From Halogeometricum sp. S3BR5-2 (GTDB lineage Archaea > Halobacteriota > Halobacteria > Halobacteriales > Haloferacaceae): 64,000 nt of DNA. Made by a program: the position numbers and the translations under genes. The notes beneath the pieces are model-generated. The model saw only the letters and a list, made by a program, of their open reading frames with translations, was not told where the DNA came from and made no database searches. The stretch spans positions 496,001 to 560,000 of the forward strand of contig NZ_JAMQOQ010000003.1 in NCBI RefSeq assembly GCF_031624635.1. Reading direction: 5' to 3'. The number at the start of each line of letters is the position of its first letter. The stretch's first letter is position 1. Below, piece by piece: positions 1-64,000 of the stretch.

Positions 1-942
1 GCCGGCCGTCGAGGCGACGACGGGCTTCCCGAAGGAGAACGCCGTCGCCAGCGCACCGCTGTGTCCCTTCGTCCCGTCCTGGAAGCGGTACGGGAGCGTC
101 ACCACCTCGGCGCGCGCGAAGAACTCCTTCACGCGGTCGTTGGGGACGAAGTAGTCGTGGACCTCGAAGTTCTCCTCGTGCGCTCCGATGATGGCCCGCG
201 ACCGCTCCGGAATGTTTCCCTCGCCGGCGATCAGGAGGGTGACGTCGGGAACCTCGCGCTTGACGAGCGGAATCGCCTCGACGAGCGTGTCGATTCCCTT
301 CGGCGTGACGACGTTCCCGAAGAACAGGAGGCAGTTGCGCTCGGTCGGCGCGTCGACGTCGGAGTGGTCCCCGAACACCGAGTACGCGCCGTGCGGGATG
401 ACGTCGATTGCCTCCGGGGGCGTCCCGCGCCCGATCATGGCTCGCCGCTGGTTCTCCGTGTGGACCACGACCCGAGCCACGTTCAGGTCCGGAATCACGT
501 AGTCTATCGCGTCTTCGACCATCACCGGCGGTCGACTGAGCGAGAGGCGCTTGCTGCTCACTTCGTGGCGCGTCACGACGAGGGCGTGGCGGTCGTCGAT
601 ACCGTAGAGTTTCAAGAACAGTTTCACCTGCGGGAACAGGTCCGTCGTATCGTGGACGATGTCGACGTCGACGCCCCGGAGTCGCTTCACGTTCCGATAC
701 GACAGGAACCCCCTCGCGAAATCGAGCGGGTTGACGTCGAGTTTGTACAGTTGCGGCATCGAGACGCCGAGGTGGTCGAACGCGTCGATCAGCGTGACCT
801 CCTCGTCGAAGAGGTCGTCAGCGGTCGTCTCGGCCGGCTTCATGACGGTGACGTCGGCGTGCTCGGAGACGGCGTTCGCCAACTCCGCCGTGTAGTGGGG
901 GAGGCCGCCGGTGCTCTGACCGACGATGTAGAGGACGTGCAT
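1..942 (-). CDS. GT4-family glycosyltransferase (partial, C-terminus outside window)
   Basis: Retaining GT-B glycosyltransferase, expected to move a sugar from a nucleotide donor onto a surface glycan at the cytoplasmic face. The protein starts MHVLYIVGQSTGGLPHY, the usual GT4 opening with a Gly-rich acceptor-side loop. A typical C-terminal Rossmann half follows (LLFFGNVVTPKGIDTLVEA, then LLIAGEGNIPE). The reading frame is still open at base 1, where GALATAFSFGKPVVAS, the conserved nucleotide-sugar-binding stretch, is reached, so only the last helices are missing. The start codon lies six bases after the stop of the upstream FemAB-like gene, so the two are probably co-transcribed. Acceptor and sugar cannot be told from sequence. 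Confidence 0.85.
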   Translation of the reverse strand, partial: MHVLYIVGQSTGGLPHYTAELANAVSEHADVTVMKPAETTADDLFDEEVTLIDAFDHLGVSMPQLYKLDVNPLDFARGFLSYRNVKRLRGVDVDIVHDTTDLFPQVKLFLKLYGIDDRHALVVTRHEVSSKRLSLSRPPVMVEDAIDYVIPDLNVARVVVHTENQRRAMIGRGTPPEAIDVIPHGAYSVFGDHSDVDAPTERNCLLFFGNVVTPKGIDTLVEAIPLVKREVPDVTLLIAGEGNIPERSRAIIGAHEENFEVHDYFVPNDRVKEFFARAEVVTLPYRFQDGTKGHSGALATAFSFGKPVVASTAG

Positions 943-948
943 CTCAGG

Positions 949-2013
949 TTAGAGGCTGATTCCCTTTCGAATCGACGGGCCGATGACGCGCGTTACGGGA
1001 ATCGGGAGCCGTCGCCAGACGCGTTTGAGTCGGTCGTAGGTCTCGTCGTCCGGGTCGGGGAGGTCGACTGGCCCGTTCGGAAAGTGATGCACGTCGTCGT
1101 ACCACACCTTCCGACCCCCGAAACTCTTCTTGAACATGTACACGCCCGACCCCTCCCGGGTTCGTCCCATGTCGTACACGTCGTGCCCGTCCGCGCACGC
1201 GCGGTCGAGCGACCGCCAGAGCGCCAGACTCCCCCCGTTGAGGTCCCGGTGCTCGTAGTCGGTGATGACCCCCCACTGGTGGACGCTCGTCCCGAGCGAG
1301 AGGTCGATGATAGCGTTGATCAGCGACCCCTCCCGTTCGACCATGCCCAAGTGGAGGTGTTCGGGGGCCAACTCCTCCCAGAGCGTTCGGTAGAACTCGA
1401 ACGAGTGCGGCGGGGAGCCGTGTCCACGGTTCGACCGGAGGTAGAGCCGGTAGTACTGCTTCAAGTCGTCGAGGGAGTCGCCGACGCGATAGGTGAGCGA
1501 AGCGTCCTCGGCCTGTCTCACCTGTCGCTGTCGACTTTCCTTCAGACCGCCCCACACGCTTTTGCTCCCCTCTTGCAGGTCGACCTGAAACGTGACGAAT
1601 CGCCGCTCTCGGGTGAACCCGTCCGGGAGTTCCTCGTCGACGTTCGACCCTCGAAGGCTGACGAAGTCGACGCCCAACTCCGCCGCCAGTTCTTTCGTCC
1701 GTTCGAGGAGGGCCGTCGTCGCCGCCCTCGGTCTCTCCCCGTTCAAGACGAGCGACCCTCGCTCGCCGAACGGCGGTGAGACGAGTTGGGAGTCGAACAG
1801 CGTGCTCTTCATGTAGATGAGCGGGAGGGCGCCGACGACGCGGTCCCCGTCGCGCGCGACGAGGTACCACCTGTCGTGTCCGTACGTGACGAGTGCCTCT
1901 CCCCACCCCCACAGGCTGAACGGCGAGCCGTCGTTCGCTTCGACGAACTCGTCCCATTCTGCGGCATTCGTACAGCGCTCAACTGTCAACTCCGGTGTCG
2001 AGAATTTGCTCAT
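949..2013 (-). CDS. FemAB/GNAT-like aminoacyl- or acyltransferase
   Basis: 354-residue protein of the FemAB-related, double-GNAT-fold class found in many exopolysaccharide and glycan loci. Visible features are the N-terminal half with WYLVARDGDRVVGALPL (GNAT beta-strand pair), a central basic stretch ESRQRQVRQAE typical of the family, and a C-terminal half with HQWGVITDYEHRDLNGGS followed by YDMGRTREGSGVYMFKKSFG. FemAB enzymes attach amino acids to peptidoglycan. Archaea lack that polymer, so the substrate here is probably an amino or hydroxyl group on a surface glycan or lipid-linked precursor (inference). It directly precedes the GT4 gene in the same direction, six bases apart. Confidence 0.75.
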   Translation of the reverse strand: MSKFSTPELTVERCTNAAEWDEFVEANDGSPFSLWGWGEALVTYGHDRWYLVARDGDRVVGALPLIYMKSTLFDSQLVSPPFGERGSLVLNGERPRAATTALLERTKELAAELGVDFVSLRGSNVDEELPDGFTRERRFVTFQVDLQEGSKSVWGGLKESRQRQVRQAEDASLTYRVGDSLDDLKQYYRLYLRSNRGHGSPPHSFEFYRTLWEELAPEHLHLGMVEREGSLINAIIDLSLGTSVHQWGVITDYEHRDLNGGSLALWRSLDRACADGHDVYDMGRTREGSGVYMFKKSFGGRKVWYDDVHHFPNGPVDLPDPDDETYDRLKRVWRRLPIPVTRVIGPSIRKGISL

Positions 2014-3052
2014 TGGTTCGTGATGTTCGGTAACGTCTGCATGCGCTTGGTCTGCTTCTTCACCCGTGCGGTTTTCGTTCTCGAGTTCGGTCCCTCGAAT
2101 CCGACTATCGGGCGTGCCAGGTCGGCGCGTCCTCGGGTGTTTCTACCGCTCGACTCTCTTCGTGCCGAGTAGGAGGGCCTTCTACCCGCCTGTTCTCGCC
2201 GACTGCCGTACTGAGTATGATTCGAACTTCTTGTATAAGAATATTCGTATAGGCAACAATCACGTCAAACGTTCGCTCTCTGGAGTTTCCCCCGCCAGCC
2301 GGCGTCTGAACCGGGTTTCTTGTCTGGGAGGCGTACGCGCAGTATTCGGTTATAAATGGCCTCACAATTACAGCAGTAACACTGTAACAGAACCACGCCG
2401 TGAGTAACGGTCTCTGACTTTGGTTCGGACGCGAATATACGGCGCAGACGACTCCGTTCGAGGTGGTACGTCGTTCTACAGTCCAGTACTCGCGGTCGAG
2501 TCTGATCGGGGAGTACGTGCGTTCCCCAATAGTGACCGCGAATACTGTTCTGACGCTGCTAAAGAAGCAGACTGGAATCGGATAATCGTTGATCCGCATA
2601 AGCGACCGCCCGGTGACGAGCGGCGGCGCTGTCTGTCTGGTGGCTTTTCCGAGTGACTAGTTGGAACCCCGAGATGAATTCGCCGTTGCAACCAAAATCG
2701 AAGCCGCTCTCCTTCTCCGATTCACCCAAATACACGCACTAGAGCCGCTCTCTACCCCCGTAGTCTCAACCCGGACAAGTCGACATTTGATATAGCGATA
2801 TAGAATACATGAGACTCTCTAACGACCGTCTGAGGACTGCTGCGCACCGAAAACAGACGTTAGGCGCGTCTCCCCAATCACTTTGTTTTAGGTCACTAAA
2901 GCCAAGTAGATTTACCGGGGTCGACGCTGTCTGGTCGTCGGAAGGCACGCCTTGGGCGGAGCATCACCCTTCAGCGGCCGAAATACGCCGACTCGGGGCG
3001 GCGCGTGCAACTCGGCAAAAGAGCCAGTACCTTTCGCGACGAACGCCGAGAC
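2014..3052. other. 1-kb non-coding region
   Basis: No convincing gene on either strand. The open frames here are short, without family resemblance, and lack promoter-plus-start context. Bases about 2200-2430 are more AT-rich than the flanks and include TATA-like runs such as the one near 2230, which could serve the FemAB-like operon on the minus strand through a long leader. No hairpin, repeat or RNA gene was recognised. Confidence 0.5.
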
Positions 3053-3655
3053 ATGAGGGAGACGGGTTCGGTCGGCGGCGTCGTACTCGCGGCCGGCCGG
3101 AGCACGCGCTTCGGCGAGGCGAACAAGCTTCTCGAACCGCTGAGGGGTACCCCTCTCGTCTCTCACGTCGCGCGCACCGCCGTCGACTCGTCGCTCTGCG
3201 AAGCGGTCGTCGTCGTCGGCCACGAGTCAGCGGCCGTCACCGACGCAGTGGACTCCTTCGACCTCCCGACGCGGTACAACGACGCCTACGCGGAGGGCCA
3301 GAGCACCTCCGTCCGCCTGGGCGTCGAATTCGCTCGGAAAGCCGACTGGGAGGCCGTCGTCTTCTTACTCGGCGACATGCCGTTCGTGCACTCGGGAACG
3401 GTGGACCAACTGCTGGACGAATACCGGACAGGCGACGGAAGCATCGTCGCTCCGCGCTACGACGGTAAGCGCGGCAACCCCGTCCTGTTCGACCGTCAGC
3501 ATTTCGACGCGCTGGCCGACGTCGACGGCGACCGCGGAGGACGCGAACTCGTCATGGAGCACGACGGAACGCGGTTCGTCGACGTCGAAGACCCCGGAGT
3601 GCTCCGCGATGTCGACTCGGAGTCCGACCTCGAGAGAGACACTACCGAGCACTGA
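3053..3655 (+). CDS. MobA/MocA-like nucleotidyltransferase
   Basis: 200-residue NTP transferase of the MobA-like/CTP:molybdopterin cytidylyltransferase class, which joins a nucleotide to the molybdenum cofactor. The signature LAAGRSTRFGEANKLL (residues 12-27) binds the nucleotide phosphates, and LLGDMPFV (105-112) carries the metal-binding Asp. GNPVLF (near residue 144) is also typical. The ATG at 3053 was chosen because the fold begins right after it; an upstream in-frame start would add 16 residues with no homology. Stand-alone gene followed by a recombinase in the same direction 100 bases on. GTP versus CTP specificity cannot be decided by eye. Confidence 0.85.
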   Translation: MRETGSVGGVVLAAGRSTRFGEANKLLEPLRGTPLVSHVARTAVDSSLCEAVVVVGHESAAVTDAVDSFDLPTRYNDAYAEGQSTSVRLGVEFARKADWEAVVFLLGDMPFVHSGTVDQLLDEYRTGDGSIVAPRYDGKRGNPVLFDRQHFDALADVDGDRGGRELVMEHDGTRFVDVEDPGVLRDVDSESDLERDTTEH

Positions 3656-3723
3656 GTCGAATCTCTTTGCGAGGTCGCGTACCGGATTCGGTACCGGACC
3701 CCGATTGACGCGGCTGGAGACGA

Positions 3724-3730
3724 TTTAAGC
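3724..3730 (+). promoter_or_regulatory. TATA box of the recombinase gene
   Basis: The motif tttaagc sits about 29 bases before the ATG at 3756, the spacing expected for a leaderless haloarchaeal transcript. Confidence 0.55.
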
Positions 3731-3755
3731 GTCGCTGTCTCGTACGCTCTACTCG

Positions 3756-4913
3756 ATGCCCACCGCCGACCCGCCCGGATCGACCGAGGACGAAAACGCA
3801 TCCGAGGAGCGCGCTGACCGCGTGGACGGCGAACTCGTCGCGGCGATCGACCGCTATCTCCGCGCCGGCGGCGAGAGCGCCCAGTACCGCTCGACGGCCG
3901 AGTCGGTCCTCTCGCAGTTCGAGACGTGGCTCCGCCGCCGCGGGAAGGACTCGTTCGACTCCCTCGACGAGGAGGGCGAACAGCTCCTCCGGCGGTACGC
4001 CGACCGACTCGCGCAGCGCGTCGACGCGGGCGGTATCTCCGCCTCGTCGGCGCAGACGTACTTCAACGTCATCTCCGGGTTTCTGGGGTTTTGCGTCCGC
4101 GACGGCGACCTCGCACGAAACCCGGCGCTATCGAACCGGGCGCGCGAACCCCTCCCGCGCGACGACGAGGACCACACACAGCAGTTCTGGTCGCGCGATG
4201 TCCGCCAGCGACTCGTCCGGTACGCGGACGACGCCGCCTACGAAGCGATCGAACGGGAGGGGTCGGACGCGCGCGGGGCGGTCCGCGACCGAGCGCTCGT
4301 TCACGTTCTCGCGTACACGGGCGTGCGCGGCGCGGAGGTATTCAAAGTGAGCGGCGACGACCGAACGGGTCGACAAGGGCTGACGTGGGACCGCGTCGAC
4401 ACCGACGCGTGGACGTTTCGGGTGTGGGGGAAAGCACAGGAGTGGGAGGACGTCTCCGTTCCGAAGCAGGCCCGAGAGGCGCTCCGGCGGTGGCGGCAGG
4501 TCCAGCGGCCGCCCTCCGGGGAGTGGCCCGTCTTCCCGACGGAACACGCGCCGTCGAAGTACGCCGCGGCGCGCGACGCGTTGGGCGAGGCGGAGGCGAA
4601 CGCCCTGCTCGAAGACGCCGACGTGGACGACGTGTTACGCGAGCGCGATATCGCGCCGCCGGCCGTCACGACCGAAGGGGTCCGCCGCGTCCTCGAGCGA
4701 ATCGCGGCGGCCGCGGACGTGGACGTCGATGGGAAACCCCCGCTCCCGCACGGGGCGCGCCGGGGACTGGGCGACGAACTCTATCGGAAGGACCGCGGAT
4801 TGGCCCAGGACGTGCTCCGACACCGTTCGCTCCGCGTCACGCGGGAGTCGTACTCCTACATCGAGGCCGAAGAGTTGGGCGAGCGGGTCGGGGACGTGCT
4901 GGACGACGAGTAG
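3756..4913 (+). CDS. Tyrosine recombinase (XerC/D-like phage-integrase family)
   Basis: 385-residue site-specific recombinase that would cut and rejoin DNA through a covalent tyrosyl intermediate. An N-terminal SAM-like core-binding domain (about 30-125) precedes the catalytic domain. Visible catalytic residues are Arg191 in YTGVRGAEV, Lys226 in WGKAQEW, His332/Arg335 in PHGARRG, His356 in LRHRS and the Tyr nucleophile at 366 or 368. All expected residues are present, so it should be active. No attachment-site repeats, tRNA or phage genes lie beside it. It could therefore be a housekeeping chromosome- or plasmid-resolution enzyme rather than an element integrase. Confidence 0.9.
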   Translation: MPTADPPGSTEDENASEERADRVDGELVAAIDRYLRAGGESAQYRSTAESVLSQFETWLRRRGKDSFDSLDEEGEQLLRRYADRLAQRVDAGGISASSAQTYFNVISGFLGFCVRDGDLARNPALSNRAREPLPRDDEDHTQQFWSRDVRQRLVRYADDAAYEAIEREGSDARGAVRDRALVHVLAYTGVRGAEVFKVSGDDRTGRQGLTWDRVDTDAWTFRVWGKAQEWEDVSVPKQAREALRRWRQVQRPPSGEWPVFPTEHAPSKYAAARDALGEAEANALLEDADVDDVLRERDIAPPAVTTEGVRRVLERIAAAADVDVDGKPPLPHGARRGLGDELYRKDRGLAQDVLRHRSLRVTRESYSYIEAEELGERVGDVLDDE

Positions 4914-5156
4914 CGTGATGAGTGCTCAGGCGAGGGTCGTCGATTCACATTACAGCGATACGCGTGTGATTATTGCCGGTGCTGGACGATTCTCGAGACC
5001 CATCTCCGGGGTACTCTCTCTCGGATTTCGAGCTTTTGTTTTCCGACTTCTGCTGCGATACTAGCGTTTCGAGGTACTTTGAGAGTCCGAAGTTGAAGAT
5101 ATCGACCGGATATCTCTGCCCGTGGCACCTGAAGACGGATATTTCTCCCACTGTTA

Positions 5157-5174
5157 AAAATTTCTAGAAATTTT
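5157..5174. promoter_or_regulatory. 18-bp perfect AT-rich palindrome
   Basis: The sequence aaaatttctagaaatttt reads the same on both strands. It lies in the 454-base gap between the recombinase and the repeat-protein gene, about 190 bases before the latter. It could be an operator for a dimeric regulator or a transcription end. Nothing else in the gap looks like a gene. Confidence 0.4.
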
Positions 5175-5331
5175 AGGAATCCTGAGAAGCTAAAACTGTG
5201 TGAGGTGTATGGGATTTTTTTGGAGCGACGGTATCGACGTCGGAACCGGCCGGTCGAGTTCGTTCGTCTCTCGTTGACAGTGTCCTCGATAACTAGATGC
5301 TGACAACTATACCGCCTCACCAAGACGCCCG

Positions 5332-5356
5332 ACCCGTCACTCTTCGAGCGACGGGT
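5332..5356 (+). promoter_or_regulatory. Hairpin just upstream of the repeat-protein start codon
   Basis: Inverted repeat acccgtc / gacgggt (7 bp stem, 11-base loop) ends 11 bases before the ATG at 5368. If transcription starts further up, for example from the TATA-like aactatacc near 5307, the stem would sit in the mRNA leader and could affect translation. Position and pairing are seen; a regulatory role is inference. Confidence 0.35.
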
Positions 5357-5367
5357 GACGATACATC

Positions 5368-7302
5368 ATGACCGAAGACACGGCGGACGACGGCGCGGAC
5401 GAGACACAGCATCGCTCGAACGGCTCGGATTCGGGGGCGTCGACACCGCTCACGCGACGAAGCGCGCTGACGGCGCTCGGCACCGCGGGACTGCTCGGCT
5501 ACCTCGGAACGGGGCGAGCGTCCGCGGAGGTGCTCTCGGGCGTCGACAACGCCGCGCCCGACGAGACGCAGGTCATCGCCGGCGGCCGGGACAACACCAT
5601 TCCCGAGAGCGCGACGATGGCCGCGATTACGGGCGGGCAACACAACGAGGCGTCCGGGCGGTACTCGTTCGTCGGCGGCGGTGGCGGCGAGGAGAGCGAC
5701 CAGGGAAACCGTGCGGTCGGGTTTCACGCTACAGTCTGCGGAGGGCGAGGAAATCGGGCCGGGTCCATAGCGGGGCCGTTACCCGGGGCGTTCGTCGGCG
5801 GGGGATTGGACAACGAAGCGGGCGAAGCCGGAGCGGTGGTCGGCGGCGGGTTCAGTAACCTGGTAGGAGGACCCGGCGGTGCGGTTCTCGGCGGGATCGA
5901 CAACGAGGCCGGTAACATGGCCTTCGTCGGATCCGGGCGTGAAAACAGGGCTGAGGTCGGTGGTTCGGTCGGCGGCGGGTTGGAGAACAAGGCGATGGGA
6001 CAGGCGTCGACGGTCAGCGGCGGCGTGCGAAACGAAGCGCGTGCGTTCGGAGCGACGGTCGGGGGCGGCGGGGCATCGAGCGTGCGACCGATATTAGGCG
6101 GGGCTCTGGGCAGCCTCACTCTCAGCGGTGAAGGCAGCGGAAACCGCGCGTTCGACGAGTTCGCGACGGTGGCCGGCGGCGCGGACAACGTCGCCGGCAG
6201 CGACAACGACGACGAGACCAGCGCGCCGTACTCGACGGTCGGCGGCGGACGCGCGAACGTCGCCGAGAACGACTACGCGACCGTCCCTGGCGGACGCGGC
6301 AACCGCGCTTCAGGCGCGTACAGCCTCGCCGCGGGTCGCCGTGCCACCGCCGCTCACGCCGGCGCGTTCGTCTGGTCGGACGGCGAAGACGGGTCGTTCG
6401 AATCGACCGGCGAGAACCAGTTCCTCGTTGACGCCTCGGGCGGTGTCGGGTTGGGTCACGACGCCCCCGAGGCCGACGTGTTGGACGTTCGGGGCGCGGC
6501 GGCCGGGTCGGCGCGCGACCCCGCGAACAGCGTCGCGTTCGTCGAGAACGAGAGCGAGGACGCGTCCGCGAACGCCCTCGGACTGAAGGTGAACGCCGAG
6601 ACGCCCGGTCCGGACAACGACTTCGTGACGTTCCTGAACGGGAGCGACGACGCCGTCGGCACCATTGAGGGCAACGGCTCCGGCGGCGTCACCTACACCG
6701 GCGCCGGCGGCGACTTCGGCGAGTACTTCCCGAAGGCCGACCCCGACGCGGCGTTCGCACCCGGCGAGGTGGTCGGACTCCGCGGCGGCGAACTCACGCG
6801 GTCGACCGCGGACGCCGACACCGCCTTCGTCGTCACCGACCGACCCATCGTCCTCGGAAACAACGCCGAGGATAACGACGACCACGTCGCGGTGGCGATG
6901 CTCGGCCAGGTCCCCGTCGACGTCGTCGGCGCGGTGGAGGCGGGCGACCTCCTCGTCGCGACCGAGGACGCGGACGGTCGCGCCCGCGCCGCCGACGGAG
7001 GCACCGAGGCGCCCGTCGTCGGACGGGCGCTCACCGCGGCGTCCGAGGGTGAAGCGGCGGTCGACGCGTTCGTCAACGTCAGCGTCGACGGGGCGCCGAC
7101 CGGAGACGCGTCCGAGGCCCGAGCGGACGCCGACCGAATCGCGGCGCTGGAGGCGACGGTCGACCGGAAAGACGAACGCATCGACGACCTCGAAGCCGAG
7201 ACCGAGCGCAAAGCCGAGCGGATCGACGACCTGGAATCGCGTCTCGCCGCCGTCGAGCAGGCCGTCGAAACGCTTCCCACCGGGACCGCACAGGCGGACT
7301 GA
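5368..7302 (+). CDS. Tat-exported protein with YadA-head-like repeats and C-terminal coiled coil
   Basis: 644 residues. A twin-arginine signal (TRRSALTALGTAGLLGY, Arg30-Arg31) is followed from about residue 55 to 330 by some fifteen degenerate repeats of the form GG-x-x-N-x-A-x-G-x-x-A-x-V-x-GG. This matches the left-handed beta-roll of trimeric bacterial adhesin heads such as YadA. A middle region (about 335-580) has FPKADPDAAFAPGEVVGL, the type seen near the ends of bacterial and phage fibre proteins. The last 60 residues are a heptad-rich coiled coil with two near-copies of ERIDDLE. Predicted to trimerise outside the cell; no C-terminal membrane anchor is visible, so how it stays on the cell is open. 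Preceded by a hairpin. Confidence 0.75.
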   Translation: MTEDTADDGADETQHRSNGSDSGASTPLTRRSALTALGTAGLLGYLGTGRASAEVLSGVDNAAPDETQVIAGGRDNTIPESATMAAITGGQHNEASGRYSFVGGGGGEESDQGNRAVGFHATVCGGRGNRAGSIAGPLPGAFVGGGLDNEAGEAGAVVGGGFSNLVGGPGGAVLGGIDNEAGNMAFVGSGRENRAEVGGSVGGGLENKAMGQASTVSGGVRNEARAFGATVGGGGASSVRPILGGALGSLTLSGEGSGNRAFDEFATVAGGADNVAGSDNDDETSAPYSTVGGGRANVAENDYATVPGGRGNRASGAYSLAAGRRATAAHAGAFVWSDGEDGSFESTGENQFLVDASGGVGLGHDAPEADVLDVRGAAAGSARDPANSVAFVENESEDASANALGLKVNAETPGPDNDFVTFLNGSDDAVGTIEGNGSGGVTYTGAGGDFGEYFPKADPDAAFAPGEVVGLRGGELTRSTADADTAFVVTDRPIVLGNNAEDNDDHVAVAMLGQVPVDVVGAVEAGDLLVATEDADGRARAADGGTEAPVVGRALTAASEGEAAVDAFVNVSVDGAPTGDASEARADADRIAALEATVDRKDERIDDLEAETERKAERIDDLESRLAAVEQAVETLPTGTAQAD

Positions 7303-7386
7303 GGGACCGCCGCAGCGTGTTTCGGACGCGACCGGATGCTATCGGTCCCGAAAGCTACGTATAGTCGGCCCCGTAGATACGAGTAG

Positions 7387-7662
7387 ATGGTCTCGACTCG
7401 GCGAGAGCGGTTCGTGCACGCGCATCTCGCGTGGATGCTGGCGACGTTCCTCCTGTTGACGGCGCTCGACGCGTTCTCCCTGGAGTTGCTGTTCGTCGTC
7501 TCGCTCATCGGCTTTCTCGTCGTCGTCGAACTCACCGCGCCGTTCGGCGTGAGTCCGCGCTGGCGCCGACGGCTCAAGTGGCTCATCCTCCTCGGACTGC
7601 TCGGGTTCGCCTACGTGGTCGTCCAGCGCATCCTCGCGATTCTGCCGTCGGGGGTGTTCTGA
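7387..7662 (+). CDS. Small membrane protein opening the MoxR cluster
   Basis: 91 residues with two or three membrane segments (about 12-27, 31-50 and 66-85) separated by a short basic loop, WRRRLKW. No known domain. It is followed after a single base by the DUF4350 gene, so the two are translationally linked and the protein is probably part of the same membrane complex. A TATA-like tacgtatag near 7358-7366 gives a suitable promoter. Function unknown. Confidence 0.7.
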   Translation: MVSTRRERFVHAHLAWMLATFLLLTALDAFSLELLFVVSLIGFLVVVELTAPFGVSPRWRRRLKWLILLGLLGFAYVVVQRILAILPSGVF

Positions 7663-7663
7663 C

Positions 7664-8596
7664 GTGCGACTCGACGACCTCCTGTCGCCGCGGGCGCTGT
7701 TGGTCGCCCTCGTCGCCGTCTGTCTGCTGGCGCTGGTCGTCGCCGGCGCGACCTCTTCGTCGGCGTTCGGGGCGTTCAACGCGCAGTGGGACGGCTCCTC
7801 GTCCGTCCGGTCGGCCGCCGAAACGACCGACGCGCAACCCACGATTATCTTGGAGACGACGGCGTACTCGGAGTACGACCCGAACGGGACGGTGGCGTTC
7901 GTCATCGCGCCGAGCGAACCCTACACGAGCGCCGAACTCGCTCGCATGCGCCAGTTCGTGCAGGCGGGCGGGACGCTCGTCGTCGCGGAGGACTTCGAAC
8001 CGGAGGGCGACGAACTGCTCTCCGGCGTCGGCGCCGACGCGCGCTTCGACGGCCGACTGGTTCGCGATATGCGCTATCACGGTCCGACGACGGCGATGCC
8101 GACGGCGACGAACGTCTCCGAGCGCTTCTCGGCGACGGGCGTCGGGTCGGTGATGCTCAACCACGGCACCGTCGTCGAGGTACCGAACGAGTCGAACGCC
8201 ACGACGCTCGTCGCTACCTCCGAGTACTCCTACCTCGACGTCAACGACGACGGGCAACCGAACGACGGCGAACCGTTCCGGTCGTACCCCGTCGTCGTCG
8301 CGGAGGACGTCGGCGAGGGCCGGGTCCTCGCCGTCAGCGACCCGAGTATCTTCATCAACGCGATGCAGGAGCGCGCCGACAACCGCGCGTTCACCGAGCG
8401 GGTGGTGCGGGGGTACGACACCGTCGTCTTGGACTACTCGCACGCGGACTCCCAGCCGCCGATACGCTCGGCGTTCATCCTCCTGCGCGGGTCGCCGCTC
8501 GTGCAGGTGGGCGTCGGGTTAGTGGGACTGCTCTTTGCAGGGGTGCTGGCGCGGGAGGGCAATCCGCTCCGCTCTCGTCGCGAAAACGAGGAATAA
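7664..8596 (+). CDS. DUF4350-domain membrane protein
   Basis: 310 residues. An N-terminal membrane helix (about 11-30), an extracytoplasmic GATase-like domain (TIILETTAYSEYDPNGTVAF, then FVQAGGTLVVAEDF) and a C-terminal helix (about 283-300) match DUF4350 proteins. These accompany MoxR ATPases and DUF58 proteins in archaea and actinobacteria. The GTG start at 7664 follows the previous stop by one base. The soluble domain resembles class-I amidotransferases but shows no catalytic Cys, so a binding or structural role is more likely. A MoxR-type ATPase follows 40 bases downstream. Confidence 0.8.
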   Translation: MRLDDLLSPRALLVALVAVCLLALVVAGATSSSAFGAFNAQWDGSSSVRSAAETTDAQPTIILETTAYSEYDPNGTVAFVIAPSEPYTSAELARMRQFVQAGGTLVVAEDFEPEGDELLSGVGADARFDGRLVRDMRYHGPTTAMPTATNVSERFSATGVGSVMLNHGTVVEVPNESNATTLVATSEYSYLDVNDDGQPNDGEPFRSYPVVVAEDVGEGRVLAVSDPSIFINAMQERADNRAFTERVVRGYDTVVLDYSHADSQPPIRSAFILLRGSPLVQVGVGLVGLLFAGVLAREGNPLRSRRENEE

Positions 8597-8602
8597 AGCG
8601 TG

Positions 8603-8608
8603 TTTTAA
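8603..8608 (+). promoter_or_regulatory. TATA box of the MoxR gene
   Basis: ttttaa lies about 30 bases before the ATG at 8636. It supports that ATG as the start and makes the GTG at 8609 unlikely, because that codon would fall within the promoter. Confidence 0.5.
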
Positions 8609-8635
8609 GTGTCACGGGAGACACCCGAACACACG

Positions 8636-9604
8636 ATGAGCAATCCAGCCGCCCTCTACGACGCCATCCAATCGGAGATGGGGGACGTCCTGATCGGGAA
8701 CCGCGACGTCGTAGAAGGTCTCACTATCTCGCTCCTCACGAAGGGGCACCTCCTCATCGAGGGGGTGCCGGGGACGGCGAAGACGACGACCGCGAACCTG
8801 TTCGCGCGCGTGTCGGGGCTTGACTTCCGCCGCATCCAGATGACGCCCGACATCCTCCCCGCCGACATCACCGGTACGGAGGTGTACCGCGAACAGCGCG
8901 GGGAGTTCGAGATCCACCGCGGTCCCGTGTTCGCGAACCTCGTGGTCGCAGACGAGATCAACCGCGGGACGCCGAAAGCACAGAGCGCCCTCCTGGAGGC
9001 GATGCAGGAGCGACACGTCACCATCGGGGGACAGACGCTCACGCTCGCGGACCCGTTCATGGTCGTCGCGACGCAGAACCCCATCGAGATGGAGGGGACC
9101 TACGAACTCCCGGAGGCACAGCGCGACCGCTTCCAACTGAAATACCAGATGGACCTCCTCGACCGCGAGGACGAACGCGAGTTCCTCGACCGCTTCCACG
9201 ACACGCCGGGTCTCGGCCCCGACACGGTCGAACAGGTCGTCTCCGTGGACGACTTGATCGACGCCCGCGAGGCCGTCACGAAGGTGTTCGTCTCAGACGC
9301 CGTCCGCGAGTTCCTCCTCGACATCGTCACGGCGACGCGGAGTTCGCCGGACATCGAACACGGCGCGTCGACGCGGGCGTCGCTGTCGCTGCTCACCGCC
9401 TCGAAGGCGCGCGCCGCCATCCACGGGCGCAACTACGTCCTCCCGGACGACGTGTTGACCCTCGTCGAACCGGCGTTGACCCACCGCCTCGTCCTGAGCG
9501 CCGACGCCCAACTGAGCGACCGCAGCGTCGACGAGATTATCGGCGAGATTCTCGAAGAGGTCGACACGCCCGAGGCGAAATCGCCCACGTCCTCGGCGGA
9601 GTGA
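8636..9604 (+). CDS. MoxR-family AAA+ ATPase
   Basis: 322 residues. MoxR proteins are AAA+ chaperones that remodel or insert cofactors into partner proteins, usually VWA/DUF58 proteins encoded nearby. Seen here are Walker A GVPGTAKT (43-50), Walker B LVVADEINR (102-110), sensor-1 FMVVATQNP and an arginine finger in LPEAQRDRF, the MoxR hallmark. The C-terminal lid domain (about 210-310) is complete. Its own TATA box suggests it can be transcribed apart from the two upstream genes. The DUF58 and DUF4129 partners are on the other side of a convergent gap. Confidence 0.93.
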   Translation: MSNPAALYDAIQSEMGDVLIGNRDVVEGLTISLLTKGHLLIEGVPGTAKTTTANLFARVSGLDFRRIQMTPDILPADITGTEVYREQRGEFEIHRGPVFANLVVADEINRGTPKAQSALLEAMQERHVTIGGQTLTLADPFMVVATQNPIEMEGTYELPEAQRDRFQLKYQMDLLDREDEREFLDRFHDTPGLGPDTVEQVVSVDDLIDAREAVTKVFVSDAVREFLLDIVTATRSSPDIEHGASTRASLSLLTASKARAAIHGRNYVLPDDVLTLVEPALTHRLVLSADAQLSDRSVDEIIGEILEEVDTPEAKSPTSSAE

Positions 9605-9741
9605 CGACCCGACTGTCGAAAGTCGAATATCGTTAATTGTTGGATTCTGAGAACACCGAGACACCTCGATAATCGATTCGACGCCTCTCGATTATGTTAC
9701 TCTATCACCCTCTCGGCGTCAAATCGCTCCCGTAAGGCAAG

Positions 9742-10647
9742 CTACCAGCGGTAGGTGACCGACCACAGACCCGATTCCAGTTCCGACACCTCGGCGCGCA
9801 CCGGTTCGTCCAGATAGGCGGCGAGGGCGACGCCGAACGTCGAGACGACCGGGTGGTCGAAGGCGTCGAGACCGCCGTAGGAGGGAGTTCCGACGTCGAC
9901 GGTGACGCGGGCGTTCTCCGTGTCGACTTCGCCGTCGACGGACAGGAGCAACTCGAAGTTCTCCCGGAGGGACTCGCCGACCTGTGCGACCACGTCCGCG
10001 ACCGATTCGGGCGTGCCCGACCGCGTCGCGTCGTGTTCGCGGTACAGTACGGCGCCGCTGGGCTCGAACGCGACGCCGGAGTCGGCGGCGTCCTCGGAGA
10101 CGACCAGCGGATGCTCGAACGTCGAATCTCGAGGGGGGTGACTCCCGGCGGTTTGCGGAACGAACAGGCGGAACGACCCGTCGTCGGTCTCGAGGTAGAG
10201 GCGGTCCCCGGAGAGGCCGAGTTGGTCGACGAGCCCCGCCTCGTTTCGCGAGAGGGGGTCGAACGTGGACTGCCCGACGTCCGCGGGGATGAACCGCTCG
10301 GGAGTGAGATACCACGTCACGATTCCCGCGAACACCCCGATGGCCGCGATGCCGATGAGCGGTTCGCGGACCGAGGGGGCGACGACGGCGAACGCGCCGG
10401 CGAACAGGCCGACGACCGCCAATCCGAGCGCCGTTCGCTCCTGTCCGCTGCGGCGCGAGTCGTCGTAGCGCGCACGTAGCCGCTCGTTCTCCTCGCGCAG
10501 ACGCTCTCGCTCCGCGCGGGCCGTTCGCTCGGCCTCCGTCGAGGGTGCGGCCCCGTTTTCTCTTTCGCCGTCGCCCTCGCGGGCGCCGTCGTCCGCGGGC
10601 GCTTCCGATTCGGGGAACTGGCCGTTTCCGGCTTCGTTTCGGCTCAC
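9742..10647 (-). CDS. Membrane protein of the DUF58/MoxR cluster
   Basis: 301 residues starting at a GTG that overlaps the preceding stop by four bases (GTGA), a strong translational-coupling sign. An acidic disordered N-terminus (about 1-45) leads into a short coiled coil ERERLREENERLRARY, two membrane helices (about 65-105) and a soluble C-terminal domain ending LESGLWSVTYRW. No catalytic motif is visible. Haloarchaea keep such genes next to DUF58 proteins. Presumed subunit of the same envelope complex; function unknown. Confidence 0.7.
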   Translation of the reverse strand: MSRNEAGNGQFPESEAPADDGAREGDGERENGAAPSTEAERTARAERERLREENERLRARYDDSRRSGQERTALGLAVVGLFAGAFAVVAPSVREPLIGIAAIGVFAGIVTWYLTPERFIPADVGQSTFDPLSRNEAGLVDQLGLSGDRLYLETDDGSFRLFVPQTAGSHPPRDSTFEHPLVVSEDAADSGVAFEPSGAVLYREHDATRSGTPESVADVVAQVGESLRENFELLLSVDGEVDTENARVTVDVGTPSYGGLDAFDHPVVSTFGVALAAYLDEPVRAEVSELESGLWSVTYRW

Positions 10648-11123
10648 GCCGGCTCCTCCGAGAGCACGCCCACTTTCCACAGCCCGTACCGGTAGAGCGC
10701 GTAGCCGACGAGCGCCGTCGCACAGGCGAGCGCCGCCGCCGCGATGACGGCGTCGTACACCGTCGCGAGCGCCGTCACGGCCGCGAGAGCGACCCCTGAG
10801 AGAGCGACGAGCAACGCGACGTCGCGGCGTCTCGACTCCGGCGCTAGCTCCGCCGAGAGGTACGTAACCGAACCCAGTTCGAGGATGACGACGCCAGCGA
10901 GATTGGGTGAGGACGTCGTGAGGAGGGCGGCGAGGTGGGCCAGGCCGACGCCGTAGTAACTCGCGCTGGCGGCGGCGGCGAAGCCGACGGCGGCGCCGAC
11001 GACGAGGCCGGTGAGGCCGCCGCCGAACAGCCACAGCGATACGGCGACGAGAACCGTCCCCGCGGCGAGGGTAGCAGACTCGACTCGGGAGTCGGCGGGC
11101 GTGGTGCGCTGGGCAGTTGCCAT
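10644..11123 (-). CDS. Polytopic membrane protein (DUF7519-like) of the DUF58 cluster
   Basis: 159 residues, almost entirely hydrophobic, with about five membrane helices and a long run of Ala, Val and Leu. The ATG at 11123 is preferred; a GTG six codons upstream is possible. The stop overlaps the GTG of the next gene by four bases. It lies 52 bases downstream of the DUF58 gene on the same strand. I recognise it as the small membrane partner usual in this haloarchaeal cluster; it has no enzymatic motif. Confidence 0.65.
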   Translation of the reverse strand: MATAQRTTPADSRVESATLAAGTVLVAVSLWLFGGGLTGLVVGAAVGFAAAASASYYGVGLAHLAALLTTSSPNLAGVVILELGSVTYLSAELAPESRRRDVALLVALSGVALAAVTALATVYDAVIAAAALACATALVGYALYRYGLWKVGVLSEEPA

Positions 11124-11175
11124 TCGTTTGTCGTGTGTCACCCTGGATGCATTAGTTATTCGGGTCTCCCGCGTC

Positions 11176-12591
11176 TCAGCGTCGCCTCTGTCCCGCGTCG
11201 AGCACCGACTGGAGTTGCGTGCTCGGCGCCACCTCGTACGCTCTGACGTTCGGGATGACGTCGATCGATTTGCGGAACGACTCGAAGTCCACCAGGCGGT
11301 CGTACGCGCGGAGCGCGTCGTCGGCCGATTCGGACTCGAACAGCGCGCTCGGCGCGAGGAACACCGTCACGCGCCCGCCGTTCTCGACCAACTGCTTCAC
11401 CGCTTCGCGCGTCTCCTGGGGGTGGGTGTCGTCCGTGCAGAGCACCGACCACCCGCGGAGTTTCTCGACGACCGCTTTCCGCCGCACGGTCTCGAACAGC
11501 GGCTCGGAGTCGAGACGCAACACGTAGCTCTCCGGCGCCTGGAAGTACGGCATCAACGTCCGGGCGAACGCGTCGTCACGGGGCGCGAGCAGTCCCGCGG
11601 CCCGCTGTGCCGTCTCGGGGCCGACGGTGGTCCGCGACTCGGAGGCGACGCCGCCGGTCGGTTTCGAGAGCCGCGTGAGCGTGCGCCGGCAGTCGCGATA
11701 CTGGAATGCCGAGTCGCCGAAGTCGAGGTCCGTCCGCAGGCCGTCGTCGTCGACGACGGTGAGTCCGACGGGGTCGTTCGCCTCCTCGATCTGCGTCAGC
11801 ACGCCGAGGAGGACTTCCCGGAGGTAGTCGGCCTTCGTCCGCCCCTGCGGGCCCTCCCACATGCAGGCGCGGTTGTCGACGAACAGGCGGGTCCGCTGTA
11901 TCGTCTCGTTCTCGAACTCGCGGACGTAGGGCTCGCGGAACCGCGCCGTCGCGTTCCAGTCGATCCGGCTCACGGAGTCGCCGGGGACGTAGCGCCGGAT
12001 GTCGATGAAGTTCGTCCCCGTCCCGCTCTGCCCGCTCGTGTGCTCGCCGTACGTCCCGACGAAGGGGTCGCCGCCCGCGCCGACGTGGATGTCGTCGGGC
12101 GAGGGGGCGGTGACGTCGAGTTCGAGCGACTCCTCGCGCGAGACGTCCTGTGCGAACAGTCCGTCCGCGCTGCGATACGTACAGGACAACCGCGGGAGGT
12201 CGTACGTCCCGGCGACGGGAATCGAGCAGGTGACCGTCTCCTCGGTCACCGATCGTCGGGGGTCGACCGAGACGGTCCGCGCGTCGCCGTCGACGCCGAC
12301 GGGCCACCCGACCCGCAGCGTGATCGGATGATTCGCGTCCGCGCTGTCGACCGAGAGACGAAACTCGGTCTCGCGGTTGGGCTGGATGCGCCGTCGGTCG
12401 GCCGTGATGGCGAGTGCGAGCGAGTCGTCGGTCGCGGCGAACCGTCGCCCCGCGCGGAACAGCGCGACCAGCAGCCACGCGCAGACCGTCCCCGCGCCGA
12501 CGAGCGCGAGCGGTCGCTCTGCGGCAGCGCCGACGACGAGGAGCGTCGCGGCGACCGCGGCGACGCCGTAGCCCCGTCGCGTCAATCTCAT
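11176..12591 (-). CDS. DUF58-domain (VWA-related) membrane protein
   Basis: 471 residues. Two N-terminal membrane helices (about 8-50) precede a beta-sandwich region and the DUF58 signature, readable as DIRRYVPGDSVSRIDWNATA (around 200-225). A VWA-like fold follows (RLFVDNRACMWEGPQGRTK). DUF58 proteins are the usual clients or partners of MoxR ATPases, as encoded at 8636. The start is at 12591. A much longer open frame continues upstream on this strand but is only the shadow of the divergent DUF4129 gene. A TATA-like ttcaaac lies 27 bases before the start. Confidence 0.88.
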   Translation of the reverse strand: MRLTRRGYGVAAVAATLLVVGAAAERPLALVGAGTVCAWLLVALFRAGRRFAATDDSLALAITADRRRIQPNRETEFRLSVDSADANHPITLRVGWPVGVDGDARTVSVDPRRSVTEETVTCSIPVAGTYDLPRLSCTYRSADGLFAQDVSREESLELDVTAPSPDDIHVGAGGDPFVGTYGEHTSGQSGTGTNFIDIRRYVPGDSVSRIDWNATARFREPYVREFENETIQRTRLFVDNRACMWEGPQGRTKADYLREVLLGVLTQIEEANDPVGLTVVDDDGLRTDLDFGDSAFQYRDCRRTLTRLSKPTGGVASESRTTVGPETAQRAAGLLAPRDDAFARTLMPYFQAPESYVLRLDSEPLFETVRRKAVVEKLRGWSVLCTDDTHPQETREAVKQLVENGGRVTVFLAPSALFESESADDALRAYDRLVDFESFRKSIDVIPNVRAYEVAPSTQLQSVLDAGQRRR

Positions 12592-12611
12592 TGAACAATC
12601 ATCGTCGGACC

Positions 12612-12653
12612 GATGTTTGAAGATTCTGGTCGCGCCGACGGAAGGACATATGC
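12612..12653. promoter_or_regulatory. Divergent promoter between DUF58 and DUF4129 genes
   Basis: Within the 84-base gap, a TATA-like element near 12614-12621 (minus strand) lies 27 bases before the DUF58 start at 12591. A second, acatatg at 12646-12652, lies 27 bases before the GTG at 12676. The paired spacing argues for the downstream GTG as the true start of the plus-strand gene. Confidence 0.45.
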
Positions 12654-12675
12654 GTCTCCGGTGGGAGGTATCCGT

Positions 12676-14859
12676 GTGAACGTCTCCGTGGCGCGGTCCG
12701 TCCGGACCACTCTCGCCGTTCTCGTCCTTCTGATTTCGGTCGCGGCCGTGCCGCCGGTCGCCGCCGTGAGCGACGCCGGCGCCGCCGACATCGAACGCGG
12801 CGGCAGCGACGTGGATATCCGAGCACAGCAGACGACGCCGACCACGGCGACGAACAACACGAGCGTCCGGCACGCCAACCCCGAAGAGGCGGAGGCCGAA
12901 AACACGGAAGACGCCCTCAGAGCGCAACTCACCGCGCGGCTGGCCGACCGATTGGAAGGCAGCAGCGTCCAGCTCAGCGAGGGCCAGTACAACCGCGCGA
13001 AGGGACTCCTCGGCGAGAAGTACGTCGATACGCTGGGGAAGTACGCCGACGTCGCCGACGAGAGCGGCGAGGAGGAGACGGCCGAGGACTTCGAGCGGGC
13101 GGGCGAAACCCAACGGAACCTCTCGGATTCGCTCGCCGAGTACCGCGAGACGGAAGAAGCGTATCGGGAAGCCAAATCGAACGGCAACGAGGCGGAGGCG
13201 CGGCGGCTCGCCCGCGAACTCGTCCGCCTCGACGACGATATCGACCGCCAATCGACCGAACTGGACGAGACGTACACGCAGTTGGGCAATCAGACCGGCG
13301 TCGATTTCAGCGGCGCCCAAGACCGGATTCGCGCCGTCCAGCAGAACGTTTCGGACTCGACCGCGCAGGTGCGTGCGGCCGAGTTGAGCGCGACGACGCT
13401 CACGGCGCAGGCCGATGGAGAGACGGCATCGTTCGTCGATCCGCTGCGCATCGAGGGCCGTCTCCGCGCGGCCGACAACTCGCCGATCGCCGATCGGTCG
13501 ATTACGCTCCGGGTCGGCGAGCGGTTGTACGCCGCCGAGACCGACGACGAGGGACGATTCGAACTCGACTACCGTCCGGCCGGACTCGCGGTCGACGCCT
13601 CGCGGGTGACCGTTCGATATCTCCCGCAGACCTCCTCGGTCTACATCGGGTCGAACGCGAGCGTCCCCATCGCGGTCGAGCAGGTCGAGGGAACGCTCGA
13701 CTTCGAGTCGGTGCCCGACACGGCCGCGTTCAACGACTCGGTCGCGGTGTCCGGGCGGGTCGTCGTCGACGGCCGGCCCGTCTCGAATCTCTCGGTCAAT
13801 ACGACGCTCGGAGAGCGGCCGATCGGGAGCACCGTGACCGACGCCGACGGCCGGTTCGCGACGAACGGGACGCTGCCGGTCGACGTGCCCGCCGGTGAAC
13901 AGCGTCTCCGGGTCACCTCCGGCACCGACAGCGCCGTCGTCGTCGACGCGACGGAACCGGTGACGGTCACCGCGACGCCGACGAACCTGACGCTCGCGCT
14001 GACGCCCGACGACGGGACCATCGTTGCGAGCGGTCGGCTCACCGCCGACGGGGCGGGCGTCGCGGACCGACGGATCTCGGTCTCGGTCGACGGCGAAACG
14101 GTGACGGAGGCAACGACCACCGAGTCCGGACAGTATCGGGCGCGATTCGACGACAGACTCATGCACCAAAACGCGACCGTCACCGCCCGGTTCGACGGAT
14201 CGGGGACGAACCTGGAATCGGCGACGGCGGTCGTAAACCGCGGCGGTAACGGTGCGGGCGGGGCCGGCAACCCCGTCTTCGGACTCGGAGTCGGCGGTGT
14301 CGCGAGCGGTGTCCCCGGCATCGGCGGCGGCGACGGCTCGGGGTCCGGGAACGGCGTGGTCGGCGGACTCGTCGCCCCCGTATCCGGTCAGGAGGGACCG
14401 GCGCCGGAGCGCATCGCCTTCGGCGCCGCCGCGACCGTGCTCGTCCTCGCCGCCGGGTGGTACGCCGTCCGCCGGTGGCTGGGTTCGAGCGCCCCCGGGT
14501 CGGTAGCGGAACTCGACGGGGACGGGTCCGAGACGGACGACGACCCCGAACCCATCCCCTCGCCCGTCCAACTGCTCGCACAGGGGCAGATGCAAGGGGC
14601 GCTGCTCGCCGCCTACCAGACCGTCCAGCGGGCGCTCGCGCCGTCGCTTGACGAGTCGCCCAAGACTCACCGGCAGTTCTACCGCGCGTGTCAGCGGACC
14701 GGCGCCGTCCCGATGGACGCGCTGCGCGTGCTCAACGACGCGTACGAGCAGGCCGTCTACAGCGACCGAGAACTCTCGCTCGAAGAGGCGCGCAACGCCG
14801 TCATGGCCGCCGAGCGCATCGTCTCCAATCGGGGTCAGGGCGGCGACCGGAACGACTGA
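12676..14859 (+). CDS. Surface-exposed protein with C-terminal DUF4129 domain
   Basis: 727 residues. Signal-type hydrophobic stretch (TTLAVLVLLISVAAVPPVAA), then an acidic coiled-coil region (about 70-225), two or three carboxypeptidase-regulatory or Ig-like beta-sandwich repeats (readable as DEGRFELDYRP and DADGRFATNGTLP), a Gly-rich linker, a membrane helix (about 595-615) and a cytoplasmic DUF4129 domain (HRQFYRACQRTGAVPMD). This is the third member of the classic DUF58-MoxR-DUF4129 set. GTG 12676 is chosen on promoter spacing; an ATG at 12613 would add 21 residues overlapping the divergent promoter. Confidence 0.82.
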   Translation: MNVSVARSVRTTLAVLVLLISVAAVPPVAAVSDAGAADIERGGSDVDIRAQQTTPTTATNNTSVRHANPEEAEAENTEDALRAQLTARLADRLEGSSVQLSEGQYNRAKGLLGEKYVDTLGKYADVADESGEEETAEDFERAGETQRNLSDSLAEYRETEEAYREAKSNGNEAEARRLARELVRLDDDIDRQSTELDETYTQLGNQTGVDFSGAQDRIRAVQQNVSDSTAQVRAAELSATTLTAQADGETASFVDPLRIEGRLRAADNSPIADRSITLRVGERLYAAETDDEGRFELDYRPAGLAVDASRVTVRYLPQTSSVYIGSNASVPIAVEQVEGTLDFESVPDTAAFNDSVAVSGRVVVDGRPVSNLSVNTTLGERPIGSTVTDADGRFATNGTLPVDVPAGEQRLRVTSGTDSAVVVDATEPVTVTATPTNLTLALTPDDGTIVASGRLTADGAGVADRRISVSVDGETVTEATTTESGQYRARFDDRLMHQNATVTARFDGSGTNLESATAVVNRGGNGAGGAGNPVFGLGVGGVASGVPGIGGGDGSGSGNGVVGGLVAPVSGQEGPAPERIAFGAAATVLVLAAGWYAVRRWLGSSAPGSVAELDGDGSETDDDPEPIPSPVQLLAQGQMQGALLAAYQTVQRALAPSLDESPKTHRQFYRACQRTGAVPMDALRVLNDAYEQAVYSDRELSLEEARNAVMAAERIVSNRGQGGDRND

Positions 14860-14914
14860 CCGTCGGCCGTTTCGAGGGAACTTCTAACTCACTACCGCCC
14901 GAAGACGGTACCGT

Positions 14915-15655
14915 ATGTCGACCGACGCCGCTCTCGACGTCCGGCTGCTGCGCAACGCGACTCTCCTGCTCACGGTGGACGAGACGACGTTCCTCGTCGA
15001 CCCGATGCTCTCGTCTCCGGGGGAGAATCCACCCGTACCGAACTCGCCGAACGACCGCAGAAACCCGCTCGTTCCGCTGCCGGACGTCGAACTCTCCTAC
15101 GACGCCGTCCTCGTCACCCACCGCCACCAAGACCACTTCGACGAGGCGGCCGAGGAGGAACTCGACGCGGACGTTCCGCTGTTCTGCCAACCCGAAGAGG
15201 AAGCCGCCTTCGTCGAAGAGGGATTCACTGACGTGCGTCCCGTCGACGAGACGGTGTCGTTTCGAGGGATAACCGTCCACCGCACGCCCGGTCGCCACGG
15301 CCACGGGGAGTTAGCCGAGGAGATGGCCCCCGTCTCCGGGTTCGTCTTCGAGGGAACGGAGACGCTGTATCTCGCCGGCGATACGGTCTGGTACGACGCG
15401 GTCGACCGAACGCTCCAGAAGTTCGCCCCGGACGCCGTCGTGCTCAACGGCGGCGAAGCGCAGTTCACCGAGGGCCGACCGATCACGATGGGCGTCGAAG
15501 ACGTCACGGCCGTCCGCGAGGCGACCGACGCCGACACCGCCGTCGCCGTCGTACATATGGAAGCGATCAACCACTGTCTCCTCTCGCGTGAGGAACTGCG
15601 GTCGAACACGGAGGACGTTCGCGTTCCCGAAGACGGCGAACGACTCGTCTTCTGA
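14915..15655 (+). CDS. Metallo-beta-lactamase-fold hydrolase (UlaG-like)
   Basis: 246 residues. The metal-binding motif appears as THRHQDHFDE, with further ligands in GRHGHGEL, YLAGDTVWYD and near the C-terminus (VVHMEAINH), as in the UlaG/L-ascorbate-6-phosphate lactonase-like branch of the MBL superfamily. Soluble with no signal, so cytoplasmic. The substrate cannot be inferred, since that branch is mostly uncharacterised in archaea. It stands 55 bases after the DUF4129 gene and could be co-transcribed with it, but has no known link to the MoxR module. Confidence 0.82.
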   Translation: MSTDAALDVRLLRNATLLLTVDETTFLVDPMLSSPGENPPVPNSPNDRRNPLVPLPDVELSYDAVLVTHRHQDHFDEAAEEELDADVPLFCQPEEEAAFVEEGFTDVRPVDETVSFRGITVHRTPGRHGHGELAEEMAPVSGFVFEGTETLYLAGDTVWYDAVDRTLQKFAPDAVVLNGGEAQFTEGRPITMGVEDVTAVREATDADTAVAVVHMEAINHCLLSREELRSNTEDVRVPEDGERLVF

Positions 15656-15776
15656 ACTCGCTTCCGTCTCGACCCTCCGTGTAATCCAACTCCGTCAGGT
15701 AGCGGGCGTCCCGAGACCACGTCGTCACAGTAGTTCTTTCAGCGGACGTCTCCATCTCTGAGAGAGAGCGCAACCA

Positions 15777-17192
15777 ATGCCCGCCCCTCGATACGACGCT
15801 ACACGGACCCCGCTCGGCTTCCTGCCCGTCCTCGCTGCCAACGTCCTCCCGCTCGCGGGCGTGGTGTGGTTCGGCTGGGAACCCGAGACGCTCGTCGCCG
15901 TCTACGCGCTCGAGCTACTGGTGATGTTGCCGTTCGCGGGGGTGAAGGCGCTGTTCGCCGGCCAGCCACCCGCATCCGACCGCGAAAACGGCGTCTTCAG
16001 CGTCTCCGAGAGCGACCTCGCCGGTAAGCGGGGCAGTGTCATCGTGCACGACCGTCTGCCGCCGGTCTACCCCCGAAACGTTCCGTTCACCGTCGCCGTC
16101 GTCAGCGGTGGCGTGTGGGTCGGCTTCTTCGTCCTCGCGCCGGTCTCTGAGGTCGTCGCAGTCCTCGATATCCTCGGTCGTCCGGGAGTGTTGCTCAGCG
16201 TCGTCGGGCTAGTCGCCGGTCAGGTCGTCGAGACCGCGCACACTTACTTTTTGAGCGGTCGGTACGCCGAGGTCTCTCCGTACGCCGTCGTCGAAATCCC
16301 CGCCCGCCAAGGGCTGTTTCTCTCGATGCTGTTGTTCGTCGTCACGCTCGGCGGACCCACGTCCGTGCTCGTCGCCTTCGTGGTCGTGAAGGTGCTCGTC
16401 GAGTGGTCCGGCGTCCGTGCCGAACGCGGCGGCACCGGACGGCTCACCGGGTGGCTCTCCGGCCCCGACAGCGACACGACGACCGACTCGCTCGACGTCC
16501 CTGCGGGCCGACCGTCGGCGACGGTCGGCGTCGACCGGCGCTCGGTCGCGGCGGCCGCAGTCTGGCGCGTCGTCTCCGAGACGGGACCGTTCTACGTCGT
16601 GTTGGCCGGGTTCGTCTGGCTCGGTGTCCCCGCGTTTCTCGGCGGGGGAGCGCCCTCACTGTCGCTGTGGATCGCGAGCGGTCTCGCCGGCCTCCTCCTG
16701 TTGGGTCTCATGCTCGCCGGCGACATCGTCGAGGTCGTGCTGGTGGACCGGTGGACGACGTACTACCGAATTGAGGACCTGCTCGTCGTTCACGACCGTC
16801 TGACCGACGAACCGCAGTGGACGACGCCGCTCGACGAACTCCGCGACGCCACCGTCGTCGAAACGCGACCCTCGGACCGGTACTTCGGGACGCGGACGAT
16901 CACCGTCACGACGGGGTGGGACACGGACGAAACAGAGCGGACGCTCGGCCCGGTCAGCGACCCGAACGCGTTCGTCCAGACGTTCGATATCCCCCTCCAG
17001 TCGACCGGCCTCTCGCCGCTCGACCGGCGATTCGTCGGTGCCGCGGTCGGGTCGGCCGCCCTCATCGCGGTCGGCAGCGTCGTCGTGGCTGCCACGCCGG
17101 TCGGTCCGTCCGTCCCGTGGGTGCTCCTACCGATGTCGCTGCCCTTCCTCGTCATCGTCCCGATGGGGTTCTGGAAGCTCGCGCACCCGTGA
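15777..17192 (+). CDS. DUF6498-like polytopic membrane protein (tandem copy 1)
   Basis: 471 residues with about nine membrane helices in two groups. The N-terminal half has the pattern LPLAGVVWFGWEPETLVAVY and a conserved extramembrane motif PPVYPRNVPF. The second half carries a soluble insert (RIEDLLVVHDRLTDEPQWTT) like a PH or regulatory domain. The next gene is a paralogue with the same architecture (WPSIYPRNIPLALT, DTLLEAPQWKTDIE). Resembles haloarchaeal DUF6498 proteins; function unknown, no catalytic residues seen. Confidence 0.72.
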   Translation: MPAPRYDATRTPLGFLPVLAANVLPLAGVVWFGWEPETLVAVYALELLVMLPFAGVKALFAGQPPASDRENGVFSVSESDLAGKRGSVIVHDRLPPVYPRNVPFTVAVVSGGVWVGFFVLAPVSEVVAVLDILGRPGVLLSVVGLVAGQVVETAHTYFLSGRYAEVSPYAVVEIPARQGLFLSMLLFVVTLGGPTSVLVAFVVVKVLVEWSGVRAERGGTGRLTGWLSGPDSDTTTDSLDVPAGRPSATVGVDRRSVAAAAVWRVVSETGPFYVVLAGFVWLGVPAFLGGGAPSLSLWIASGLAGLLLLGLMLAGDIVEVVLVDRWTTYYRIEDLLVVHDRLTDEPQWTTPLDELRDATVVETRPSDRYFGTRTITVTTGWDTDETERTLGPVSDPNAFVQTFDIPLQSTGLSPLDRRFVGAAVGSAALIAVGSVVVAATPVGPSVPWVLLPMSLPFLVIVPMGFWKLAHP

Positions 17193-17276
17193 TCTCGCCG
17201 GTCGTTCATCGAGCTACGCGCCGGAATACCGACATCGTTCCGACAAATCAATAATCGATTACTCCGTCGTTCGACC

Positions 17277-18689
17277 GTGAACGACCGCTCGGTCCACACG
17301 CGTCTTCCCACCGCTGTGAGACTGCTAGTCGGTATGCTCGCGGTCGCCTGCGTGAATCTGTTCCCCCTCGTCGGCGTCGCCGTGTGGGAGTGGAACCTCA
17401 CGTCGCTGCTCGTACTCTACTGGGTCGAAGCCTTCGTGACCGTCCTCATCGCCGTGGCCAAAGCCCTCCTCGCAGAGCGTGGCTCCCCGGACATCACGAA
17501 CGACATCGAACCGCTTCACGAACTCCGCGCGAAACGGGGTGGCTGGGAGCCCCGCCCGAACTGGCCGTCGATCTACCCGCGTAACATCCCGCTCGCGCTC
17601 ACGATACTCGGCTTCTGGGCCGTCTTCCTCGTTCCGATGACGCTGCTCTTCTGGTCGTCGTCGCTGGGTTCGGTGCTCTCTGTCGGCCTGCTCGCGGGCA
17701 TCCTCGGGCTGGTGGTCGCACAGGTCGGCGAGTTCGTCACCGAGTATCTTCGGGACGAGCGCTACACGGAGGTCTCGGCACGGGAGATACTCCGGACGCC
17801 GACGCTCCTCACGTTTTCGCTCGTGGGGGTCGGTCTCCTCACGGTCGGGAGCAGCGGTTCGGACGCGAACCTGCTTCTCTTCGTCGTCGCCGTTCTCGGG
17901 AAGACGCTCGTATCGGTGTATAGCTTCTACGCGGAACGCGTCGAACAGCCGTTGTTCGGACTCGGTGACCGCCTGCTCGACGAAGCGGAGGTTCGCGAAA
18001 CCCCGCCCGAAATCGATCTTCCCGACGCCCCCGTCGACGCCCGCGTTCGCGTCGCTCGGACGCCGGTTATCCTCACGAGTCTGCCCTACATCGTCTTCGG
18101 CTTCGCGAGTCAACTCGGCGTCATCGTCCTCTGTCTGTTCGTCCTCGCGCTCACTTCCGGGCGGCTCTCGTGGATTGCGATTACGACGCTGGTTATCCTC
18201 GCTATCGCCGGAGTGCGTATCCTCAGCTACTACCTCCGCTACGGGACGATCGAGTATCAGCGTCGCGGCGAGATGCTCGTCGCCTACGACACGTTGCTCG
18301 AGGCTCCGCAGTGGAAGACCGATATCGAGCGCTCGTCGTTTTCGGTGAAGAACGCGATTGCCGATCGGTTGCTCGAGACGGGGACGCTCACGATTTCCGG
18401 CGTCGAGAACGTAGAGGGTTCGGACGTCCAGTTCGGCCCGGTCGTCGATCTCGACCAGACCGTCGAGACGCTCGGACTGCCCGTGCGGGAGACCGAACGC
18501 CCCGAACAGGACCTCGGCGTCGTCGCCGCCGTCGGGCTCTTGTTCCTGTTCTTTTTGGTACTCCCGGTCGGGCTCATCTTGGACCCGGACGTCAGTCCCG
18601 AGTTCGCGATGGCTCTCGGTGCGGTGTTCGCGCCGTTCATCCTCTTTCACGCCGCGGTGCTGCTGTGGGTTGCGCTCGCGCGCGTTTGA
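17277..18689 (+). CDS. DUF6498-like polytopic membrane protein (tandem copy 2)
   Basis: 470 residues, GTG start, same layout as the gene 85 bases upstream: N-terminal helices with LFPLVGVAVWEWNLTSLL, the motif WPSIYPRNIPLAL, a middle linker, then two helices and the soluble stretch ILSYYLRYGTIEYQRRGE, ending in two more helices. Sequence identity between the copies looks modest outside the motifs, so the duplication is old. The high-GC antisense strand is open almost throughout but has no protein-like features. Likely forms a heteromeric complex with copy 1 (inference). Confidence 0.72.
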   Translation: MNDRSVHTRLPTAVRLLVGMLAVACVNLFPLVGVAVWEWNLTSLLVLYWVEAFVTVLIAVAKALLAERGSPDITNDIEPLHELRAKRGGWEPRPNWPSIYPRNIPLALTILGFWAVFLVPMTLLFWSSSLGSVLSVGLLAGILGLVVAQVGEFVTEYLRDERYTEVSAREILRTPTLLTFSLVGVGLLTVGSSGSDANLLLFVVAVLGKTLVSVYSFYAERVEQPLFGLGDRLLDEAEVRETPPEIDLPDAPVDARVRVARTPVILTSLPYIVFGFASQLGVIVLCLFVLALTSGRLSWIAITTLVILAIAGVRILSYYLRYGTIEYQRRGEMLVAYDTLLEAPQWKTDIERSSFSVKNAIADRLLETGTLTISGVENVEGSDVQFGPVVDLDQTVETLGLPVRETERPEQDLGVVAAVGLLFLFFLVLPVGLILDPDVSPEFAMALGAVFAPFILFHAAVLLWVALARV

Positions 18690-19002
18690 TACCGAGATAC
18701 TCGACGCTCGAACCACGAGACACAAACAACGGCGGACTCACAAGCGACCGTATTCGCACCGTGACCGGCGAGTCCTCCCATGCCCGCCGTACGCGGTAAG
18801 GGCCACTTTTGAAGACGGACCCCTGCGTTCCGTACTACTCCAGCGGTGATACGAGTAGAACCGAGAGAGAAAGACGGATCTGTTGAAATATCCGGAATCT
18901 GATGGGACTGGCTGCTGGATATAGAGGATAAGTTCAGCAGATTTTGACTGTACAGTAGATCCAGTAGCAAACTTTACCCAGTGGTATACTCTACTGACAA
19001 CC
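18690..19002. other. Intergenic region with vapB promoter
   Basis: 313 bases without a gene. The TATA element ctttacc at 18972-18978 is 28 bases before the antitoxin ATG. The stretch 18880-18960 is AT-richer than the flanks. Nothing else recognised. Confidence 0.45.
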
Positions 19003-19278
19003 ATGACCACGTCGGTGAAAATGGACGACGACACGAAGTCTCGGCTCGAACGGTTACAGGCCGAAATTCGGTTGAAGACAGGCAAGCGAGTGACTCAACA
19101 AGACGTCCTCGCACGACTCGTTGAGCATGCCATCGAATCCAAAGCAGATCTCGTCGACTCGTTCCGAGAGGAACGTGTTCCCCTCGCTGAATCAGAGCGC
19201 GAGAAGTTCCACAACGGGATGGTCTCGTCCGGAGTCTCGACGAGCGAAGAAGACATCGACGACGTGCTGTACGGATGA
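19003..19278 (+). CDS. VapB-type antitoxin (ribbon-helix-helix)
   Basis: 91 residues. The N-terminus TTSVKMDDDTKSRLERLQ, then GKRVTQQDVLARLVEHAI, has the alternating pattern of a ribbon-helix-helix DNA-binding antitoxin. The tail DIDDVLYG is the toxin-neutralising end common to haloarchaeal VapB proteins. It overlaps the PIN toxin gene by four bases (ATGA). Expected to bind its own promoter, a leaderless one starting from the TATA box at 18972, together with the toxin. Confidence 0.85.
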   Translation: MTTSVKMDDDTKSRLERLQAEIRLKTGKRVTQQDVLARLVEHAIESKADLVDSFREERVPLAESEREKFHNGMVSSGVSTSEEDIDDVLYG

Positions 19279-19703
19279 GTGTCTTCGTCGATACAGGCGT
19301 GTTCTTTGCGCACCACGATACGGATGCTGACCGGCACGATCAAGCCGTCAGTGCATTCGAAGAGTTGCTCGATGGGGAATACGGGCAGCCGTACACGAAC
19401 GACTACGTTTTCGACGAGACCGTGACCCTCACACGCGCTCGAACAGGGTCGTTCGAGGCTGCGGACACCGTCGCCAGTCGCATTCTCGGAGAAGACTCCT
19501 TCCCTGGTGTCTTCGAGATGCTTCACGTCGAACCGGACGACATTCGGACGTCACTAGAAACGTTTCGTCGGTACGACGACCACGACCTCAGCTTCACTGA
19601 CGCGACAATAGTCGCTCTATGTGACTCGCGTGGTATCGATGCTGTGCTGAGCTTCGACACAGATTTTGACGGACTCGTTGAGCGTATCGAACCAGAGTAC
19701 TAA
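19275..19703 (+). CDS. VapC-type PIN-domain ribonuclease toxin
   Basis: 142 residues. The four PIN acidic residues are visible: Asp in SVFVDTGVFF, Glu in FDETVTL, Asp in LSFTDATIVALC and Asp in VLSFDTDFDG. The domain has normal length and should be an active Mg-dependent RNase, likely cutting tRNA or rRNA when free of antitoxin. Coupled to vapB by the ATGA overlap. This pair is intact, unlike the related one at 35.8-36.4 kb. Confidence 0.9.
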   Translation: MSVFVDTGVFFAHHDTDADRHDQAVSAFEELLDGEYGQPYTNDYVFDETVTLTRARTGSFEAADTVASRILGEDSFPGVFEMLHVEPDDIRTSLETFRRYDDHDLSFTDATIVALCDSRGIDAVLSFDTDFDGLVERIEPEY

Positions 19704-19763
19704 GAGGTGACTCGCTCGGAGTGTCAGCGCGCTGCTCGCTCAGTAGTGGGGAGTTCGTGCGTC

Positions 19764-20753
19764 TCAACTCCAATTCTCTAGGAGGTCTCGGATCGCGTAG
19801 TACGCGGGCTTGGGATTGAAGTTCTCGTCGAAGAGTAGTGGGTCGGTCGTAACGTCGTAGCGGTTCTGGAGCCAGGTTCCCGCGTCGTGGACGCCCCACG
19901 TGATAAGCGTGCTACAGCCGTTGTCGAGGCACGCCTTGAGAACGTCTTTGTAGTACTGTGCTTGGTGTTCGAGGCGATCATCGAACTCCTCGTTTGGGCC
20001 GTACGCGACATCCATCTCGGTGATCTGGACGTCCAAGCCGAGCTCTTTGAAGCGACGGATGTTCTCACCGACCGTTTCGGGATCCTCCCGGCTGTGCTGA
20101 TACGACGGAAGGGAGTGCATCTGGATCCCGACGCCGTCGATCGGCACACCACGGTCGAGCAGGCGCTGCAGAAGGTCGTATACAGCGTTGGCCTTGTCGT
20201 TGTCTGATGCGATCTCGTAATCGTTGTAATAGAGGGCGGCGTTCGGCGCGACGTCGTTCGCCCACTCGAAGGCCTTGTCGAGGTATTCTTCGCCCATCGC
20301 CTCGTACCACATCGTCTCGCGCATCGACCCGTCATCGGCCACCGCTTCGTTCACGACGTCCCAGACATCTACCTTGTCGTGATAGCGGCCGGCCACCGTG
20401 TGAATATGGTCCCGGACAAACGCTTCTAACTGGTCGTCGGTGTAGTCCCAAGCGAGGAACCACTCGGGGGTCTGCTTGTGCCAGAGCAAGGTGTGTCCCC
20501 GGACGGTCATGTCGTTCTTGACACCGAAGTTCACGATCGCGTCGGCGTCATCGAAATCGTAGACCTTCGGTTCGGGGCGCAACGGACCCATTTTCAGCGC
20601 GTTTCCTGTTGTAACCGCGTTGAACTCCCGCTTGAGCGTCTGTGCGAGCGTCGGATCGTCGGGATACTGTCTGAACGACCGAGCGGGAATGCCCGCGCCT
20701 ATCGTCACGCCTTTCTCGTCGGCCAGTTCGCGGAGTGTCTTGTCACTTAACAT
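19764..20753 (-). CDS. GH10 endo-1,4-beta-xylanase, no signal peptide
   Basis: 329 residues, a complete single-domain family-10 glycoside hydrolase. The acid/base is Glu136 in WDVVNEAVAD and the nucleophile is Glu246 in ITEMDVA. Other family marks are RGHTLLWHKQTPEWF (85-99) and the closing ITWGVHDAGTW. The GH10 fold starts at the first residues, with no Sec or Tat signal, no carbohydrate-binding module and no linker. Another frame upstream does not supply a signal either. A cytoplasmic enzyme acting on imported xylo-oligosaccharides is most likely. No transporter or sugar-catabolic genes are adjacent. TTG at 20759 is an alternative start. Confidence 0.93.
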   Translation of the reverse strand: MLSDKTLRELADEKGVTIGAGIPARSFRQYPDDPTLAQTLKREFNAVTTGNALKMGPLRPEPKVYDFDDADAIVNFGVKNDMTVRGHTLLWHKQTPEWFLAWDYTDDQLEAFVRDHIHTVAGRYHDKVDVWDVVNEAVADDGSMRETMWYEAMGEEYLDKAFEWANDVAPNAALYYNDYEIASDNDKANAVYDLLQRLLDRGVPIDGVGIQMHSLPSYQHSREDPETVGENIRRFKELGLDVQITEMDVAYGPNEEFDDRLEHQAQYYKDVLKACLDNGCSTLITWGVHDAGTWLQNRYDVTTDPLLFDENFNPKPAYYAIRDLLENWS

Positions 20754-20945
20754 TCGCAAATACGCGAGCGCGAGACGAGAAAGTCATACCGATACCAGAA
20801 AAATTTTGTTGAATAAGCGGACACAGAAACCTCACCAAAGGCTGTCAGAAGCGTCGTGACCGACTCAGAGGGTGTATGCAGCAACCGGTTCACTCGCGTT
20901 ATCCCTATCAGAAGTATTTTCAAAATTGTCACAGTATCCGAATCT

Positions 20946-21368
20946 GTGTCCCCCTCTCGTCGTGCTTTCCTCATCGGGTCAAGTCCCGGCCTGCTCGCTG
21001 TCGCAGGATGTATCTCCCCTTTCCAGAGCTCTCGAACTCGTATTGGAGAGATCGTCTTACTGAATATGGACGACAGAGTTCACACGGTTCAACTACAGGT
21101 TCAGGCTTCAGGTGAGACGCTTTACGACACGAGCAAAGAGATGCCGCCGTCGAACGAAGAACAACCCGTCATTACTCCCGAAGATGGACTGCCGGCTGAA
21201 CGCCGAAGATATACGATTGTAGCGACTCTCGACGGGGGAGAAGATTCGATAGTGAGGACGTATCCAACGAAGGGCGGAGACTGTTATTCGGTGACCGTCC
21301 GTGTGGGGTCAAACGGACGATTCAGAGATATGCCGTCTGAATCAGAGTTCGAGGGATGCAGTCAGTAA
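20946..21368 (+). CDS. Tat-dependent lipoprotein, unknown function
   Basis: 140 residues from a GTG start. The signal SPSRRAFLIGSSPGLLAVAG ends in a lipobox Cys, as usual for haloarchaeal lipoproteins moved by the Tat system and anchored by a lipid. The mature part is a small beta-rich domain (EIVLLNMDDRVHTVQLQV), of the type annotated as a generic haloarchaeal lipoprotein. It ends with Cys pairs that might form a disulfide. An upstream ATG at 20856 would add 30 residues before the signal, which is less likely; a TATA-like tatttt near 20914 fits the GTG. Confidence 0.68.
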   Translation: MSPSRRAFLIGSSPGLLAVAGCISPFQSSRTRIGEIVLLNMDDRVHTVQLQVQASGETLYDTSKEMPPSNEEQPVITPEDGLPAERRRYTIVATLDGGEDSIVRTYPTKGGDCYSVTVRVGSNGRFRDMPSESEFEGCSQ

Positions 21369-21508
21369 GAGCCTGTACTCAGCGATACTTCTCGGCCCGT
21401 TTCAGCGATGGTGGCGTGACCGATTCGCGCTCTCTATCCAACACGGCCTCAGCAAACTATCCGCGGCTGAGGATTTCAACAGAGCCAGAAAACCCGAAGA
21501 GAGACCGC

Positions 21509-22756
21509 TTAGTTGTGGTTGCTCTGCTTGACGGCGTCGACGAGGAACAGCCCGAACACCATCTGCACGCCGACGACCATCAGCGCGAAGGCGACGACGT
21601 TCTCGGGGGTCAACGGCAGGTTGCTGAAGCCGCCCGCAGCCCATTGGAACGTCTGTACAGCCATGTAGATGCCGCCGAACGCGAAGAGGCCAGCGCCGGC
21701 GAACGCGCCGCGTTCGAGACTGACCGTCTCGCTGAGGAATCGCGTCACAGGGTCGTCCGGATCCCGAATCGGATTGCTCGCTACGGAGGCGAACGCGCCG
21801 AGGTAGGTGAGATAGACGCCGAGCACCAACAGGAGGGTACCGGCGAGAAGCGAGTGCGACCCGAACGTCATCGGGCCGACCGAGGAGTTCGTGAACGCGA
21901 GCGTCATCACGACGCCGCCGAACCCGCCCATAGCGAGTCCCGGCGCGGAGAACAGGTAGCCCGGCGCGTTCTGGAGCATGAACTTCACGTGCCGCCAGCC
22001 GTCCTGGAAGCTCTCCAGCGTCGCCTCACCCTCGCGCGGGTGGTACGTGATGGGCACCTCCGCGATGGTGAGATTCCGCGCGCCGGCCTCCATGATCATC
22101 TCCGAGGCGAACTCCATCCCGGTGGTCTTGAGGTCGAGCGTCTCTAAGGCGTCCCGAGACATCACGCGCATCCCGCTGTGCGCGTCGGAGACGCCGGCAC
22201 CGTAGAAGACGTTGAGGAACTTCGTGAGGAGGGGATTCCCGATGTGTTGGTGCAGCGGGGGCATCGACCCGGGCAGAATCTCGCCTTCGAGGCGCGAGCC
22301 CATGGCCATGTCCGCATCGCCGTTGCGAACGAGGTTGAACAACTTCGGGAGTTCCTCGAAGTCGTACGTACAGTCGGCGTCACCGATGGCGATGTACTCA
22401 CCGCGCGTCCGCTCGAAGGCGTACTGGTACGCGTAGCCGTACCCCCCCTTGTCGGGGACGACCACGCGTGCGCCCATCGCTTTCGCGATTTCGGGCGTCC
22501 GGTCGGTCGAACTGTCGCTGACGACGATTTCGCCCGTGATATCCATCGCCTCGAACGCGTTGAGAATCATCTTGATGCACTTTGCAATCCCCTCTTCCTC
22601 GTTGAGCGTCGGCATAACGACCGACAGCGTCGGCGTCTGTTCGCTGTCTTCGGGGACCAAGAGGTCATCCTGTGGTGCCGACATCTCCTCGTCAAGGAGT
22701 TCCACGTCGAGACCACCTCCCGCTACTTCCGTGTGTGATAATTTTTCCGTTGACAT
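21509..22756 (-). CDS. GT2 family glycosyltransferase with C-terminal membrane domain (DPM-synthase-like)
   Basis: 415 residues. GT-A domain with TPTLSVVMPTLNEEEGIAKC (41-60), the metal-binding IGDADC (124-129) and VPITYHPREGEATLES, typical of dolichol-phosphate sugar transferases. Four helices follow (about 265-410). Such enzymes charge dolichol phosphate with a hexose at the inner membrane face for later N-glycosylation or glycolipid steps; AglJ and AglD are characterised haloarchaeal relatives, and this is not claimed to be either. The start at 22756 drops an unlikely upstream extension. Neighbours are a surface glycoprotein candidate and a DUF1616 protein, a plausible glycosylation context. 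Confidence 0.85.
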   Translation of the reverse strand: MSTEKLSHTEVAGGGLDVELLDEEMSAPQDDLLVPEDSEQTPTLSVVMPTLNEEEGIAKCIKMILNAFEAMDITGEIVVSDSSTDRTPEIAKAMGARVVVPDKGGYGYAYQYAFERTRGEYIAIGDADCTYDFEELPKLFNLVRNGDADMAMGSRLEGEILPGSMPPLHQHIGNPLLTKFLNVFYGAGVSDAHSGMRVMSRDALETLDLKTTGMEFASEMIMEAGARNLTIAEVPITYHPREGEATLESFQDGWRHVKFMLQNAPGYLFSAPGLAMGGFGGVVMTLAFTNSSVGPMTFGSHSLLAGTLLLVLGVYLTYLGAFASVASNPIRDPDDPVTRFLSETVSLERGAFAGAGLFAFGGIYMAVQTFQWAAGGFSNLPLTPENVVAFALMVVGVQMVFGLFLVDAVKQSNHN

Positions 22757-23221
22757 GCTGCCTACCCAGACAACGGTCTCTCCCCCACTCAAGGAGATCC
22801 GCTGTCAGTAATCAAACCATACACTGAACTACACAAATAGGTTTTGGTGGCGATACAATTTATTAATGACTGCACACAGCCCCTCTCTTTGTCCGTAACA
22901 GAGGGTATATCTCGAACATCTGAATGTACCGATACGAGCGCAGTAGGTCGAATTTTGCCGTTTGTATCACCCATCTCGTACTTAGTGGTTGTACTCGACG
23001 GCGAACTCGTCCCGTAGTTAGAGTTCCCAGTACAGGAGGAACTGAGGCCGGTAGCGAGTCGATCATCCGCTTCAAATATCTATAATTATAGTTATATATG
23101 CGCCCGTGAACGGGTGGGTTCGGCGCTCGATGCTCCCCTGTTCGGTGCCACAGCCCGATATCACGGGTCAGCTAATATGGACATCCGGAACGAATATCTG
23201 TGAGAGTATAGACGCTAGCCC
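22757..23221. other. Intergenic region between divergent genes
   Basis: 465 bases, AT-rich in places (near 23070-23100). On the minus strand around 22985-23050 there are protein-like traces (YRPQFLLYWEL, LRDEFAVEYNH) broken by stops, possibly the relic of a transposase tail, but too short to assign. The TATA box gaatatc at 23192-23198 is 27 bases before the surface-protein start. Confidence 0.4.
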
Positions 23222-24301
23222 ATGAGCGGAAGATCACGATTCGCTGCCCTGTTACTCGCGTTCATGCTCGTCACGAGTGTGGGCGTCGCGTCCGTGAGTG
23301 CCCAGACAGACGGCGAGTATTCGGTAGAAGCACAGAACTCGATCGACATCCCCGACCGGACGGTCAGCGTCGAGGGGACGGACTACGCCGTGAGTTCCGT
23401 CGGGAAGGTGACCGTCGGCGAGACGTTGGAGGCGAGCGTGAGCGGCGCTGACGGAGCCGACGTCAGCGTCGATCTCTACTCCCCGGACCGAACGATCGTC
23501 AACAGCGGCGTGGTAACCGACAGCTCGGTGTCTTTCTCCACCGAGAACCTCCGCCCCGGAACGTACATTCTCGCCGTCTACACCGACGGTTCCATCGTCT
23601 CCATTCAGCCCGTCGTCGTGGCCGGCTACGAGACGACCCTGAACGCGCCGAGCGAGCTGACGGCTGGCGAGTCCGGCGACGTGACCGTCCAACTGGACGA
23701 CGTCGCGGACCTGGGGAGCCCCGAGAACGTCGAACTCGCCATCGTCCAAGAGGACGAAGTCGTCGACACGGTGCGGATGAGCAGCGACTCGACGTACGAG
23801 TACAGCGCCGAAATCGGGTCGTCGCTCGAGTCGGGCGAGTACCGGATGTACGCGATGGTCCACAACGAGACGGCCGTCAGCAGTGAGGATGTCTTCAGCG
23901 GCGACAACGACGTCGTCGGCGTGACCGACGCGCAGACGCTGACTGTCTCCGGTAGCGCGGCGCAACCGCAAGACGACGAGAGCGGTGACGACGGGAGCTC
24001 CGGCAGCTCCGGAAACTCCGGTGACTCCGATACGTATTCGAGTGACAGCGACACCACCGTGACCTCGACGCCGAGCGGGGCGACAACGGAGATGATGACC
24101 ACCGAGACGACCGACGCGGTCGAGACGAGCGAAGAACAGCGCACCGCGACGACGGAGATGGGAGCGACGGAGACGGCGAGTGAGTCCGAACCCGACACCG
24201 AAGCGCCGAGCGGGACGAGCACCGACTCGTCGATGCCGAACTTCGCACTATACATCGTCGCACTCGCTCTCGTCGCGGCCGCACTCGTCGCGCGCCGGTA
24301 A
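23222..24301 (+). CDS. Secreted surface protein with PGF-CTERM-like C-terminal anchor
   Basis: 359 residues. Sec signal (RFAALLLAFMLVTSVGVASV, cleavage near SVSAQ), then two beta-sandwich domains (about 30-240), a Ser/Thr/Asp/Glu-rich spacer (about 245-335, probably O-glycosylated) and a C-terminal tripartite tail: SSMPNFALYIVAL, a hydrophobic helix and ARR at the end. That tail resembles PGF-CTERM, the archaeosortase-A target, with PNF in place of PGF. Likely processed and lipid-anchored in the S-layer. N-glycosylation sites of the NxS/T type are present. Role unknown. Confidence 0.8.
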   Translation: MSGRSRFAALLLAFMLVTSVGVASVSAQTDGEYSVEAQNSIDIPDRTVSVEGTDYAVSSVGKVTVGETLEASVSGADGADVSVDLYSPDRTIVNSGVVTDSSVSFSTENLRPGTYILAVYTDGSIVSIQPVVVAGYETTLNAPSELTAGESGDVTVQLDDVADLGSPENVELAIVQEDEVVDTVRMSSDSTYEYSAEIGSSLESGEYRMYAMVHNETAVSSEDVFSGDNDVVGVTDAQTLTVSGSAAQPQDDESGDDGSSGSSGNSGDSDTYSSDSDTTVTSTPSGATTEMMTTETTDAVETSEEQRTATTEMGATETASESEPDTEAPSGTSTDSSMPNFALYIVALALVAAALVARR

Positions 24302-24332
24302 CCGACGATAGCCTTCACCTCGATTCGACGAT

Positions 24333-24337
24333 TTTTG
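24333..24337 (+). terminator. Oligo-T stretch after the surface-protein gene
   Basis: Five T residues 32 bases past the stop codon, preceded by the short inverted pair tcgattcgacga. Archaeal RNA polymerase commonly ends at such T-runs. Weak evidence only. Confidence 0.3.
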
Positions 24338-24705
24338 CGCCGCGCCCCAATCCGGCAGTGCGACGTGGATACCGTGGTCGGTCGATTGATTTGCCGAGCG
24401 AACCCGAAATCCTGAGTCGGACATCGTCACCACATCGTCTCTCACCCCGTTCGACGAACCGGTCCGTACTCGGCCGGAACCCCCGTACTGTTGGAGCGCC
24501 GACCGGTGCCTTTTTGTGAGATACCCGTCGATTTGCTAACAGTATCCTACCTATACTACCATTACATTCGTAGAGATATAATGACTTTATATAGTGTATC
24601 GAAATCCAAGGGTAGCCGACACACACAGGGTCGTGTTTCTCCGTTACGCCGACCGATTACGGGTACGACAGCGGAGTCCTAACAAGGGGTGAAACGTACC
24701 CCGAC
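24338..24705. other. Intergenic region without recognisable features
   Basis: No gene seen. The segment 24520-24605 is strongly AT-rich and could contain promoters. There is no hairpin and no repeat. Confidence 0.4.
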
Positions 24706-24706
24706 G

Positions 24707-24715
24707 TATTTTTAC
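24707..24715 (+). promoter_or_regulatory. TATA box of the DUF1616 gene
   Basis: tatttttac centred 27 bases before the ATG at 24738; indicates a leaderless transcript and supports that start over the TTG two codons earlier. Confidence 0.55.
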
Positions 24716-24737
24716 CTCCCCCCACGTCTGATTGTGC

Positions 24738-25763
24738 ATGACCTCCACGGAGGACTGGCGCGTACTCCTCCCCCGTCCGCTTCGGGTTCTGCCAGCCGAT
24801 CTCGTCGCGATACTCACACTCACACTGCTGACGCTCATCGCGGTGTCTCTGCCCGTGCTCCGTGAGACGCCGCTGCGGGTCGTCGTCGGACTTCCCTTCC
24901 TCCTGTTCGTGCCCGGATACGCGATCATCTCCGCGCTCTTTCCGGAACGCGCGAAGACCGACGCCAACCTCATGGTCAAAGACGACTCGGGAGCGACCGA
25001 CACCGTCTCGGGTATCGACGGTATCGAACGCGTCGCGCTGTCGTTCGGGACGAGCATCGCCGTCGTCCCGCTGGTCGGGTTCGCGCTCAACTTCACGCCC
25101 TTCGGCATTCGACTCGCACCGATCATGGTGTCGCTCACCGCCATCGTCGTCTTTGCCTGTGTGATCGCGGCGAGTCGGCGCTGGGACCTCCCCGAAGACG
25201 AACGCTTCCGCGTGCCGTATCAGACGTGGTACGCCAATACCAAAGCCGAGCTGTTCTCCCCGGAGACGCGAACCGACGCGGCGCTGAACGTCGTGTTGAT
25301 CGCGAGTTTGCTGCTCGCTGTGGGAGCGGTCGGATACGCCGTCGCCGTCCCCTCCCAAGGCGAGCAGTTCAGCGAACTCTATCTGTTGACCGAAAACGAG
25401 TCCGGCGGGTACGTCGCCGACGACTACCCGACGAACTTCACCGCCGGTGAACCGCAGTCACTGATCGTGGGAATCGGCAACCAGGAGAACGAGCCGGTCC
25501 AGTACTCGGTGGTCACGGAGATTCAACGCGTCGAGGTGTCGAACAATAGCACGACTGTCCTCGAACGAGAGCAGTTACAGACGTTCTCGCCCCGACTCCA
25601 GCACAACGAGACGTGGCAACAACAACATCAGGTCGCGCCCACGATGACCGGCGAGAACCTGCGGTTGATCTACTATCTGTACAAGGGCGATGCCCCCGCG
25701 ACACCGAGCGAAGAGAGTGCGTACCGCGAGGTGCATCTGTGGGTGAATGTGAGCTCAAACTAG
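24738..25763 (+). CDS. DUF1616 membrane protein
   Basis: 341 residues. Five or so membrane helices: four in the N-terminal half, including LRVVVGLPFLLFVPGYAII, the DUF1616 hallmark, and one at about 180-205. An extracytoplasmic beta-sandwich domain with several NxS/T sequons ends in LWVNVSSN. DUF1616 proteins often sit among archaeal protein-glycosylation and surface-polysaccharide genes but have no assigned reaction. Here it follows a surface protein and a dolichol-type GT2 on the other strand, which fits that association. Confidence 0.85.
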   Translation: MTSTEDWRVLLPRPLRVLPADLVAILTLTLLTLIAVSLPVLRETPLRVVVGLPFLLFVPGYAIISALFPERAKTDANLMVKDDSGATDTVSGIDGIERVALSFGTSIAVVPLVGFALNFTPFGIRLAPIMVSLTAIVVFACVIAASRRWDLPEDERFRVPYQTWYANTKAELFSPETRTDAALNVVLIASLLLAVGAVGYAVAVPSQGEQFSELYLLTENESGGYVADDYPTNFTAGEPQSLIVGIGNQENEPVQYSVVTEIQRVEVSNNSTTVLEREQLQTFSPRLQHNETWQQQHQVAPTMTGENLRLIYYLYKGDAPATPSEESAYREVHLWVNVSSN

Positions 25764-25932
25764 CAGTACGGCTTCTGTACTACTACTCAGTATTCTTCGT
25801 TTCGTCTCGTCGGACACTGCCCGATTCTGCGCGACGACTTGGAAGCAGAGTCGCGTCTCCGACGACGATCGCCATCAGTACTCTCCCGTAAGGAGATCGT
25901 GATCTTCGGCGGTATCGAAAATCAGTGGCGAT

Positions 25933-26391
25933 TCAGCCGGTCCAAAAGCCTCGCTGACGAGCGTCGATCTCTGAAAGAACAACCGAGAGAACGTCACGCC
26001 AATCTGTGGGATGAGACGCGTCCGTCCCCGGCGTTGGTGCGTCCGGTCCCGCGTGGATGTGGTCACGCGTGTTGTGATCGGACGGGTGGCGATCCCATCG
26101 GTGGTCAAACGTCCCTTCGTGTTCGTCGCTGTGCTCTTCATGATAGTGCAGCGAGAAATCGCCGTTTTCGAACCACACGATTTCGAGTCGGGCCGTCCGA
26201 ACGCTGCTCGGGTACAAGCGAGTGTTATACACACACACCAGTCGGCCGGGTGCGAACGCGGGTTGTTCTTCGACTCGCTCGAACCGGTCGTCTGTGGAGA
26301 GACGACTCGCAAGAAGATCTAACCGGGCGAAATCGATCGCGGCGCCGTCGATTTCGTCAGGTGTCTCGGCCTCGTCGTCTCGGTCGCTCAT
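25933..26391 (-). CDS. TumE-like toxin (DUF6516-type), first copy
   Basis: 152 residues. The core ARLEIVWFENGDFSLHYHEE followed by DHRWDRHPSDHNTRDHIH matches the His/Asp-rich signature of TumE-type toxins, small nucleases of type II systems. Its start overlaps the stop of the helix-turn-helix gene by four bases (ATGA), the normal antitoxin-first order for this pair. Closely similar in plan to the gene at 35206 (LEIRWYRNDDFTIHYQEEH). TumE family membership is from recognised pattern, not a search. Confidence 0.72.
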   Translation of the reverse strand: MSDRDDEAETPDEIDGAAIDFARLDLLASRLSTDDRFERVEEQPAFAPGRLVCVYNTRLYPSSVRTARLEIVWFENGDFSLHYHEEHSDEHEGTFDHRWDRHPSDHNTRDHIHAGPDAPTPGTDASHPTDWRDVLSVVLSEIDARQRGFWTG

Positions 26392-26963
26392 ACAGTCGGC
26401 TGTTCCGCTGCGGAATCGCTGGAGTCGGGTTTCAGCGCCCGTTCGAGAAGCGAAATCCGACGACGGGCGGTTTTCCACATCGAGATGTCTTCCCAGACGC
26501 CCGCGATTGTGCGATCCGTCTCTGATGCGTGTGCTGTGATTGAGACCTCACTCGGGGCGTCGACGCCGAACAGTTCAGTGTAGTCTGCATCACGCTCGGT
26601 TTCGGTACTGAGAAACGCGAGGAGCTCGTCCGCTGTGTACTGCGTTCGGAGTTGTTGCACGCGACGCCACTGTAAGTACTCCTGATTTCGCTCGTACGCT
26701 ACCGGCGACTCGGTGACACGGGTGACGATTCCCATGCGCTCGAACCACTCCAGATACTCCCGCGCGGCGTCGACGCCGTGTCCGGCACGATCAGCGACAT
26801 CACGAACCGTCGTCGGGGTGTCGAGGCCGAGAACCGCATCGAAGAAGTCATCGCGCGTTCGGTCACCGCGAACGAGTTCCTCGGGAGGCGTCAGGAGGTC
26901 GAAGTCCGGAGCGTCCGTCCGTTCGCTCACATCCGCCTTCAGCTCTGTGCGCGGTTCGTCCAT
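26388..26963 (-). CDS. Winged-helix antitoxin/regulator paired with TumE-like toxin
   Basis: 191 residues of the haloarchaeal family often named DUF7342. A winged HTH (about 38-95: PTTVRDVADRAGHGVDAARE, then YLEWFERMGIVTRV) continues with VAYERNQEYLQWRRVQQL, the most conserved part, and a C-terminal helical region (about 105-180) for toxin binding. The same signature occurs at 34685 (VRYERNDEYFEWRRVNEL). Expected to bind its own promoter and neutralise the downstream TumE-like toxin. Confidence 0.75.
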   Translation of the reverse strand: MDEPRTELKADVSERTDAPDFDLLTPPEELVRGDRTRDDFFDAVLGLDTPTTVRDVADRAGHGVDAAREYLEWFERMGIVTRVTESPVAYERNQEYLQWRRVQQLRTQYTADELLAFLSTETERDADYTELFGVDAPSEVSITAHASETDRTIAGVWEDISMWKTARRRISLLERALKPDSSDSAAEQPTV

Positions 26964-27149
26964 ACCGTCAGAATCGTTCTATAGCTGAATAAATCTTTGT
27001 ACGAGGGGACTATTCCGCCAAATCTCTCGTCGATATAACTCACGCTGGCCACCAGCATTGTTTCGGAGTCGGTCTACTTGTTGCAGTCTACCCGGATCGC
27101 GAAAACACGCGTTACTAGAACAGTTAGTGAGGTTCGACCGGGCGAATCC

Positions 27150-27557
27150 CTACTCCCAGACCATCCGGTCGAGGTACTGCTGGACGTACGGATGGAGACC
27201 CTCGAACGGCGGTTCGAACACGCGAAGTTCGCTGTGTTGGTCGTCGGCGAGGTCTACTGGTTGAAAGGGTTCGACGACGAAGCCGTTCGCGACGTAGTGT
27301 TTGCTGTCGACGCCCTCGACCTCGGAGGTGTCGTAGAAGTGCTCGAACGTCCCGAGGCGATTGCAGATCTCGACCTCACAGCCCAGTTCCATGTCGGCGA
27401 CGCGGTGAACCGCCTCTGTGAGACGCTCGTTTTTCAGTACACAGCCGCCCGGGACGAACCACTCGCCTTTCGCCGGTTCGCTCTCTCGTAGTCCGAGGAG
27501 GACACCGTCGTCTTGTTTAACGATTAGGTCAACGGAGACCAGCGGAGAGTTGGCCAC
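27150..27557 (-). CDS. Nudix hydrolase, GDP-mannose mannosyl hydrolase-like
   Basis: 135 residues. The Nudix box (residues 37-59) reads GGCVLKNERLTEAVHRVADM then ELG. Two of the usual Glu residues are replaced, as in GDP-mannose mannosyl hydrolases (Gmm), which cut GDP-hexoses by an altered mechanism. WFVPGG and the C-terminal LHPYVQQYLD also fit. Likely trims or recycles nucleotide sugars for surface polymers. It lies 27 bases downstream of the serine hydrolase gene, same strand. A plain Nudix on another nucleotide cannot be excluded. Confidence 0.8.
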   Translation of the reverse strand: MANSPLVSVDLIVKQDDGVLLGLRESEPAKGEWFVPGGCVLKNERLTEAVHRVADMELGCEVEICNRLGTFEHFYDTSEVEGVDSKHYVANGFVVEPFQPVDLADDQHSELRVFEPPFEGLHPYVQQYLDRMVWE

Positions 27558-27584
27558 GACGCCGGCCCACTCGTCTTCGGGGAC

Positions 27585-29576
27585 TCACATCTGGTACCAC
27601 AGGAGGTTCCAGTACGAGAGTACGAGCGCGAAGACGACGCCGGAGAGACCGACGACGACGTATTGCGCCTGTCTCCGACGACGCCAGAGACCCCGCCGCC
27701 AAGTCAGTCCGGCGAGGACGAGCGTCGCAGCACTCGACACTGCGCCCACGAGTGCGAAGAGGAGGATGACCTGCAACGGTTGCGGACCTCCCAGCAGGGC
27801 CGCTCGCGGGTCGCTCACGATGAGGGCAGACATGCCGACCACGAACACTAGATAGCTCACCGCTGCCAGTCCAGCGACGTGGTGAGTGTACCGCAGCGGT
27901 GAGTCCGGGCGGTCCCGTCGCCCGCCGCGAAACCAGCGCCAGAGCCACGTCGCCGTCCACCCGAGGACCGCGCCGAGAAAGACGAGGATACTCAGTCCGG
28001 CAATCACGGCGTGCGTCGACGGTTGCTCGACGACGGTGAGCCGTTCGTAGGCCGACGGCGGCCTGCTATCGAAGAAGAGATGCGTTATCTCGCCGTCGGT
28101 CTCTCCGAAGACGAGCGCGTCCGACCCGTCAACTGCCTCGAAATAGCGTTCTTCGACCTCGACCCATCGTGTCGGCTCTCTGGGGTCAGTTGTTACGAGT
28201 CGGCCCTGCTCATCGAGGGAGACAGAGACGGTCGACTGCACGCTCAGCAGCTTTTCGGAGGTCGTGTAGGGGGATCTGAGTGCGCGGTACGTGCCGCTCA
28301 GCTCGTTCGCGCGGGCTGGCTCGCCATTGGGTGTGAGTGGGGGTTTCTCCTCGCTGAGATAGTACTCCTCGACTAGCGCATCGAGTAGTTCGTCTCGCGC
28401 TTCGATTCCGCCGGGGCTGTTGTAGGAGACGAAGAGCCCGACACTGTGGTCCGGAAGCAGCGCTACCAGGCTGTGAAACTGGTCGGTATCGCCGCCGTGG
28501 CCCACGATACGCACGTCGTTCCGACTCAACTCGTAGAACCCGAAGCACATCCCGTTCAGTCGCTCGGCGTTGCCGAATCGTCGCCGATGCATCATTTCCG
28601 TCGAGTCCGCTTCGAGAATGCGCCCGTCGCTGGTTGCGCCACCCTGCAGGTGCGCACGGAGAAACCGTGCCATGTCGATCGCCGTCGTGGTCATCGACCC
28701 GGCCGGCGGCATCCCGACGTACTCGAACTCGCCCTCGCGATACCGGCCGTTCGAGGTCGTGTATCCGTTGGATAGCACGCCGTCTATCGCATCGGGAACG
28801 GGCTGGTCGAAGGTACTCTGCTTCATTTGCAGTGGTCCGAAGATGTGTTCGTCGACGTACTCGCCGAACGACGACCCGGCAGTTGAGGCGGCGATGTACC
28901 CCGCGAGGGCGGCCCCGTAGTTCGAGTAGGCCGTGAATGTTCCGGGCGGCCGAACTCTCGCCGGTTGTTCGGTCTGGAGCATCGTCGGCAGTGGACGCAA
29001 ATCGGACTCGTTCAGGACGAACGTCCCGCGAGCGCGATCCTCGAATCCCGCCGTGTGCGTCGCGAGGTGGTCAAGCGTGATTGGCTGGTCGTACTTATCG
29101 GGTACCTCCACCGCATCGAGATACTCGTTGACGTCGGTATCGACGTCGAGTCGGCCGGCCTCGATACCCTGCATGACCGCCGTCCACGTGAACAGCTTCG
29201 ACGTCGAGCCGATGCGAAAGAGCGTTCTGTTAGCGTCGACCGGTGCGTCGGTCCGAACGTCTCGGAGACCGTAGCCCTTTGTGAACGTCGCATCGTCGTC
29301 GACGACTGCGACCGTTGCACCAGGGATGTCGTGAGCCTCGAGTTGGGCGTCCACGACGCCATCGAGGAACGTCTCGAAGGACTCCGGATCGGAGAGCGGC
29401 CCGGTAGCTTGGTCCTGCTGGCTGGATGTTGTGGCGCTCACGCTGCCGGATGCATTCTTGAAGGCAAACGCTGCGGCCCCTGTGGCCGCGAGGCCGCGAA
29501 GCACGGTACGTCGAGAATATGCGTTGTGACAATCGTCGCCGGCGACAGTCTCGGTTACGGTCTGTGGGTTGGGCAT
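27585..29576 (-). CDS. Tat-exported serine beta-lactamase-like hydrolase with C-terminal membrane domain
   Basis: 663 residues. Tat signal YSRRTVLRGLAATGAAAFAF (20-39), then a class-C beta-lactamase/D-peptidase fold with SxxK at Ser124-Lys127 (GSTSKLF), YxN at Tyr217-Asn219 (YSNYGAAL) and GHGGDTD as the third motif. All three catalytic boxes are intact. A beta-domain (about 415-530) and about four membrane helices (530-660) complete it, so it works outside the cell attached to the membrane. In archaea this family probably acts as an esterase or peptidase on surface molecules, not on peptidoglycan. The start at 29576 puts the Tat motif near the N-terminus. Confidence 0.88.
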   Translation of the reverse strand: MPNPQTVTETVAGDDCHNAYSRRTVLRGLAATGAAAFAFKNASGSVSATTSSQQDQATGPLSDPESFETFLDGVVDAQLEAHDIPGATVAVVDDDATFTKGYGLRDVRTDAPVDANRTLFRIGSTSKLFTWTAVMQGIEAGRLDVDTDVNEYLDAVEVPDKYDQPITLDHLATHTAGFEDRARGTFVLNESDLRPLPTMLQTEQPARVRPPGTFTAYSNYGAALAGYIAASTAGSSFGEYVDEHIFGPLQMKQSTFDQPVPDAIDGVLSNGYTTSNGRYREGEFEYVGMPPAGSMTTTAIDMARFLRAHLQGGATSDGRILEADSTEMMHRRRFGNAERLNGMCFGFYELSRNDVRIVGHGGDTDQFHSLVALLPDHSVGLFVSYNSPGGIEARDELLDALVEEYYLSEEKPPLTPNGEPARANELSGTYRALRSPYTTSEKLLSVQSTVSVSLDEQGRLVTTDPREPTRWVEVEERYFEAVDGSDALVFGETDGEITHLFFDSRPPSAYERLTVVEQPSTHAVIAGLSILVFLGAVLGWTATWLWRWFRGGRRDRPDSPLRYTHHVAGLAAVSYLVFVVGMSALIVSDPRAALLGGPQPLQVILLFALVGAVSSAATLVLAGLTWRRGLWRRRRQAQYVVVGLSGVVFALVLSYWNLLWYQM

Positions 29577-29685
29577 CGGTCGGTCTCGTTCCAGTGGTGT
29601 TTCGTTTGTACCGCGTACGGCTTGGTCATCTGATTGACGGGAATTGGAATAAAGATTTACTGAGCCTCGTTGCTTCGTGGAATAC

Positions 29686-30285
29686 TCAGACAGACCGGCC
29701 CTGTTCGAGCAGTTGCCGAATAGCTTGAATCTCGGCGAGGAGGGCTTGGGAGTCCGATTCTGGGTCAGTACGAGCCCTCGGTTTCTCGGCCGTCTCCTCA
29801 CCTTCGGTCGCTAACGGCTCGCGCTGGCGAACCTTCCCGAGCACTTGGTCTTTGATCTCCTCGTAGTCTCCGACGCCGTCGATGGTGAGTTCGGCTCCCA
29901 TCTGACCACCGTACCCCGCGGTGTGGATACCGACCGACCCGGCGCCGACGAGTCGCTGAAGCGGTCCGCGAGCGGCGTTGACGTTCGTGATCCGGTTGTA
30001 GGGAACGGTCGTCTTTTGCTGGAAGAAGACGCCGCGACGGTACTCGAGTTCGTCGTCCGCCAGCCTGTAGTCCGCACTGCGGTAGAAGGCCGGGATCCAC
30101 CACGTGAGGAACGCGAACGCGACGACCAGGGGGACGCCGCCTGCAAGCAGGACCCACGACTCGACCGCGGAGAGGATGCCGGTGGCGGCCAACAGTCCGA
30201 CGATACCGAGGGCGACCGCGAGCAGTATCGCCTCGATGGCGAAGTAGTACGTGGTGAGCTTCTCGGGCTTGAACCACTCGTTCAT
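29686..30285 (-). CDS. PH-domain (YdbS/bPH2-like) membrane protein
   Basis: 199 residues from the ATG at 30285 (another lies three codons up). Two helices (about 15-65) are followed by a bacterial-PH2 domain with YRLADDELEYRRGVFFQQKT then TVPYNRITNVNAARG, the family signature, and an acidic tail with a short helix QALLAEIQAIRQLLEQ. Such proteins are membrane-associated and of unsettled function. It is next to a broken membrane-protein gene upstream and the serine hydrolase downstream. Confidence 0.85.
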   Translation of the reverse strand: MNEWFKPEKLTTYYFAIEAILLAVALGIVGLLAATGILSAVESWVLLAGGVPLVVAFAFLTWWIPAFYRSADYRLADDELEYRRGVFFQQKTTVPYNRITNVNAARGPLQRLVGAGSVGIHTAGYGGQMGAELTIDGVGDYEEIKDQVLGKVRQREPLATEGEETAEKPRARTDPESDSQALLAEIQAIRQLLEQGRSV

Positions 30286-30339
30286 CCGTCTCATGCGTAG
30301 AACGACGCGCTGAGGCGGCTTCTAGACGCTCACGGTTCC

Positions 30340-31273
30340 CGAACCGCGAGAACCGAGTCTGGAACGGAGTGCGGCGTCAGGTCCAGATACCGGGGGTTCG
30401 TACTGTCCGGCTCTGTATCGATGCTATCGCTCTCAGTACCGCCCTCTTCCGGCTTGCAGTTCGCCGGACGCGCTCACCCACCCGTCGTGAGACCCGTTGA
30501 ATTCGACCTGTTCGACGCGCTGGGTGTACTCGTTGAAGCTGTTGGCGAAGAACCACCCCCACTCGTTGATACCCCAGAGTTCGACGGCACCGACGCGGAC
30601 GATTGCCAGGATTTAGTGTCGTAGCTCGCGTACATGTCGGCTTGGAACCGCGTGCAGGTTTGCTCCTCGTCGCTCCAGACCGGGTCGCACTCGTCCGGGC
30701 TGTAGTCGTAAGTGGCCGAGAGCAGACTTGAGTTGCCCCGCGGATAGCGCGTCTCGATGGTCCCGTTCTCGATGCCGTTCCCGAACGATTCGACGGTGAC
30801 CTGCGCCATGATCTCGTATCGAGTCAACGCCGGTTCGAATCGGAGGCCGGTCATATCGTCCGGCGCGTCCTCGCGCCTGATCGGCTCGGGGTCGGCCAAA
30901 GAGCCGTTCTCGTTGACGAGATAGTAGCGCTCCTCGCCGACGATCTCCTCGGCTTCGACCGCCAGCATCGGCCCGCGCTCCGTCTCGACGACGCTGGTCG
31001 TCCAGTTCGCGTCGGGCCCGCCGTAACTACTCACTTGGACGTCTTCGACGGTCGGCGTTCCATCGGGGTCGACCGGGAGGGGAAGATAGAGCGTCGCGTC
31101 GGTGAGCGTCGCGTCGGTGAGCGTCGCGTTCGTGCTTACTTCGGCGCTGTAGTAGTAGGTCGCCGTCGTGTTGTTGTTCTTCTGTAGATCGAAGAGGGGG
31201 AGACACCGACGGCCGCAGCGGCTAGCAAGAGGACGAAGACGAGTGCGCCACCAATGACAAGACGCCGATTCAT
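30340..31273 (-). pseudogene. Membrane-anchored extracytoplasmic protein, three frameshifts
   Basis: Coding signal runs from ATG 31273 (MNRRLVIGGALVFVLLLAAA, a signal-anchor) but changes frame three times. The first is near 31199, in a run of five G where six would restore LFDLQKNNNTATYYYSAEV. The second is near 30612, restoring ELWGINEWGWFFANSFNEYT. The third is near 30470, giving PEEGGTESDSIDTEPDST and a stop at 30340. The longest uninterrupted part, 30474-31034, has an extracytoplasmic beta-rich domain. Either a decaying gene or a cluster of indel errors; function not recognised. Confidence 0.65.
31091..31134. repeat. 15-bp tandem repeat, about 2.8 copies
   Basis: Unit gcgtcgcgtcggtga twice exactly and a third time with changes. 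Inside the broken gene it encodes repeated L-T-D-A-T on the minus strand. Confidence 0.7.
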
Positions 31274-31377
31274 ACGTGGCCGTTCGTGTTCTTTAACCAA
31301 GAAGTTGAGCGGTACATCCGACTCCGTCAAACCCGAGTGAGCAAAGTGGTGACGGGTAGCGTACTCAGCCGAGTGAT

Positions 31378-31770
31378 AGAGTACGTTTCGTCTGTCTTCC
31401 CGTTCTCGTTGCGTCCCTTCTGAACATGTACCAAATGTTTACGGCACCCCGAAGTAGCCTCCACGGGAACCCCTGTCTCCACATCTTGAGTCCAGTTTGC
31501 CGAGCGGGTATGGAACAGTTATTGTGCGACAGAAACAGATTCCGAGCCAGATACAGTTACGAGAGTCGTATCGTTCCTCTCGCTCGGTATCAGGTGTTTC
31601 GGATCACTCTTTGAGGTGAATCCGCGTACGCGACATTCGGTCCATGATTGACGGTCTCTACTGGAATCCCTGGATAGCCTGTCTACGTAGGAGAGTACAT
31701 TTCGTCTGTCTTTGAGTGGTGCACACCTGGCTCAGGACCTTCAAGAGAGAGAGTACAGTTCGTCTGTCTC
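31378..31770 (+). repeat. Three origin-recognition-box-like repeats, left of orc1
   Basis: Near-identical 21-mers in the same orientation at 31378-31398, 31692-31712 and 31750-31770. They share agagtac followed by two variable bases, then ttcgtctgtct. They occupy the 470-base gene-free stretch downstream of the orc1/cdc6 gene and are matched by an inverted copy on its other side, the usual layout of archaeal ORBs. The sequence differs from the commonly cited haloarchaeal oriC1 ORB, consistent with a distinct cognate Orc1. Confidence 0.7.
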
Positions 31771-31802
31771 AGACGATTCGGTTCGGTTCAGTGCATTCCA
31801 GA

Positions 31803-33011
31803 TTAACGGTTATCCAGCGTGTCTCCGTGTTCAATCCGTTCTCTCACATCCAGAATCAACTCGGGATCCAACTCAGATTGATATTCAAAGTACCGACCAC
31901 CACTTTCGCCTTTGTTCTGCTCACTCCGGCGGAGGAAGCCAAGCATATGAAGGTCAGAGAGATGGTCCTGAACGCTCTTCAGCGTCGTAAGGGGATCCGT
32001 TCCCCACGAATTTGCGACTGTTTGATATCGGTGCTGGATATCACGAGTCCGTGCAGGAGTGCGGCCGGCTGCTTCCAGTCGAGCGACACTCTCTAGAATA
32101 TATTGGGCGTGTTGTGTTTGATCTCGGATTCGAGTCGTAAGCTGCCCACGCTTAACGATATCTCGGGCCTCCTTGATATGTTGTTCTTGAACGCAATCAT
32201 CACCCGCTTTGAGTGCAGCCTCGGCACCCGTTCTCAGCAGATCGATTGCCTGTCTGGCGTTGCCCATATCTCTCGCAGCGATTGCTGCTGCGAGATTGAT
32301 TGCCGATTCATCGCATGCCCCCTCAACGAACGCACGTGCTGCTCTCGTCGAAAGGATGGTTTGGAGCTCGGGTGCATCGTACGGACTGAACGAAATTTCG
32401 GTCTCCATCAGCGTGTCTTTGACCTTCGGAGAGAGGCTTCGTCTGAACGTGTAGTTGTTGCTGATACCGATCACACCGATTTTGGATTGAGTAATATGCC
32501 CGTTCGATTTCGCCCGAGGAATTTCATAGAGAAGCGTGTTTGCATCGTCCAGATGGTCGATTTCGTCGAATACCATGAGATGTGTCCCCCCGACACGATC
32601 TAATCGCTTGTACAGTTCCTCAAAAGCGTCTCCAGTTCCGAGGCCGCGTTTCGGGAAGGGGCTCGCGTGATCAGGAAGGAGATCATTTACCAGCGTGCGA
32701 ACAACCATAAACAGCGTCTTGCCGTTGCAGTTCAACTCGTGAACAGTCAGTTCGTCGGCGCTATCTCGGGTGGTGACTTCGTCTTTGAGCGCAGTCATCA
32801 TGTACTTCGTGACGGCCGTTTTGCCCAGTCCCGCCTTCCCATAGAGCATGATATTCTCCGGGTCACGACCGAACAGAACATCCTGCAGTGCAAACCGGTA
32901 CTCTTCGATCTCCTCGTCTCGCTCTAGTATCTTCTCAGGTTGGTAATTCTCCGTGAGTACCTGCTTCTCATCGAAGATCGTGTCTGTGACGTTGCTGAAC
33001 GGCCCCGACAT
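31803..33011 (-). CDS. Orc1/Cdc6 replication initiator
   Basis: 402 residues. AAA+ domain with Walker A GKAGLGKT (58-65) and Walker B LMVFDEID (145-152), sensor-1 GVIGISNNYTFRRSLSP, lid domain with RDMGNARQAIDLLRTGAE, and a C-terminal winged helix (about 310-400) that would bind ORBs (LKSVQDHLSDLHMLGFL). Complete and probably active in melting and loading MCM at the local origin. A leaderless promoter (TATA on the minus strand at 33038-33046) drives it. Haloarchaea carry many Orc1 paralogues; this one belongs to an accessory neighbourhood rich in toxin-antitoxin genes. Confidence 0.95.
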   Translation of the reverse strand: MSGPFSNVTDTIFDEKQVLTENYQPEKILERDEEIEEYRFALQDVLFGRDPENIMLYGKAGLGKTAVTKYMMTALKDEVTTRDSADELTVHELNCNGKTLFMVVRTLVNDLLPDHASPFPKRGLGTGDAFEELYKRLDRVGGTHLMVFDEIDHLDDANTLLYEIPRAKSNGHITQSKIGVIGISNNYTFRRSLSPKVKDTLMETEISFSPYDAPELQTILSTRAARAFVEGACDESAINLAAAIAARDMGNARQAIDLLRTGAEAALKAGDDCVQEQHIKEARDIVKRGQLTTRIRDQTQHAQYILESVARLEAAGRTPARTRDIQHRYQTVANSWGTDPLTTLKSVQDHLSDLHMLGFLRRSEQNKGESGGRYFEYQSELDPELILDVRERIEHGDTLDNR

Positions 33012-33037
33012 CTCTTGAGCGATGCTTCAATCTGTAT

Positions 33038-33046
33038 CTATATAAT
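33038..33046 (-). promoter_or_regulatory. TATA box of orc1/cdc6 in an AT-rich origin segment
   Basis: On the minus strand attatatag centred about 30 bases before the start at 33011. The surrounding AT-rich run 33029-33062 would also suit a DNA-unwinding element. Confidence 0.55.
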
Positions 33047-33060
33047 ACCCCTATTTGTTT

Positions 33061-33149
33061 GTTTCGTCTGTCTGAGCCAAGTCCGTAGAGTTGGTTCTAA
33101 CCACGTACGTAGCTCTTCTAAGTCAGAAGACAAACGAACTGTACTCTCT
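33061..33149. repeat. ORB-like repeats right of orc1 (one partial direct, one inverted)
   Basis: gtttcgtctgtct at 33061-33073 matches the second half of the left-hand repeats. A full copy at 33128-33149 is in the opposite orientation (agacaaacgaactgtactct as written). Opposed ORBs on both sides of an AT-rich tract next to an initiator gene are the standard haloarchaeal origin design. Confidence 0.68.
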
Positions 33150-33444
33150 CACTTCGGACTTGAGATGGGGCCTCTCCGGTCAGTTAATCAACTGGAATTG
33201 ATGTTTCGGACAGCTCGATTTCTCCCGTACGGACATCCTCTGAGTGACTCTAAGTTTCAACCCATCTTCGACGGAGAGAGGAGTACCGAGTGGTCGGCAC
33301 AGCCTCTAGTTGACCTTCATAGCTCTCCCATGTTGACGAGATGGATTGCGTCTCGGTTGAAGCGGTAGAATCTTGCGTCTACAGCGGGTGTGAATCGCCG
33401 CACGATACAGTTGGCCTGTTCGGAGCGTCGCAGACTTAAGTTGC
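33150..33444. other. Intergenic region beyond the origin repeats
   Basis: About 295 bases with no gene, repeat or RNA seen. Confidence 0.4.
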
Positions 33445-33795
33445 CTACTGCAGTTCATCAACGAGTGCTGCGACGGCCGCTTCGACGAGACTAGTTCGAA
33501 GCCGACCCTGCCAGAAGCCGATGTCCTCGTGGTCAATCGACTGGATCCCCCACGGGACGATTCGACTTTCCTCGGGCACCCCGCCTCGCAGCCAACTCTC
33601 CGCAGGAATGTCGAGTAGCCCATCCATCCACGATTTCGTCGTGATCGTCAGTGCGATATACTGGTCGCCGTGGAACGGGTGGCCTTCGTGGTTCGAGAGG
33701 ATGAGCCAGGGTCGAGCGTCCTCGTCACCGTTGAACGGGTCATCGCCGTAGACGACGTCGCTACGCTCGAAGATCAGTGTCTCTTCGTCGGTCAC
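33445..33795 (-). CDS. PemK/MazF-like endoribonuclease toxin
   Basis: 116 residues from a GTG at 33795. The barrel begins ERSDVVYGDDPFNGDEDARP, continues WLILSNHEGHPFHGDQYIAL, and ends HEDIGFWQGRLRTSLVEAAV, as in archaeal MazF/PemK family proteins. It would cut mRNA at short motifs. The GTG overlaps the stop of a short upstream frame by four bases (GTGA). That frame seems to be all that remains of the antitoxin, so the toxin may now lack its full partner. Confidence 0.75.
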   Translation of the reverse strand: MTDEETLIFERSDVVYGDDPFNGDEDARPWLILSNHEGHPFHGDQYIALTITTKSWMDGLLDIPAESWLRGGVPEESRIVPWGIQSIDHEDIGFWQGRLRTSLVEAAVAALVDELQ

Positions 33796-33923
33796 CGTTC
33801 GTCCTCGACGCTCGGGTGGGGTCCCTGCGGTGCGTGCTCGCGCCAGGATTCCTTCTCCTCCGCACCCAGTTGGTCGTTGAACAGGGCCGTTGCTCGTTCG
33901 TACCCGCTGTATCCCTCGACCAT
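33792..33923 (-). pseudogene. C-terminal remnant of the MazF antitoxin
   Basis: 43 codons (MVEGYSGYERATALFNDQLG, then AEEKESWREHA and on to DER) ending in a TGA that overlaps the toxin's GTG. Position and coupling are those of an antitoxin, but no DNA-binding domain precedes it. Sequence upstream belongs to another gene fragment on the opposite strand. Confidence 0.4.
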
Positions 33924-34184
33924 TATCAGGCACTTGACGACGCCTCCCGCGACGAAGCACCGATTCTCACCGGTCCGGACATGGCGGCTCTCCTCGAAGA
34001 CGTGTTCACCGAAGGCGCGCGACGATACGACTTCTCGAACGTGGAGGAACTCCTCAAGCGCGCTGAGCCGATTTCGAAGTGGCACGAGGTCCTCGGGGAC
34101 ACCGTCGCCGTTCGGCCCGTCCCCACGCGCCCGCCGCTGTTTGAGGATGAAGATACGAAACAATGGGTGTACGGTGCGGTGTTC
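33904..34184 (+). pseudogene. Fragment of a DUF7342-like regulator gene
   Basis: Plus-strand frame with protein-like content: MAALLEDVFTEGARRYDFSN, then EELLKRAEPISKWHEVLG, then PPLFEDEDTKQWVYGAV. The last block mirrors the N-terminus of the intact regulator at 34685 (PFEGEDTKQRVYSTIL). The frame then runs straight into a transposase remnant, so a third copy of the regulator was interrupted here. The first part is not assigned. Confidence 0.45.
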
Positions 34185-34394
34185 CTTTCCGCCCACCCGA
34201 AGCACGCCCCGTGCGAGATTGTGTGAACGGTCAAGAGCATCACGGCGCGGGGGATGTGGGAACAACACGAACCATTCTTCGAGGAGTATCTGTGGGGCGG
34301 TGGGTTCTGGGAGGAATCGTACTACGTTGGGACGGCAGGCGACGTTTCGACAGACACGATTGAGCAGTATATCGAGCGCACGGAACACGTTTAG
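34185..34394 (+). pseudogene. IS200/IS605 TnpA (Y1/HUH transposase) 3' remnant
   Basis: In one frame with an internal TGA at 34224: LSAHPKHAPCEIV, stop, TVKSITARGMWEQHEPFFEE, then YLWGGGFWEESYYVGTAGDV and IEQYIERTEH. This is the distal half of IS200-type TnpA. The catalytic HUH motif and most of the N-terminus are gone. It is followed 20 bases later by a hairpin of right-end type. Confidence 0.75.
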
Positions 34395-34413
34395 CGGAGC
34401 GTACGGCCTTCAC

Positions 34414-34434
34414 CCTCGGGGTCAAGCCCCGAGG
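34414..34434. repeat. IS200/IS605 right-end-type hairpin
   Basis: Perfect 8-bp stem cctcgggg / ccccgagg with a 5-base loop (tcaag). The same stem with loop tcaaa lies beside the TnpB remnant at 37142. Such subterminal hairpins are what Y1 transposases recognise. Confidence 0.65.
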
Positions 34435-34653
34435 CACTCGGCCTGCTCCGCCTATAGAAAACCTACGTCGTATTCGGAGATAACTATGTATTGTGACGCC
34501 ATCAGGCTCTGTCCTGAGAGACTAATACGGCTCAAATCTCCGGGAAGAGAGAATTTCGCGGAGACCTTCTGTATCGATGTCCCCGATAGCGACGACCGCG
34601 TCCGGATGCTCGCGACGGGCGATTAGCGCGCAATATATTTGGTCTGAGGGAAG
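34435..34653. other. Short region between IS remnant and toxin-antitoxin pair
   Basis: A 46-codon plus-strand frame (from MYCDAIRLCPERLIRLKSPG, near 34486) ends at 34626. No family recognised; probably a fragment or chance. Confidence 0.3.
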
Positions 34654-34662
34654 AAATATATG
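34654..34662 (+). promoter_or_regulatory. TATA box of the second TumE-type operon
   Basis: aaatatatg centred 27 bases before the ATG at 34685; leaderless promoter. Confidence 0.55.
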
Positions 34663-34684
34663 TGCCAACCTCGTTGTACGAGAT

Positions 34685-35203
34685 ATGAGAGACGATACGC
34701 ACCGCGACGGTCCACCGCCGTTCGATAGGCCGTTTGAGGGGGAAGATACGAAGCAGCGGGTGTACAGTACGATACTACATACCCGTGAGCCGATGGCCGT
34801 CTCCGAAATCGCTGAACGTGCGAACTGCTCGGACGAGTCGGCGCGGACACACCTGTCTTTTTACGCCGACCTCGGCATCGTTATTCGCCACGAGGGCCGG
34901 CCAGTCCGATACGAGCGTAACGATGAGTACTTCGAGTGGCGTCGAGTGAACGAACTGGCACGGGAGCACACCGTCGAGGAGTTACAGATTCGCGTCTCGG
35001 AACTGACCGACCGAATCGAAACGTACTGCGAGGAGTACGACGCTGACTCACCCGCCGACGTCGACGTCCTCGAATTCGACGCAGCGCAGATCGACGACGT
35101 CTACGTCGACCTCGGGGACTGGGCCACCGCTATCGAGGAGCGTCGGCTTCATGAACGCGCTCGGAGAAAGGCCGCTGGGTCCACGGCTCCATCACACGGC
35201 TGA
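34685..35203 (+). CDS. Winged-helix antitoxin/regulator, second copy
   Basis: 172 residues, DUF7342-like. HTH in PMAVSEIAERANCSDESART (about 38-57), wing in IVIRHEGRPVRYERN, conserved YFEWRRVNELAREHTVEELQ, and an acidic helical tail. Same organisation as 26388-26963, but the order toxin-last is on the plus strand. The toxin ATG follows two bases after its stop. Probably a paralogous rather than recent duplicate, since identity outside the motifs looks low. Confidence 0.75.
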   Translation: MRDDTHRDGPPPFDRPFEGEDTKQRVYSTILHTREPMAVSEIAERANCSDESARTHLSFYADLGIVIRHEGRPVRYERNDEYFEWRRVNELAREHTVEELQIRVSELTDRIETYCEEYDADSPADVDVLEFDAAQIDDVYVDLGDWATAIEERRLHERARRKAAGSTAPSHG

Positions 35204-35205
35204 GG

Positions 35206-35637
35206 ATGGTGCCGGTGGATGACGGTGCGAGTCCCGCACCAATAGACCGGTCGGTGATCGCGCGAATGCAGTCTCGATTCGCCGGCAGTCGTATGACTGA
35301 ATCTGCAGAAATAGTCGAAGAAGGAAACCTGCACCTCCGTGTCGAGTTGTCCCGAGAGTACTACCCGGAAGCGGTATCCGCCCGACTTGAGATTCGGTGG
35401 TACCGCAACGACGATTTCACCATCCACTACCAAGAAGAGCATCCGGATGGTGTGTGGAAGTGTCGGTGGGACCGGCATCCGAACACGCACAACTCACGGG
35501 ACCACTTCCATCCACCGCCGGCGGCCAGCCGCACCGACGCGGAGGATACTCAGTGGCCGCCGGATCATCGGGACGTGAGCCGCCTCGTGTTCGATCGCCT
35601 CGAGGACCGCATCGAAACGCTGTGGGAGCATCGCTAG
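35206..35637 (+). CDS. TumE-like toxin, second copy
   Basis: 143 residues. Signature ARLEIRWYRNDDFTIHYQEE, then KCRWDRHPNTHNSRDHFH, as in the first copy, with the His/Asp cluster complete. A short disordered N-terminus suggests an internal start (ATG at 35269) is possible. Together with the preceding HTH gene it forms an intact two-gene system 9 kb from the related pair. Confidence 0.72.
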   Translation: MVPVDDGASPAPIDRSVIARMQSRFAGSRMTESAEIVEEGNLHLRVELSREYYPEAVSARLEIRWYRNDDFTIHYQEEHPDGVWKCRWDRHPNTHNSRDHFHPPPAASRTDAEDTQWPPDHRDVSRLVFDRLEDRIETLWEHR

Positions 35638-35829
35638 GGAGGCGGACTCCCTGGTCGTTCTCACACTGCACGGCGTTGGTATCCGTGTACGCGGTATTCA
35701 ATCTTGAACAGAGCGTCGCTCGTTGAGGAAGGGCCTCAGCACCTCAATTTAGGTAACTACAGGGAGGTTTGTGTTTGCCATAAGGTGTACACCAATCGGT
35801 CTTTGTGAGTAGAATCCAAACGTGCAAGC

Positions 35830-36183
35830 ATGTCTCGTGAACGCGGCGACGCCGGGAGATATACCGAGACGATCACGCTTGACGACGTTCTCGGTGTGTT
35901 CGAGGCTGTAGAAGGCCCAGTCGTCACATCCGGTGATGTCGCTGAGGCGCTCGATTGTTCTCGGGAAACGGCACGCCGGAAGCTTCGCACATTGGAGGAG
36001 CAGGGCCACGTTGCTAGTCGGAAGACAGCAGGGAGGGTGGTATGGTGGGTTGTGGACGAACAGAAAACTCCACACGGAGTCAATCCGGATGATCCATTCT
36101 GGGATTTTGCGCCCGGTATCTCTGGCGAATCTGACGTCTCTGAGAGAATAGATGCGGTTCTGTACGGCGAAAAATCCACATGA
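35830..36183 (+). CDS. Winged-HTH antitoxin with VapB-like tail
   Basis: 117 residues. N-terminal winged helix (about 18-80: VTSGDVAEALDCSRETARRK, then LRTLEEQGHVASRKTAGRVV) followed by a tail ending SERIDAVLYG. The tail is like the toxin-binding end of the VapB at 19003 (DIDDVLYG). It precedes a PIN-domain gene fragment by 14 bases, so it looks like a VapB in which the ribbon-helix-helix has been replaced by a winged helix. The toxin is broken; the antitoxin is intact. Confidence 0.7.
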   Translation: MSRERGDAGRYTETITLDDVLGVFEAVEGPVVTSGDVAEALDCSRETARRKLRTLEEQGHVASRKTAGRVVWWVVDEQKTPHGVNPDDPFWDFAPGISGESDVSERIDAVLYGEKST

Positions 36184-36197
36184 GTAAGTGAGGTGCG

Positions 36198-36410
36198 ATG
36201 CCGATATTCGTTGATACGGGGGCGTTTTATGCGAGAGCAGATGAAGACGACAAACATCATGAAGCTACTAGGCGTCTTTTCGAAACCATCCGCTCTGGCG
36301 ATGGTGCCTACCGTCCAGTAGTTGAGACTGGTTCTCAATGCAGACGCTCGACTCAGTCTACATCCATGTCTCGTCCAGTGAGACATCACATCCGAAACGA
36401 CGAAGAGTAG
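36198..36410 (+). pseudogene. Truncated VapC (PIN) toxin
   Basis: Starts like a PIN toxin (MPIFVDTGAFYARADEDDKH, first catalytic Asp present) and keeps the first helices to about residue 42. It then runs into unrelated sequence (ETGSQCRRSTQ and on) and stops at 70 residues. The Glu and two Asp of the second half are missing, so it cannot be active. The antitoxin just upstream is therefore an orphan. Confidence 0.65.
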
Positions 36411-36821
36411 CTACTCCGTGAGTCGTTCGTAGAACGTGCGTGGCTCGACAATCGGGATACTTCTGAAAGAGTCGAGATTTAAGAGATGCTTGTCTCCAGA
36501 GACAATGTAGTCGACATCACCCGCGATGGCTGCTTCCAGAAACTTGTCGTCGTCGGGATCGTCCCCAACCGCATGAACTTCCTCGTCGGGATCGACGAAC
36601 TCGGCAAAGTACCGAATGGTCTCGACTTCCTTCTGAACCTCGTCCTCTTCCAAGTGAAACCGCTCAGGATACTTGAGCAACGTTCTCCGAAACTCGGTGA
36701 GCGTCTCGACGGAGACGACGATTTCGTACTCGCCCTCGAAGCCCTTGACAACGATCTCGTGAGGAACACCGGTCGAGATGACGCTCGAAATGAGGACGTT
36801 CGTATCGAGTACAGCCCTCAT
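36411..36821 (-). CDS. PIN-domain toxin (COG1569-like)
   Basis: 136 residues. Asp in RAVLDTNVLISSVISTGVPH, Glu in LTEFRRTLLKYP, Asp pair in DDPDDDKFLEAA and Asp in YIVSGDKHLLNL give a full PIN active site of the COG1569 type. It overlaps the AbrB-like antitoxin stop by four bases (ATGA). Its stop abuts the end of the truncated VapC on the other strand. Confidence 0.88.
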   Translation of the reverse strand: MRAVLDTNVLISSVISTGVPHEIVVKGFEGEYEIVVSVETLTEFRRTLLKYPERFHLEEDEVQKEVETIRYFAEFVDPDEEVHAVGDDPDDDKFLEAAIAGDVDYIVSGDKHLLNLDSFRSIPIVEPRTFYERLTE

Positions 36822-37078
36822 TCCTCAGCGCGAGCATCGTGGACTAGTTGATTGACCTCGTCCATCGAGAGATCGACTTCGTCCTCCCTCTCTTCGACCC
36901 GCTGTTGGAATTCTTGTACAGAGGGGAGTTCAAGCTTCTTCAGAACGAGGCCGTAGTCTGTCGGGACGACCATCAGTTTCGTGCCCTGTTCCAGGCCGAA
37001 TTGTTTGCGGAGGCGACTCGGAATCGTGATCTGTCCTTTCGAGGTAACCGTGGTCACCTCGGGCTCGTCCGTGCTCAT
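36818..37078 (-). CDS. AbrB/MazE-type antitoxin
   Basis: 86 residues from the ATG at 37078. Swapped-hairpin AbrB DNA-binding domain: VTTVTSKGQITIPSRLRKQF then GLEQGTKLMVV, followed by an acidic toxin-binding tail (VEEREDEVDLSMDEVNQLVH). An upstream start would add 17 residues without homology. Classic AbrB-PIN operon with coupled translation. Confidence 0.88.
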   Translation of the reverse strand: MSTDEPEVTTVTSKGQITIPSRLRKQFGLEQGTKLMVVPTDYGLVLKKLELPSVQEFQQRVEEREDEVDLSMDEVNQLVHDARAEE

Positions 37079-37141
37079 TGATATTCTACGTAAGAATTCC
37101 TTACGCAGTCTCTTCAATCCTCTGGTCATCGAGGGTCAACT

Positions 37142-37164
37142 GCCTCGGGGTCAAACCCCGAGGC
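37142..37164. repeat. IS200/IS605 right-end hairpin beside TnpB remnant
   Basis: Perfect 9-bp stem gcctcgggg / ccccgaggc, loop tcaaa, lying 20 bases past the stop of the TnpB fragment on the minus strand. In IS200/IS605 elements this end doubles as the 3' part of the omega (guide) RNA. In Halobacterium, transcripts overlapping tnpB 3' ends are known. Here only the scaffold end could remain. Confidence 0.65.
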
Positions 37165-37183
37165 TTGTCAGTGGACTCCCGCT

Positions 37184-37459
37184 CTAACCGAGTAACTCGG
37201 TAGGTCGGAATCGACCGTTCGCGTTCAACGTCCCTGACTTCAGAGCCAGTTGACTCGTGGCTCGTTCAGCACCAGACTTGAGCCAGTGCTGAACAAGACG
37301 CCACCCGATATTCCGAGCGGCGTTATAATCGCTATGCAACCGTTTCCCGCACTTCAGGCACTCGAACTCGTCACCATCACGGTTGTCTTCGTGCGTGAAT
37401 CCACACTCACCGTGGCTGCACCGCTGAGAAGTGTACGCAGGATTCACAGGGATGTATGC
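37184..37459 (-). pseudogene. TnpB (IS1341-type) C-terminal remnant
   Basis: About 90 codons ending TELLG. The zinc-finger region VNPAYTSQRCSH-GECGFTHE, then FECLKCGKRLHSDYNAARNI, is intact, including the last RuvC Asp in SDYNAARN. The preceding 300 or so residues with the other catalytic residues are absent. The homologous part starts directly at the stop codon of the HicB-like gene, in the same frame, so the junction of the deletion or insertion is at about 37460. Confidence 0.85.
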
Positions 37460-37660
37460 CTAACGCCGTTCGAGCGCGATTCCTGGGAATCGGACGTACG
37501 TATGAGTATCGAGTGCGTCGGCGAGCATCCGAAGGGCCTCCGCACGGTCGTCGCCGACGGAGGCGACACCCGTCTCGATGTCCGTAGTGGTGACTCGTCT
37601 ATTATCCTCGTAGACGAACTCGACACCGCCATTGCCCTTGTCACGAGTCGTGCCGGCCAT
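37460..37660 (-). CDS. HicB-like antitoxin, possibly truncated
   Basis: 66 residues from ATG 37660: GNGGVEFVYEDNRRVTTTDI, then ETGVASVGDDRAEALRMLAD. This is the partial RNase-H-like fold of HicB antitoxins, with the usual SxGDxxxEAL pattern. The C-terminus (YVRFPGIALERR) falls at the TnpB junction and may not be native. No HicA is found on either side, so it is an orphan. An upstream start at 37690 is possible. Confidence 0.55.
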   Translation of the reverse strand: MAGTTRDKGNGGVEFVYEDNRRVTTTDIETGVASVGDDRAEALRMLADALDTHTYVRFPGIALERR

Positions 37661-37798
37661 GTCTGTCGGAACTGAATCCGAGACTACCAATAAGCGTTCG
37701 GACGGTCTGCTGTCAATCGACGTCCAACGTATACGTCAACTGCTGAGTAACACCAAGATGGCGAACGTCGCACTGACTGTCGGGGTCATCCGGCCACT

Positions 37799-37965
37799 CG
37801 ACAACTCGCCGTCCAGCAAGCCGAACGGGAGGGGGTGTCGCTGGCGACGGTCGCTCGACAGGCAGTCGATGCGTATCTCGGTGCCGTTTTCGGCGGTAAG
37901 GATCCGTGGGAAGACATTGAGTCTGTCGAGCGGTCGTTCGCATACGAGGCTGATCCAGCTTCCCG
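37799..37965 (+). pseudogene. Ribbon-helix-helix regulator remnant
   Basis: Frame reading RQLAVQQAEREGVSLATVAR, then QAVDAYLGAVFGGKDPWED and SFAYEADPA, typical of haloarchaeal CopG/antitoxin proteins. The N-terminus lies in another frame and the C-terminus is lost. Looks like a decayed antitoxin. Confidence 0.45.
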
Positions 37966-37977
37966 GAACTGCTCTCT

Positions 37978-38193
37978 ATGGCCGCCACCGAGAGCGGTCA
38001 CGAGAGCACCGAATCGTACGTGTTTGACCAACTTCGGGCGAGTATCGGTCTGAAAGGCGAAGGAACGGTCGCAGTCACGGGAACGGATGTGCTCGTCAAG
38101 CAGGTCGAAGCACTCGTCACGAATCCGCGGTGGCCCCACGGGAGCGCCGCCGACGTCGTGCAGGCCGCGCTTGGATGGGTTGTCCTTCCGTAG
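37978..38193 (+). CDS. Small hypothetical protein or fragment
   Basis: 71 residues, ATG start, acidic and helical (ESYVFDQLRASIGLKGEGTV, then KQVEALVTNPRWPHGSAADV). No family recognised. It follows a decayed regulator in a region of gene fragments, so it may itself be a remnant. Confidence 0.35.
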   Translation: MAATESGHESTESYVFDQLRASIGLKGEGTVAVTGTDVLVKQVEALVTNPRWPHGSAADVVQAALGWVVLP

Positions 38194-38268
38194 GCGAGAC
38201 ATGGTTCTGAGGGTGCTTCGTTCCGTGTGATGTCCCGTCCCGACCGAACTCGGATCGTTCTCCGAACG

Positions 38269-38835
38269 TCAGCGCTTTTCTGCGGGCTTCGTCCGTGCGT
38301 TCTCCCACGGACGGTCTTCGAGGATGTCTTTCACACCCGGCATCCCGTCGTAAACCCATAGGCCGAGGGTGAATACTGCGAGGACAAACCCGAAGAGGAG
38401 TGTGGGAGTGAACTGGAGGTTCAAGAAGAACTCGAGGAAGCTTCGCTTCCCTTCGCTCGGGACGTCCGTCAGCGGCCAGAACAGATAGCCGGGGATACTG
38501 AAGTCCCCTCTGAGGAGTGGGCCGATGTTGTCGCCGACGAGATGGGAGGCGTACCCGATTCCGAACGCGGTGGTGAGCGTGCGCTGTTTCGGGCTGTCGA
38601 AGACGACCCAGAGAGCGGTGAGGAGGGGCACGAGTGTGAACAGCGAGTGGGCGAAGCTGCGGCCATAGGGCAGGACGGCGAACGTCCATGTGAGCGGTTT
38701 GTCGATCAGGTCCGGGAACTGTGTGCCAACGGCGAGTGCGAGGGCGGCGAGTCCTTGCGGTGGGTGATCGAGGTGGAGGCGAGTGTACAGCGAGTAGAGT
38801 ACGTAGCCGAAGGCGGCGTGACCCCAGGGAAGCAT
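38269..38835 (-). CDS. DUF457/YdjM-like membrane-bound metal-dependent hydrolase
   Basis: 188 residues, four helices. Family marks are the N-terminal WGHAAFGYVLYSL, the pair FPDLIDKPL and GRSFAHSLFTLVPLL, and GIGYASHLVGDNIGPLL, with the His/Asp residues that define the predicted metal site in this family. Role unsettled; related proteins are induced during DNA damage in bacteria. A decayed piece of a second copy lies at 42541. Confidence 0.85.
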   Translation of the reverse strand: MLPWGHAAFGYVLYSLYTRLHLDHPPQGLAALALAVGTQFPDLIDKPLTWTFAVLPYGRSFAHSLFTLVPLLTALWVVFDSPKQRTLTTAFGIGYASHLVGDNIGPLLRGDFSIPGYLFWPLTDVPSEGKRSFLEFFLNLQFTPTLLFGFVLAVFTLGLWVYDGMPGVKDILEDRPWENARTKPAEKR

Positions 38836-39440
38836 CTGTTAGCGTGGTTGACTCGGGAGTGAATAGATGCTTCGTTCAACGCGATAGCTCCGCATCTCAA
38901 TTGGGCTTGTACTCTTCGTACCTTCCCACGATCCCGTCCGATCCGTGGAGTGACGACCGCTGATGACAGAACTATCCGAAGCAGGGCACGAGGACAGGGT
39001 TACACTCGTCCGAACAGCCAGGCTCGAGGTTTAAGTAGGGATTCAACGACTGACATCCGGGTGTCAAAGCCTCGACGAACGCGCTTCGCGTGTGCAACAA
39101 CGTTCGGTACCGTTCTCCAGAGGAATCATTCCTGAGTTCCCGTTCTGGCGGTTCTCCGTTGCCGCTGCATTCTCTCAGCGGGTCAAATCGAGTCTGTGAA
39201 ACGGATAAATGAGGCGTTGTCTTGAGAAAAGGTGCTTGTTACTACGGAACTCGAGGGACTCTCGAACGTCGTTCTCATCCTCTGACAGACTGAGTCCGAA
39301 TCCAAATTGAAGACAAACTTGTCCACTGATTTAGTGTGTAGACGCAGTGCTAAACGACTGGTTCGGCAACTGTAATATCTAGTTACAATTCTGCTGATAT
39401 CTGCGAATAGAATGCTATTTTCTGGTATTTTCTGTGTAAC
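38836..39440. other. 600-bp intergenic region
   Basis: No gene seen. The last 230 bases (39220-39440) are AT-rich. Short ORFs on both strands have no protein-like character. Confidence 0.4.
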
Positions 39441-39468
39441 TAAACACATATGTCTAAGAAAAAGAGGT

Positions 39469-40362
39469 ATGTCGAAGCACGGAGACACCGTCGCAGCGCA
39501 CAGTAGTCCCAAATCCTCTCAGCAGCAGTCCGTCTCGATCCGCGTCGTCGGTGCCGGGACCGTCGGACGCGCGACCGGGACCGTCCTCGCGGAGTGGGGC
39601 CACGCGGTCACGTTCGTCGACGTCGACGAGTCGGTCCGCGACGAGTTGGAAGCGGACGGCTACCAGACGGCGGCCCCGACCAGTTCGATCGACGCCGACG
39701 TCGTACTGATCTCGGTCCCGACGCCGTACGACCCCGAGGTGGGTCGCTACTCGCTGGAGTACGTCGAGGCCGCCGTTGAGACGATCGCCGAACAGAACTA
39801 CGAGGGCGTCGTCGCCATCCGAAGTACGGTCTCGCCGGGAACGACCGAGCGGTTGGCGAAACAGCACGACCTGAACCACGTCGCGATGGTCCCGGAGTTT
39901 CTGTTCGCTGACCGCGCCACGCAAGACGTTCGAGACGCGACCGAACTCATCATCGGCAGTAACTCCGAGCACGCCAGAGAGACCCTTCGAACGGTGTTCG
40001 AGCCCGAGCGGACCGCGATTATCACGCTCACCCCGACCGAAGCCGAATTCGCGAAGTTGGCCTCGAACTGCTTCGGGGCGACGAAGATCTCGTTCGCGAA
40101 CGAACTTTGGAGCACCGTGCGGTCGTTCAGCGAGATGACCGACGCGCAAGTCGACGCCCAGCGAGCCCTCTCGGCGTTCAGGATGATCTGCCCGTGGCAC
40201 AGCGCCGACATGGGGCTTGAAGGCGGGCGACCCTACGGGGGTGCTTGTCTCCCCAAAGACACGCAGGGCCTCCACGGCTGGGCCGAGGACACGGGCGTCG
40301 AAATGCCCACTCTGGGAGGCGTCATTGAGACGAACAAGATGATGCAACGCGATGACTATTGA
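39469..40362 (+). CDS. Nucleotide-sugar (UDP-glucose-type) dehydrogenase lacking the C-terminal domain
   Basis: 297 residues. Rossmann domain with VVGAGTVGRATG (26-37), then SVPTPYD, STVSPGTTE and PEFLFADRA, the central domain with NCFGATKISFANE and the catalytic Cys260 in YGGACLPKD. These are the residues that oxidise UDP-glucose to UDP-glucuronate. The chain ends 37 residues after the Cys, where normal enzymes have a further 110-150-residue domain that helps bind the UDP-sugar. Its last codons overlap the next gene. Whether the short form is active is unclear; a dedicated partner is possible. Its promoter may be the AT-rich taaacacata 20-28 bases upstream. Confidence 0.82.
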   Translation: MSKHGDTVAAHSSPKSSQQQSVSIRVVGAGTVGRATGTVLAEWGHAVTFVDVDESVRDELEADGYQTAAPTSSIDADVVLISVPTPYDPEVGRYSLEYVEAAVETIAEQNYEGVVAIRSTVSPGTTERLAKQHDLNHVAMVPEFLFADRATQDVRDATELIIGSNSEHARETLRTVFEPERTAIITLTPTEAEFAKLASNCFGATKISFANELWSTVRSFSEMTDAQVDAQRALSAFRMICPWHSADMGLEGGRPYGGACLPKDTQGLHGWAEDTGVEMPTLGGVIETNKMMQRDDY

Positions 40363-41728
40363 ACCGCAGTACCTGATCGCGCTCATCCCCCTCACGATCA
40401 TCGGCGGGTGGCGGTGGGGGACGTGGGTGGTCAAGGTCGTCTTCGCGTCTAGATACGCTCCAATTCGAGGGTCGGTGCCGGAGCTCACGACGACGGTCGT
40501 GACGCCGGTGTACGACGAGGACCCCGACGACTTCATGTCCGCAGTTCGGAGTTGGGCGGCGGGCGGCGCAGACGAGATAGTCGCCGTCATCGACCACTCC
40601 GACGTCGACTGCATCGAACGCTACCGGGCGTACGCGGACGAACACAACGCCGCCGAGCTGATCGTCACCGAGACACCCGGAAAGCGACCGGCGCTCCGGG
40701 ACGGAACGCAGGCGGCGAGCGGAGACATCGTCGCACTCGTCGACTCGGACGTACACTGGCGTGAAGACACCCTCGAGCACCTGCTCGTCTCGTTCAACGA
40801 CGAGAACGTCGGCGGCGTCACACCGAAGCAGATCGTGAAAGACAGAGACACCCTCGCGCGAATCATCTACGAGTGCCAGATGCGGCTTCAGTTCGCGTTC
40901 GATTATCCCGCGCTGGCGCACGTCTCCAGCGCGCTGTCCTGTCTGTCTGGTCGGACCGCCGTCTACCGCGCGGAAGCCATCCAACCGGTCATCGACGACC
41001 TCTGTCACGAGACGTTTCTGAAGAAAGACGTCATCAGCGGCGACGACAAGTTCCTCACGCGTGCGGTCCAAGAAAACGGCTGGGACGTCTGGTATCAGTC
41101 CTCGGCTGTAATCGACATCGGGGCGGCCCCGGACATGCATACGCTTGTAAAGCAGACAATCAGATGGACCAGGAATACTATCCGATCCGATCTGACGAGC
41201 TTCTATGAAGGGTGGGTCTTTCGCGGGGAGAATCGATGGTTAGCGTACTATCAACTCGACCGCTTCGTCGCGACGTTCGCCATCCTCTTGGCACCGCTGT
41301 ACTTCATCTGGTCGCTCGCCAACGGGTGGACGGTCGTCGCGCTCGCCGTGCTCGGCTGGTGGATGCTCTCTCGGACGATCAAGATCTCGCCGTTTCTCTC
41401 GGCGTACCCGACTCGCATCTGGGTCGTTCCGGTGTACACGCTCGCTTCGTTCTTCATGTCCCCGATTCGCCTGTATGCTCTCTTCTCAGCAAACACGCAG
41501 GGGTGGCTCACTCGCGGCTCCGATTCTCGCTACGGGCTGAACCAGCTTCGACAGAAGGCCGTCACCGGTGTTTCGGTTCTGCTCACCGGCGTGACGATCG
41601 GTATGTTCGTGTTCGCCGCGATATCGCTTCGGTACGCAGGTCAGTCAGCCGTTGTCGGCGACTTGGTAACCGGTCTCGGTGAGTACTGGGTTCGCGAGCT
41701 GTCGGGGGTATTTTCGGTCGGTTTCTAA
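40352..41728 (+). CDS. Processive GT2 glycosyltransferase, hyaluronan-synthase-like
   Basis: 458 residues. One N-terminal helix, then a GT-A domain with DSDVHW (131-136), the acceptor motif SGDDKFLTRAVQ (229-240), and QTIRWTRN (268-275), the QxxRW box of processive beta-polysaccharide synthases. Four helices (about 300-445) would form the export channel, as in hyaluronan, cellulose and chitin synthases. It overlaps the dehydrogenase gene by 11 bases. A dehydrogenase giving UDP-glucuronate beside a HAS-like synthase is the arrangement of streptococcal hyaluronan genes. The polymer cannot be named from sequence alone. Confidence 0.85.
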   Translation: MTIEPQYLIALIPLTIIGGWRWGTWVVKVVFASRYAPIRGSVPELTTTVVTPVYDEDPDDFMSAVRSWAAGGADEIVAVIDHSDVDCIERYRAYADEHNAAELIVTETPGKRPALRDGTQAASGDIVALVDSDVHWREDTLEHLLVSFNDENVGGVTPKQIVKDRDTLARIIYECQMRLQFAFDYPALAHVSSALSCLSGRTAVYRAEAIQPVIDDLCHETFLKKDVISGDDKFLTRAVQENGWDVWYQSSAVIDIGAAPDMHTLVKQTIRWTRNTIRSDLTSFYEGWVFRGENRWLAYYQLDRFVATFAILLAPLYFIWSLANGWTVVALAVLGWWMLSRTIKISPFLSAYPTRIWVVPVYTLASFFMSPIRLYALFSANTQGWLTRGSDSRYGLNQLRQKAVTGVSVLLTGVTIGMFVFAAISLRYAGQSAVVGDLVTGLGEYWVRELSGVFSVGF

Positions 41729-41774
41729 TTTAGACTGTTTTATTTAGTCACTTGAATTTCATTTAGGGTTATTC

Positions 41775-41790
41775 GGCACTGTCTAGTTAA
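41775..41790. repeat. IS6 terminal inverted repeat, left
   Basis: Perfect 16-base match in inverted orientation to 42491-42506. Confidence 0.95.
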
Positions 41791-42460
41791 CCTCCTCAAC
41801 TGGCGTTCGTCCGTCAAGCGCTTGATGCGGTCGTTGAAAATTGTAGTAATGAACGAACAGCACAAGCCACTGACGGACGCTCAGCCGACTGCCCACCCAC
41901 GAATTATGAAAGCGGTCGACTCGCATTTTGAGGGTATGAAACCACTTCTCAATCAGGTTTCGGTCGGTGTAGACGACCCGACCGCTCAGTCCTAATCGAG
42001 AGAGGGCAGTCCGATAGCCGAATTGATCGACCAGAAACACAGTGTCTTCACAATCGTGTTTCTCGATGACTCCGTGAAGGAACGCAGCCGCCGGGTCGGT
42101 GCCATGTCGCTTGAACAGCTGTACGTCGAGGAGTAACTTTGTGTCGAGGTCTATTGCAGCGTACAACCAAGACCATTCTCCATTGATTTTGACAGCGGTC
42201 TCATCGACAGCGACCCGCTTCGGCTGCGCCGAAGGCGGGTCTGAGACGCTGTCGGCCAGTCGGTGAACCCACTGGAAGATCGCCTGAAACGAGCGATCTA
42301 CGCCGATCAAGCGAAGTATCGCTTCTGTTTCCCTGAGTGAGAGACCGGCAGCGTGGAGGCGGACGGCGAACGCCCTGACGGGCGTCGCCGTCCGCTCCCG
42401 CTGCCAACATTCAAGCGTAGCCGTGTCTAAACTCTGCTTGAGCAGGTTTGAGAGTGGCAT
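41783..42460 (-). CDS. IS6-family DDE transposase
   Basis: 225 residues. N-terminal HTH region (LHAAGLSLRETEAILRLIGV), then the DDE core: Asp86 in VDETAVKINGEWSWLY, Asp145 in VFLVDQFGYR, Glu171 in RNLIEKWFHTLKMR, and YYNFQRPHQALDGRTPVEEV at the end. Undamaged, so the element may be active. The stop codon overlaps the left inverted repeat. Confidence 0.95.
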   Translation of the reverse strand: MPLSNLLKQSLDTATLECWQRERTATPVRAFAVRLHAAGLSLRETEAILRLIGVDRSFQAIFQWVHRLADSVSDPPSAQPKRVAVDETAVKINGEWSWLYAAIDLDTKLLLDVQLFKRHGTDPAAAFLHGVIEKHDCEDTVFLVDQFGYRTALSRLGLSGRVVYTDRNLIEKWFHTLKMRVDRFHNSWVGSRLSVRQWLVLFVHYYNFQRPHQALDGRTPVEEVN

Positions 42461-42490
42461 GAAACACTAGCTCTTCGACCTGCTCACTCC

Positions 42491-42506
42491 TTAACTAGAC
42501 AGTGCC
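42491..42506. repeat. IS6 terminal inverted repeat, right
   Basis: Perfect 16-base inverted partner of 41775-41790. Confidence 0.95.
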
Positions 42507-42540
42507 TAGTGAACGATGGTTTTGGAATCTAGGTAATATC

Positions 42541-42590
42541 GAAGCTGCAGCCACAGGTGAGGATGGCGAACGTCCACGTGAGGGTCGATA
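42541..42590 (-). pseudogene. Decayed fragment of a DUF457 gene
   Basis: On the minus strand these bases encode LTWTFAILTCGCSF, matching LTWTFAVLPYGRSF of the intact DUF457 protein encoded at 38269. Nucleotide similarity is obvious over some 45 bases. Nothing else of the gene is recognisable. It borders the IS6 element. Confidence 0.5.
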
Positions 42591-42984
42591 TGTGCTTTGA
42601 TTAGGTTAGTTCTGTTAGTATACTTCTTCGGAAACAAAGACGGTATCGTATTAGAAAATAGACCTGAAGGAGAACTGGCAACGCTCAATTTCATTTGCTA
42701 TTCCTTGGCTAGCATCTGAATTGCTTTGGACTCTGTGAGGAACAACGGAGAAGTGACATCTACACATTAAGAACAATCAATCCATTATTGGAAGGTATTC
42801 AGTCCACTAAATCTATAATCAGAGTAAGTACACTGATGTGCAACACTATAATACATCTACATTTTGGAGAATTGCCCTGGACAGATACACATGTGATGGA
42901 TAAAATTCCTGGGGAAATCTTATATACTAGCAAATAACAAATCCACAGGATGAAACTGCTTGGCATGAATGCGCAAATAGTATC
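42591..42984. other. AT-rich intergenic DNA at the island edge
   Basis: About 390 bases, far richer in A and T than the region left of the IS. No gene recognised. The downstream end contains TATA-like sequences suitable for the GT4 gene at 42985. Confidence 0.4.
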
Positions 42985-44130
42985 ATGAGAGTAGCAATGA
43001 TAAGCGACGATTGGTGGCCAGAGACGGGAGGTGGGCCAGTTCATGTGAGAGAACTGTCCTGCTCTTTAGCAGAACACCATGGCTGCGAGGTCGATATATT
43101 TACACGGTCACTCAAGAAAGATGGCGAACGCTACGACGAGGTAGAGGAATACATGTCCGGGGATGTTACAGTTTATCGTCTTCCTCCCTGTACGGAATAC
43201 TGGAATCCAGCTGGGCGAATCTCATCTCTGGTTACACCAATACCGAGACTACTATCCAATAGCTACGATATTATCCACGGACATACATTTCTTCCGGCGG
43301 TTCCGACTAAAATAGCTGGTGGTTTATCAAGTACTCCAACAGTGTTCACAGTACACGGTACCGCACTTACAACAGGAGTCGGGAGAGATAGCTCTGTATT
43401 CTCCGGAATCAAGCGACACATCGAAAAACAATTTATCCTTGAATTCAACTACGATTCTGTAATTTCTGTCAATGAGAAGCACGTAGATCTTCTTGATGAA
43501 TATCATTCTTCAGTTACTACAATCCCAAATGGTGTAGACTACGACAGATTCTCTGTTAGTGCCGATCGCACGATAGATGTTTTATACTTGGGTAGGTTAA
43601 CCGAACGAAAGCGCATATCCAAGCTGATTGAAGCTTTTAGTGAGGTGAACAAAGTACTCCCAGATGCAAATCTATGTATCGGCGGTGAAGGACCAAAAAG
43701 GACTGAACTCGAAAGTGAGGTTGAGACCCTCGGTCTAGAGAATTCAGTTACATTTCGGGGTCGAGTCCCGGACGAAGAGCTTCCTCAGCTCTATGGATCT
43801 GCGAAGGTATTTGTCCTACCATCAGCGTGGGAGGGCCATCCATTGACTTTGCTTGAAGCATGGTCAGCAGGAACGCCCGTTGTTGCGCCGTCAGTGGAGG
43901 GTATCGAAGAGTTTGTAGACCACGGGACAAATGGAGTCTTAACATCCTCAGTTGGAAAGGAAGAATTGTCAGCTGCAATCTTAATGCTGTTGAAAAATCC
44001 AGATTTGAGTCATAGGCTAGGGGATCAGGGGCGTGACCTCGTCAAGAACGAGTATACCTGGAAAATTGTTTCTGACCGAACCTACAACGCATATCAGCGG
44101 ATTAGCGAGGAGAAAACTTATTCCATATAG
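42985..44130 (+). CDS. GT4-family glycosyltransferase
   Basis: 381 residues. Opening MRVAMISDDWWPETGGGPVH with the Gly-rich loop, and donor-site half with VLYLGRLTERKRISKLIEAF, LCIGGEGPKR, then PSAWEGHPLTLLEAWSAGTP with the conserved E-x7-E. Expected to add a hexose to a lipid-linked or nascent surface glycan. Its 3' end overlaps the end of the phosphatase-superfamily gene on the opposite strand by 13 bases. Codon use is AT-rich, unlike the GC-rich genes left of the IS6 element. Confidence 0.9.
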   Translation: MRVAMISDDWWPETGGGPVHVRELSCSLAEHHGCEVDIFTRSLKKDGERYDEVEEYMSGDVTVYRLPPCTEYWNPAGRISSLVTPIPRLLSNSYDIIHGHTFLPAVPTKIAGGLSSTPTVFTVHGTALTTGVGRDSSVFSGIKRHIEKQFILEFNYDSVISVNEKHVDLLDEYHSSVTTIPNGVDYDRFSVSADRTIDVLYLGRLTERKRISKLIEAFSEVNKVLPDANLCIGGEGPKRTELESEVETLGLENSVTFRGRVPDEELPQLYGSAKVFVLPSAWEGHPLTLLEAWSAGTPVVAPSVEGIEEFVDHGTNGVLTSSVGKEELSAAILMLLKNPDLSHRLGDQGRDLVKNEYTWKIVSDRTYNAYQRISEEKTYSI

Positions 44131-45713
44131 CCAAGGTCAGCTAGCCGGTCCTCTACACTGGTGGTATCATCATCAGCCATCAATTCTTGATATTCACCGG
44201 CTAGATCGTCCCAACAGTCCGATTTGATATCATCTGAGAATGTTCTCAGTACCACTCCATCAGAGTTGCTGTCTATTGGAATACCAATTTCTGCAGCAAT
44301 AGTCTGAGACACATCATAAATTGTATACTCGTCTTGAATATCCAGTTCTCTATTGGATAGAAGAATTCCGTTTGGCTTGTGATTCTTGTGAGGATACTTA
44401 CGGAATTTGTTGAGCAAAGAACCACTCACATCATATCGGTAATCACGAGGAATGAGCAGTATATCGGGAGCCTCAGTTATATTTTCACCTTCATACATCG
44501 ATTCTCTAGACACTACGTCATCAAATACTAATTTGCCCTCCGGATCTCGGATATCACTCAGCTCGCTGATAAGCTCCGATCTTACCTGTTCGTAATCGGA
44601 CTCAGGTACTGCACCTGCTGGATCCCTTCCCTCTACATTTAGGTGAATACCCAGACTGTTGAAGTATAACTGATAGGCTATTGATTCTTTATGATCGACT
44701 ACCTCATTCTGTGCAGCAACTAGTGCATCCTCAGGGAGAATCAGCTCAATGAAACGAGTAAGACCAACAGAATCAAGCAATCGATGGACTCTTCTGGGGG
44801 AGATTCCCATAGTAGAAAGAGAATAAGCAGTCCGATCCACAAGAGATCCAACTAAAGACATTGATGGTTCTGAGTTTCCTTTTAATTTCCCCTCTTTCTC
44901 CTGCCGGAAATATTGTGGAGATCCCTCTTTTGTCTTACAATATCCTCTCTCTGAAAGCCAGGTATTCACGTAGAACGTCCAGTCATAGTCTCCCATTCCA
45001 TGGTCAGAAGCCACATAAACCGATGCTGAATCGTCAAGCGAAATTATATCGCCCACAAATCCGTCGATCTTTGAGAGTATCTGATTGATCTTGCCACGGT
45101 CCTCTAGGTCATGGAATATTGAGTCAGTAACCTGGAATTGGACAGCCAGTAGATCCCACTCATACTGGTTGTCTAGGAATCGAGCCATATCACGGCGGTT
45201 TCTGGCTACTGAAATATACTCTGAGACAACATCATCATCTTTGCCGTAATCGGGGTATATTCGGTATTTTCCATACTCTGACTCGTACTCTTCGCGGAGG
45301 CCCCTCGGGTAAAATGTCGTGTCTTCCCGAGCCAGATACCCTGGGACTAATGCTCCACTACCAAGACTCGGAGCTGGATGAGTGACCGGGAAATTAATTA
45401 TAATTGGTGTAAGCCCTTCCTCAGCCATGACGTCGTGGAGATACGGTGAATCAACATCATTTCGATTCACCAAACGCTTGTCATAGCCATCGCGAGTGTA
45501 GAAGTCAAAGACACCATGCTTTCCGGGATTTTTACCGGTAAGCATTGAAGGCCAAGCGCAAGGTGTCCACGGTGGATGGGTGCTCTTCAGGTCTACGCCC
45601 GTTGATTCAGATAGTGACGAGAGAACTGGCAACTCACCACTATCCATCAAACTGCCTATTTCACTGAATCCCAGACCATCAAGACCGATAAGTATTGTTT
45701 TTTGTCCAGACAT
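44118..45713 (-). CDS. Alkaline-phosphatase-superfamily phosphodiesterase-type enzyme (LADLGY group, 1 of 3)
   Basis: 531 residues. KTILIGLDGLGFSEIG supplies the first metal Asp. HPPWTPCAWPSMLTGKNPGK places Thr50 at the nucleophile site, as in nucleotide pyrophosphatase/phosphodiesterases, and YVASDHGMGDYDWTFYVNTW gives the second metal site. Similar to archaeal proteins labelled alkaline phosphatase family or type I phosphodiesterase. No signal peptide, so it acts inside, possibly moving a phospho-group between nucleotide-linked or lipid-linked intermediates. It ends RLADLGYME, like its two neighbours, and the next gene upstream is two bases away on the same strand. Confidence 0.8.
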   Translation of the reverse strand: MSGQKTILIGLDGLGFSEIGSLMDSGELPVLSSLSESTGVDLKSTHPPWTPCAWPSMLTGKNPGKHGVFDFYTRDGYDKRLVNRNDVDSPYLHDVMAEEGLTPIIINFPVTHPAPSLGSGALVPGYLAREDTTFYPRGLREEYESEYGKYRIYPDYGKDDDVVSEYISVARNRRDMARFLDNQYEWDLLAVQFQVTDSIFHDLEDRGKINQILSKIDGFVGDIISLDDSASVYVASDHGMGDYDWTFYVNTWLSERGYCKTKEGSPQYFRQEKEGKLKGNSEPSMSLVGSLVDRTAYSLSTMGISPRRVHRLLDSVGLTRFIELILPEDALVAAQNEVVDHKESIAYQLYFNSLGIHLNVEGRDPAGAVPESDYEQVRSELISELSDIRDPEGKLVFDDVVSRESMYEGENITEAPDILLIPRDYRYDVSGSLLNKFRKYPHKNHKPNGILLSNRELDIQDEYTIYDVSQTIAAEIGIPIDSNSDGVVLRTFSDDIKSDCWDDLAGEYQELMADDDTTSVEDRLADLGYME

Positions 45714-45715
45714 AG

Positions 45716-47143
45716 TTACATTTTGTAACCCAGATCCGCTAATTGACTCTCTAAATCACGCCCGAATCGACCGTCAACTTTCGGCAAGTCTCCAGGAGAC
45801 GTTTCTAACTCTTCAACTCTTTCTTGTAGCTCAGAGGAGGTAACTGGGTCTATTGGTAACCGTTCACGCGGATCATCTTGATAAGAGAATTGTACATCCT
45901 TGTCTTGGTACGGATAATTGATGCTTGCAGATTCAGCAGACTCAGAATGGTGTATCACCTTCTCGTCATCGTCTCGAATTGCAATAGTATGGCCTCGTTT
46001 GTCGAGGGTGTCAGATACAACCGGACTTGAAAGGCCATCATCATCTAAAAGAGATTCTTGGTCACTGCTCCCGGGGAAACTTCCAAGCGGCAAGTTACAT
46101 ATTTCAGCAATCAATTCATGGATCCAAGCAAGAGATACTGGAGTTTCTATACGAGAATTATTGTTGTTGGGGGTGCGTACGATCAGAGGTACGTGCAATA
46201 AGTCATCGTAAAGATGATGCGGAGGATGTCCATAGATTTCGTCTCGGTCAAACAGAACTTCCCCATGGTCGCCGGTGATTATCAGAATAGTATCGTTCCA
46301 CCTATCTTCTTTCTTAAGATATCTTATGATTTCGCCGATTTGATGGTCGACATAGCGAAGAGCGCTGTCGTACATTGTATCGTACTCTGGCTTGTGAATT
46401 CGTGCTGCACGGCTTGCGTCTGTTATGATCTGACCAAGAGTACCGTTGACAGCAGAAAGGCCTCCTGATCGAACCGTGCTGGGACGGATTGGTGCGTGAA
46501 GATCCATTAGATGTGTCCAGGCAAAGAAATCTGTTTGGTCTGTAGGAATGCTCTTACACAGTTCCTCCACAACCTCGTGACCAGAAATGGTCGGCCAGTT
46601 ACCTAATGTTTGCATGTATCTGTACGCAATCATCGGCAGCGAGTATGGAGTCAGAAGAGAGTCGTGGTCTCTCATTTTACTCCGGACTTGGTACATTAAT
46701 TCACCCCACCGAACCTTTTCAAGGTAGCTAACACCTTTGGGAGACTCTGTACCCTTGTTCAACCGTAGATTAGTAAACTGGTCAAATCCAATATCGAAAT
46801 TACGCTCTCTACTAAGATGTGGGTTAGTAAGCATAGCTACGGTCTCATATCCCAGCTCACCTAGCCAAGATGCCAGCGTGGGCGGACTGCGGATTGCTTT
46901 CCAAGTAACGTCGGAACCAAAGTAGCACCCATTGTGAGAGTGCTGTCCCGCAATCAGTCCAGGGATGGATTCTGTAGTATAAGGGCCAGTAGAATAAGCA
47001 TTTTCGAAGACTATGCTTTCGGATCTCAATCTGTGGAGGTTGGGGGTAGTGTATCGATGGTTGTCGTACACACGGTCATTCCGTAAACAATCGACACTGA
47101 CTAATACGATACTCGTCACAAACTCAGATAGATCTGATGCCAT
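45716..47143 (-). CDS. Sulfatase-like enzyme with Thr at nucleophile site (LADLGY group, 2 of 3)
   Basis: 475 residues. Metal-binding VLVSVDCLRNDRV, then STGPYTTESIPGLIAG, which occupies the active-site helix. Sulfatases need C/S-x-P-x-R there to make formylglycine. Here a Thr (56 or 57) is available instead, as in phosphoethanolamine and phosphoglycerol transferases. IITGDHGEVLFDR completes the metal site. No signal or membrane helix seen. Its stop is two bases from the start of the following gene, so the two are one operon. Ends QLADLGYKM. Likely a phosphodiesterase or phosphotransferase on glycan intermediates, despite the sulfatase fold. Confidence 0.78.
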   Translation of the reverse strand: MASDLSEFVTSIVLVSVDCLRNDRVYDNHRYTTPNLHRLRSESIVFENAYSTGPYTTESIPGLIAGQHSHNGCYFGSDVTWKAIRSPPTLASWLGELGYETVAMLTNPHLSRERNFDIGFDQFTNLRLNKGTESPKGVSYLEKVRWGELMYQVRSKMRDHDSLLTPYSLPMIAYRYMQTLGNWPTISGHEVVEELCKSIPTDQTDFFAWTHLMDLHAPIRPSTVRSGGLSAVNGTLGQIITDASRAARIHKPEYDTMYDSALRYVDHQIGEIIRYLKKEDRWNDTILIITGDHGEVLFDRDEIYGHPPHHLYDDLLHVPLIVRTPNNNNSRIETPVSLAWIHELIAEICNLPLGSFPGSSDQESLLDDDGLSSPVVSDTLDKRGHTIAIRDDDEKVIHHSESAESASINYPYQDKDVQFSYQDDPRERLPIDPVTSSELQERVEELETSPGDLPKVDGRFGRDLESQLADLGYKM

Positions 47144-47291
47144 TATAAACTGCGGGGGTTATAATGTTCATCAAGTAAAATTTTAGTTATGCGGTCTCAC
47201 CACCGAATTTCAATTTTAGGCAGTCATGGTGAGTAGTGACTAGGGTATTAGCACAGCTAGCGATAGGTTGTTATCAAACAAGTTCTAGAGT

Positions 47292-49064
47292 TCAGCTTAT
47301 CCTGTATAAATTAAATTCTCCGTTAGAGTAAATACGGTTTGTTTCCGTTTCTATATACTGATAGTCCAATTCGTTGAACCGGAGGCCATCATATAGCCCG
47401 ACGTTCCGCTGATAGCCATATTCCGTTGAGGCCAGCAGATACGGTCTAGTTGATAAATCTCTGAGATTCCGGTCGTTGAAGTGCGCTGGTACAAATCCAA
47501 TCCCCCGACGGTCAGGTGCGAGAGGTCGAAGAGATCCCTCCCCCCAGGCACGGTTTCCTTCTTCAAATCCACGTAGGGCAATTAACTGCCTTGATACATC
47601 AGTATTGACCGATGCTACTGATTGGTTGTCTCGATTCTTGAACGTCCACTCATATCCATCAAGTTGCGTTTCAGTAACGTGTGGTGCCGGTTGGTAGACG
47701 TAGGGTGACCGAAACATAACAGGTACGGATACTGCTGCACCGATGAGCAGGACTACGGTCAGTGTTGCGACTACGGACTGGTTGTCATAACGTGATCGCA
47801 AAATTGCGAAGTGCGCGACAACTAAAGGAGTACCAAGAGCAACCAGTGCGGCGGCGTAACGGACGACCTGTGGAAGATTCCCAGATCCGAGGTTAACTAC
47901 TGCTAATGCAATGAGTGGCACAAATCCGACAATATAGCGGAGTTGCATAGACTCGCGTGTTGGGAATTCAACATTGGGGCGAGAGTAATACTGTGCAAGA
48001 CGCCAGACAGAGACAGTCGTGATCCCGACGACAATGATACTAATAGCAATTTGAACACCGAGAGTACGAGCGAACAGTGTAACCAAATTACCACCAATAT
48101 CTTGGAATCCGGCTCCAGGAGTAGCTGACGAGATCCCCCCACGCGCTGCGTTGAGACCACTAATAAGTGCTGCAGCAGCGCCGACAAGTACCCGTCGTGT
48201 CACAAGCCAGTACCCCAAGACAATACTAGCAGCAGTAACTGCACTCAAAGTAGAGATGTGTCGATATCGGGAAAAGCCAGATATATTACTAGTAGCAATG
48301 AATATCAGTGAGAGAGCAACTGCAACAAGTGCCTGTTGTGGGTGAAAAAAGACGAGCCCAATGAGCGCAATGAGGAGAACGCTAGAGAAGCGTCTTTCCA
48401 GACCGCTTGATTGTGTAGTTCGGAAGAGGAGGTAGACAACAAAAAGGAGTATAAAAAGTCCAGCTACAGTTGCAATTGGTTGAAAGTTTGGTAGTCGAAC
48501 GACAATAATCGGTGTCGATAGTGTCGAAAACAGCAGCCCAATCGTTGTGCTGTGCCCGCCGTTGTCGTCGATGAATGATCTGGCAATAAGTGGAGTGGAG
48601 ACGGCAAACAACAGGTATGTAACTGGCATAGAGAGCAGAAACGCCCGTCGAAGCGGAATCTCTAGCACAGACGAAAGAGCGAGTGAGATTAAATGGAGCG
48701 ATGGGTATGGATTACGCTCAAGCGGATTGGACGTTGATAACATATCGATTGCCCACCCAAGGTGTTGGAGCGAATCTGCTTGCCCGTAGAAGTAGTACTG
48801 TCGGATGTAGGGGAGTGTGGCGATCAGCATGACCACGGTAAGAGCGAGTCCGGCAGCTGCAAGTCGCTGATAATAAGTACACAGATATAGTCCGCCGACA
48901 ATGCCGAGTGCCATTGATACGCTTGTGAATCCCCAAAACAATACTGGCGTCCCGGCGTAGACTGAAAGCTCGTATCCTGTAGAAGGAGACTCACCAGCGA
49001 CAATGGCTGCACTAGCCAAGCAGAAAAGGCCGACTGAGAAGAGAGCCTTCACTGATTTTCTCAT
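47292..49064 (-). CDS. Large polytopic membrane protein, GT-C or polymerase-like
   Basis: 590 residues with about 12 membrane helices up to residue 445, then an extracytoplasmic domain of about 140 residues (TQLDGYEWTFKNRDNQSVAS and on). The first long outside loop has YYFYGQADSLQHLGWAIDML, an Asp-containing loop of the sort used by GT-C transferases and Wzy-type polymerases. Haloarchaeal polysaccharide loci usually contain one such protein. A role as polymerase or lipid-linked-sugar-using transferase is inferred from position and topology; no firm family assigned. Confidence 0.7.
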   Translation of the reverse strand: MRKSVKALFSVGLFCLASAAIVAGESPSTGYELSVYAGTPVLFWGFTSVSMALGIVGGLYLCTYYQRLAAAGLALTVVMLIATLPYIRQYYFYGQADSLQHLGWAIDMLSTSNPLERNPYPSLHLISLALSSVLEIPLRRAFLLSMPVTYLLFAVSTPLIARSFIDDNGGHSTTIGLLFSTLSTPIIVVRLPNFQPIATVAGLFILLFVVYLLFRTTQSSGLERRFSSVLLIALIGLVFFHPQQALVAVALSLIFIATSNISGFSRYRHISTLSAVTAASIVLGYWLVTRRVLVGAAAALISGLNAARGGISSATPGAGFQDIGGNLVTLFARTLGVQIAISIIVVGITTVSVWRLAQYYSRPNVEFPTRESMQLRYIVGFVPLIALAVVNLGSGNLPQVVRYAAALVALGTPLVVAHFAILRSRYDNQSVVATLTVVLLIGAAVSVPVMFRSPYVYQPAPHVTETQLDGYEWTFKNRDNQSVASVNTDVSRQLIALRGFEEGNRAWGEGSLRPLAPDRRGIGFVPAHFNDRNLRDLSTRPYLLASTEYGYQRNVGLYDGLRFNELDYQYIETETNRIYSNGEFNLYRIS

Positions 49065-49261
49065 TACTGCTCCTGTGTCTTACTAGATTATTAAATCCTC
49101 GCTGCTGGTATAACTACAATCCATCCACTGAGGGAGCAGAATCCTATTAGATAATCTCACTTCTATTTTATTGGCTATTTATCTCTTGGACTAGCCTCTA
49201 CCCGTTCAAAAAATGGTATGATTGAAAAAAGACAAACGAGGGTAGATGTTCAGCAGCTGGC

Positions 49262-50683
49262 TCAGATATAGCCTAAGTCAGCTAGCCGCTGCTTAGAAGC
49301 AGCGCTCATCTCAGTCTCTTCTTTTGCAGTTCTGTCAAGTCGTATTCCTTCTTGATCCATGAGATCAGAGAGTTCTGAAACCACCTTGGGGTGATCACTG
49401 GATATCTCAACTGACTCGTCATCGCTATCATATAAAAGCAGGTCACCCGATTCTGACTCAATAAGTTTCCACTCTGCGGTCCGAACCGATCGTAGCGAAT
49501 TGTCAAACTTCTCATAGTCCGGGACTAACTCTGAAACTTCTTTTTTGAGGGACTCCATGTCTGGTTGTGGATGCCGATATTCTGCAAACACTGCGTCGCG
49601 ACCGTCTCCTTCTAAAATATCAAAATTCGATACAGTATCTGAGATTGGTCGACTAATTCCTGCGAGGTTCGCTACTGTTCGGTAAAGGTCTCGTAGTTCC
49701 ACGAACTTCTCCGATTTTCCTGAATCGACCTCTGGGGGGTAGTGTGCTATCAATGGAACGTTCAGTAGTGTACTGTGCAGAGAATACTGATGATCCATCA
49801 ATCCATGATCCCCAATATTCTCGCCGTGATCGCCAACAATGAACACCGCTGTTTCGTCGATCAGCCTTGAGTCGACTAATGCATCATAGAGACGAGAGAG
49901 GTGTTTATCAAGATAAGCTATTTCTGCTTTGTAGAGTTGCATTAAGGTCTCAAAGTCTTGCTTGGACATCTCAGCCGTTCCAGCAATATATTCCCACGGA
50001 TTTTGATTTATTGATTCGAAATCACTGCGAGTGACAAACTGGCTAACAAACTCCCCCGGCGGCTCATACGGGAGATGTGGTTCCAAATAGTTGATGAAGT
50101 AAAAAAACGGATCGGCGCTGCTTCGCTTGCGTAACCACTTAACTGTGCGGTCTGTCGTGAGTTTCGTGCCAAAGTCATCTGCTCCGAGAATCTTAGCGTT
50201 CACTGCGTTCGCGATAGAAAACGGAGCTTCACGAGTAGAAACGGCTCGAACTAGCTCTTTGAATTTCCCAACGCCACTTTGACGTGAGACCGAAGATAGG
50301 TCATGCCCCTTCCAGTAGCGGTCCCATTTCATGGAAAGATTACTAAACCCTCTTCCGAACCCAAATTCGCTACTTACCCAACTGTTACCACTAATGCCGA
50401 GTGTGTCATATCCTTCATTGTAAAGAAGCTCTGCAAGAGTAGGTGTCTCAGGGTTGAACTGCTTATGCCCCGCATGTGCTCCGTGGACAGAACTCCGTTG
50501 GCCGGTAAACATGGCTGCATGTGACGGCAACGTCCACGGCGCGTTTGCGTAGGCGTTTGTGAATGTGCAACCGTTATCTGCAAACTTTTTCAGCCCCGGA
50601 AGGTCCCCGGCGTTCAGCATTGATGTGACGGTATCCATCCGGGCCGTATCAAGCACGATGAGGAGGACGTTTGGCTGATGCAT
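49262..50683 (-). CDS. Sulfatase-like enzyme with Thr at nucleophile site (LADLGY group, 3 of 3)
   Basis: 473 residues. NVLLIVLDTARMDTV, then NAPWTLPSHAAMFTGQRSSV with Thr51 in place of the formylglycine Cys/Ser and Ser-His in place of Pro-x-Arg. The metal site is AVFIVGDHGENIGDHG, with NYLEPHLPYEPP as a typical substrate-side motif. Start at ATG 50683; the longer frame upstream has no fold. Common in haloarchaeal glycan loci under the label sulfatase. The catalytic box argues for phosphate-type chemistry or another nucleophile use. Ends RLADLGYI. Confidence 0.82.
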   Translation of the reverse strand: MHQPNVLLIVLDTARMDTVTSMLNAGDLPGLKKFADNGCTFTNAYANAPWTLPSHAAMFTGQRSSVHGAHAGHKQFNPETPTLAELLYNEGYDTLGISGNSWVSSEFGFGRGFSNLSMKWDRYWKGHDLSSVSRQSGVGKFKELVRAVSTREAPFSIANAVNAKILGADDFGTKLTTDRTVKWLRKRSSADPFFYFINYLEPHLPYEPPGEFVSQFVTRSDFESINQNPWEYIAGTAEMSKQDFETLMQLYKAEIAYLDKHLSRLYDALVDSRLIDETAVFIVGDHGENIGDHGLMDHQYSLHSTLLNVPLIAHYPPEVDSGKSEKFVELRDLYRTVANLAGISRPISDTVSNFDILEGDGRDAVFAEYRHPQPDMESLKKEVSELVPDYEKFDNSLRSVRTAEWKLIESESGDLLLYDSDDESVEISSDHPKVVSELSDLMDQEGIRLDRTAKEETEMSAASKQRLADLGYI

Positions 50684-50999
50684 GCAATTGAGACTCTTCT
50701 GCGAGCTTGTATTTGTATCTATGTAATGAAAGATACGGCATGTGATACGAACGATGTTGACTTGATAGTGTAGATACGCTAAGATGAGACGTTGATATTT
50801 TGATATAGACAATACTACAATTTGCTGAGGAGCATTCCAGTCAGAAGTAAATGTATTCAACGTGATAAGGTTACAAGGCTCCAGACAGCGGAGTTGGTCC
50901 TCCACTCAAGACTGTCCCCTATGAAGATGACCGGTGAATGGTTGACGCACAGGTCAGTTCTATCAAGTCTTATTATCCTGTAGGGTGCACAACGCCCCA

Positions 51000-52181
51000 A
51001 TGCAGGTTCTTTTCATAGCGAACAAGCTGAACATGGCAGGAGCAGGTTCTAACGTTAGTTTGGATACTATAGCCCGCGGTCTCTCTTCTCGGGGACACCA
51101 GGTAGATATCCTAACCACAAACGTAGATATGAAAAATGTTCTCCCAGACTCCCATCCATACTCTGTGAAGTCACTAAGATCCACAACCTTTGAGGATATA
51201 CTGAAAGAAATCAGAAATGAGATTTCATCTGGACATCAGACACCGGACATCATCCATGTATTTGCACCGATAATTTCGCCGATTCTAGGCTACTACCGGA
51301 TGCATGGTGGTCAGATTCCAGTCGTTGGTCGTTTGAATTCGTATACGATGTTCTGCACAAACAATAGTCTTCTAGACGGAGAATGTCACAAAAATTGTTC
51401 TATGACAGACAAAATCCGTCATGATGACTCGTCGACAAAGAAAAAAATTGCTAAGTTACCCTTCTATGCGTACTCTGCAGCATCTTTCCCCAGCAAAGCC
51501 AACTACATCGATAAATACTTTGCACAAAGTCCCTCGATTTCAAAGTATTATCAAGAAGCAGGCATTGAGAGTGAACGAATCTGTGTTATATCTAACTTTT
51601 ATAATGAATCTTTCTATCAGGGACCGCAAGTGAGACCAACAAGAGGAGACTGGAGTCAGTTTAATATTCTCTACGTAGGTCGCCTAGAGCCGGAGAAAAA
51701 CGTTAGTCTTTTACTCAGAGCAGCTTGTGAGCTTCCACTTAATCATACAATGCATATTGTGGGAGATGGCTCTGAATACAAAAAGATACAGAATATGGTA
51801 TCTGAATTAAATGTTCAAGACAAGATTGCACTTCACGGATGGGTTGACCACGATAAGCTACCAGCCTATTATTCCAATTCCGACATCTATGTCCACCCTG
51901 GGCAGTGGCCAGAACCGTCGGGACGGGCAGTATTAGAAGCATTACAATATGATTGCCCCATTGTTGCGTCCGATATCGGTGGGCCTCAATGGATTAAAGG
52001 AGATGCTGGATCCACATTCAAATCTAATGACTGCTCTGATCTAACCGAAAAAATATTGTGCCTTTCGCAGGACAAGGTAAAATACCAAGAAAAAAAGGAG
52101 AAGTGTTCAAATAGATTACAGGATTTCTCACCAAAAACAGTAATGGATAGAATAGAACAAGAATACAGATCACTAACGTAG
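51000..52181 (+). CDS. GT4-family glycosyltransferase
   Basis: 393 residues from ATG 51000 (a GTG five codons up is possible). MQVLFIANKLNMAGAGSNVS at the start, then donor half NILYVGRLEPEKNVSLLLRA, MHIVGDGSEYKKI, and SDIYVHPGQWPEPSGRAVLE with the catalytic-site E-x7-E. An unusual Cys-rich insert near residues 119-137 (MFCTNNSLLDGECHKNCSMT) could bind metal or be structural. AT-rich gene within the island. Confidence 0.9.
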   Translation: MQVLFIANKLNMAGAGSNVSLDTIARGLSSRGHQVDILTTNVDMKNVLPDSHPYSVKSLRSTTFEDILKEIRNEISSGHQTPDIIHVFAPIISPILGYYRMHGGQIPVVGRLNSYTMFCTNNSLLDGECHKNCSMTDKIRHDDSSTKKKIAKLPFYAYSAASFPSKANYIDKYFAQSPSISKYYQEAGIESERICVISNFYNESFYQGPQVRPTRGDWSQFNILYVGRLEPEKNVSLLLRAACELPLNHTMHIVGDGSEYKKIQNMVSELNVQDKIALHGWVDHDKLPAYYSNSDIYVHPGQWPEPSGRAVLEALQYDCPIVASDIGGPQWIKGDAGSTFKSNDCSDLTEKILCLSQDKVKYQEKKEKCSNRLQDFSPKTVMDRIEQEYRSLT

Positions 52182-52319
52182 TTAAAGAGAGCAGAGACTA
52201 AGCACAAAAGGCTAGCTATAAATCACGTCTTCGTGTGAACTTTCTACTTCACATTTGAGTCTCGCTGCAAGTACGAGAATGGAAGTAATAAACAGGATAT
52301 ATCGGTGTTTACAAGCTCA

Positions 52320-53309
52320 TCAGCTGGAGGTGGCTATAAGCGGCTCATACCAATTCTGGTTATCCATATACCAGTTAATAAATTCCTGCACTCCCTGACG
52401 GATTCCATACTCGGGATCGTAACCTATGAGCTGTTCTGCCTTTGAAATATCTGCGTGGGTATGTCTCGAGTCACCATCTCTTGCATCTTCGTGAATGATA
52501 TCCACATCGGTGTCTGTTTCAGATACCACATATTCTGCGAGTTCTCGAATGGATATATTATCACTGGACCCAATATTCAGGGTCTCTCCCCCGACTCCTT
52601 CCTGATGTAGGAGTCTCATGTTCGCATCAACAATATCTTGAATATACGTGAAATCACGAGTTTGTTTTCCATCACCATATATGACTAGAGGTTTACCGTT
52701 AACACATCGTGAGACAAAGTTTGATATTGCCATGTTCGGGCGCATTCTTGGACCATATACTGTGAAGTATCTCAGATTGACGGTATTCAGTTGGTAAAGT
52801 TCGTTGTACAAGTTGCAATAGTGCTCACTCGTTAGCTTAGTGATTCCGTAGGGGCTCTGGGGTTCGTTTGGATGTTGCTCATCATATGGTAGATAGTGGG
52901 GAATACCATATACAGACGATGATGAGGCATGAACAAACGTTTGGACATCATTCTTTCTAGATTCTTCTAAGAGATTTAGTATTCCTTCAACGTTGTTTCG
53001 TTCATATTGTACCGGATTGTCGACGCTAGGCCTAACTCCTGCCTTAGCTGCCTGATGATATACCACCTCTATCTGGTGGTTATCGAAAACGTTGCTTATT
53101 AGCGTCTTATCTGTAGTCGATCCGTTGATGACGGTTACCTGATCGCTGCTCTTCTCCTGGCATTTCGCAATATTTTTGCGCTTAAGACTTAGGTCATAAT
53201 ATGGATCGAAGTTGTCTAATACCAGTACGTTGGCCCCATCATCAACAAGCTTTTCCGTCAGATTTGAACCAATGAACCCTGCTCCCCCAGTTACTAAGAC
53301 GGTCTCCAC
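52320..53309 (-). CDS. NAD-dependent sugar epimerase, UDP-glucuronate 4-epimerase-like
   Basis: 329 residues from GTG 53309 (TTG at 53321 possible). Extended SDR with TGGAGFIGSNLTE, the glucuronate-epimerase-type motif DNFDPYYDLSLKRKNI, catalytic Ser in HASSSSVYG and Tyr-x3-Lys in SPYGITKLTSEHY. It would convert UDP-glucuronate to UDP-galacturonate, or a related pair. Fits with the dehydrogenase at 39469 as the supply of a uronic acid donor. UDP-glucose 4-epimerase is the alternative. Confidence 0.85.
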   Translation of the reverse strand: METVLVTGGAGFIGSNLTEKLVDDGANVLVLDNFDPYYDLSLKRKNIAKCQEKSSDQVTVINGSTTDKTLISNVFDNHQIEVVYHQAAKAGVRPSVDNPVQYERNNVEGILNLLEESRKNDVQTFVHASSSSVYGIPHYLPYDEQHPNEPQSPYGITKLTSEHYCNLYNELYQLNTVNLRYFTVYGPRMRPNMAISNFVSRCVNGKPLVIYGDGKQTRDFTYIQDIVDANMRLLHQEGVGGETLNIGSSDNISIRELAEYVVSETDTDVDIIHEDARDGDSRHTHADISKAEQLIGYDPEYGIRQGVQEFINWYMDNQNWYEPLIATSS

Positions 53310-53497
53310 AATAGCACACAAAGTTCACTGAATACATATAAATCTATCCGGTGAGTTTATTCATAATCTATTTTTCTACACACCACGATAAAATATGATG
53401 GACCGGCGTTTTGATATCTTCTAGTGAAAACAGGATATAACGTACACTGAGAATATATTCCGCAATAATCTAATAACAGGCATCAGTACACCTCCTT

Positions 53498-55027
53498 GTG
53501 AGTTCAATTGCTGATAGTTTAGGTGGACTGGCACGAAGTGCTGCCATTATATTCTTTGGGACTGCAATTGGACAGATAGTGGCTCTCATCGGCGAATTAT
53601 TGATTGTTCGGAATTTAAACCCAGGTGTGCTAGGGAGATATGCATTTACATATTCATTAGTGTCTGCAATTGGTAGTCTTCTCTTGCTGGGTGTTCATGA
53701 AGGGGTGACACGGCAACTTTCTTCTAAAGACGATCACAAGATGGATACCGACCTTATTCGGAGTGGCTACCTCATAGTACTACTCACCAGTATAGTAGTC
53801 ACGGTTGGCCTTTTCGCTGTTCGCACTCCTCTTGCGTCATTTTTCAATATTCCGCACTTAGAAACCACTATTCCCCTTTTCCTCCCATTTCTCTTTGTAT
53901 ACCCGCTTTCCCGAATATCTCTTGCCGTTTTGAGAGCCGAGCAGCATTCTTGGGCAGCCACCGCTTCCCAAAACTTGGTTACTAAGCCATTGGCATTCGG
54001 TTCATTATTGGTGATTTTGCTTTTAGGTTACCCTGCTCTGGGGTCGGTGGTATACTGGGTAGGCGTCCCATTTATATGCTTTTTGATATCTGGTTACTTT
54101 GTAGCTAGAAAGTTTCCGGTCATCACTCTCTTTGGCAAACTCCCGAATCAAAAAACTGTTTCAGAGCTGTTTTCTTTCTCTTGGCCTCTCGCAATTGGGT
54201 CCTTCCTCTTAATATTTTTATCGCAGATGGATATCCTAATGATTGGATTCTTCTTAGACTCAACCTCTGTCGGATTATATAGGTCAATCCAACCATTCAA
54301 GTCAGCAATTATGTTCGTTCTAGGCGCTTTTACGTTTTTGAACCTGCCGCTCGTAACAAATCACTTTGAGTCGGGTCAAATCGTACACCTGCGAGAAACA
54401 TATATAACATCCACAAAATGGATCGTTGCACTGACCTTGCCGTATATTCTATTTGTATCTGCGTTTGCTGAAGATCTAGTGAAAATTTTCTTCGGATATG
54501 ACTATGTTCCTGCTGCTCTTCCACTGTCAATCCTAGTTGCAGGTCTATCATTTAGGGTCTATAGTGGACTTGATGGAGATCTTGTAAAAGCAATTAATCG
54601 GCCTAAGATTGAACTTTACTCTTCTTTTGTTGGGTTGTGTGCCAACTTTCTGTCCAACTACTTGCTGATACCGCAATTCGGTATAGTCGGAGCCGCTGTT
54701 GGAACTGTGCTAGGATATGCTACATACAACCTGGTAGAAGTCGTTTGGATCTATAACCTAGTAGGCGCATCACCGATCTCCTGGGTCACAGTAAAACAAA
54801 GCTTGCCACCGATCTGCATCACAGTACTAATGATATTTTTGATAGGCCCGTCATCATCTCCCGTACTGTTGGCTATTGCATTAATCATTATCTCACTGAC
54901 TGAGTTATGTTCAATGATATTTTTGGGTTGTCTTTCAGAGGTTGACGTGGAGTTGATAAAGCGAGTTGATAGTCGTATCAATATAGACCTCAGCCGGCTA
55001 ATCAATCATGCTGAAAAACGGATATAA
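53498..55027 (+). CDS. Polysaccharide flippase (Wzx/MATE-like)
   Basis: 509 residues, GTG start, about 14 membrane helices, opening GGLARSAAIIFFGTAIGQIV as in the polysaccharide-transport MVF/Wzx family. It contains the conserved FSWPLAIGSFLLIFLSQMDI and the repeat of the inverted half (GLSFRVYSGLDGDLVKAINR). It would move lipid-linked oligosaccharides across the membrane before polymerisation or attachment. Last gene of the AT-rich block; the next gene 43 bases on is GC-richer. Confidence 0.9.
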   Translation: MSSIADSLGGLARSAAIIFFGTAIGQIVALIGELLIVRNLNPGVLGRYAFTYSLVSAIGSLLLLGVHEGVTRQLSSKDDHKMDTDLIRSGYLIVLLTSIVVTVGLFAVRTPLASFFNIPHLETTIPLFLPFLFVYPLSRISLAVLRAEQHSWAATASQNLVTKPLAFGSLLVILLLGYPALGSVVYWVGVPFICFLISGYFVARKFPVITLFGKLPNQKTVSELFSFSWPLAIGSFLLIFLSQMDILMIGFFLDSTSVGLYRSIQPFKSAIMFVLGAFTFLNLPLVTNHFESGQIVHLRETYITSTKWIVALTLPYILFVSAFAEDLVKIFFGYDYVPAALPLSILVAGLSFRVYSGLDGDLVKAINRPKIELYSSFVGLCANFLSNYLLIPQFGIVGAAVGTVLGYATYNLVEVVWIYNLVGASPISWVTVKQSLPPICITVLMIFLIGPSSSPVLLAIALIIISLTELCSMIFLGCLSEVDVELIKRVDSRINIDLSRLINHAEKRI

Positions 55028-55070
55028 ATAATCGAAAAAGTGTTGCCATTGCTCGTTTACAGATGAAATA

Positions 55071-56222
55071 ATGCAAATCGGGTTTGTCTCGAACGTTGTA
55101 TATCCCTTCGTCACCGGAGGCGCACAGAAACGTATCCACGAAATCGGAACACGCCTCGCCGACGAAGGACACGAGATCACAATCTACGGTCGCCACTACT
55201 GGGATGGTCCCAAACAGGTCAGGTACGGAAACCTCCGTCTCCAAGCAGTCGCTCCGAGAGCCGACCTCTACGTTGAGGATAGACGATCCATCTCCGAAGC
55301 GTTAGACTTCTCGACGCGAGCGCTCGGTCCGCTCTCAAAGCGCCTCCGAAACAACGAACACAATCTCGTCGTCGCCTCCGTTTTCCCGTATTTCCCCGTT
55401 CTCTCCTCAAAGCTCGCCGCACTCGGAACAGACACGCCTGTCGTAACGACATGGCACGAAGTGTGGCAAGACTACTGGGAGGACTACCTCGGTACGCTCG
55501 CCCCGTTCGGAAAGACAATCGAGCATTTCACGGCCCGCGTGCCACAGTATCCGATCGCTGTTTCGGGGATCACAGCGGACCGACTCGCCGAGATCGGGCC
55601 GAATAGAAATCGCATCAAAGTCGTACCGAACGGGATCAACGTCGAGAAAATCCGAAACGCGCCACTCCCTGAAGCGAACGGTACGAAAAGCTACGACGTA
55701 CTCTTCGCCGGTCGCCTCATCGCCGACAAGAACGTTTCACTGCTTTTGGACGCCTTCGACGCTGTCGCCGAACGGCACGATGCGACACTGGGAATCATTG
55801 GCGACGGACCGGAGATGGAGCGGCTGCAACAACAAGCCACGAATCTAACCCACACCAACCGTGTCGAGTTCCTTGGGTTCCTCGAAGAGTACGAAGACGT
55901 CCTCGGCCACATGCGCGCTGCACGGGTGTTCGCCTCGCCGTCGACCCGCGAGGGATTCGGAATCACGTTCGCCGAGGCGATGGCCGCCGACTGCACCGTG
56001 ATCGCCGCAAAGCATCCCGAGTCCGCAGCGAGCGAAGTAATCGGAGACGCCGGGTACGTTGCCGAACCGACAGTTGATGCGATCGCAGAGCGATTGGATG
56101 CCTCCCTGAATGGTGAGCGCCCGTCCCAGGAACCACTCGAACGTGCCAGGATATATGACTGGGACGCCGTCGCCGAGCAAGCCGAACAGGTGTACGAACG
56201 AGCCGTCACCGGAACCTGGTAA
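55071..56222 (+). CDS. GT4-family glycosyltransferase
   Basis: 383 residues. MQIGFVSNVVYPFVTGGAQK at the start; VLFAGRLIADKNVSLLLDAF, LGIIGDGPEMERL and PSTREGFGITFAEAMAADCT in the donor half. Base composition is back to high-GC codon use (gccgac- and cgcctc-type codons), so it belongs to the resident DNA, while its 43-base spacing to the flippase suggests joint transcription. Closest in type to the GT4 at 1-942. Confidence 0.9.
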   Translation: MQIGFVSNVVYPFVTGGAQKRIHEIGTRLADEGHEITIYGRHYWDGPKQVRYGNLRLQAVAPRADLYVEDRRSISEALDFSTRALGPLSKRLRNNEHNLVVASVFPYFPVLSSKLAALGTDTPVVTTWHEVWQDYWEDYLGTLAPFGKTIEHFTARVPQYPIAVSGITADRLAEIGPNRNRIKVVPNGINVEKIRNAPLPEANGTKSYDVLFAGRLIADKNVSLLLDAFDAVAERHDATLGIIGDGPEMERLQQQATNLTHTNRVEFLGFLEEYEDVLGHMRAARVFASPSTREGFGITFAEAMAADCTVIAAKHPESAASEVIGDAGYVAEPTVDAIAERLDASLNGERPSQEPLERARIYDWDAVAEQAEQVYERAVTGTW

Positions 56223-56572
56223 GACACAACCCGACAGAGAAAGCGCATCGAACGCAGCAGTTACTCGAACGAGGTGATTTCAGAGTCTTTCGAGAGTCCC
56301 TTTTTGACGATATCGAGATCTTCGATAATCCGGTGGGTGTTGGTTATTCCCTGGGTTTGTGCGTGGTGAATGTTGCAGGATACACTCGAAACAGTGGTGT
56401 GTCCCCTTCCACGTGAAACCCTTTGAGGAACTGAACCGGCAAGCGAAACAGCGGAAACGTACCCTCTCACAGTCGACTATCTCACATCTTTTCCACAGAA
56501 CAACAGAAGCGTACTCCTATCCCTGCCTCAACTCGATCTCAAAAGACAGCCGAGTGAATTCAAGAACAGCTA
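56223..56572. other. Region with a possible gene tail
   Basis: On the minus strand 56261-56371 reads NIHHAQTQGITNTHRIIEDL, then DIVKKGLSKDSEITSFE and a stop. This looks coding but has no start or recognisable family and may be the 3' end of a deleted gene. Otherwise nothing. Confidence 0.3.
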
Positions 56573-56767
56573 CTATAGTCGACACTCGTGCACGCGAATC
56601 CGCTCTGGCAGTCCAACCACCCCACAGACGGGACATTCGACTAAAGTCGCCTGCGGCAACTCATCCACCGACTCGATCGCCGCCTGCAGATGCGCCTGCA
56701 CGTCCGCGTCTGTCGTCCGTGTGAGCGCCTGTGTGAGATGCATCCGGAGTTCCGCCCGGACACTCAT
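56573..56767 (-). CDS. Small zinc-finger-like protein
   Basis: 64 residues. An N-terminal amphipathic helix (RAELRMHLTQALTRTTDADV, then HLQAAIES) and a C-terminal CPVCGVVGLPERIRVHEC, which could bind one zinc with Cys-x2-Cys and His-x-Cys. Starts inside the stop of the preceding gene (ATGA overlap), so the two are coupled. Such tiny zinc-finger proteins are common in haloarchaeal plasmids and proviruses; role unknown. Confidence 0.6.
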   Translation of the reverse strand: MSVRAELRMHLTQALTRTTDADVQAHLQAAIESVDELPQATLVECPVCGVVGLPERIRVHECRL

Positions 56768-57069
56768 CGACTGAACTCCGTGCGTTCTGCGTTCATTCTG
56801 AGCCCGAGTGCAGCAAGTGGTCCCTCAGAGGCCCACCCGCGCTTCACCTCCACGAACTCGTACCACTCCTGTAGCGAGCGACCAGCGAGCGACTGGTAGT
56901 GCTCAAGGTCGCGACCGTCGTAGACGACGACCGCGTCAGCGGGTCGGTAGTAGTGATGGCTGTAGCCTTCTGCGTCCGTTCCGAGCGTGAACGAACAGGC
57001 GATTGCATCCGCGAGACTGCCAGCGATTGAGACGGTACGTTCTTGTGGGTCTGCTTTCGTAGTTGACAT
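56764..57069 (-). CDS. Hypothetical accessory protein
   Basis: 101 residues from ATG 57069 (STTKADPQERTVSIAGSLAD, then HYYRPADAVVVYDGRDLEHY and SLQEWYEFVEVKRGW). Not recognised beyond a haloarchaeal hypothetical. Its leader contains the structured element at 57071-57150, and the downstream zinc-finger gene overlaps its stop. Confidence 0.55.
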   Translation of the reverse strand: MSTTKADPQERTVSIAGSLADAIACSFTLGTDAEGYSHHYYRPADAVVVYDGRDLEHYQSLAGRSLQEWYEFVEVKRGWASEGPLAALGLRMNAERTEFSR

Positions 57070-57070
57070 T

Positions 57071-57150
57071 GGTCTTCTGGTCCTGTAAGGAGACCCGACC
57101 CGCGTGCTACAACACGCGGGCACGCTAGTGCCCTGAGGGTCCGGTCTACC
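57071..57150. repeat. Structured repeat element A
   Basis: Begins ggtcttctggtcct, has an 8-bp stem cccgcgtg / cacgcggg with a 6-base loop (57099-57120) and ends ccggtctacc. A related element with the same ends and a like hairpin is at 57915. A lies directly before the minus-strand gene starting at 57069. Confidence 0.6.
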
Positions 57151-57261
57151 TTACCATAAGACACGTGTCTTATGGTTATAAAACTGCCGTGTTCGAGTGG
57201 GTCTCAGAAGTCATACGACAGGTGTCGCAAGGGCTACGTGTACTGATTGCCTGATGCAGAT

Positions 57262-57495
57262 ATGAGCCGAGACCGCGATAAGGAGGGAAAGTTCACTGAA
57301 CTCACGACTTCAGAAGCGGTGCTGAAGATACTGGAGGAGTCGAGCGACCCAGTTATGACAGCGAAAGAGATCGCTGACGAACTAGAGGTTTCTCGTGACA
57401 CGGTCGGACGGAAGTTAGCCCAGCTTGCAGAAAAGGGAGAAGTTGAGCAAAAGAAAGTCGGAGCGAGAGCCGTCGTATGGTGGACGAAGACCTAA
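57262..57495 (+). CDS. Small winged-HTH regulator
   Basis: 77 residues from ATG 57262. TSEAVLKILEESSDPVMTAK, then EIADELEVSRDTVGRKLAQL and GEVEQKKVGARAVVWW form a complete winged helix and nothing else. Similar in plan to the N-terminal half of the antitoxin at 35830. Its stop overlaps that of the convergent PhiH1-type gene by four bases. Likely a DNA-binding regulator; it could act as antitoxin, but no toxin is adjacent. Confidence 0.7.
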   Translation: MSRDRDKEGKFTELTTSEAVLKILEESSDPVMTAKEIADELEVSRDTVGRKLAQLAEKGEVEQKKVGARAVVWWTKT

Positions 57496-57776
57496 GAGAA
57501 CTCCTCAACGTCGAGTTCATTCGCATCGACTGTGCCAGACAGATAGGCTTTCCCGTGCTCTGAAATCTCGTATAGTCCTCGCTCTTCGTCATGGTACTCC
57601 ACTAGGCCGGCCGTTTTGAGCTTCTTGAGCCGCTGATTCACAGTTGAGAGGGTGTACCCGATGTTCGCTTCAATCACACCTGGAGTTGCGACTAACCGTC
57701 GGTTGCCTTCATTCTGCAAAAACTCCAGAATCGCATCGTCCGCACGAGTCATCCAGTCGACGTGCGGCCGTCTCAT
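57492..57776 (-). CDS. PhiH1-type repressor-like winged-helix protein
   Basis: 94 residues. RRPHVDWMTRADDAILEFLQ, then VIEANIGYTLSTVNQRLKKL and GLYEISEHGKAYLSG match the haloarchaeal family named after the phage PhiH1 immunity repressor. The ATG at 57776 is supported by a TATA box 27 bases upstream. Upstream in-frame ATGs (57842, 57866) would add sequence without homology. Suggests a provirus or plasmid origin for this segment. Confidence 0.8.
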   Translation of the reverse strand: MRRPHVDWMTRADDAILEFLQNEGNRRLVATPGVIEANIGYTLSTVNQRLKKLKTAGLVEYHDEERGLYEISEHGKAYLSGTVDANELDVEEFS

Positions 57777-57798
57777 ACCTTTGGCGTCTGCTTTGACC

Positions 57799-57808
57799 CA
57801 ATAAACGG
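57799..57808 (-). promoter_or_regulatory. TATA box of the PhiH1-type gene
   Basis: On the minus strand ccgtttattg centred 27 bases before the start at 57776. Confidence 0.5.
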
Positions 57809-57914
57809 GAGTGATTTGCTCAGAAATTGTACCGTATGACATCGTAGAGTACATCGTATAGTGCACTACAGCTAAGTGGCTATAAGCTAGATGTGGTGTT
57901 GAGACTGTTCAATG

Positions 57915-57977
57915 GGTCATCTGGTCCTCTGAGAAGGACCCGTGCTGGAACACGGATCCAAACCGGTCTCGTCTACC
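57915..57977. repeat. Structured repeat element B
   Basis: ggtcatctggtcct, then 5-bp stem ccgtg / cacgg with a 6-base loop (57940-57955), then ccggtctcgtctacc. Same order of parts as element A, 0.8 kb away in the same orientation. It precedes the plus-strand coiled-coil gene at 58051. Confidence 0.6.
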
Positions 57978-58050
57978 GCATGCTACAGAACACACTACCT
58001 GCGCAAAAAGCTCTCGTCGCACAACCACCCCGTTTCACGGAGGCCGAGAA

Positions 58051-58692
58051 ATGAGTGAGCCCTCCCTCGAGGCACTCCACGAACGCCTCAAGGAACTCGA
58101 AGAACGCGTCTCGACCCTCGAAGCAGAAAACGAAGCACTCAGACAGACGGTCCAGTCCCAACAAGAAGAACTCACCGAGTACCAAGAGACGCTCGACACC
58201 CACACCCAACAACAAGACGCCGCGGCCGACCACAGAAAACACCTCCAGCAACGACTGCACGCACTCGAAAGCGAAGAGCCAGAAGACACCGACACGAAAG
58301 CCACCCAGACCGAATCCCGCTCGCCCCTCCAACAGCTCGTCGGTCTCCCCGCCAAACTCACTGAGAAACTCACTGCCAACCAAGAGCGTGCACGCTTTAT
58401 TGCCCAGGACATCACCGAGTACGCGACCAAGGTCCCGGCTGGCTTCGCCATCGACTCGTCCCGCATCCGGCGCATCCTCAACGCCAAAGAGGGGCGCACG
58501 CCACACACCCAGACGGTCACCCGCGTCATGGAGTTTCTCGACCGCCTCGGCAAAGACGACGTCCGAGTAATCAAACGCCGCGGGACGAAACGCGTCGTCT
58601 TCACCGAGGGGGCGGTCTCGGAACTCGTTGAGACGGATCCCGCCAACTCCTCAACGCGTGGAATCACGGACGTTGTGATAGGGTGGACATAG
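58051..58692 (+). CDS. Coiled-coil protein with C-terminal winged-helix-like domain
   Basis: 213 residues. Long heptad coiled coil (about 5-75: LHERLKELEERVSTLEAENE and on), acidic linker, then about 110-200 a helical domain with QDITEYATKVPAGFAIDSSR, RRILNAKEGRTPHTQTVTRV, MEFLDRLGKDDVRVIKRRGT. This looks like a winged helix. Typical of haloarchaeal plasmid- or virus-encoded proteins, often thought to aid partition or regulation. Not otherwise recognised. Confidence 0.7.
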   Translation: MSEPSLEALHERLKELEERVSTLEAENEALRQTVQSQQEELTEYQETLDTHTQQQDAAADHRKHLQQRLHALESEEPEDTDTKATQTESRSPLQQLVGLPAKLTEKLTANQERARFIAQDITEYATKVPAGFAIDSSRIRRILNAKEGRTPHTQTVTRVMEFLDRLGKDDVRVIKRRGTKRVVFTEGAVSELVETDPANSSTRGITDVVIGWT

Positions 58693-59204
58693 GGCCGGTG
58701 TGATAGAGCGCCTCCGAACGCGGTGAACAACAGCGGACACGGTGCTGTCCGCACCCTCCCTAGCAGCAGCACTCGGAGAAACCCCATTCGTACAGAGAGA
58801 AACGAGGGTAAGAGACACGAGTTTCGACCGTCGGCTGCGTCAACGCTAATCACAACAGGTGTGATTGAGGACTCGGGGCCACCCTCACCGAACAACGGCT
58901 GGTATTCTGTGTGCACGGCTTCCCGCCCCGGCGAGGATGCCTATCGGGCGGCGTGGCGTCATCGCTACTCAAAGGGGGAAGTATTCACCTGAGTGGTCTG
59001 CGACGGAGACACCCGATAGCTCCGTTTCCTCGACACGCACGTTACTTCGTCGCCCTCGTCGGAGGAGTATGCAGTCACGATGGTCACCGCCTCGACAGAG
59101 TGGCGGTGGATGAACGCCCGAGAAGTTGCAGGAGCGAGGAGGTGACCGCCGTTCCGAAATTTGAAACATCGACGACACGCAGAAGCGAGCACGCTCTGAG
59201 AGCA
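58693..59204. other. Intergenic region without recognised genes
   Basis: About 510 bases. Open frames on both strands lack protein-like character. No repeat or hairpin noted. Confidence 0.4.
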
Positions 59205-59906
59205 TCATCGCTCTTCGTCGTCGGTCGAAAACCCGATCTCGCTGTGTGTCCCGTCGCAGAACGGCTTGTCTGCGGACCCACCACACCGACAGAGCGCGGC
59301 ATCGTCGTAGTGGTGGTGCTCATCACCGCCGTGGAGATCAAACATCCCGTCGAACCGAAGCGGTCCGTTCTCGGTGAGCGTAACGGTGACCGTCCGGGGA
59401 GTCTCTGAGTCTCGATCGTCTGAGTAGCTGTCGGACTCGGCTGGCTCCCCCGCCTCGGTAGTGGGAACGTCCTCCGGCGCGACTCCGTCGACGTCGAAGA
59501 CTCTCGCATGACTGTTATCGCACAGGGGTTTGTTCTCGGAGTGGCCACAGCGGCAGAGCGCGATACGCGTATCTTCCAGTAGCGTTTCGCCGGCCGGCGT
59601 TTCCAGCGTCACGTCGCCGTGTAGATACAGCGGTCCGTTAGCGACGGGAGTCACGGTGTTCCGTGACGGCGGGCGTTCGTCGGCGGCTCCGTCGCGTCGC
59701 TCGTAGTGGAGCGCGCCGGTCGGACACCGCTCGATGACCTCGGCGACCTCGTCGGGATTCGCACCGTCCAGGTCGATCCACGGTCGGTCGGTCGGATCGA
59801 AGACCCCCGGCAGCCCGTCGACGCACGCTCGAACGTGGATGCAACGGTTGGAGTCGTACGTGACGTCGATGTCTGTGCCGTGGTACCGATTCACGTCTTC
59901 CTTCAT
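59205..59906 (-). CDS. Iron-sulfur protein with ferredoxin-like and two CDGSH domains
   Basis: 233 residues. First about 75 residues: Fer4_19-type domain (SNRCIHVRACVDGLPGVF, then ERCPTGALHY). Then CDGSH finger 1 CRCGHSENKPLCDNSH and, near the end, finger 2 CRCGGSADKPFCDGTH, each with the 3-Cys-1-His ligands of a 2Fe-2S cluster. Known relatives act in iron-sulfur or redox homeostasis. The ATG at 59906 is preferred because the frame upstream has no homology and carries a transposase tail on the other strand. Confidence 0.87.
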   Translation of the reverse strand: MKEDVNRYHGTDIDVTYDSNRCIHVRACVDGLPGVFDPTDRPWIDLDGANPDEVAEVIERCPTGALHYERRDGAADERPPSRNTVTPVANGPLYLHGDVTLETPAGETLLEDTRIALCRCGHSENKPLCDNSHARVFDVDGVAPEDVPTTEAGEPAESDSYSDDRDSETPRTVTVTLTENGPLRFDGMFDLHGGDEHHHYDDAALCRCGGSADKPFCDGTHSEIGFSTDDEER

Positions 59907-60119
59907 AGTCGTCCTATCGGTGTCGCTCCGCTTAGCGATTATGCCGCCTCCGCAATCGGGCACGGGTGGATAGTCCACCCGAAACACGCGCCGAGCGAAG
60001 CTACTCCATCCGACAGTCGTGTACCGATAGATCGCTCTGGAAGTCCAGCCACTATACACAAGACACGCATTGACTTCCTCAGAATTGCAAAGCGATTCTG
60101 ATGTGCGAACGAGAGCGAA

Positions 60120-60311
60120 GCTCTCGGTAACGCCTGTGGAGACTGCGCTCCCTACAGGGACCACTTCGGTTCCTGCAAAGCACGTCCTGGAAACAGGAAG
60201 CCCTATACCAAAAGTCAAAGACGTCTGGTTAGCAGTCAGAACTCGAAGAGTTCTGACGACACCCTCAAGCGCGAGCCGAAAGACAAGCGGTAGGGTGGAG
60301 TAGTTCACCTT
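60120..60311 (+). pseudogene. TnpB C-terminal tail with IS right end
   Basis: Frame reading TPVETALPTGTTSVPAKHVL, then ETGSPIPKVKDVWLAVRTRR and a stop at 60303. This tail closes many haloarchaeal IS1341-type TnpB proteins. It is followed by the gtggagtagttcac right-end sequence. The rest of the gene is missing. The 3' portion may still be transcribed as the scaffold of an omega RNA, known for complete elements. Confidence 0.65.
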
Positions 60312-60347
60312 GCTCAAAGTCGGGGGCTACCCAACAGGGGAACATAA

Positions 60348-60740
60348 ATGACACCGAAGGACGTAGCCAAGGATATGAGCAACGGTACCGCGAATGGTGT
60401 CACGTCGGCCAACGCCCACGCCATCGCAGCGGAGGCGTTCGTCGATCAAGCGCGGTCCCAACATGGCGATGAAATCGCCGAGCTGTACATCTTCGGTTCG
60501 ACAGTCCGGGGCGAAACTCGTGGGCTTGCAAGCGACGTTGATGTCCTTATCGTTCTCACCGAAGACGCTAATCAGGACGCCGCTGCTGATTCTCTTCGTG
60601 ATATCGCCTATGACGTGATGCTTGAATGCGGACCTGTCGTCGAACTCCACATTCTTTCAGAGGCTGCATTTGAACGCCACCAACATGAGGGCAACCCGTT
60701 CATCAGAAACGTTGTCACCGAAGGGCGTTCGTATGCCTGA
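60348..60740 (+). CDS. MNT-type nucleotidyltransferase antitoxin (MntA-like)
   Basis: 130 residues. Minimal nucleotidyltransferase fold with the GS-x10-DxD motif in FGSTVRGETRGLASDVDVLI, as in MntA antitoxins that inactivate HEPN toxins by adenylylating them. It overlaps the following HEPN gene by eight bases. An internal ATG at 60375 (MSNGTANGV) is an alternative start. The domain is complete, while the toxin partner is cut short. Confidence 0.85.
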   Translation: MTPKDVAKDMSNGTANGVTSANAHAIAAEAFVDQARSQHGDEIAELYIFGSTVRGETRGLASDVDVLIVLTEDANQDAAADSLRDIAYDVMLECGPVVELHILSEAAFERHQHEGNPFIRNVVTEGRSYA

Positions 60741-60873
60741 AGGTGAAGGGCCCGGAGAAGCCGTGGTCAAAGACCAACTTCGACAGGCCCGCCAAGCGCT
60801 AGCAGACGCCAAGGGTGCGCAGGACGCACACCTCTCTGATGTGGTTATCATCAATCGGCTGTACTACGCCTAG
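60733..60873 (+). pseudogene. Truncated HEPN toxin
   Basis: 46 codons: PEGEGPGEAVVKDQLRQARQ, then ALADAKGAQDAHLSDVVIIN, RLYYA, stop. This is the first helix pair of a HEPN domain up to the N-R-L-Y-Y-A motif, after which the frame ends. Normal HEPN proteins run another 80 or more residues containing the R-x4-6-H active site, so no RNase activity is expected. Aldo-keto reductase coding sequence on the other strand begins right at the break. Confidence 0.7.
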
Positions 60874-61390
60874 CACGACCTCAGCGGCCGTCGAACCTGC
60901 CTTCTCGGCCACCGACTCTACGACCGGGGTCCGTCAGGAGTCCCGGCGCGGAAAGCGGCGAGTGCGCTATCACGCGGATGCCCTGCTCGTGACACCACTT
61001 GACGAGGTCGGTGCGGGGACGGTACGGGTGGCGCTCGACCTGGACCAGCGCGGGCGGGACGCGTACCCCCTCGACCAGTTGAGTCAGTTGCGCGAGCGTC
61101 ACGTTACACACCCCCAGGGTCCGGGCGAGCCCGTCCTCGTGGAGCGCTTCCATCCGGCGCCACGTCTCGACCAGCGAGTGGTCGGCGCCGGCCGGCTCGC
61201 CCGACTCGTTGGTAGGGAACGTCAGTCGCTCCTGCTCAGCGACCGGGAGTCGAGAGAGGCCGCGGAGCGCACCTCGATGAGCCAACGCCCCGGGCCAGTG
61301 GAGCGCGTAGCAGTCGAACGCGTCGACATCGAGTTCCGCCAGCGAACCCTCGCAGGCCTCTCGAAGGTCGCCGGGGCCGTGGTTAGCTTC
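60860..61390 (-). pseudogene. Aldo-keto reductase remnant, truncated at both ends, frameshifted
   Basis: Reads NHGPGDLREACEGSLAELDV, then YALHWPGALAH, ARTLGVCNVTLAQLTQLVEG, HEQGIRVIAHSPLSAPGLLT, the middle of an AKR. After a frame change near 60930 it continues SVAEKAGSTAAEVVL. The N-terminal 70 or so residues with the catalytic Tyr are absent (cut at the permease gene end near 61383). The C-terminus is lost at the HEPN junction. Confidence 0.7.
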
Positions 61391-62525
61391 GGAGAGCATC
61401 AACTGGACGATCGTTCGCCGCTTTCCATGCCGGATAGAGTCCGCTTAGAACGCTCGCGACGACCGCGAATGCAAACCCGAAGAGGAGGTACTGGGAACTG
61501 CTCCAGTTGAGCACAGCCATCGCATTACCCGTGAGCAACTGGAACATGACTAGTCCCACAACCAGCGACCCGATCGTTCCGATGAGACCACCGACTACAC
61601 CCATGAGCGCTGCCTCGGTAAGGATCATTCGGAGTACCTCACCACGGCGAATCCCGACCGCTCTGAGAACGCCGATCTCGCCGCGGCGTTCGACCGTACT
61701 CATGAGCATCACGTTCAGGATGGCGACACTAGCGACAACCAGAGAGATGCCACCGATCCCAAGCAACGCGTAGTTGAGCGTATTCAGGAACGTGGTGAGG
61801 CTATCTAAGCTCCCGAAGGTGTTGACGCTCAACACCTCTTCTTCTTCAGTGTTGAAATACTCGTCAACTCTACTGGCGATGTCGTTAGCCACCTCACTAC
61901 TGCCTGCGGTGATCGTCACCGTGTCGTAGTACTCCTGATCAGAAAGAGCCGACATCGGCAGAACGAGGGACCCGCCTCCACCACCGAACCCACCGGATGA
62001 TTCGATGAACCCTTGAACTCGGTAGATCTGACCGCCGTATTCGACGGGGTCTCCGATTTCGAGTCCGAGTGTCTCAGCAGTACTGTTGCTGATGAGTGCC
62101 CCGGACACCAATCGATCCGGGGCTTCGCCCGTTGTGAGATTGTACAACGCGTCTGCGCGTGTCACCCCCGTGACGCTCACTCTCGCTTCCTCCCCGTTTC
62201 TCGCCGAGAGCGTCGTGGAGTTTGTCTTCTGAGGAACTACTGCCGCGTCGCGGACGATATTCTGGAGTGTTTCGACTTGGCTTCGGGTTACGCCCTCGAT
62301 GTCGCTGTCCTCTCCAGCGCCGACTGTCACGTCCCCCCCGATAGAACCGAGGTTCGACGTTGCTTGTTGTTGGAGCGCGGCACCCGCCATTCCGAGCGAG
62401 GCGATCGAGATAACGCCGATGATAATTCCGAGCGCGGCTAGCGCTGTCCGCGTCTTGTTTCGACCAAGATTGCGCCACGCCATCAGCGCACTCGGATACC
62501 GCCACAGCCAATCTGCGACGCTCAC
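61383..62525 (-). CDS. MacB/FtsX-type ABC transporter permease
   Basis: 380 residues. N-terminal helix (ALAALGIIIGVISIASLGMA), a large extracytoplasmic MacB-PCD domain (about 45-235) with a Gly-rich loop, and three C-terminal helices with MLMSTVERRGEIGVLRAVGI, the FtsX-domain signature. Works with the ATPase encoded just upstream (4-base ATGA overlap) as a mechanotransmission exporter, likely for peptides, lipids or lipoproteins. Ends PVDALRS, as is normal for the family. Confidence 0.92.
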   Translation of the reverse strand: MSVADWLWRYPSALMAWRNLGRNKTRTALAALGIIIGVISIASLGMAGAALQQQATSNLGSIGGDVTVGAGEDSDIEGVTRSQVETLQNIVRDAAVVPQKTNSTTLSARNGEEARVSVTGVTRADALYNLTTGEAPDRLVSGALISNSTAETLGLEIGDPVEYGGQIYRVQGFIESSGGFGGGGGSLVLPMSALSDQEYYDTVTITAGSSEVANDIASRVDEYFNTEEEEVLSVNTFGSLDSLTTFLNTLNYALLGIGGISLVVASVAILNVMLMSTVERRGEIGVLRAVGIRRGEVLRMILTEAALMGVVGGLIGTIGSLVVGLVMFQLLTGNAMAVLNWSSSQYLLFGFAFAVVASVLSGLYPAWKAANDRPVDALRS

Positions 62526-63199
62526 GATTCAGTCACCTCCTGAATCACCCCGTCGACGATACGGACGGTGCTGTCGGTGTACTCAAGCATCTGATCGTCG
62601 TGTGTCACCGAAACGATGGCGACGTTTTCGTCTTCTTTCAACCGCGTGAGCTCTTCGAGGATCGTCTGTCCGGTGTCTTGGTCGAGATTCCCCGTCGGCT
62701 CGTCCGCCAGCAGGATATCCGGCTGGTTGATCAGCGACCGTGCGACTGCGACGCGCTGTTGTTGACCGCCCGAGAGTTGATCGGGCGTGTGATCGAGTCG
62801 CTCACCCAGACCAACTCGACGGAGCAGTTCAATCGCACGATCGCGACGGTCGACCGACGTGTCCCACATTGACGGCAATTCGACGTTTTCGGTCGCTGTG
62901 AGCATCGGCAGGAGATGGAAATCCTGGAAGACGAATCCGATTCCGGTCCGACGCTCCTCGGTGAGTTCGTCTTCGGTGAACTCCGTCACGTCGCGTCCGT
63001 CCAAGCGAACGTGGCCTTCGGTGGGCGTGTCGAGCAGTCCGATCATATTGAGCATCGTACTCTTTCCCGAACCCGAAGGACCGATCACGGTGACCATCTC
63101 ACCGCGGTCGGCACTGAAGTCGACGCCCTTGAGCGCCTCGATGATCTCCGTTCCGCTCTGATAGCGTTTGACGACATCTTCGAGTTCGATGACGCTCAT
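62522..63199 (-). CDS. MacB/LolD-type ABC transporter ATPase
   Basis: 225 residues. Walker A GPSGSGKS (40-47), Q-loop, signature LSGGQQQRVAVARSL, Walker B ILLADEPTGNLD, H-loop VSVTHDDQML. Start at ATG 63199, which overlaps the stop of the upstream gene by four bases; an earlier in-frame ATG would add five residues. Confidence 0.95.
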   Translation of the reverse strand: MSVIELEDVVKRYQSGTEIIEALKGVDFSADRGEMVTVIGPSGSGKSTMLNMIGLLDTPTEGHVRLDGRDVTEFTEDELTEERRTGIGFVFQDFHLLPMLTATENVELPSMWDTSVDRRDRAIELLRRVGLGERLDHTPDQLSGGQQQRVAVARSLINQPDILLADEPTGNLDQDTGQTILEELTRLKEDENVAIVSVTHDDQMLEYTDSTVRIVDGVIQEVTES

Positions 63200-64000
63200 G
63201 ACTGTCGACGCCACCAGTAGAGACCGACTGCGCCAATCACCGCGACGACGAGCACGATGCCGATACCCATCAGCGGAATTCCAGCTTCGTCGTTACCACC
63301 GGCACCACTGCTGGCAGCGGCCTCGCCGTTTTGAGAGGCGGCAGCGCTATCGGAGATGTCCATCTGGACCGTCCGGACGAACTGCTCGCCGCCCGCCGAG
63401 TAGCGGATTTCGACGGGAATGCTGTCGACCGACTGATTGGCATCGGCGGTGAGCTCGAACGTGGCGAACTCACTCGACTCAACGCTCCCGACGAAGTACT
63501 CTCCGTTCGGCGAGGTCGGCGAGATTCTGTCCGAATTAGCGACACTGACGAGCACGGAGCTGGCGTCGCTGCTTCCGAGATTTGCGGCGTCGCCGCTTAG
63601 GGTGACGGTCGAACCAGTCCAAATCGCTTCGATACCCGTCAGGTCGATGTTCGACCGTTCGCGGGGATTGTAGTCGAGCGTCGTATTCGACGTGTACTCC
63701 TCACCGGCAGCAGTGTACGCTGCCACAAGCGTGAGCTCGCCTGCCGGAATGTCAGTGCTGTTGAGTCTGAACTGCTGAGTCGTTTCGGCGGGGACGTCCG
63801 ACACCAACGCGCGCTGTCCCACCTCGCCGTCGACGATCGCGCGAAGTTGGACGTCAGTGAGATCGACGTTGCCGTACTCCGTGAGTTCGGTTCGGATGAC
63901 GGACGAACCGTTGACTTCCGCGACCGTCGCTGTCAGGTCCGCGTCGACCTCCGCCTCTTCGACATCGACCATCCTCTCGAACGTCGCCGTCCGAGTCGCC
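63196..64000 (-). CDS. Surface-anchored exporter-associated protein (COG1361-like), partial
   Basis: At least 267 residues; the frame is open at the window end. Tandem beta-sandwich domains of the COG1361/CARDB kind (LTEYGNVDLTDVQLRAIVDG, then ANLGSSDASSVLVSVANS) are followed by a Gly/Ala/Ser-rich spacer and a C-terminal helix IPLMGIGIVLVVAVIGAVGL with a basic stop (YWWRRQS). It probably plays the outside adaptor role to the MacB-like ATPase/permease pair, with which it is translationally coupled. Confidence 0.82.
   Translation of the reverse strand, partial: ATRTATFERMVDVEEAEVDADLTATVAEVNGSSVIRTELTEYGNVDLTDVQLRAIVDGEVGQRALVSDVPAETTQQFRLNSTDIPAGELTLVAAYTAAGEEYTSNTTLDYNPRERSNIDLTGIEAIWTGSTVTLSGDAANLGSSDASSVLVSVANSDRISPTSPNGEYFVGSVESSEFATFELTADANQSVDSIPVEIRYSAGGEQFVRTVQMDISDSAAASQNGEAAASSGAGGNDEAGIPLMGIGIVLVVAVIGAVGLYWWRRQS

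Follow-up and report, generated by a model that had tools for sequence, protein, structure and literature searches.

What do sulfatase-like proteins without the formylglycine (FGly) motif do in a haloarchaeal glycan gene cluster, and what is the peptide that they share at their C-termini? The question is raised by three genes of the alkaline-phosphatase (AP) superfamily, here called P1, P2 and P3, in a window of 64,000 nucleotides (the whole stretch of DNA that was analyzed) from the 4.66 Mb genome of a haloarchaeon. Between about 42 and 56 kb of the window the GC content falls from approximately 60% to 42-49%, and this low-GC stretch is a glycan island in which a Pfam scan placed three GT4 glycosyltransferases, a sugar epimerase/dehydratase and a flippase alongside a polytopic membrane protein. 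The features of the island, in window coordinates, are:

42985-44130, plus strand: GT4 glycosyltransferase (Pfam scan)
44118-45713, minus strand: P1, PF01663-type alkaline-phosphatase-superfamily protein, 531 aa, T50 at the nucleophile position
44127-44144, minus strand: LADLGY tail of P1, residues 524-529
45564-45566, minus strand: Thr50 codon of P1, nucleophile position
45716-47143, minus strand: P2, PF00884 protein without the FGly motif, 475 aa, T56 at the nucleophile position
45725-45742, minus strand: LADLGY tail of P2, residues 468-473
46976-46978, minus strand: Thr56 codon of P2, nucleophile position
47292-49064, minus strand: polytopic membrane protein, 590 aa, between P2 and P3
49262-50683, minus strand: P3, PF00884 protein without the FGly motif, 473 aa, T51, S1-sulfatase fold
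49268-49285, minus strand: LADLGY tail of P3, residues 467-472
50531-50533, minus strand: Thr51 codon of P3, nucleophile position, in W-T-L-P-S-H
50985-52181, plus strand: GT4 glycosyltransferase (Pfam scan)
52320-53321, minus strand: NAD-dependent sugar-nucleotide epimerase/dehydratase (Pfam scan)
53498-55027, plus strand: Polysacc_synt-type flippase (Pfam scan)
55071-56222, plus strand: GT4 glycosyltransferase (Pfam scan)

The minus-strand genes follow one another in the order P3, membrane protein, P2 and P1, and the gap of 2 nt between P2 and P1 makes co-transcription of these two genes probable. P3 was started at the ATG at 50683, its longest open reading frame beginning at 50905. P1 matched PF01663 (E 7e-34), and P2 and P3 matched PF00884 (6e-37 and 6e-38, respectively), while the 590-aa membrane protein had no match in Pfam or NCBIfam; a homologue of the latter is present in another locus (L127). 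Neither a hydrophobic N-terminus nor a transmembrane segment was found in P1, P2 or P3, and since the former is missing the three proteins look cytosolic, as judged from sequence. Outside these genes, an IS240-type DDE transposase (41783-42460, minus strand) lies where the GC content changes on the left side of the island, and a 316-aa UDP-glucose/GDP-mannose dehydrogenase (39412-40362, plus strand), whose gene overlaps a GT2 gene, gave no match to the C-terminal UDP-binding domain and may be truncated. The window also holds an Orc1/Cdc6-type replication initiator (31803-33011, minus strand), and an origin is possibly close by.

The preliminary description of this DNA had reported proteins ending in RLADLGYME (P1), QLADLGYKM (P2) and RLADLGYI (P3), and the reading frames, coordinates and tails were reproduced exactly. 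Alignment also confirmed threonine at the nucleophile column (PPWT50PCAWPS in P1, PYT56TESIPG in P2 and PWT51LPSH in P3), and the pattern C/S-x-P-x-R was absent anywhere in the three proteins. With threonine at the site and no such pattern, P1-P3 are not FGly sulfatases, as had been suspected. The likeness to the S1 FGly carbohydrate sulfatases (6hr5, BT1596 5g2u and FA22070 6hhm) consists of the PF00884 assignment of P2 and P3 and, for P3 (model with mean pLDDT 87; metal-site residues D12, D285 and H286), of the S1 fold over residues 2-450, whereas the missing C/S-x-P-x-R, the Thr nucleophile and an extra C-terminal tail outside the aligned fold set these proteins apart.

The tail was defined as a C-terminal L-x-x-[LM]-G-Y no more than six residues from the end, and P1-P3 all carry it. 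By composition, a protein would have this pattern among its last residues with a chance of about 6e-5, and three independent proteins would all have it with a chance of about 2e-13; P1-P3 descend from a common ancestor, however, which makes conservation the more telling measure. The L, L, G and Y columns of the tail had entropies of 0-0.2 bits, whereas the linker before them had about 3 bits. Among PF00884 relatives taken from the source genome and 99 genomes of its family, the tail was present in 81/82 proteins with Thr or Ser at the nucleophile position and in 0/16 with Cys (Fisher p 2e-17, with related sequences counted as independent), and a wider set including bacteria gave 91/100 and 0/17, respectively. 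Across the neighborhood survey, which covered about 1 Mb of fetched loci, 98 of the 99 tailed open reading frames belonged to the AP superfamily: the tail ended 67/94 PF00884-type, 18/18 Agl30-type and 13/13 P1-type proteins, and 1/2537 other reading frames. An alignment-driven scan with closer sequences (alignment A4) extended the tail to bacterial relatives in 21/27 loci, all from metagenome bins (Nitrospirae, Chloroflexota, Planctomycetota, Krumholzibacteriota and others); viral contigs scanned with P1 yielded no relative. Because the tail sorts with the nucleophile and occurs in bacteria, its distribution in sequences marks it as an old sign of the non-FGly branch and not of archaeal glycan loci.

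In 19 of the 20 loci around relatives of P1-P3, which were chosen by similarity to these proteins, glycosyltransferases lie beside the tail genes, often with two to five tail genes together, and the other tailed loci of the survey (L185-L191) had glycosyltransferases in 7/7 cases. At least one further tailed gene was found in all 10 loci of close P1 orthologues (54-65% identity). The culturable haloarchaeon Haloferax marisrubri SB3 also has genes of the P1 and P3 types (L227). Loci centered on no-tail relatives, nearly all of the Cys type (L203-L222), had no glycosyltransferases in 20/20 cases. A specificity of the tail for glycan islands was nevertheless rejected by two other tailed groups: a core gene with the motif WTLPVH that recurs across genomes of the family (L183, L192-L202; glycosyltransferases nearby in 0/12 loci), and Thr-type genes close to a Cys-type sulfatase outside glycan islands (L184, L212-L218; 0/8). 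This Cys-type sulfatase carries C-T/S-S-A-R in place of C-x-P-x-R. Thus, the tail is confined neither to Archaea nor to glycan loci, although its enrichment at the latter is real; a lack of confinement to glycan loci had been named in advance as part of an outcome that would count against the preliminary description. In bacteria, P1-type and P3-type tailed genes occur together with flippases and glycosyltransferases (L261, L291 and L300). Classical sulfotransferases are encoded in some bacterial loci with relatives (two in L291, two in L274 and three in L275), which is consistent with a sulfated polymer and silent on the role of the AP proteins.

Structurally, the tail lies beyond the sulfatase fold: alignments with solved S1 sulfatases stop at about residue 450-463 of P3, and the C-terminal extension that follows has a variable linker leading to an invariant peptide. 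In the P3 model the tail forms a short helix (residues 461-469, pLDDT 73-77) after that linker; in the P1 model, which was built on seven sequences, a very-low-confidence stretch leads into the tail helix, whose pLDDT is about 50. Membership of the tail in the general sulfatase fold, the other part of the outcome that would have spoken against the earlier description, was rejected in that form, given that the S1 alignments end before it and Cys-type relatives are untailed. The tail is a real, strongly conserved and separate-looking short element for which docking is possible. That it is a general haloarchaeal sorting tag was rejected, as only one of the 2537 non-AP reading frames has it. A docking peptide would show such a variable linker with an invariant end, as would a segment packing back against its own enzyme, and the data do not distinguish between them. 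It is a tentative and unlikely idea that LxxLGY is a dedicated short linear motif linking three AP-fold transferase subfamilies (the PF00884 Thr/Ser type, the PF01663 type and the Agl30 type) to a partner in glycan assembly that they share, and marking a sulfation machinery independent of the known ATP sulfurylase and APS kinase enzymes. No description of the tail was found in the non-subscription papers searched.

Among haloarchaeal enzymes of this type, only Agl30 and Agl31 have been tested, and they offer the best approach to the function of P2 and P3. In Halobacterium salinarum, VNG1056C (Agl30, membrane) and VNG1057C (Agl31, soluble and cytosolic) are AP-superfamily sulfatase-like proteins of the aglB cluster that sulfate the N-linked tetrasaccharide at uronic acids; their deletions lose most N-glycan sulfation, and expression in Hfx. 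volcanii adds sulfation (PMC11980604). The +80 Da shifts in Hfx. volcanii alone do not separate sulfate from phosphate. VNG1063H, which belongs to this cluster too, did not affect N-glycan sulfation, and possession of the tail and fold is therefore no guarantee of function.

One Halobacterium genome in our set (G108) shares its bacteriorhodopsin sequence with Hbt. salinarum at 100% identity. Its glycan locus L155 encodes a 475-aa AP protein, a GT2, a GT4 and then two further AP proteins, a soluble one of 459 aa and one of 327 aa whose N-terminus includes a hydrophobic segment. Each of the three AP proteins carries a terminal LxxLGY and lacks C/S-x-P-x-R at the site. This order resembles VNG1063H-VNG1062G-...-VNG1057C-VNG1056C, which by gene order and topology makes the locus a good candidate for the Agl30/Agl31 cluster; it is a candidate, not a proven match, because the type strain and NRC-1 of Halobacterium salinarum differ in a glycan region (PMC10264941). 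Tailed AP genes were also found in the aglB neighborhood in 6/7 other Halobacterium genomes. P3 aligned with the 459-aa candidate Agl31, as assigned by gene order, over its full length and tail to tail (E 5e-22, 24% identity), and P2 matched the same protein with E 8e-11. About 4.7 kb to the left of the window, the source genome encodes a closer homologue of the 459-aa protein (E 4e-87), and an Agl30-type gene lies close to it. Additionally, the fold neighbors of P3 include 6hhm (Z 35.5) and 5g2u (Z 34.6), the structures named for Agl31 and Agl30 (PMC11980604).

The likeness to Agl31 and Agl30 thus comprises an AP-superfamily core, a glycan-gene cluster, a soluble protein (Agl31), the best folds and, in the candidate genes, a non-FGly site with the LxxLGY tail; the combination of a non-FGly Thr/Ser site with a soluble protein, as expected of an Agl31-like enzyme, was found in our proteins. 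They differ in that P3 is 24% identical to the candidate Agl31, in that P1-P3 are not at aglB and in that P1 belongs to another Pfam family. By analogy, P2 and P3, and less surely P1, may be cytosolic metal-dependent AP-fold glycan sulfotransferases resembling Agl31, a reading to which we assign a probability of about 0.5 and in which we infer sulfate as the group transferred. The threonine in place of the sulfatase formylglycine would take a sulfuryl group from an activated donor, forming a sulfo-threonine intermediate, and would pass it to a sugar hydroxyl, probably on a uronic acid, of a dolichol-linked glycan before flipping. Haloarchaea are known to carry sulfated uronic acids on dolichol phosphate (PMC9943897). 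The LxxLGY tail on its variable linker would serve either in docking to a common partner or in shutting the active site of the enzyme itself.

The donor is the least secure step in the sulfotransferase model. ATP sulfurylase (PF01747) was found in 0/10 genomes searched, including G108 and the source genome, CysD reached its cut-off in 0/17 genomes, and APS kinase matches (PF01583) in 22 genomes were mainly weak, partial P-loop matches, none of them convincing. Either distant enzymes make APS/PAPS or another donor serves. Distant CysD/PAPS-reductase-like reading frames, far under the CysD cut-off and in some genomes in tandem, were seen in 17/17 haloarchaeal genomes searched, for example at C1:788200-789853 of the source genome (outside the window) and C2:275255-275806 of G108; non-canonical sulfate activation by these is possible.

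The choice of threonine also suits phosphoryl chemistry, as LtaS, EptA and the NPP enzymes use a Thr nucleophile. The preliminary description had proposed phosphoryl or phosphodiester decoration. In such a scheme, which would follow the example of LtaS and EptA, a phospho-threonine intermediate would place phosphate, phosphoglycerol or something similar on the glycan. We consider this rather unlikely for the set as a whole, and the evidence divides between the proteins. P1, which has marginal sequence similarity to P2 and P3, has all seven NPP-type positions, with ligands D12, D197, H201, D237, H238 and H445 and the nucleophile T50 (kept in 18-19/19 sequences of alignment A2 and 7/7 of alignment A7); we take the equivalence of H445 to the NPP/PhnA ligand from family knowledge. 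A search of the PDB with the single P1 sequence found no true relative, whereas the P1 profile aligned with phosphonoacetate hydrolase through D12, T50, D197-x3-H201 and D237-H238, with T50 opposite the catalytic threonine. The nearest folds to the P1 model (mean pLDDT 75) are nucleotide pyrophosphatases and phosphonoacetate hydrolase (2gsn, 1ei6 and 3t02; Z about 28-29.5), from which P1 differs in its longer C-terminal part with a disordered linker and LxxLGY tail and in its glycan-island setting. Given this complete di-metal site, a phosphoryl step is a fair option for P1, which may hydrolyze a phosphodiester or nucleotide product or form a phosphodiester. The D-x3-H second metal site is absent at that place in P2 and P3 (P3 has no D-x3-H at all), P3 folds like S1 carbohydrate sulfatases, and no gene for CDP-glycerol or a similar donor was found among the Pfam-scanned genes of the island. 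LtaS, EptA and MCR share the AP fold, Thr nucleophile and transferase logic, but these phosphoglycerol/phosphoethanolamine transferases are membrane-anchored with the active site outside, whereas P1-P3 have no N-terminal transmembrane domain and P2 and P3 scored far under the NCBIfam cut-offs. The haloarchaeal relatives that have been tested are sulfotransferases (PMC11980604), which makes phosphoryl chemistry a weak reading of P2 and P3; by analogy sulfate transfer is the better guess for both.

Most members of the AP superfamily are hydrolases, as are the nearest folds to P1, and all three proteins could instead be phosphodiesterases or phosphatases that edit precursors such as nucleotide or dolichol products, with no decoration. 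Glycan islands have two to five different tail genes each, which suggests substrate-specific decoration instead, and the tested relatives are transferases; such trimming is therefore distinctly unlikely. Removal of sulfate by FGly-independent sulfatases, to which the S1 carbohydrate-sulfatase fold of P3 lends itself, is highly improbable: threonine cannot yield formylglycine and cytosolic proteins in biosynthetic islands are poorly placed for this reaction. For Thr-type PF00884 proteins, sulfatase status needs evidence and should not be assumed (PMC5066984).

Altogether, proteins of this kind carry the database label of sulfatases, which remove sulfate; for many of them, the evidence favors the reverse reaction. 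Which donor supplies the sulfate in haloarchaea that lack canonical ATP sulfurylase and APS kinase thereby becomes a testable question, and it is the most interesting loose end. In archaea and bacteria alike, the non-FGly branch can be told from true sulfatases by a Thr/Ser nucleophile together with an LxxLGY end, and this sequence mark would aid the prediction of sulfated surface polymers from genomes.
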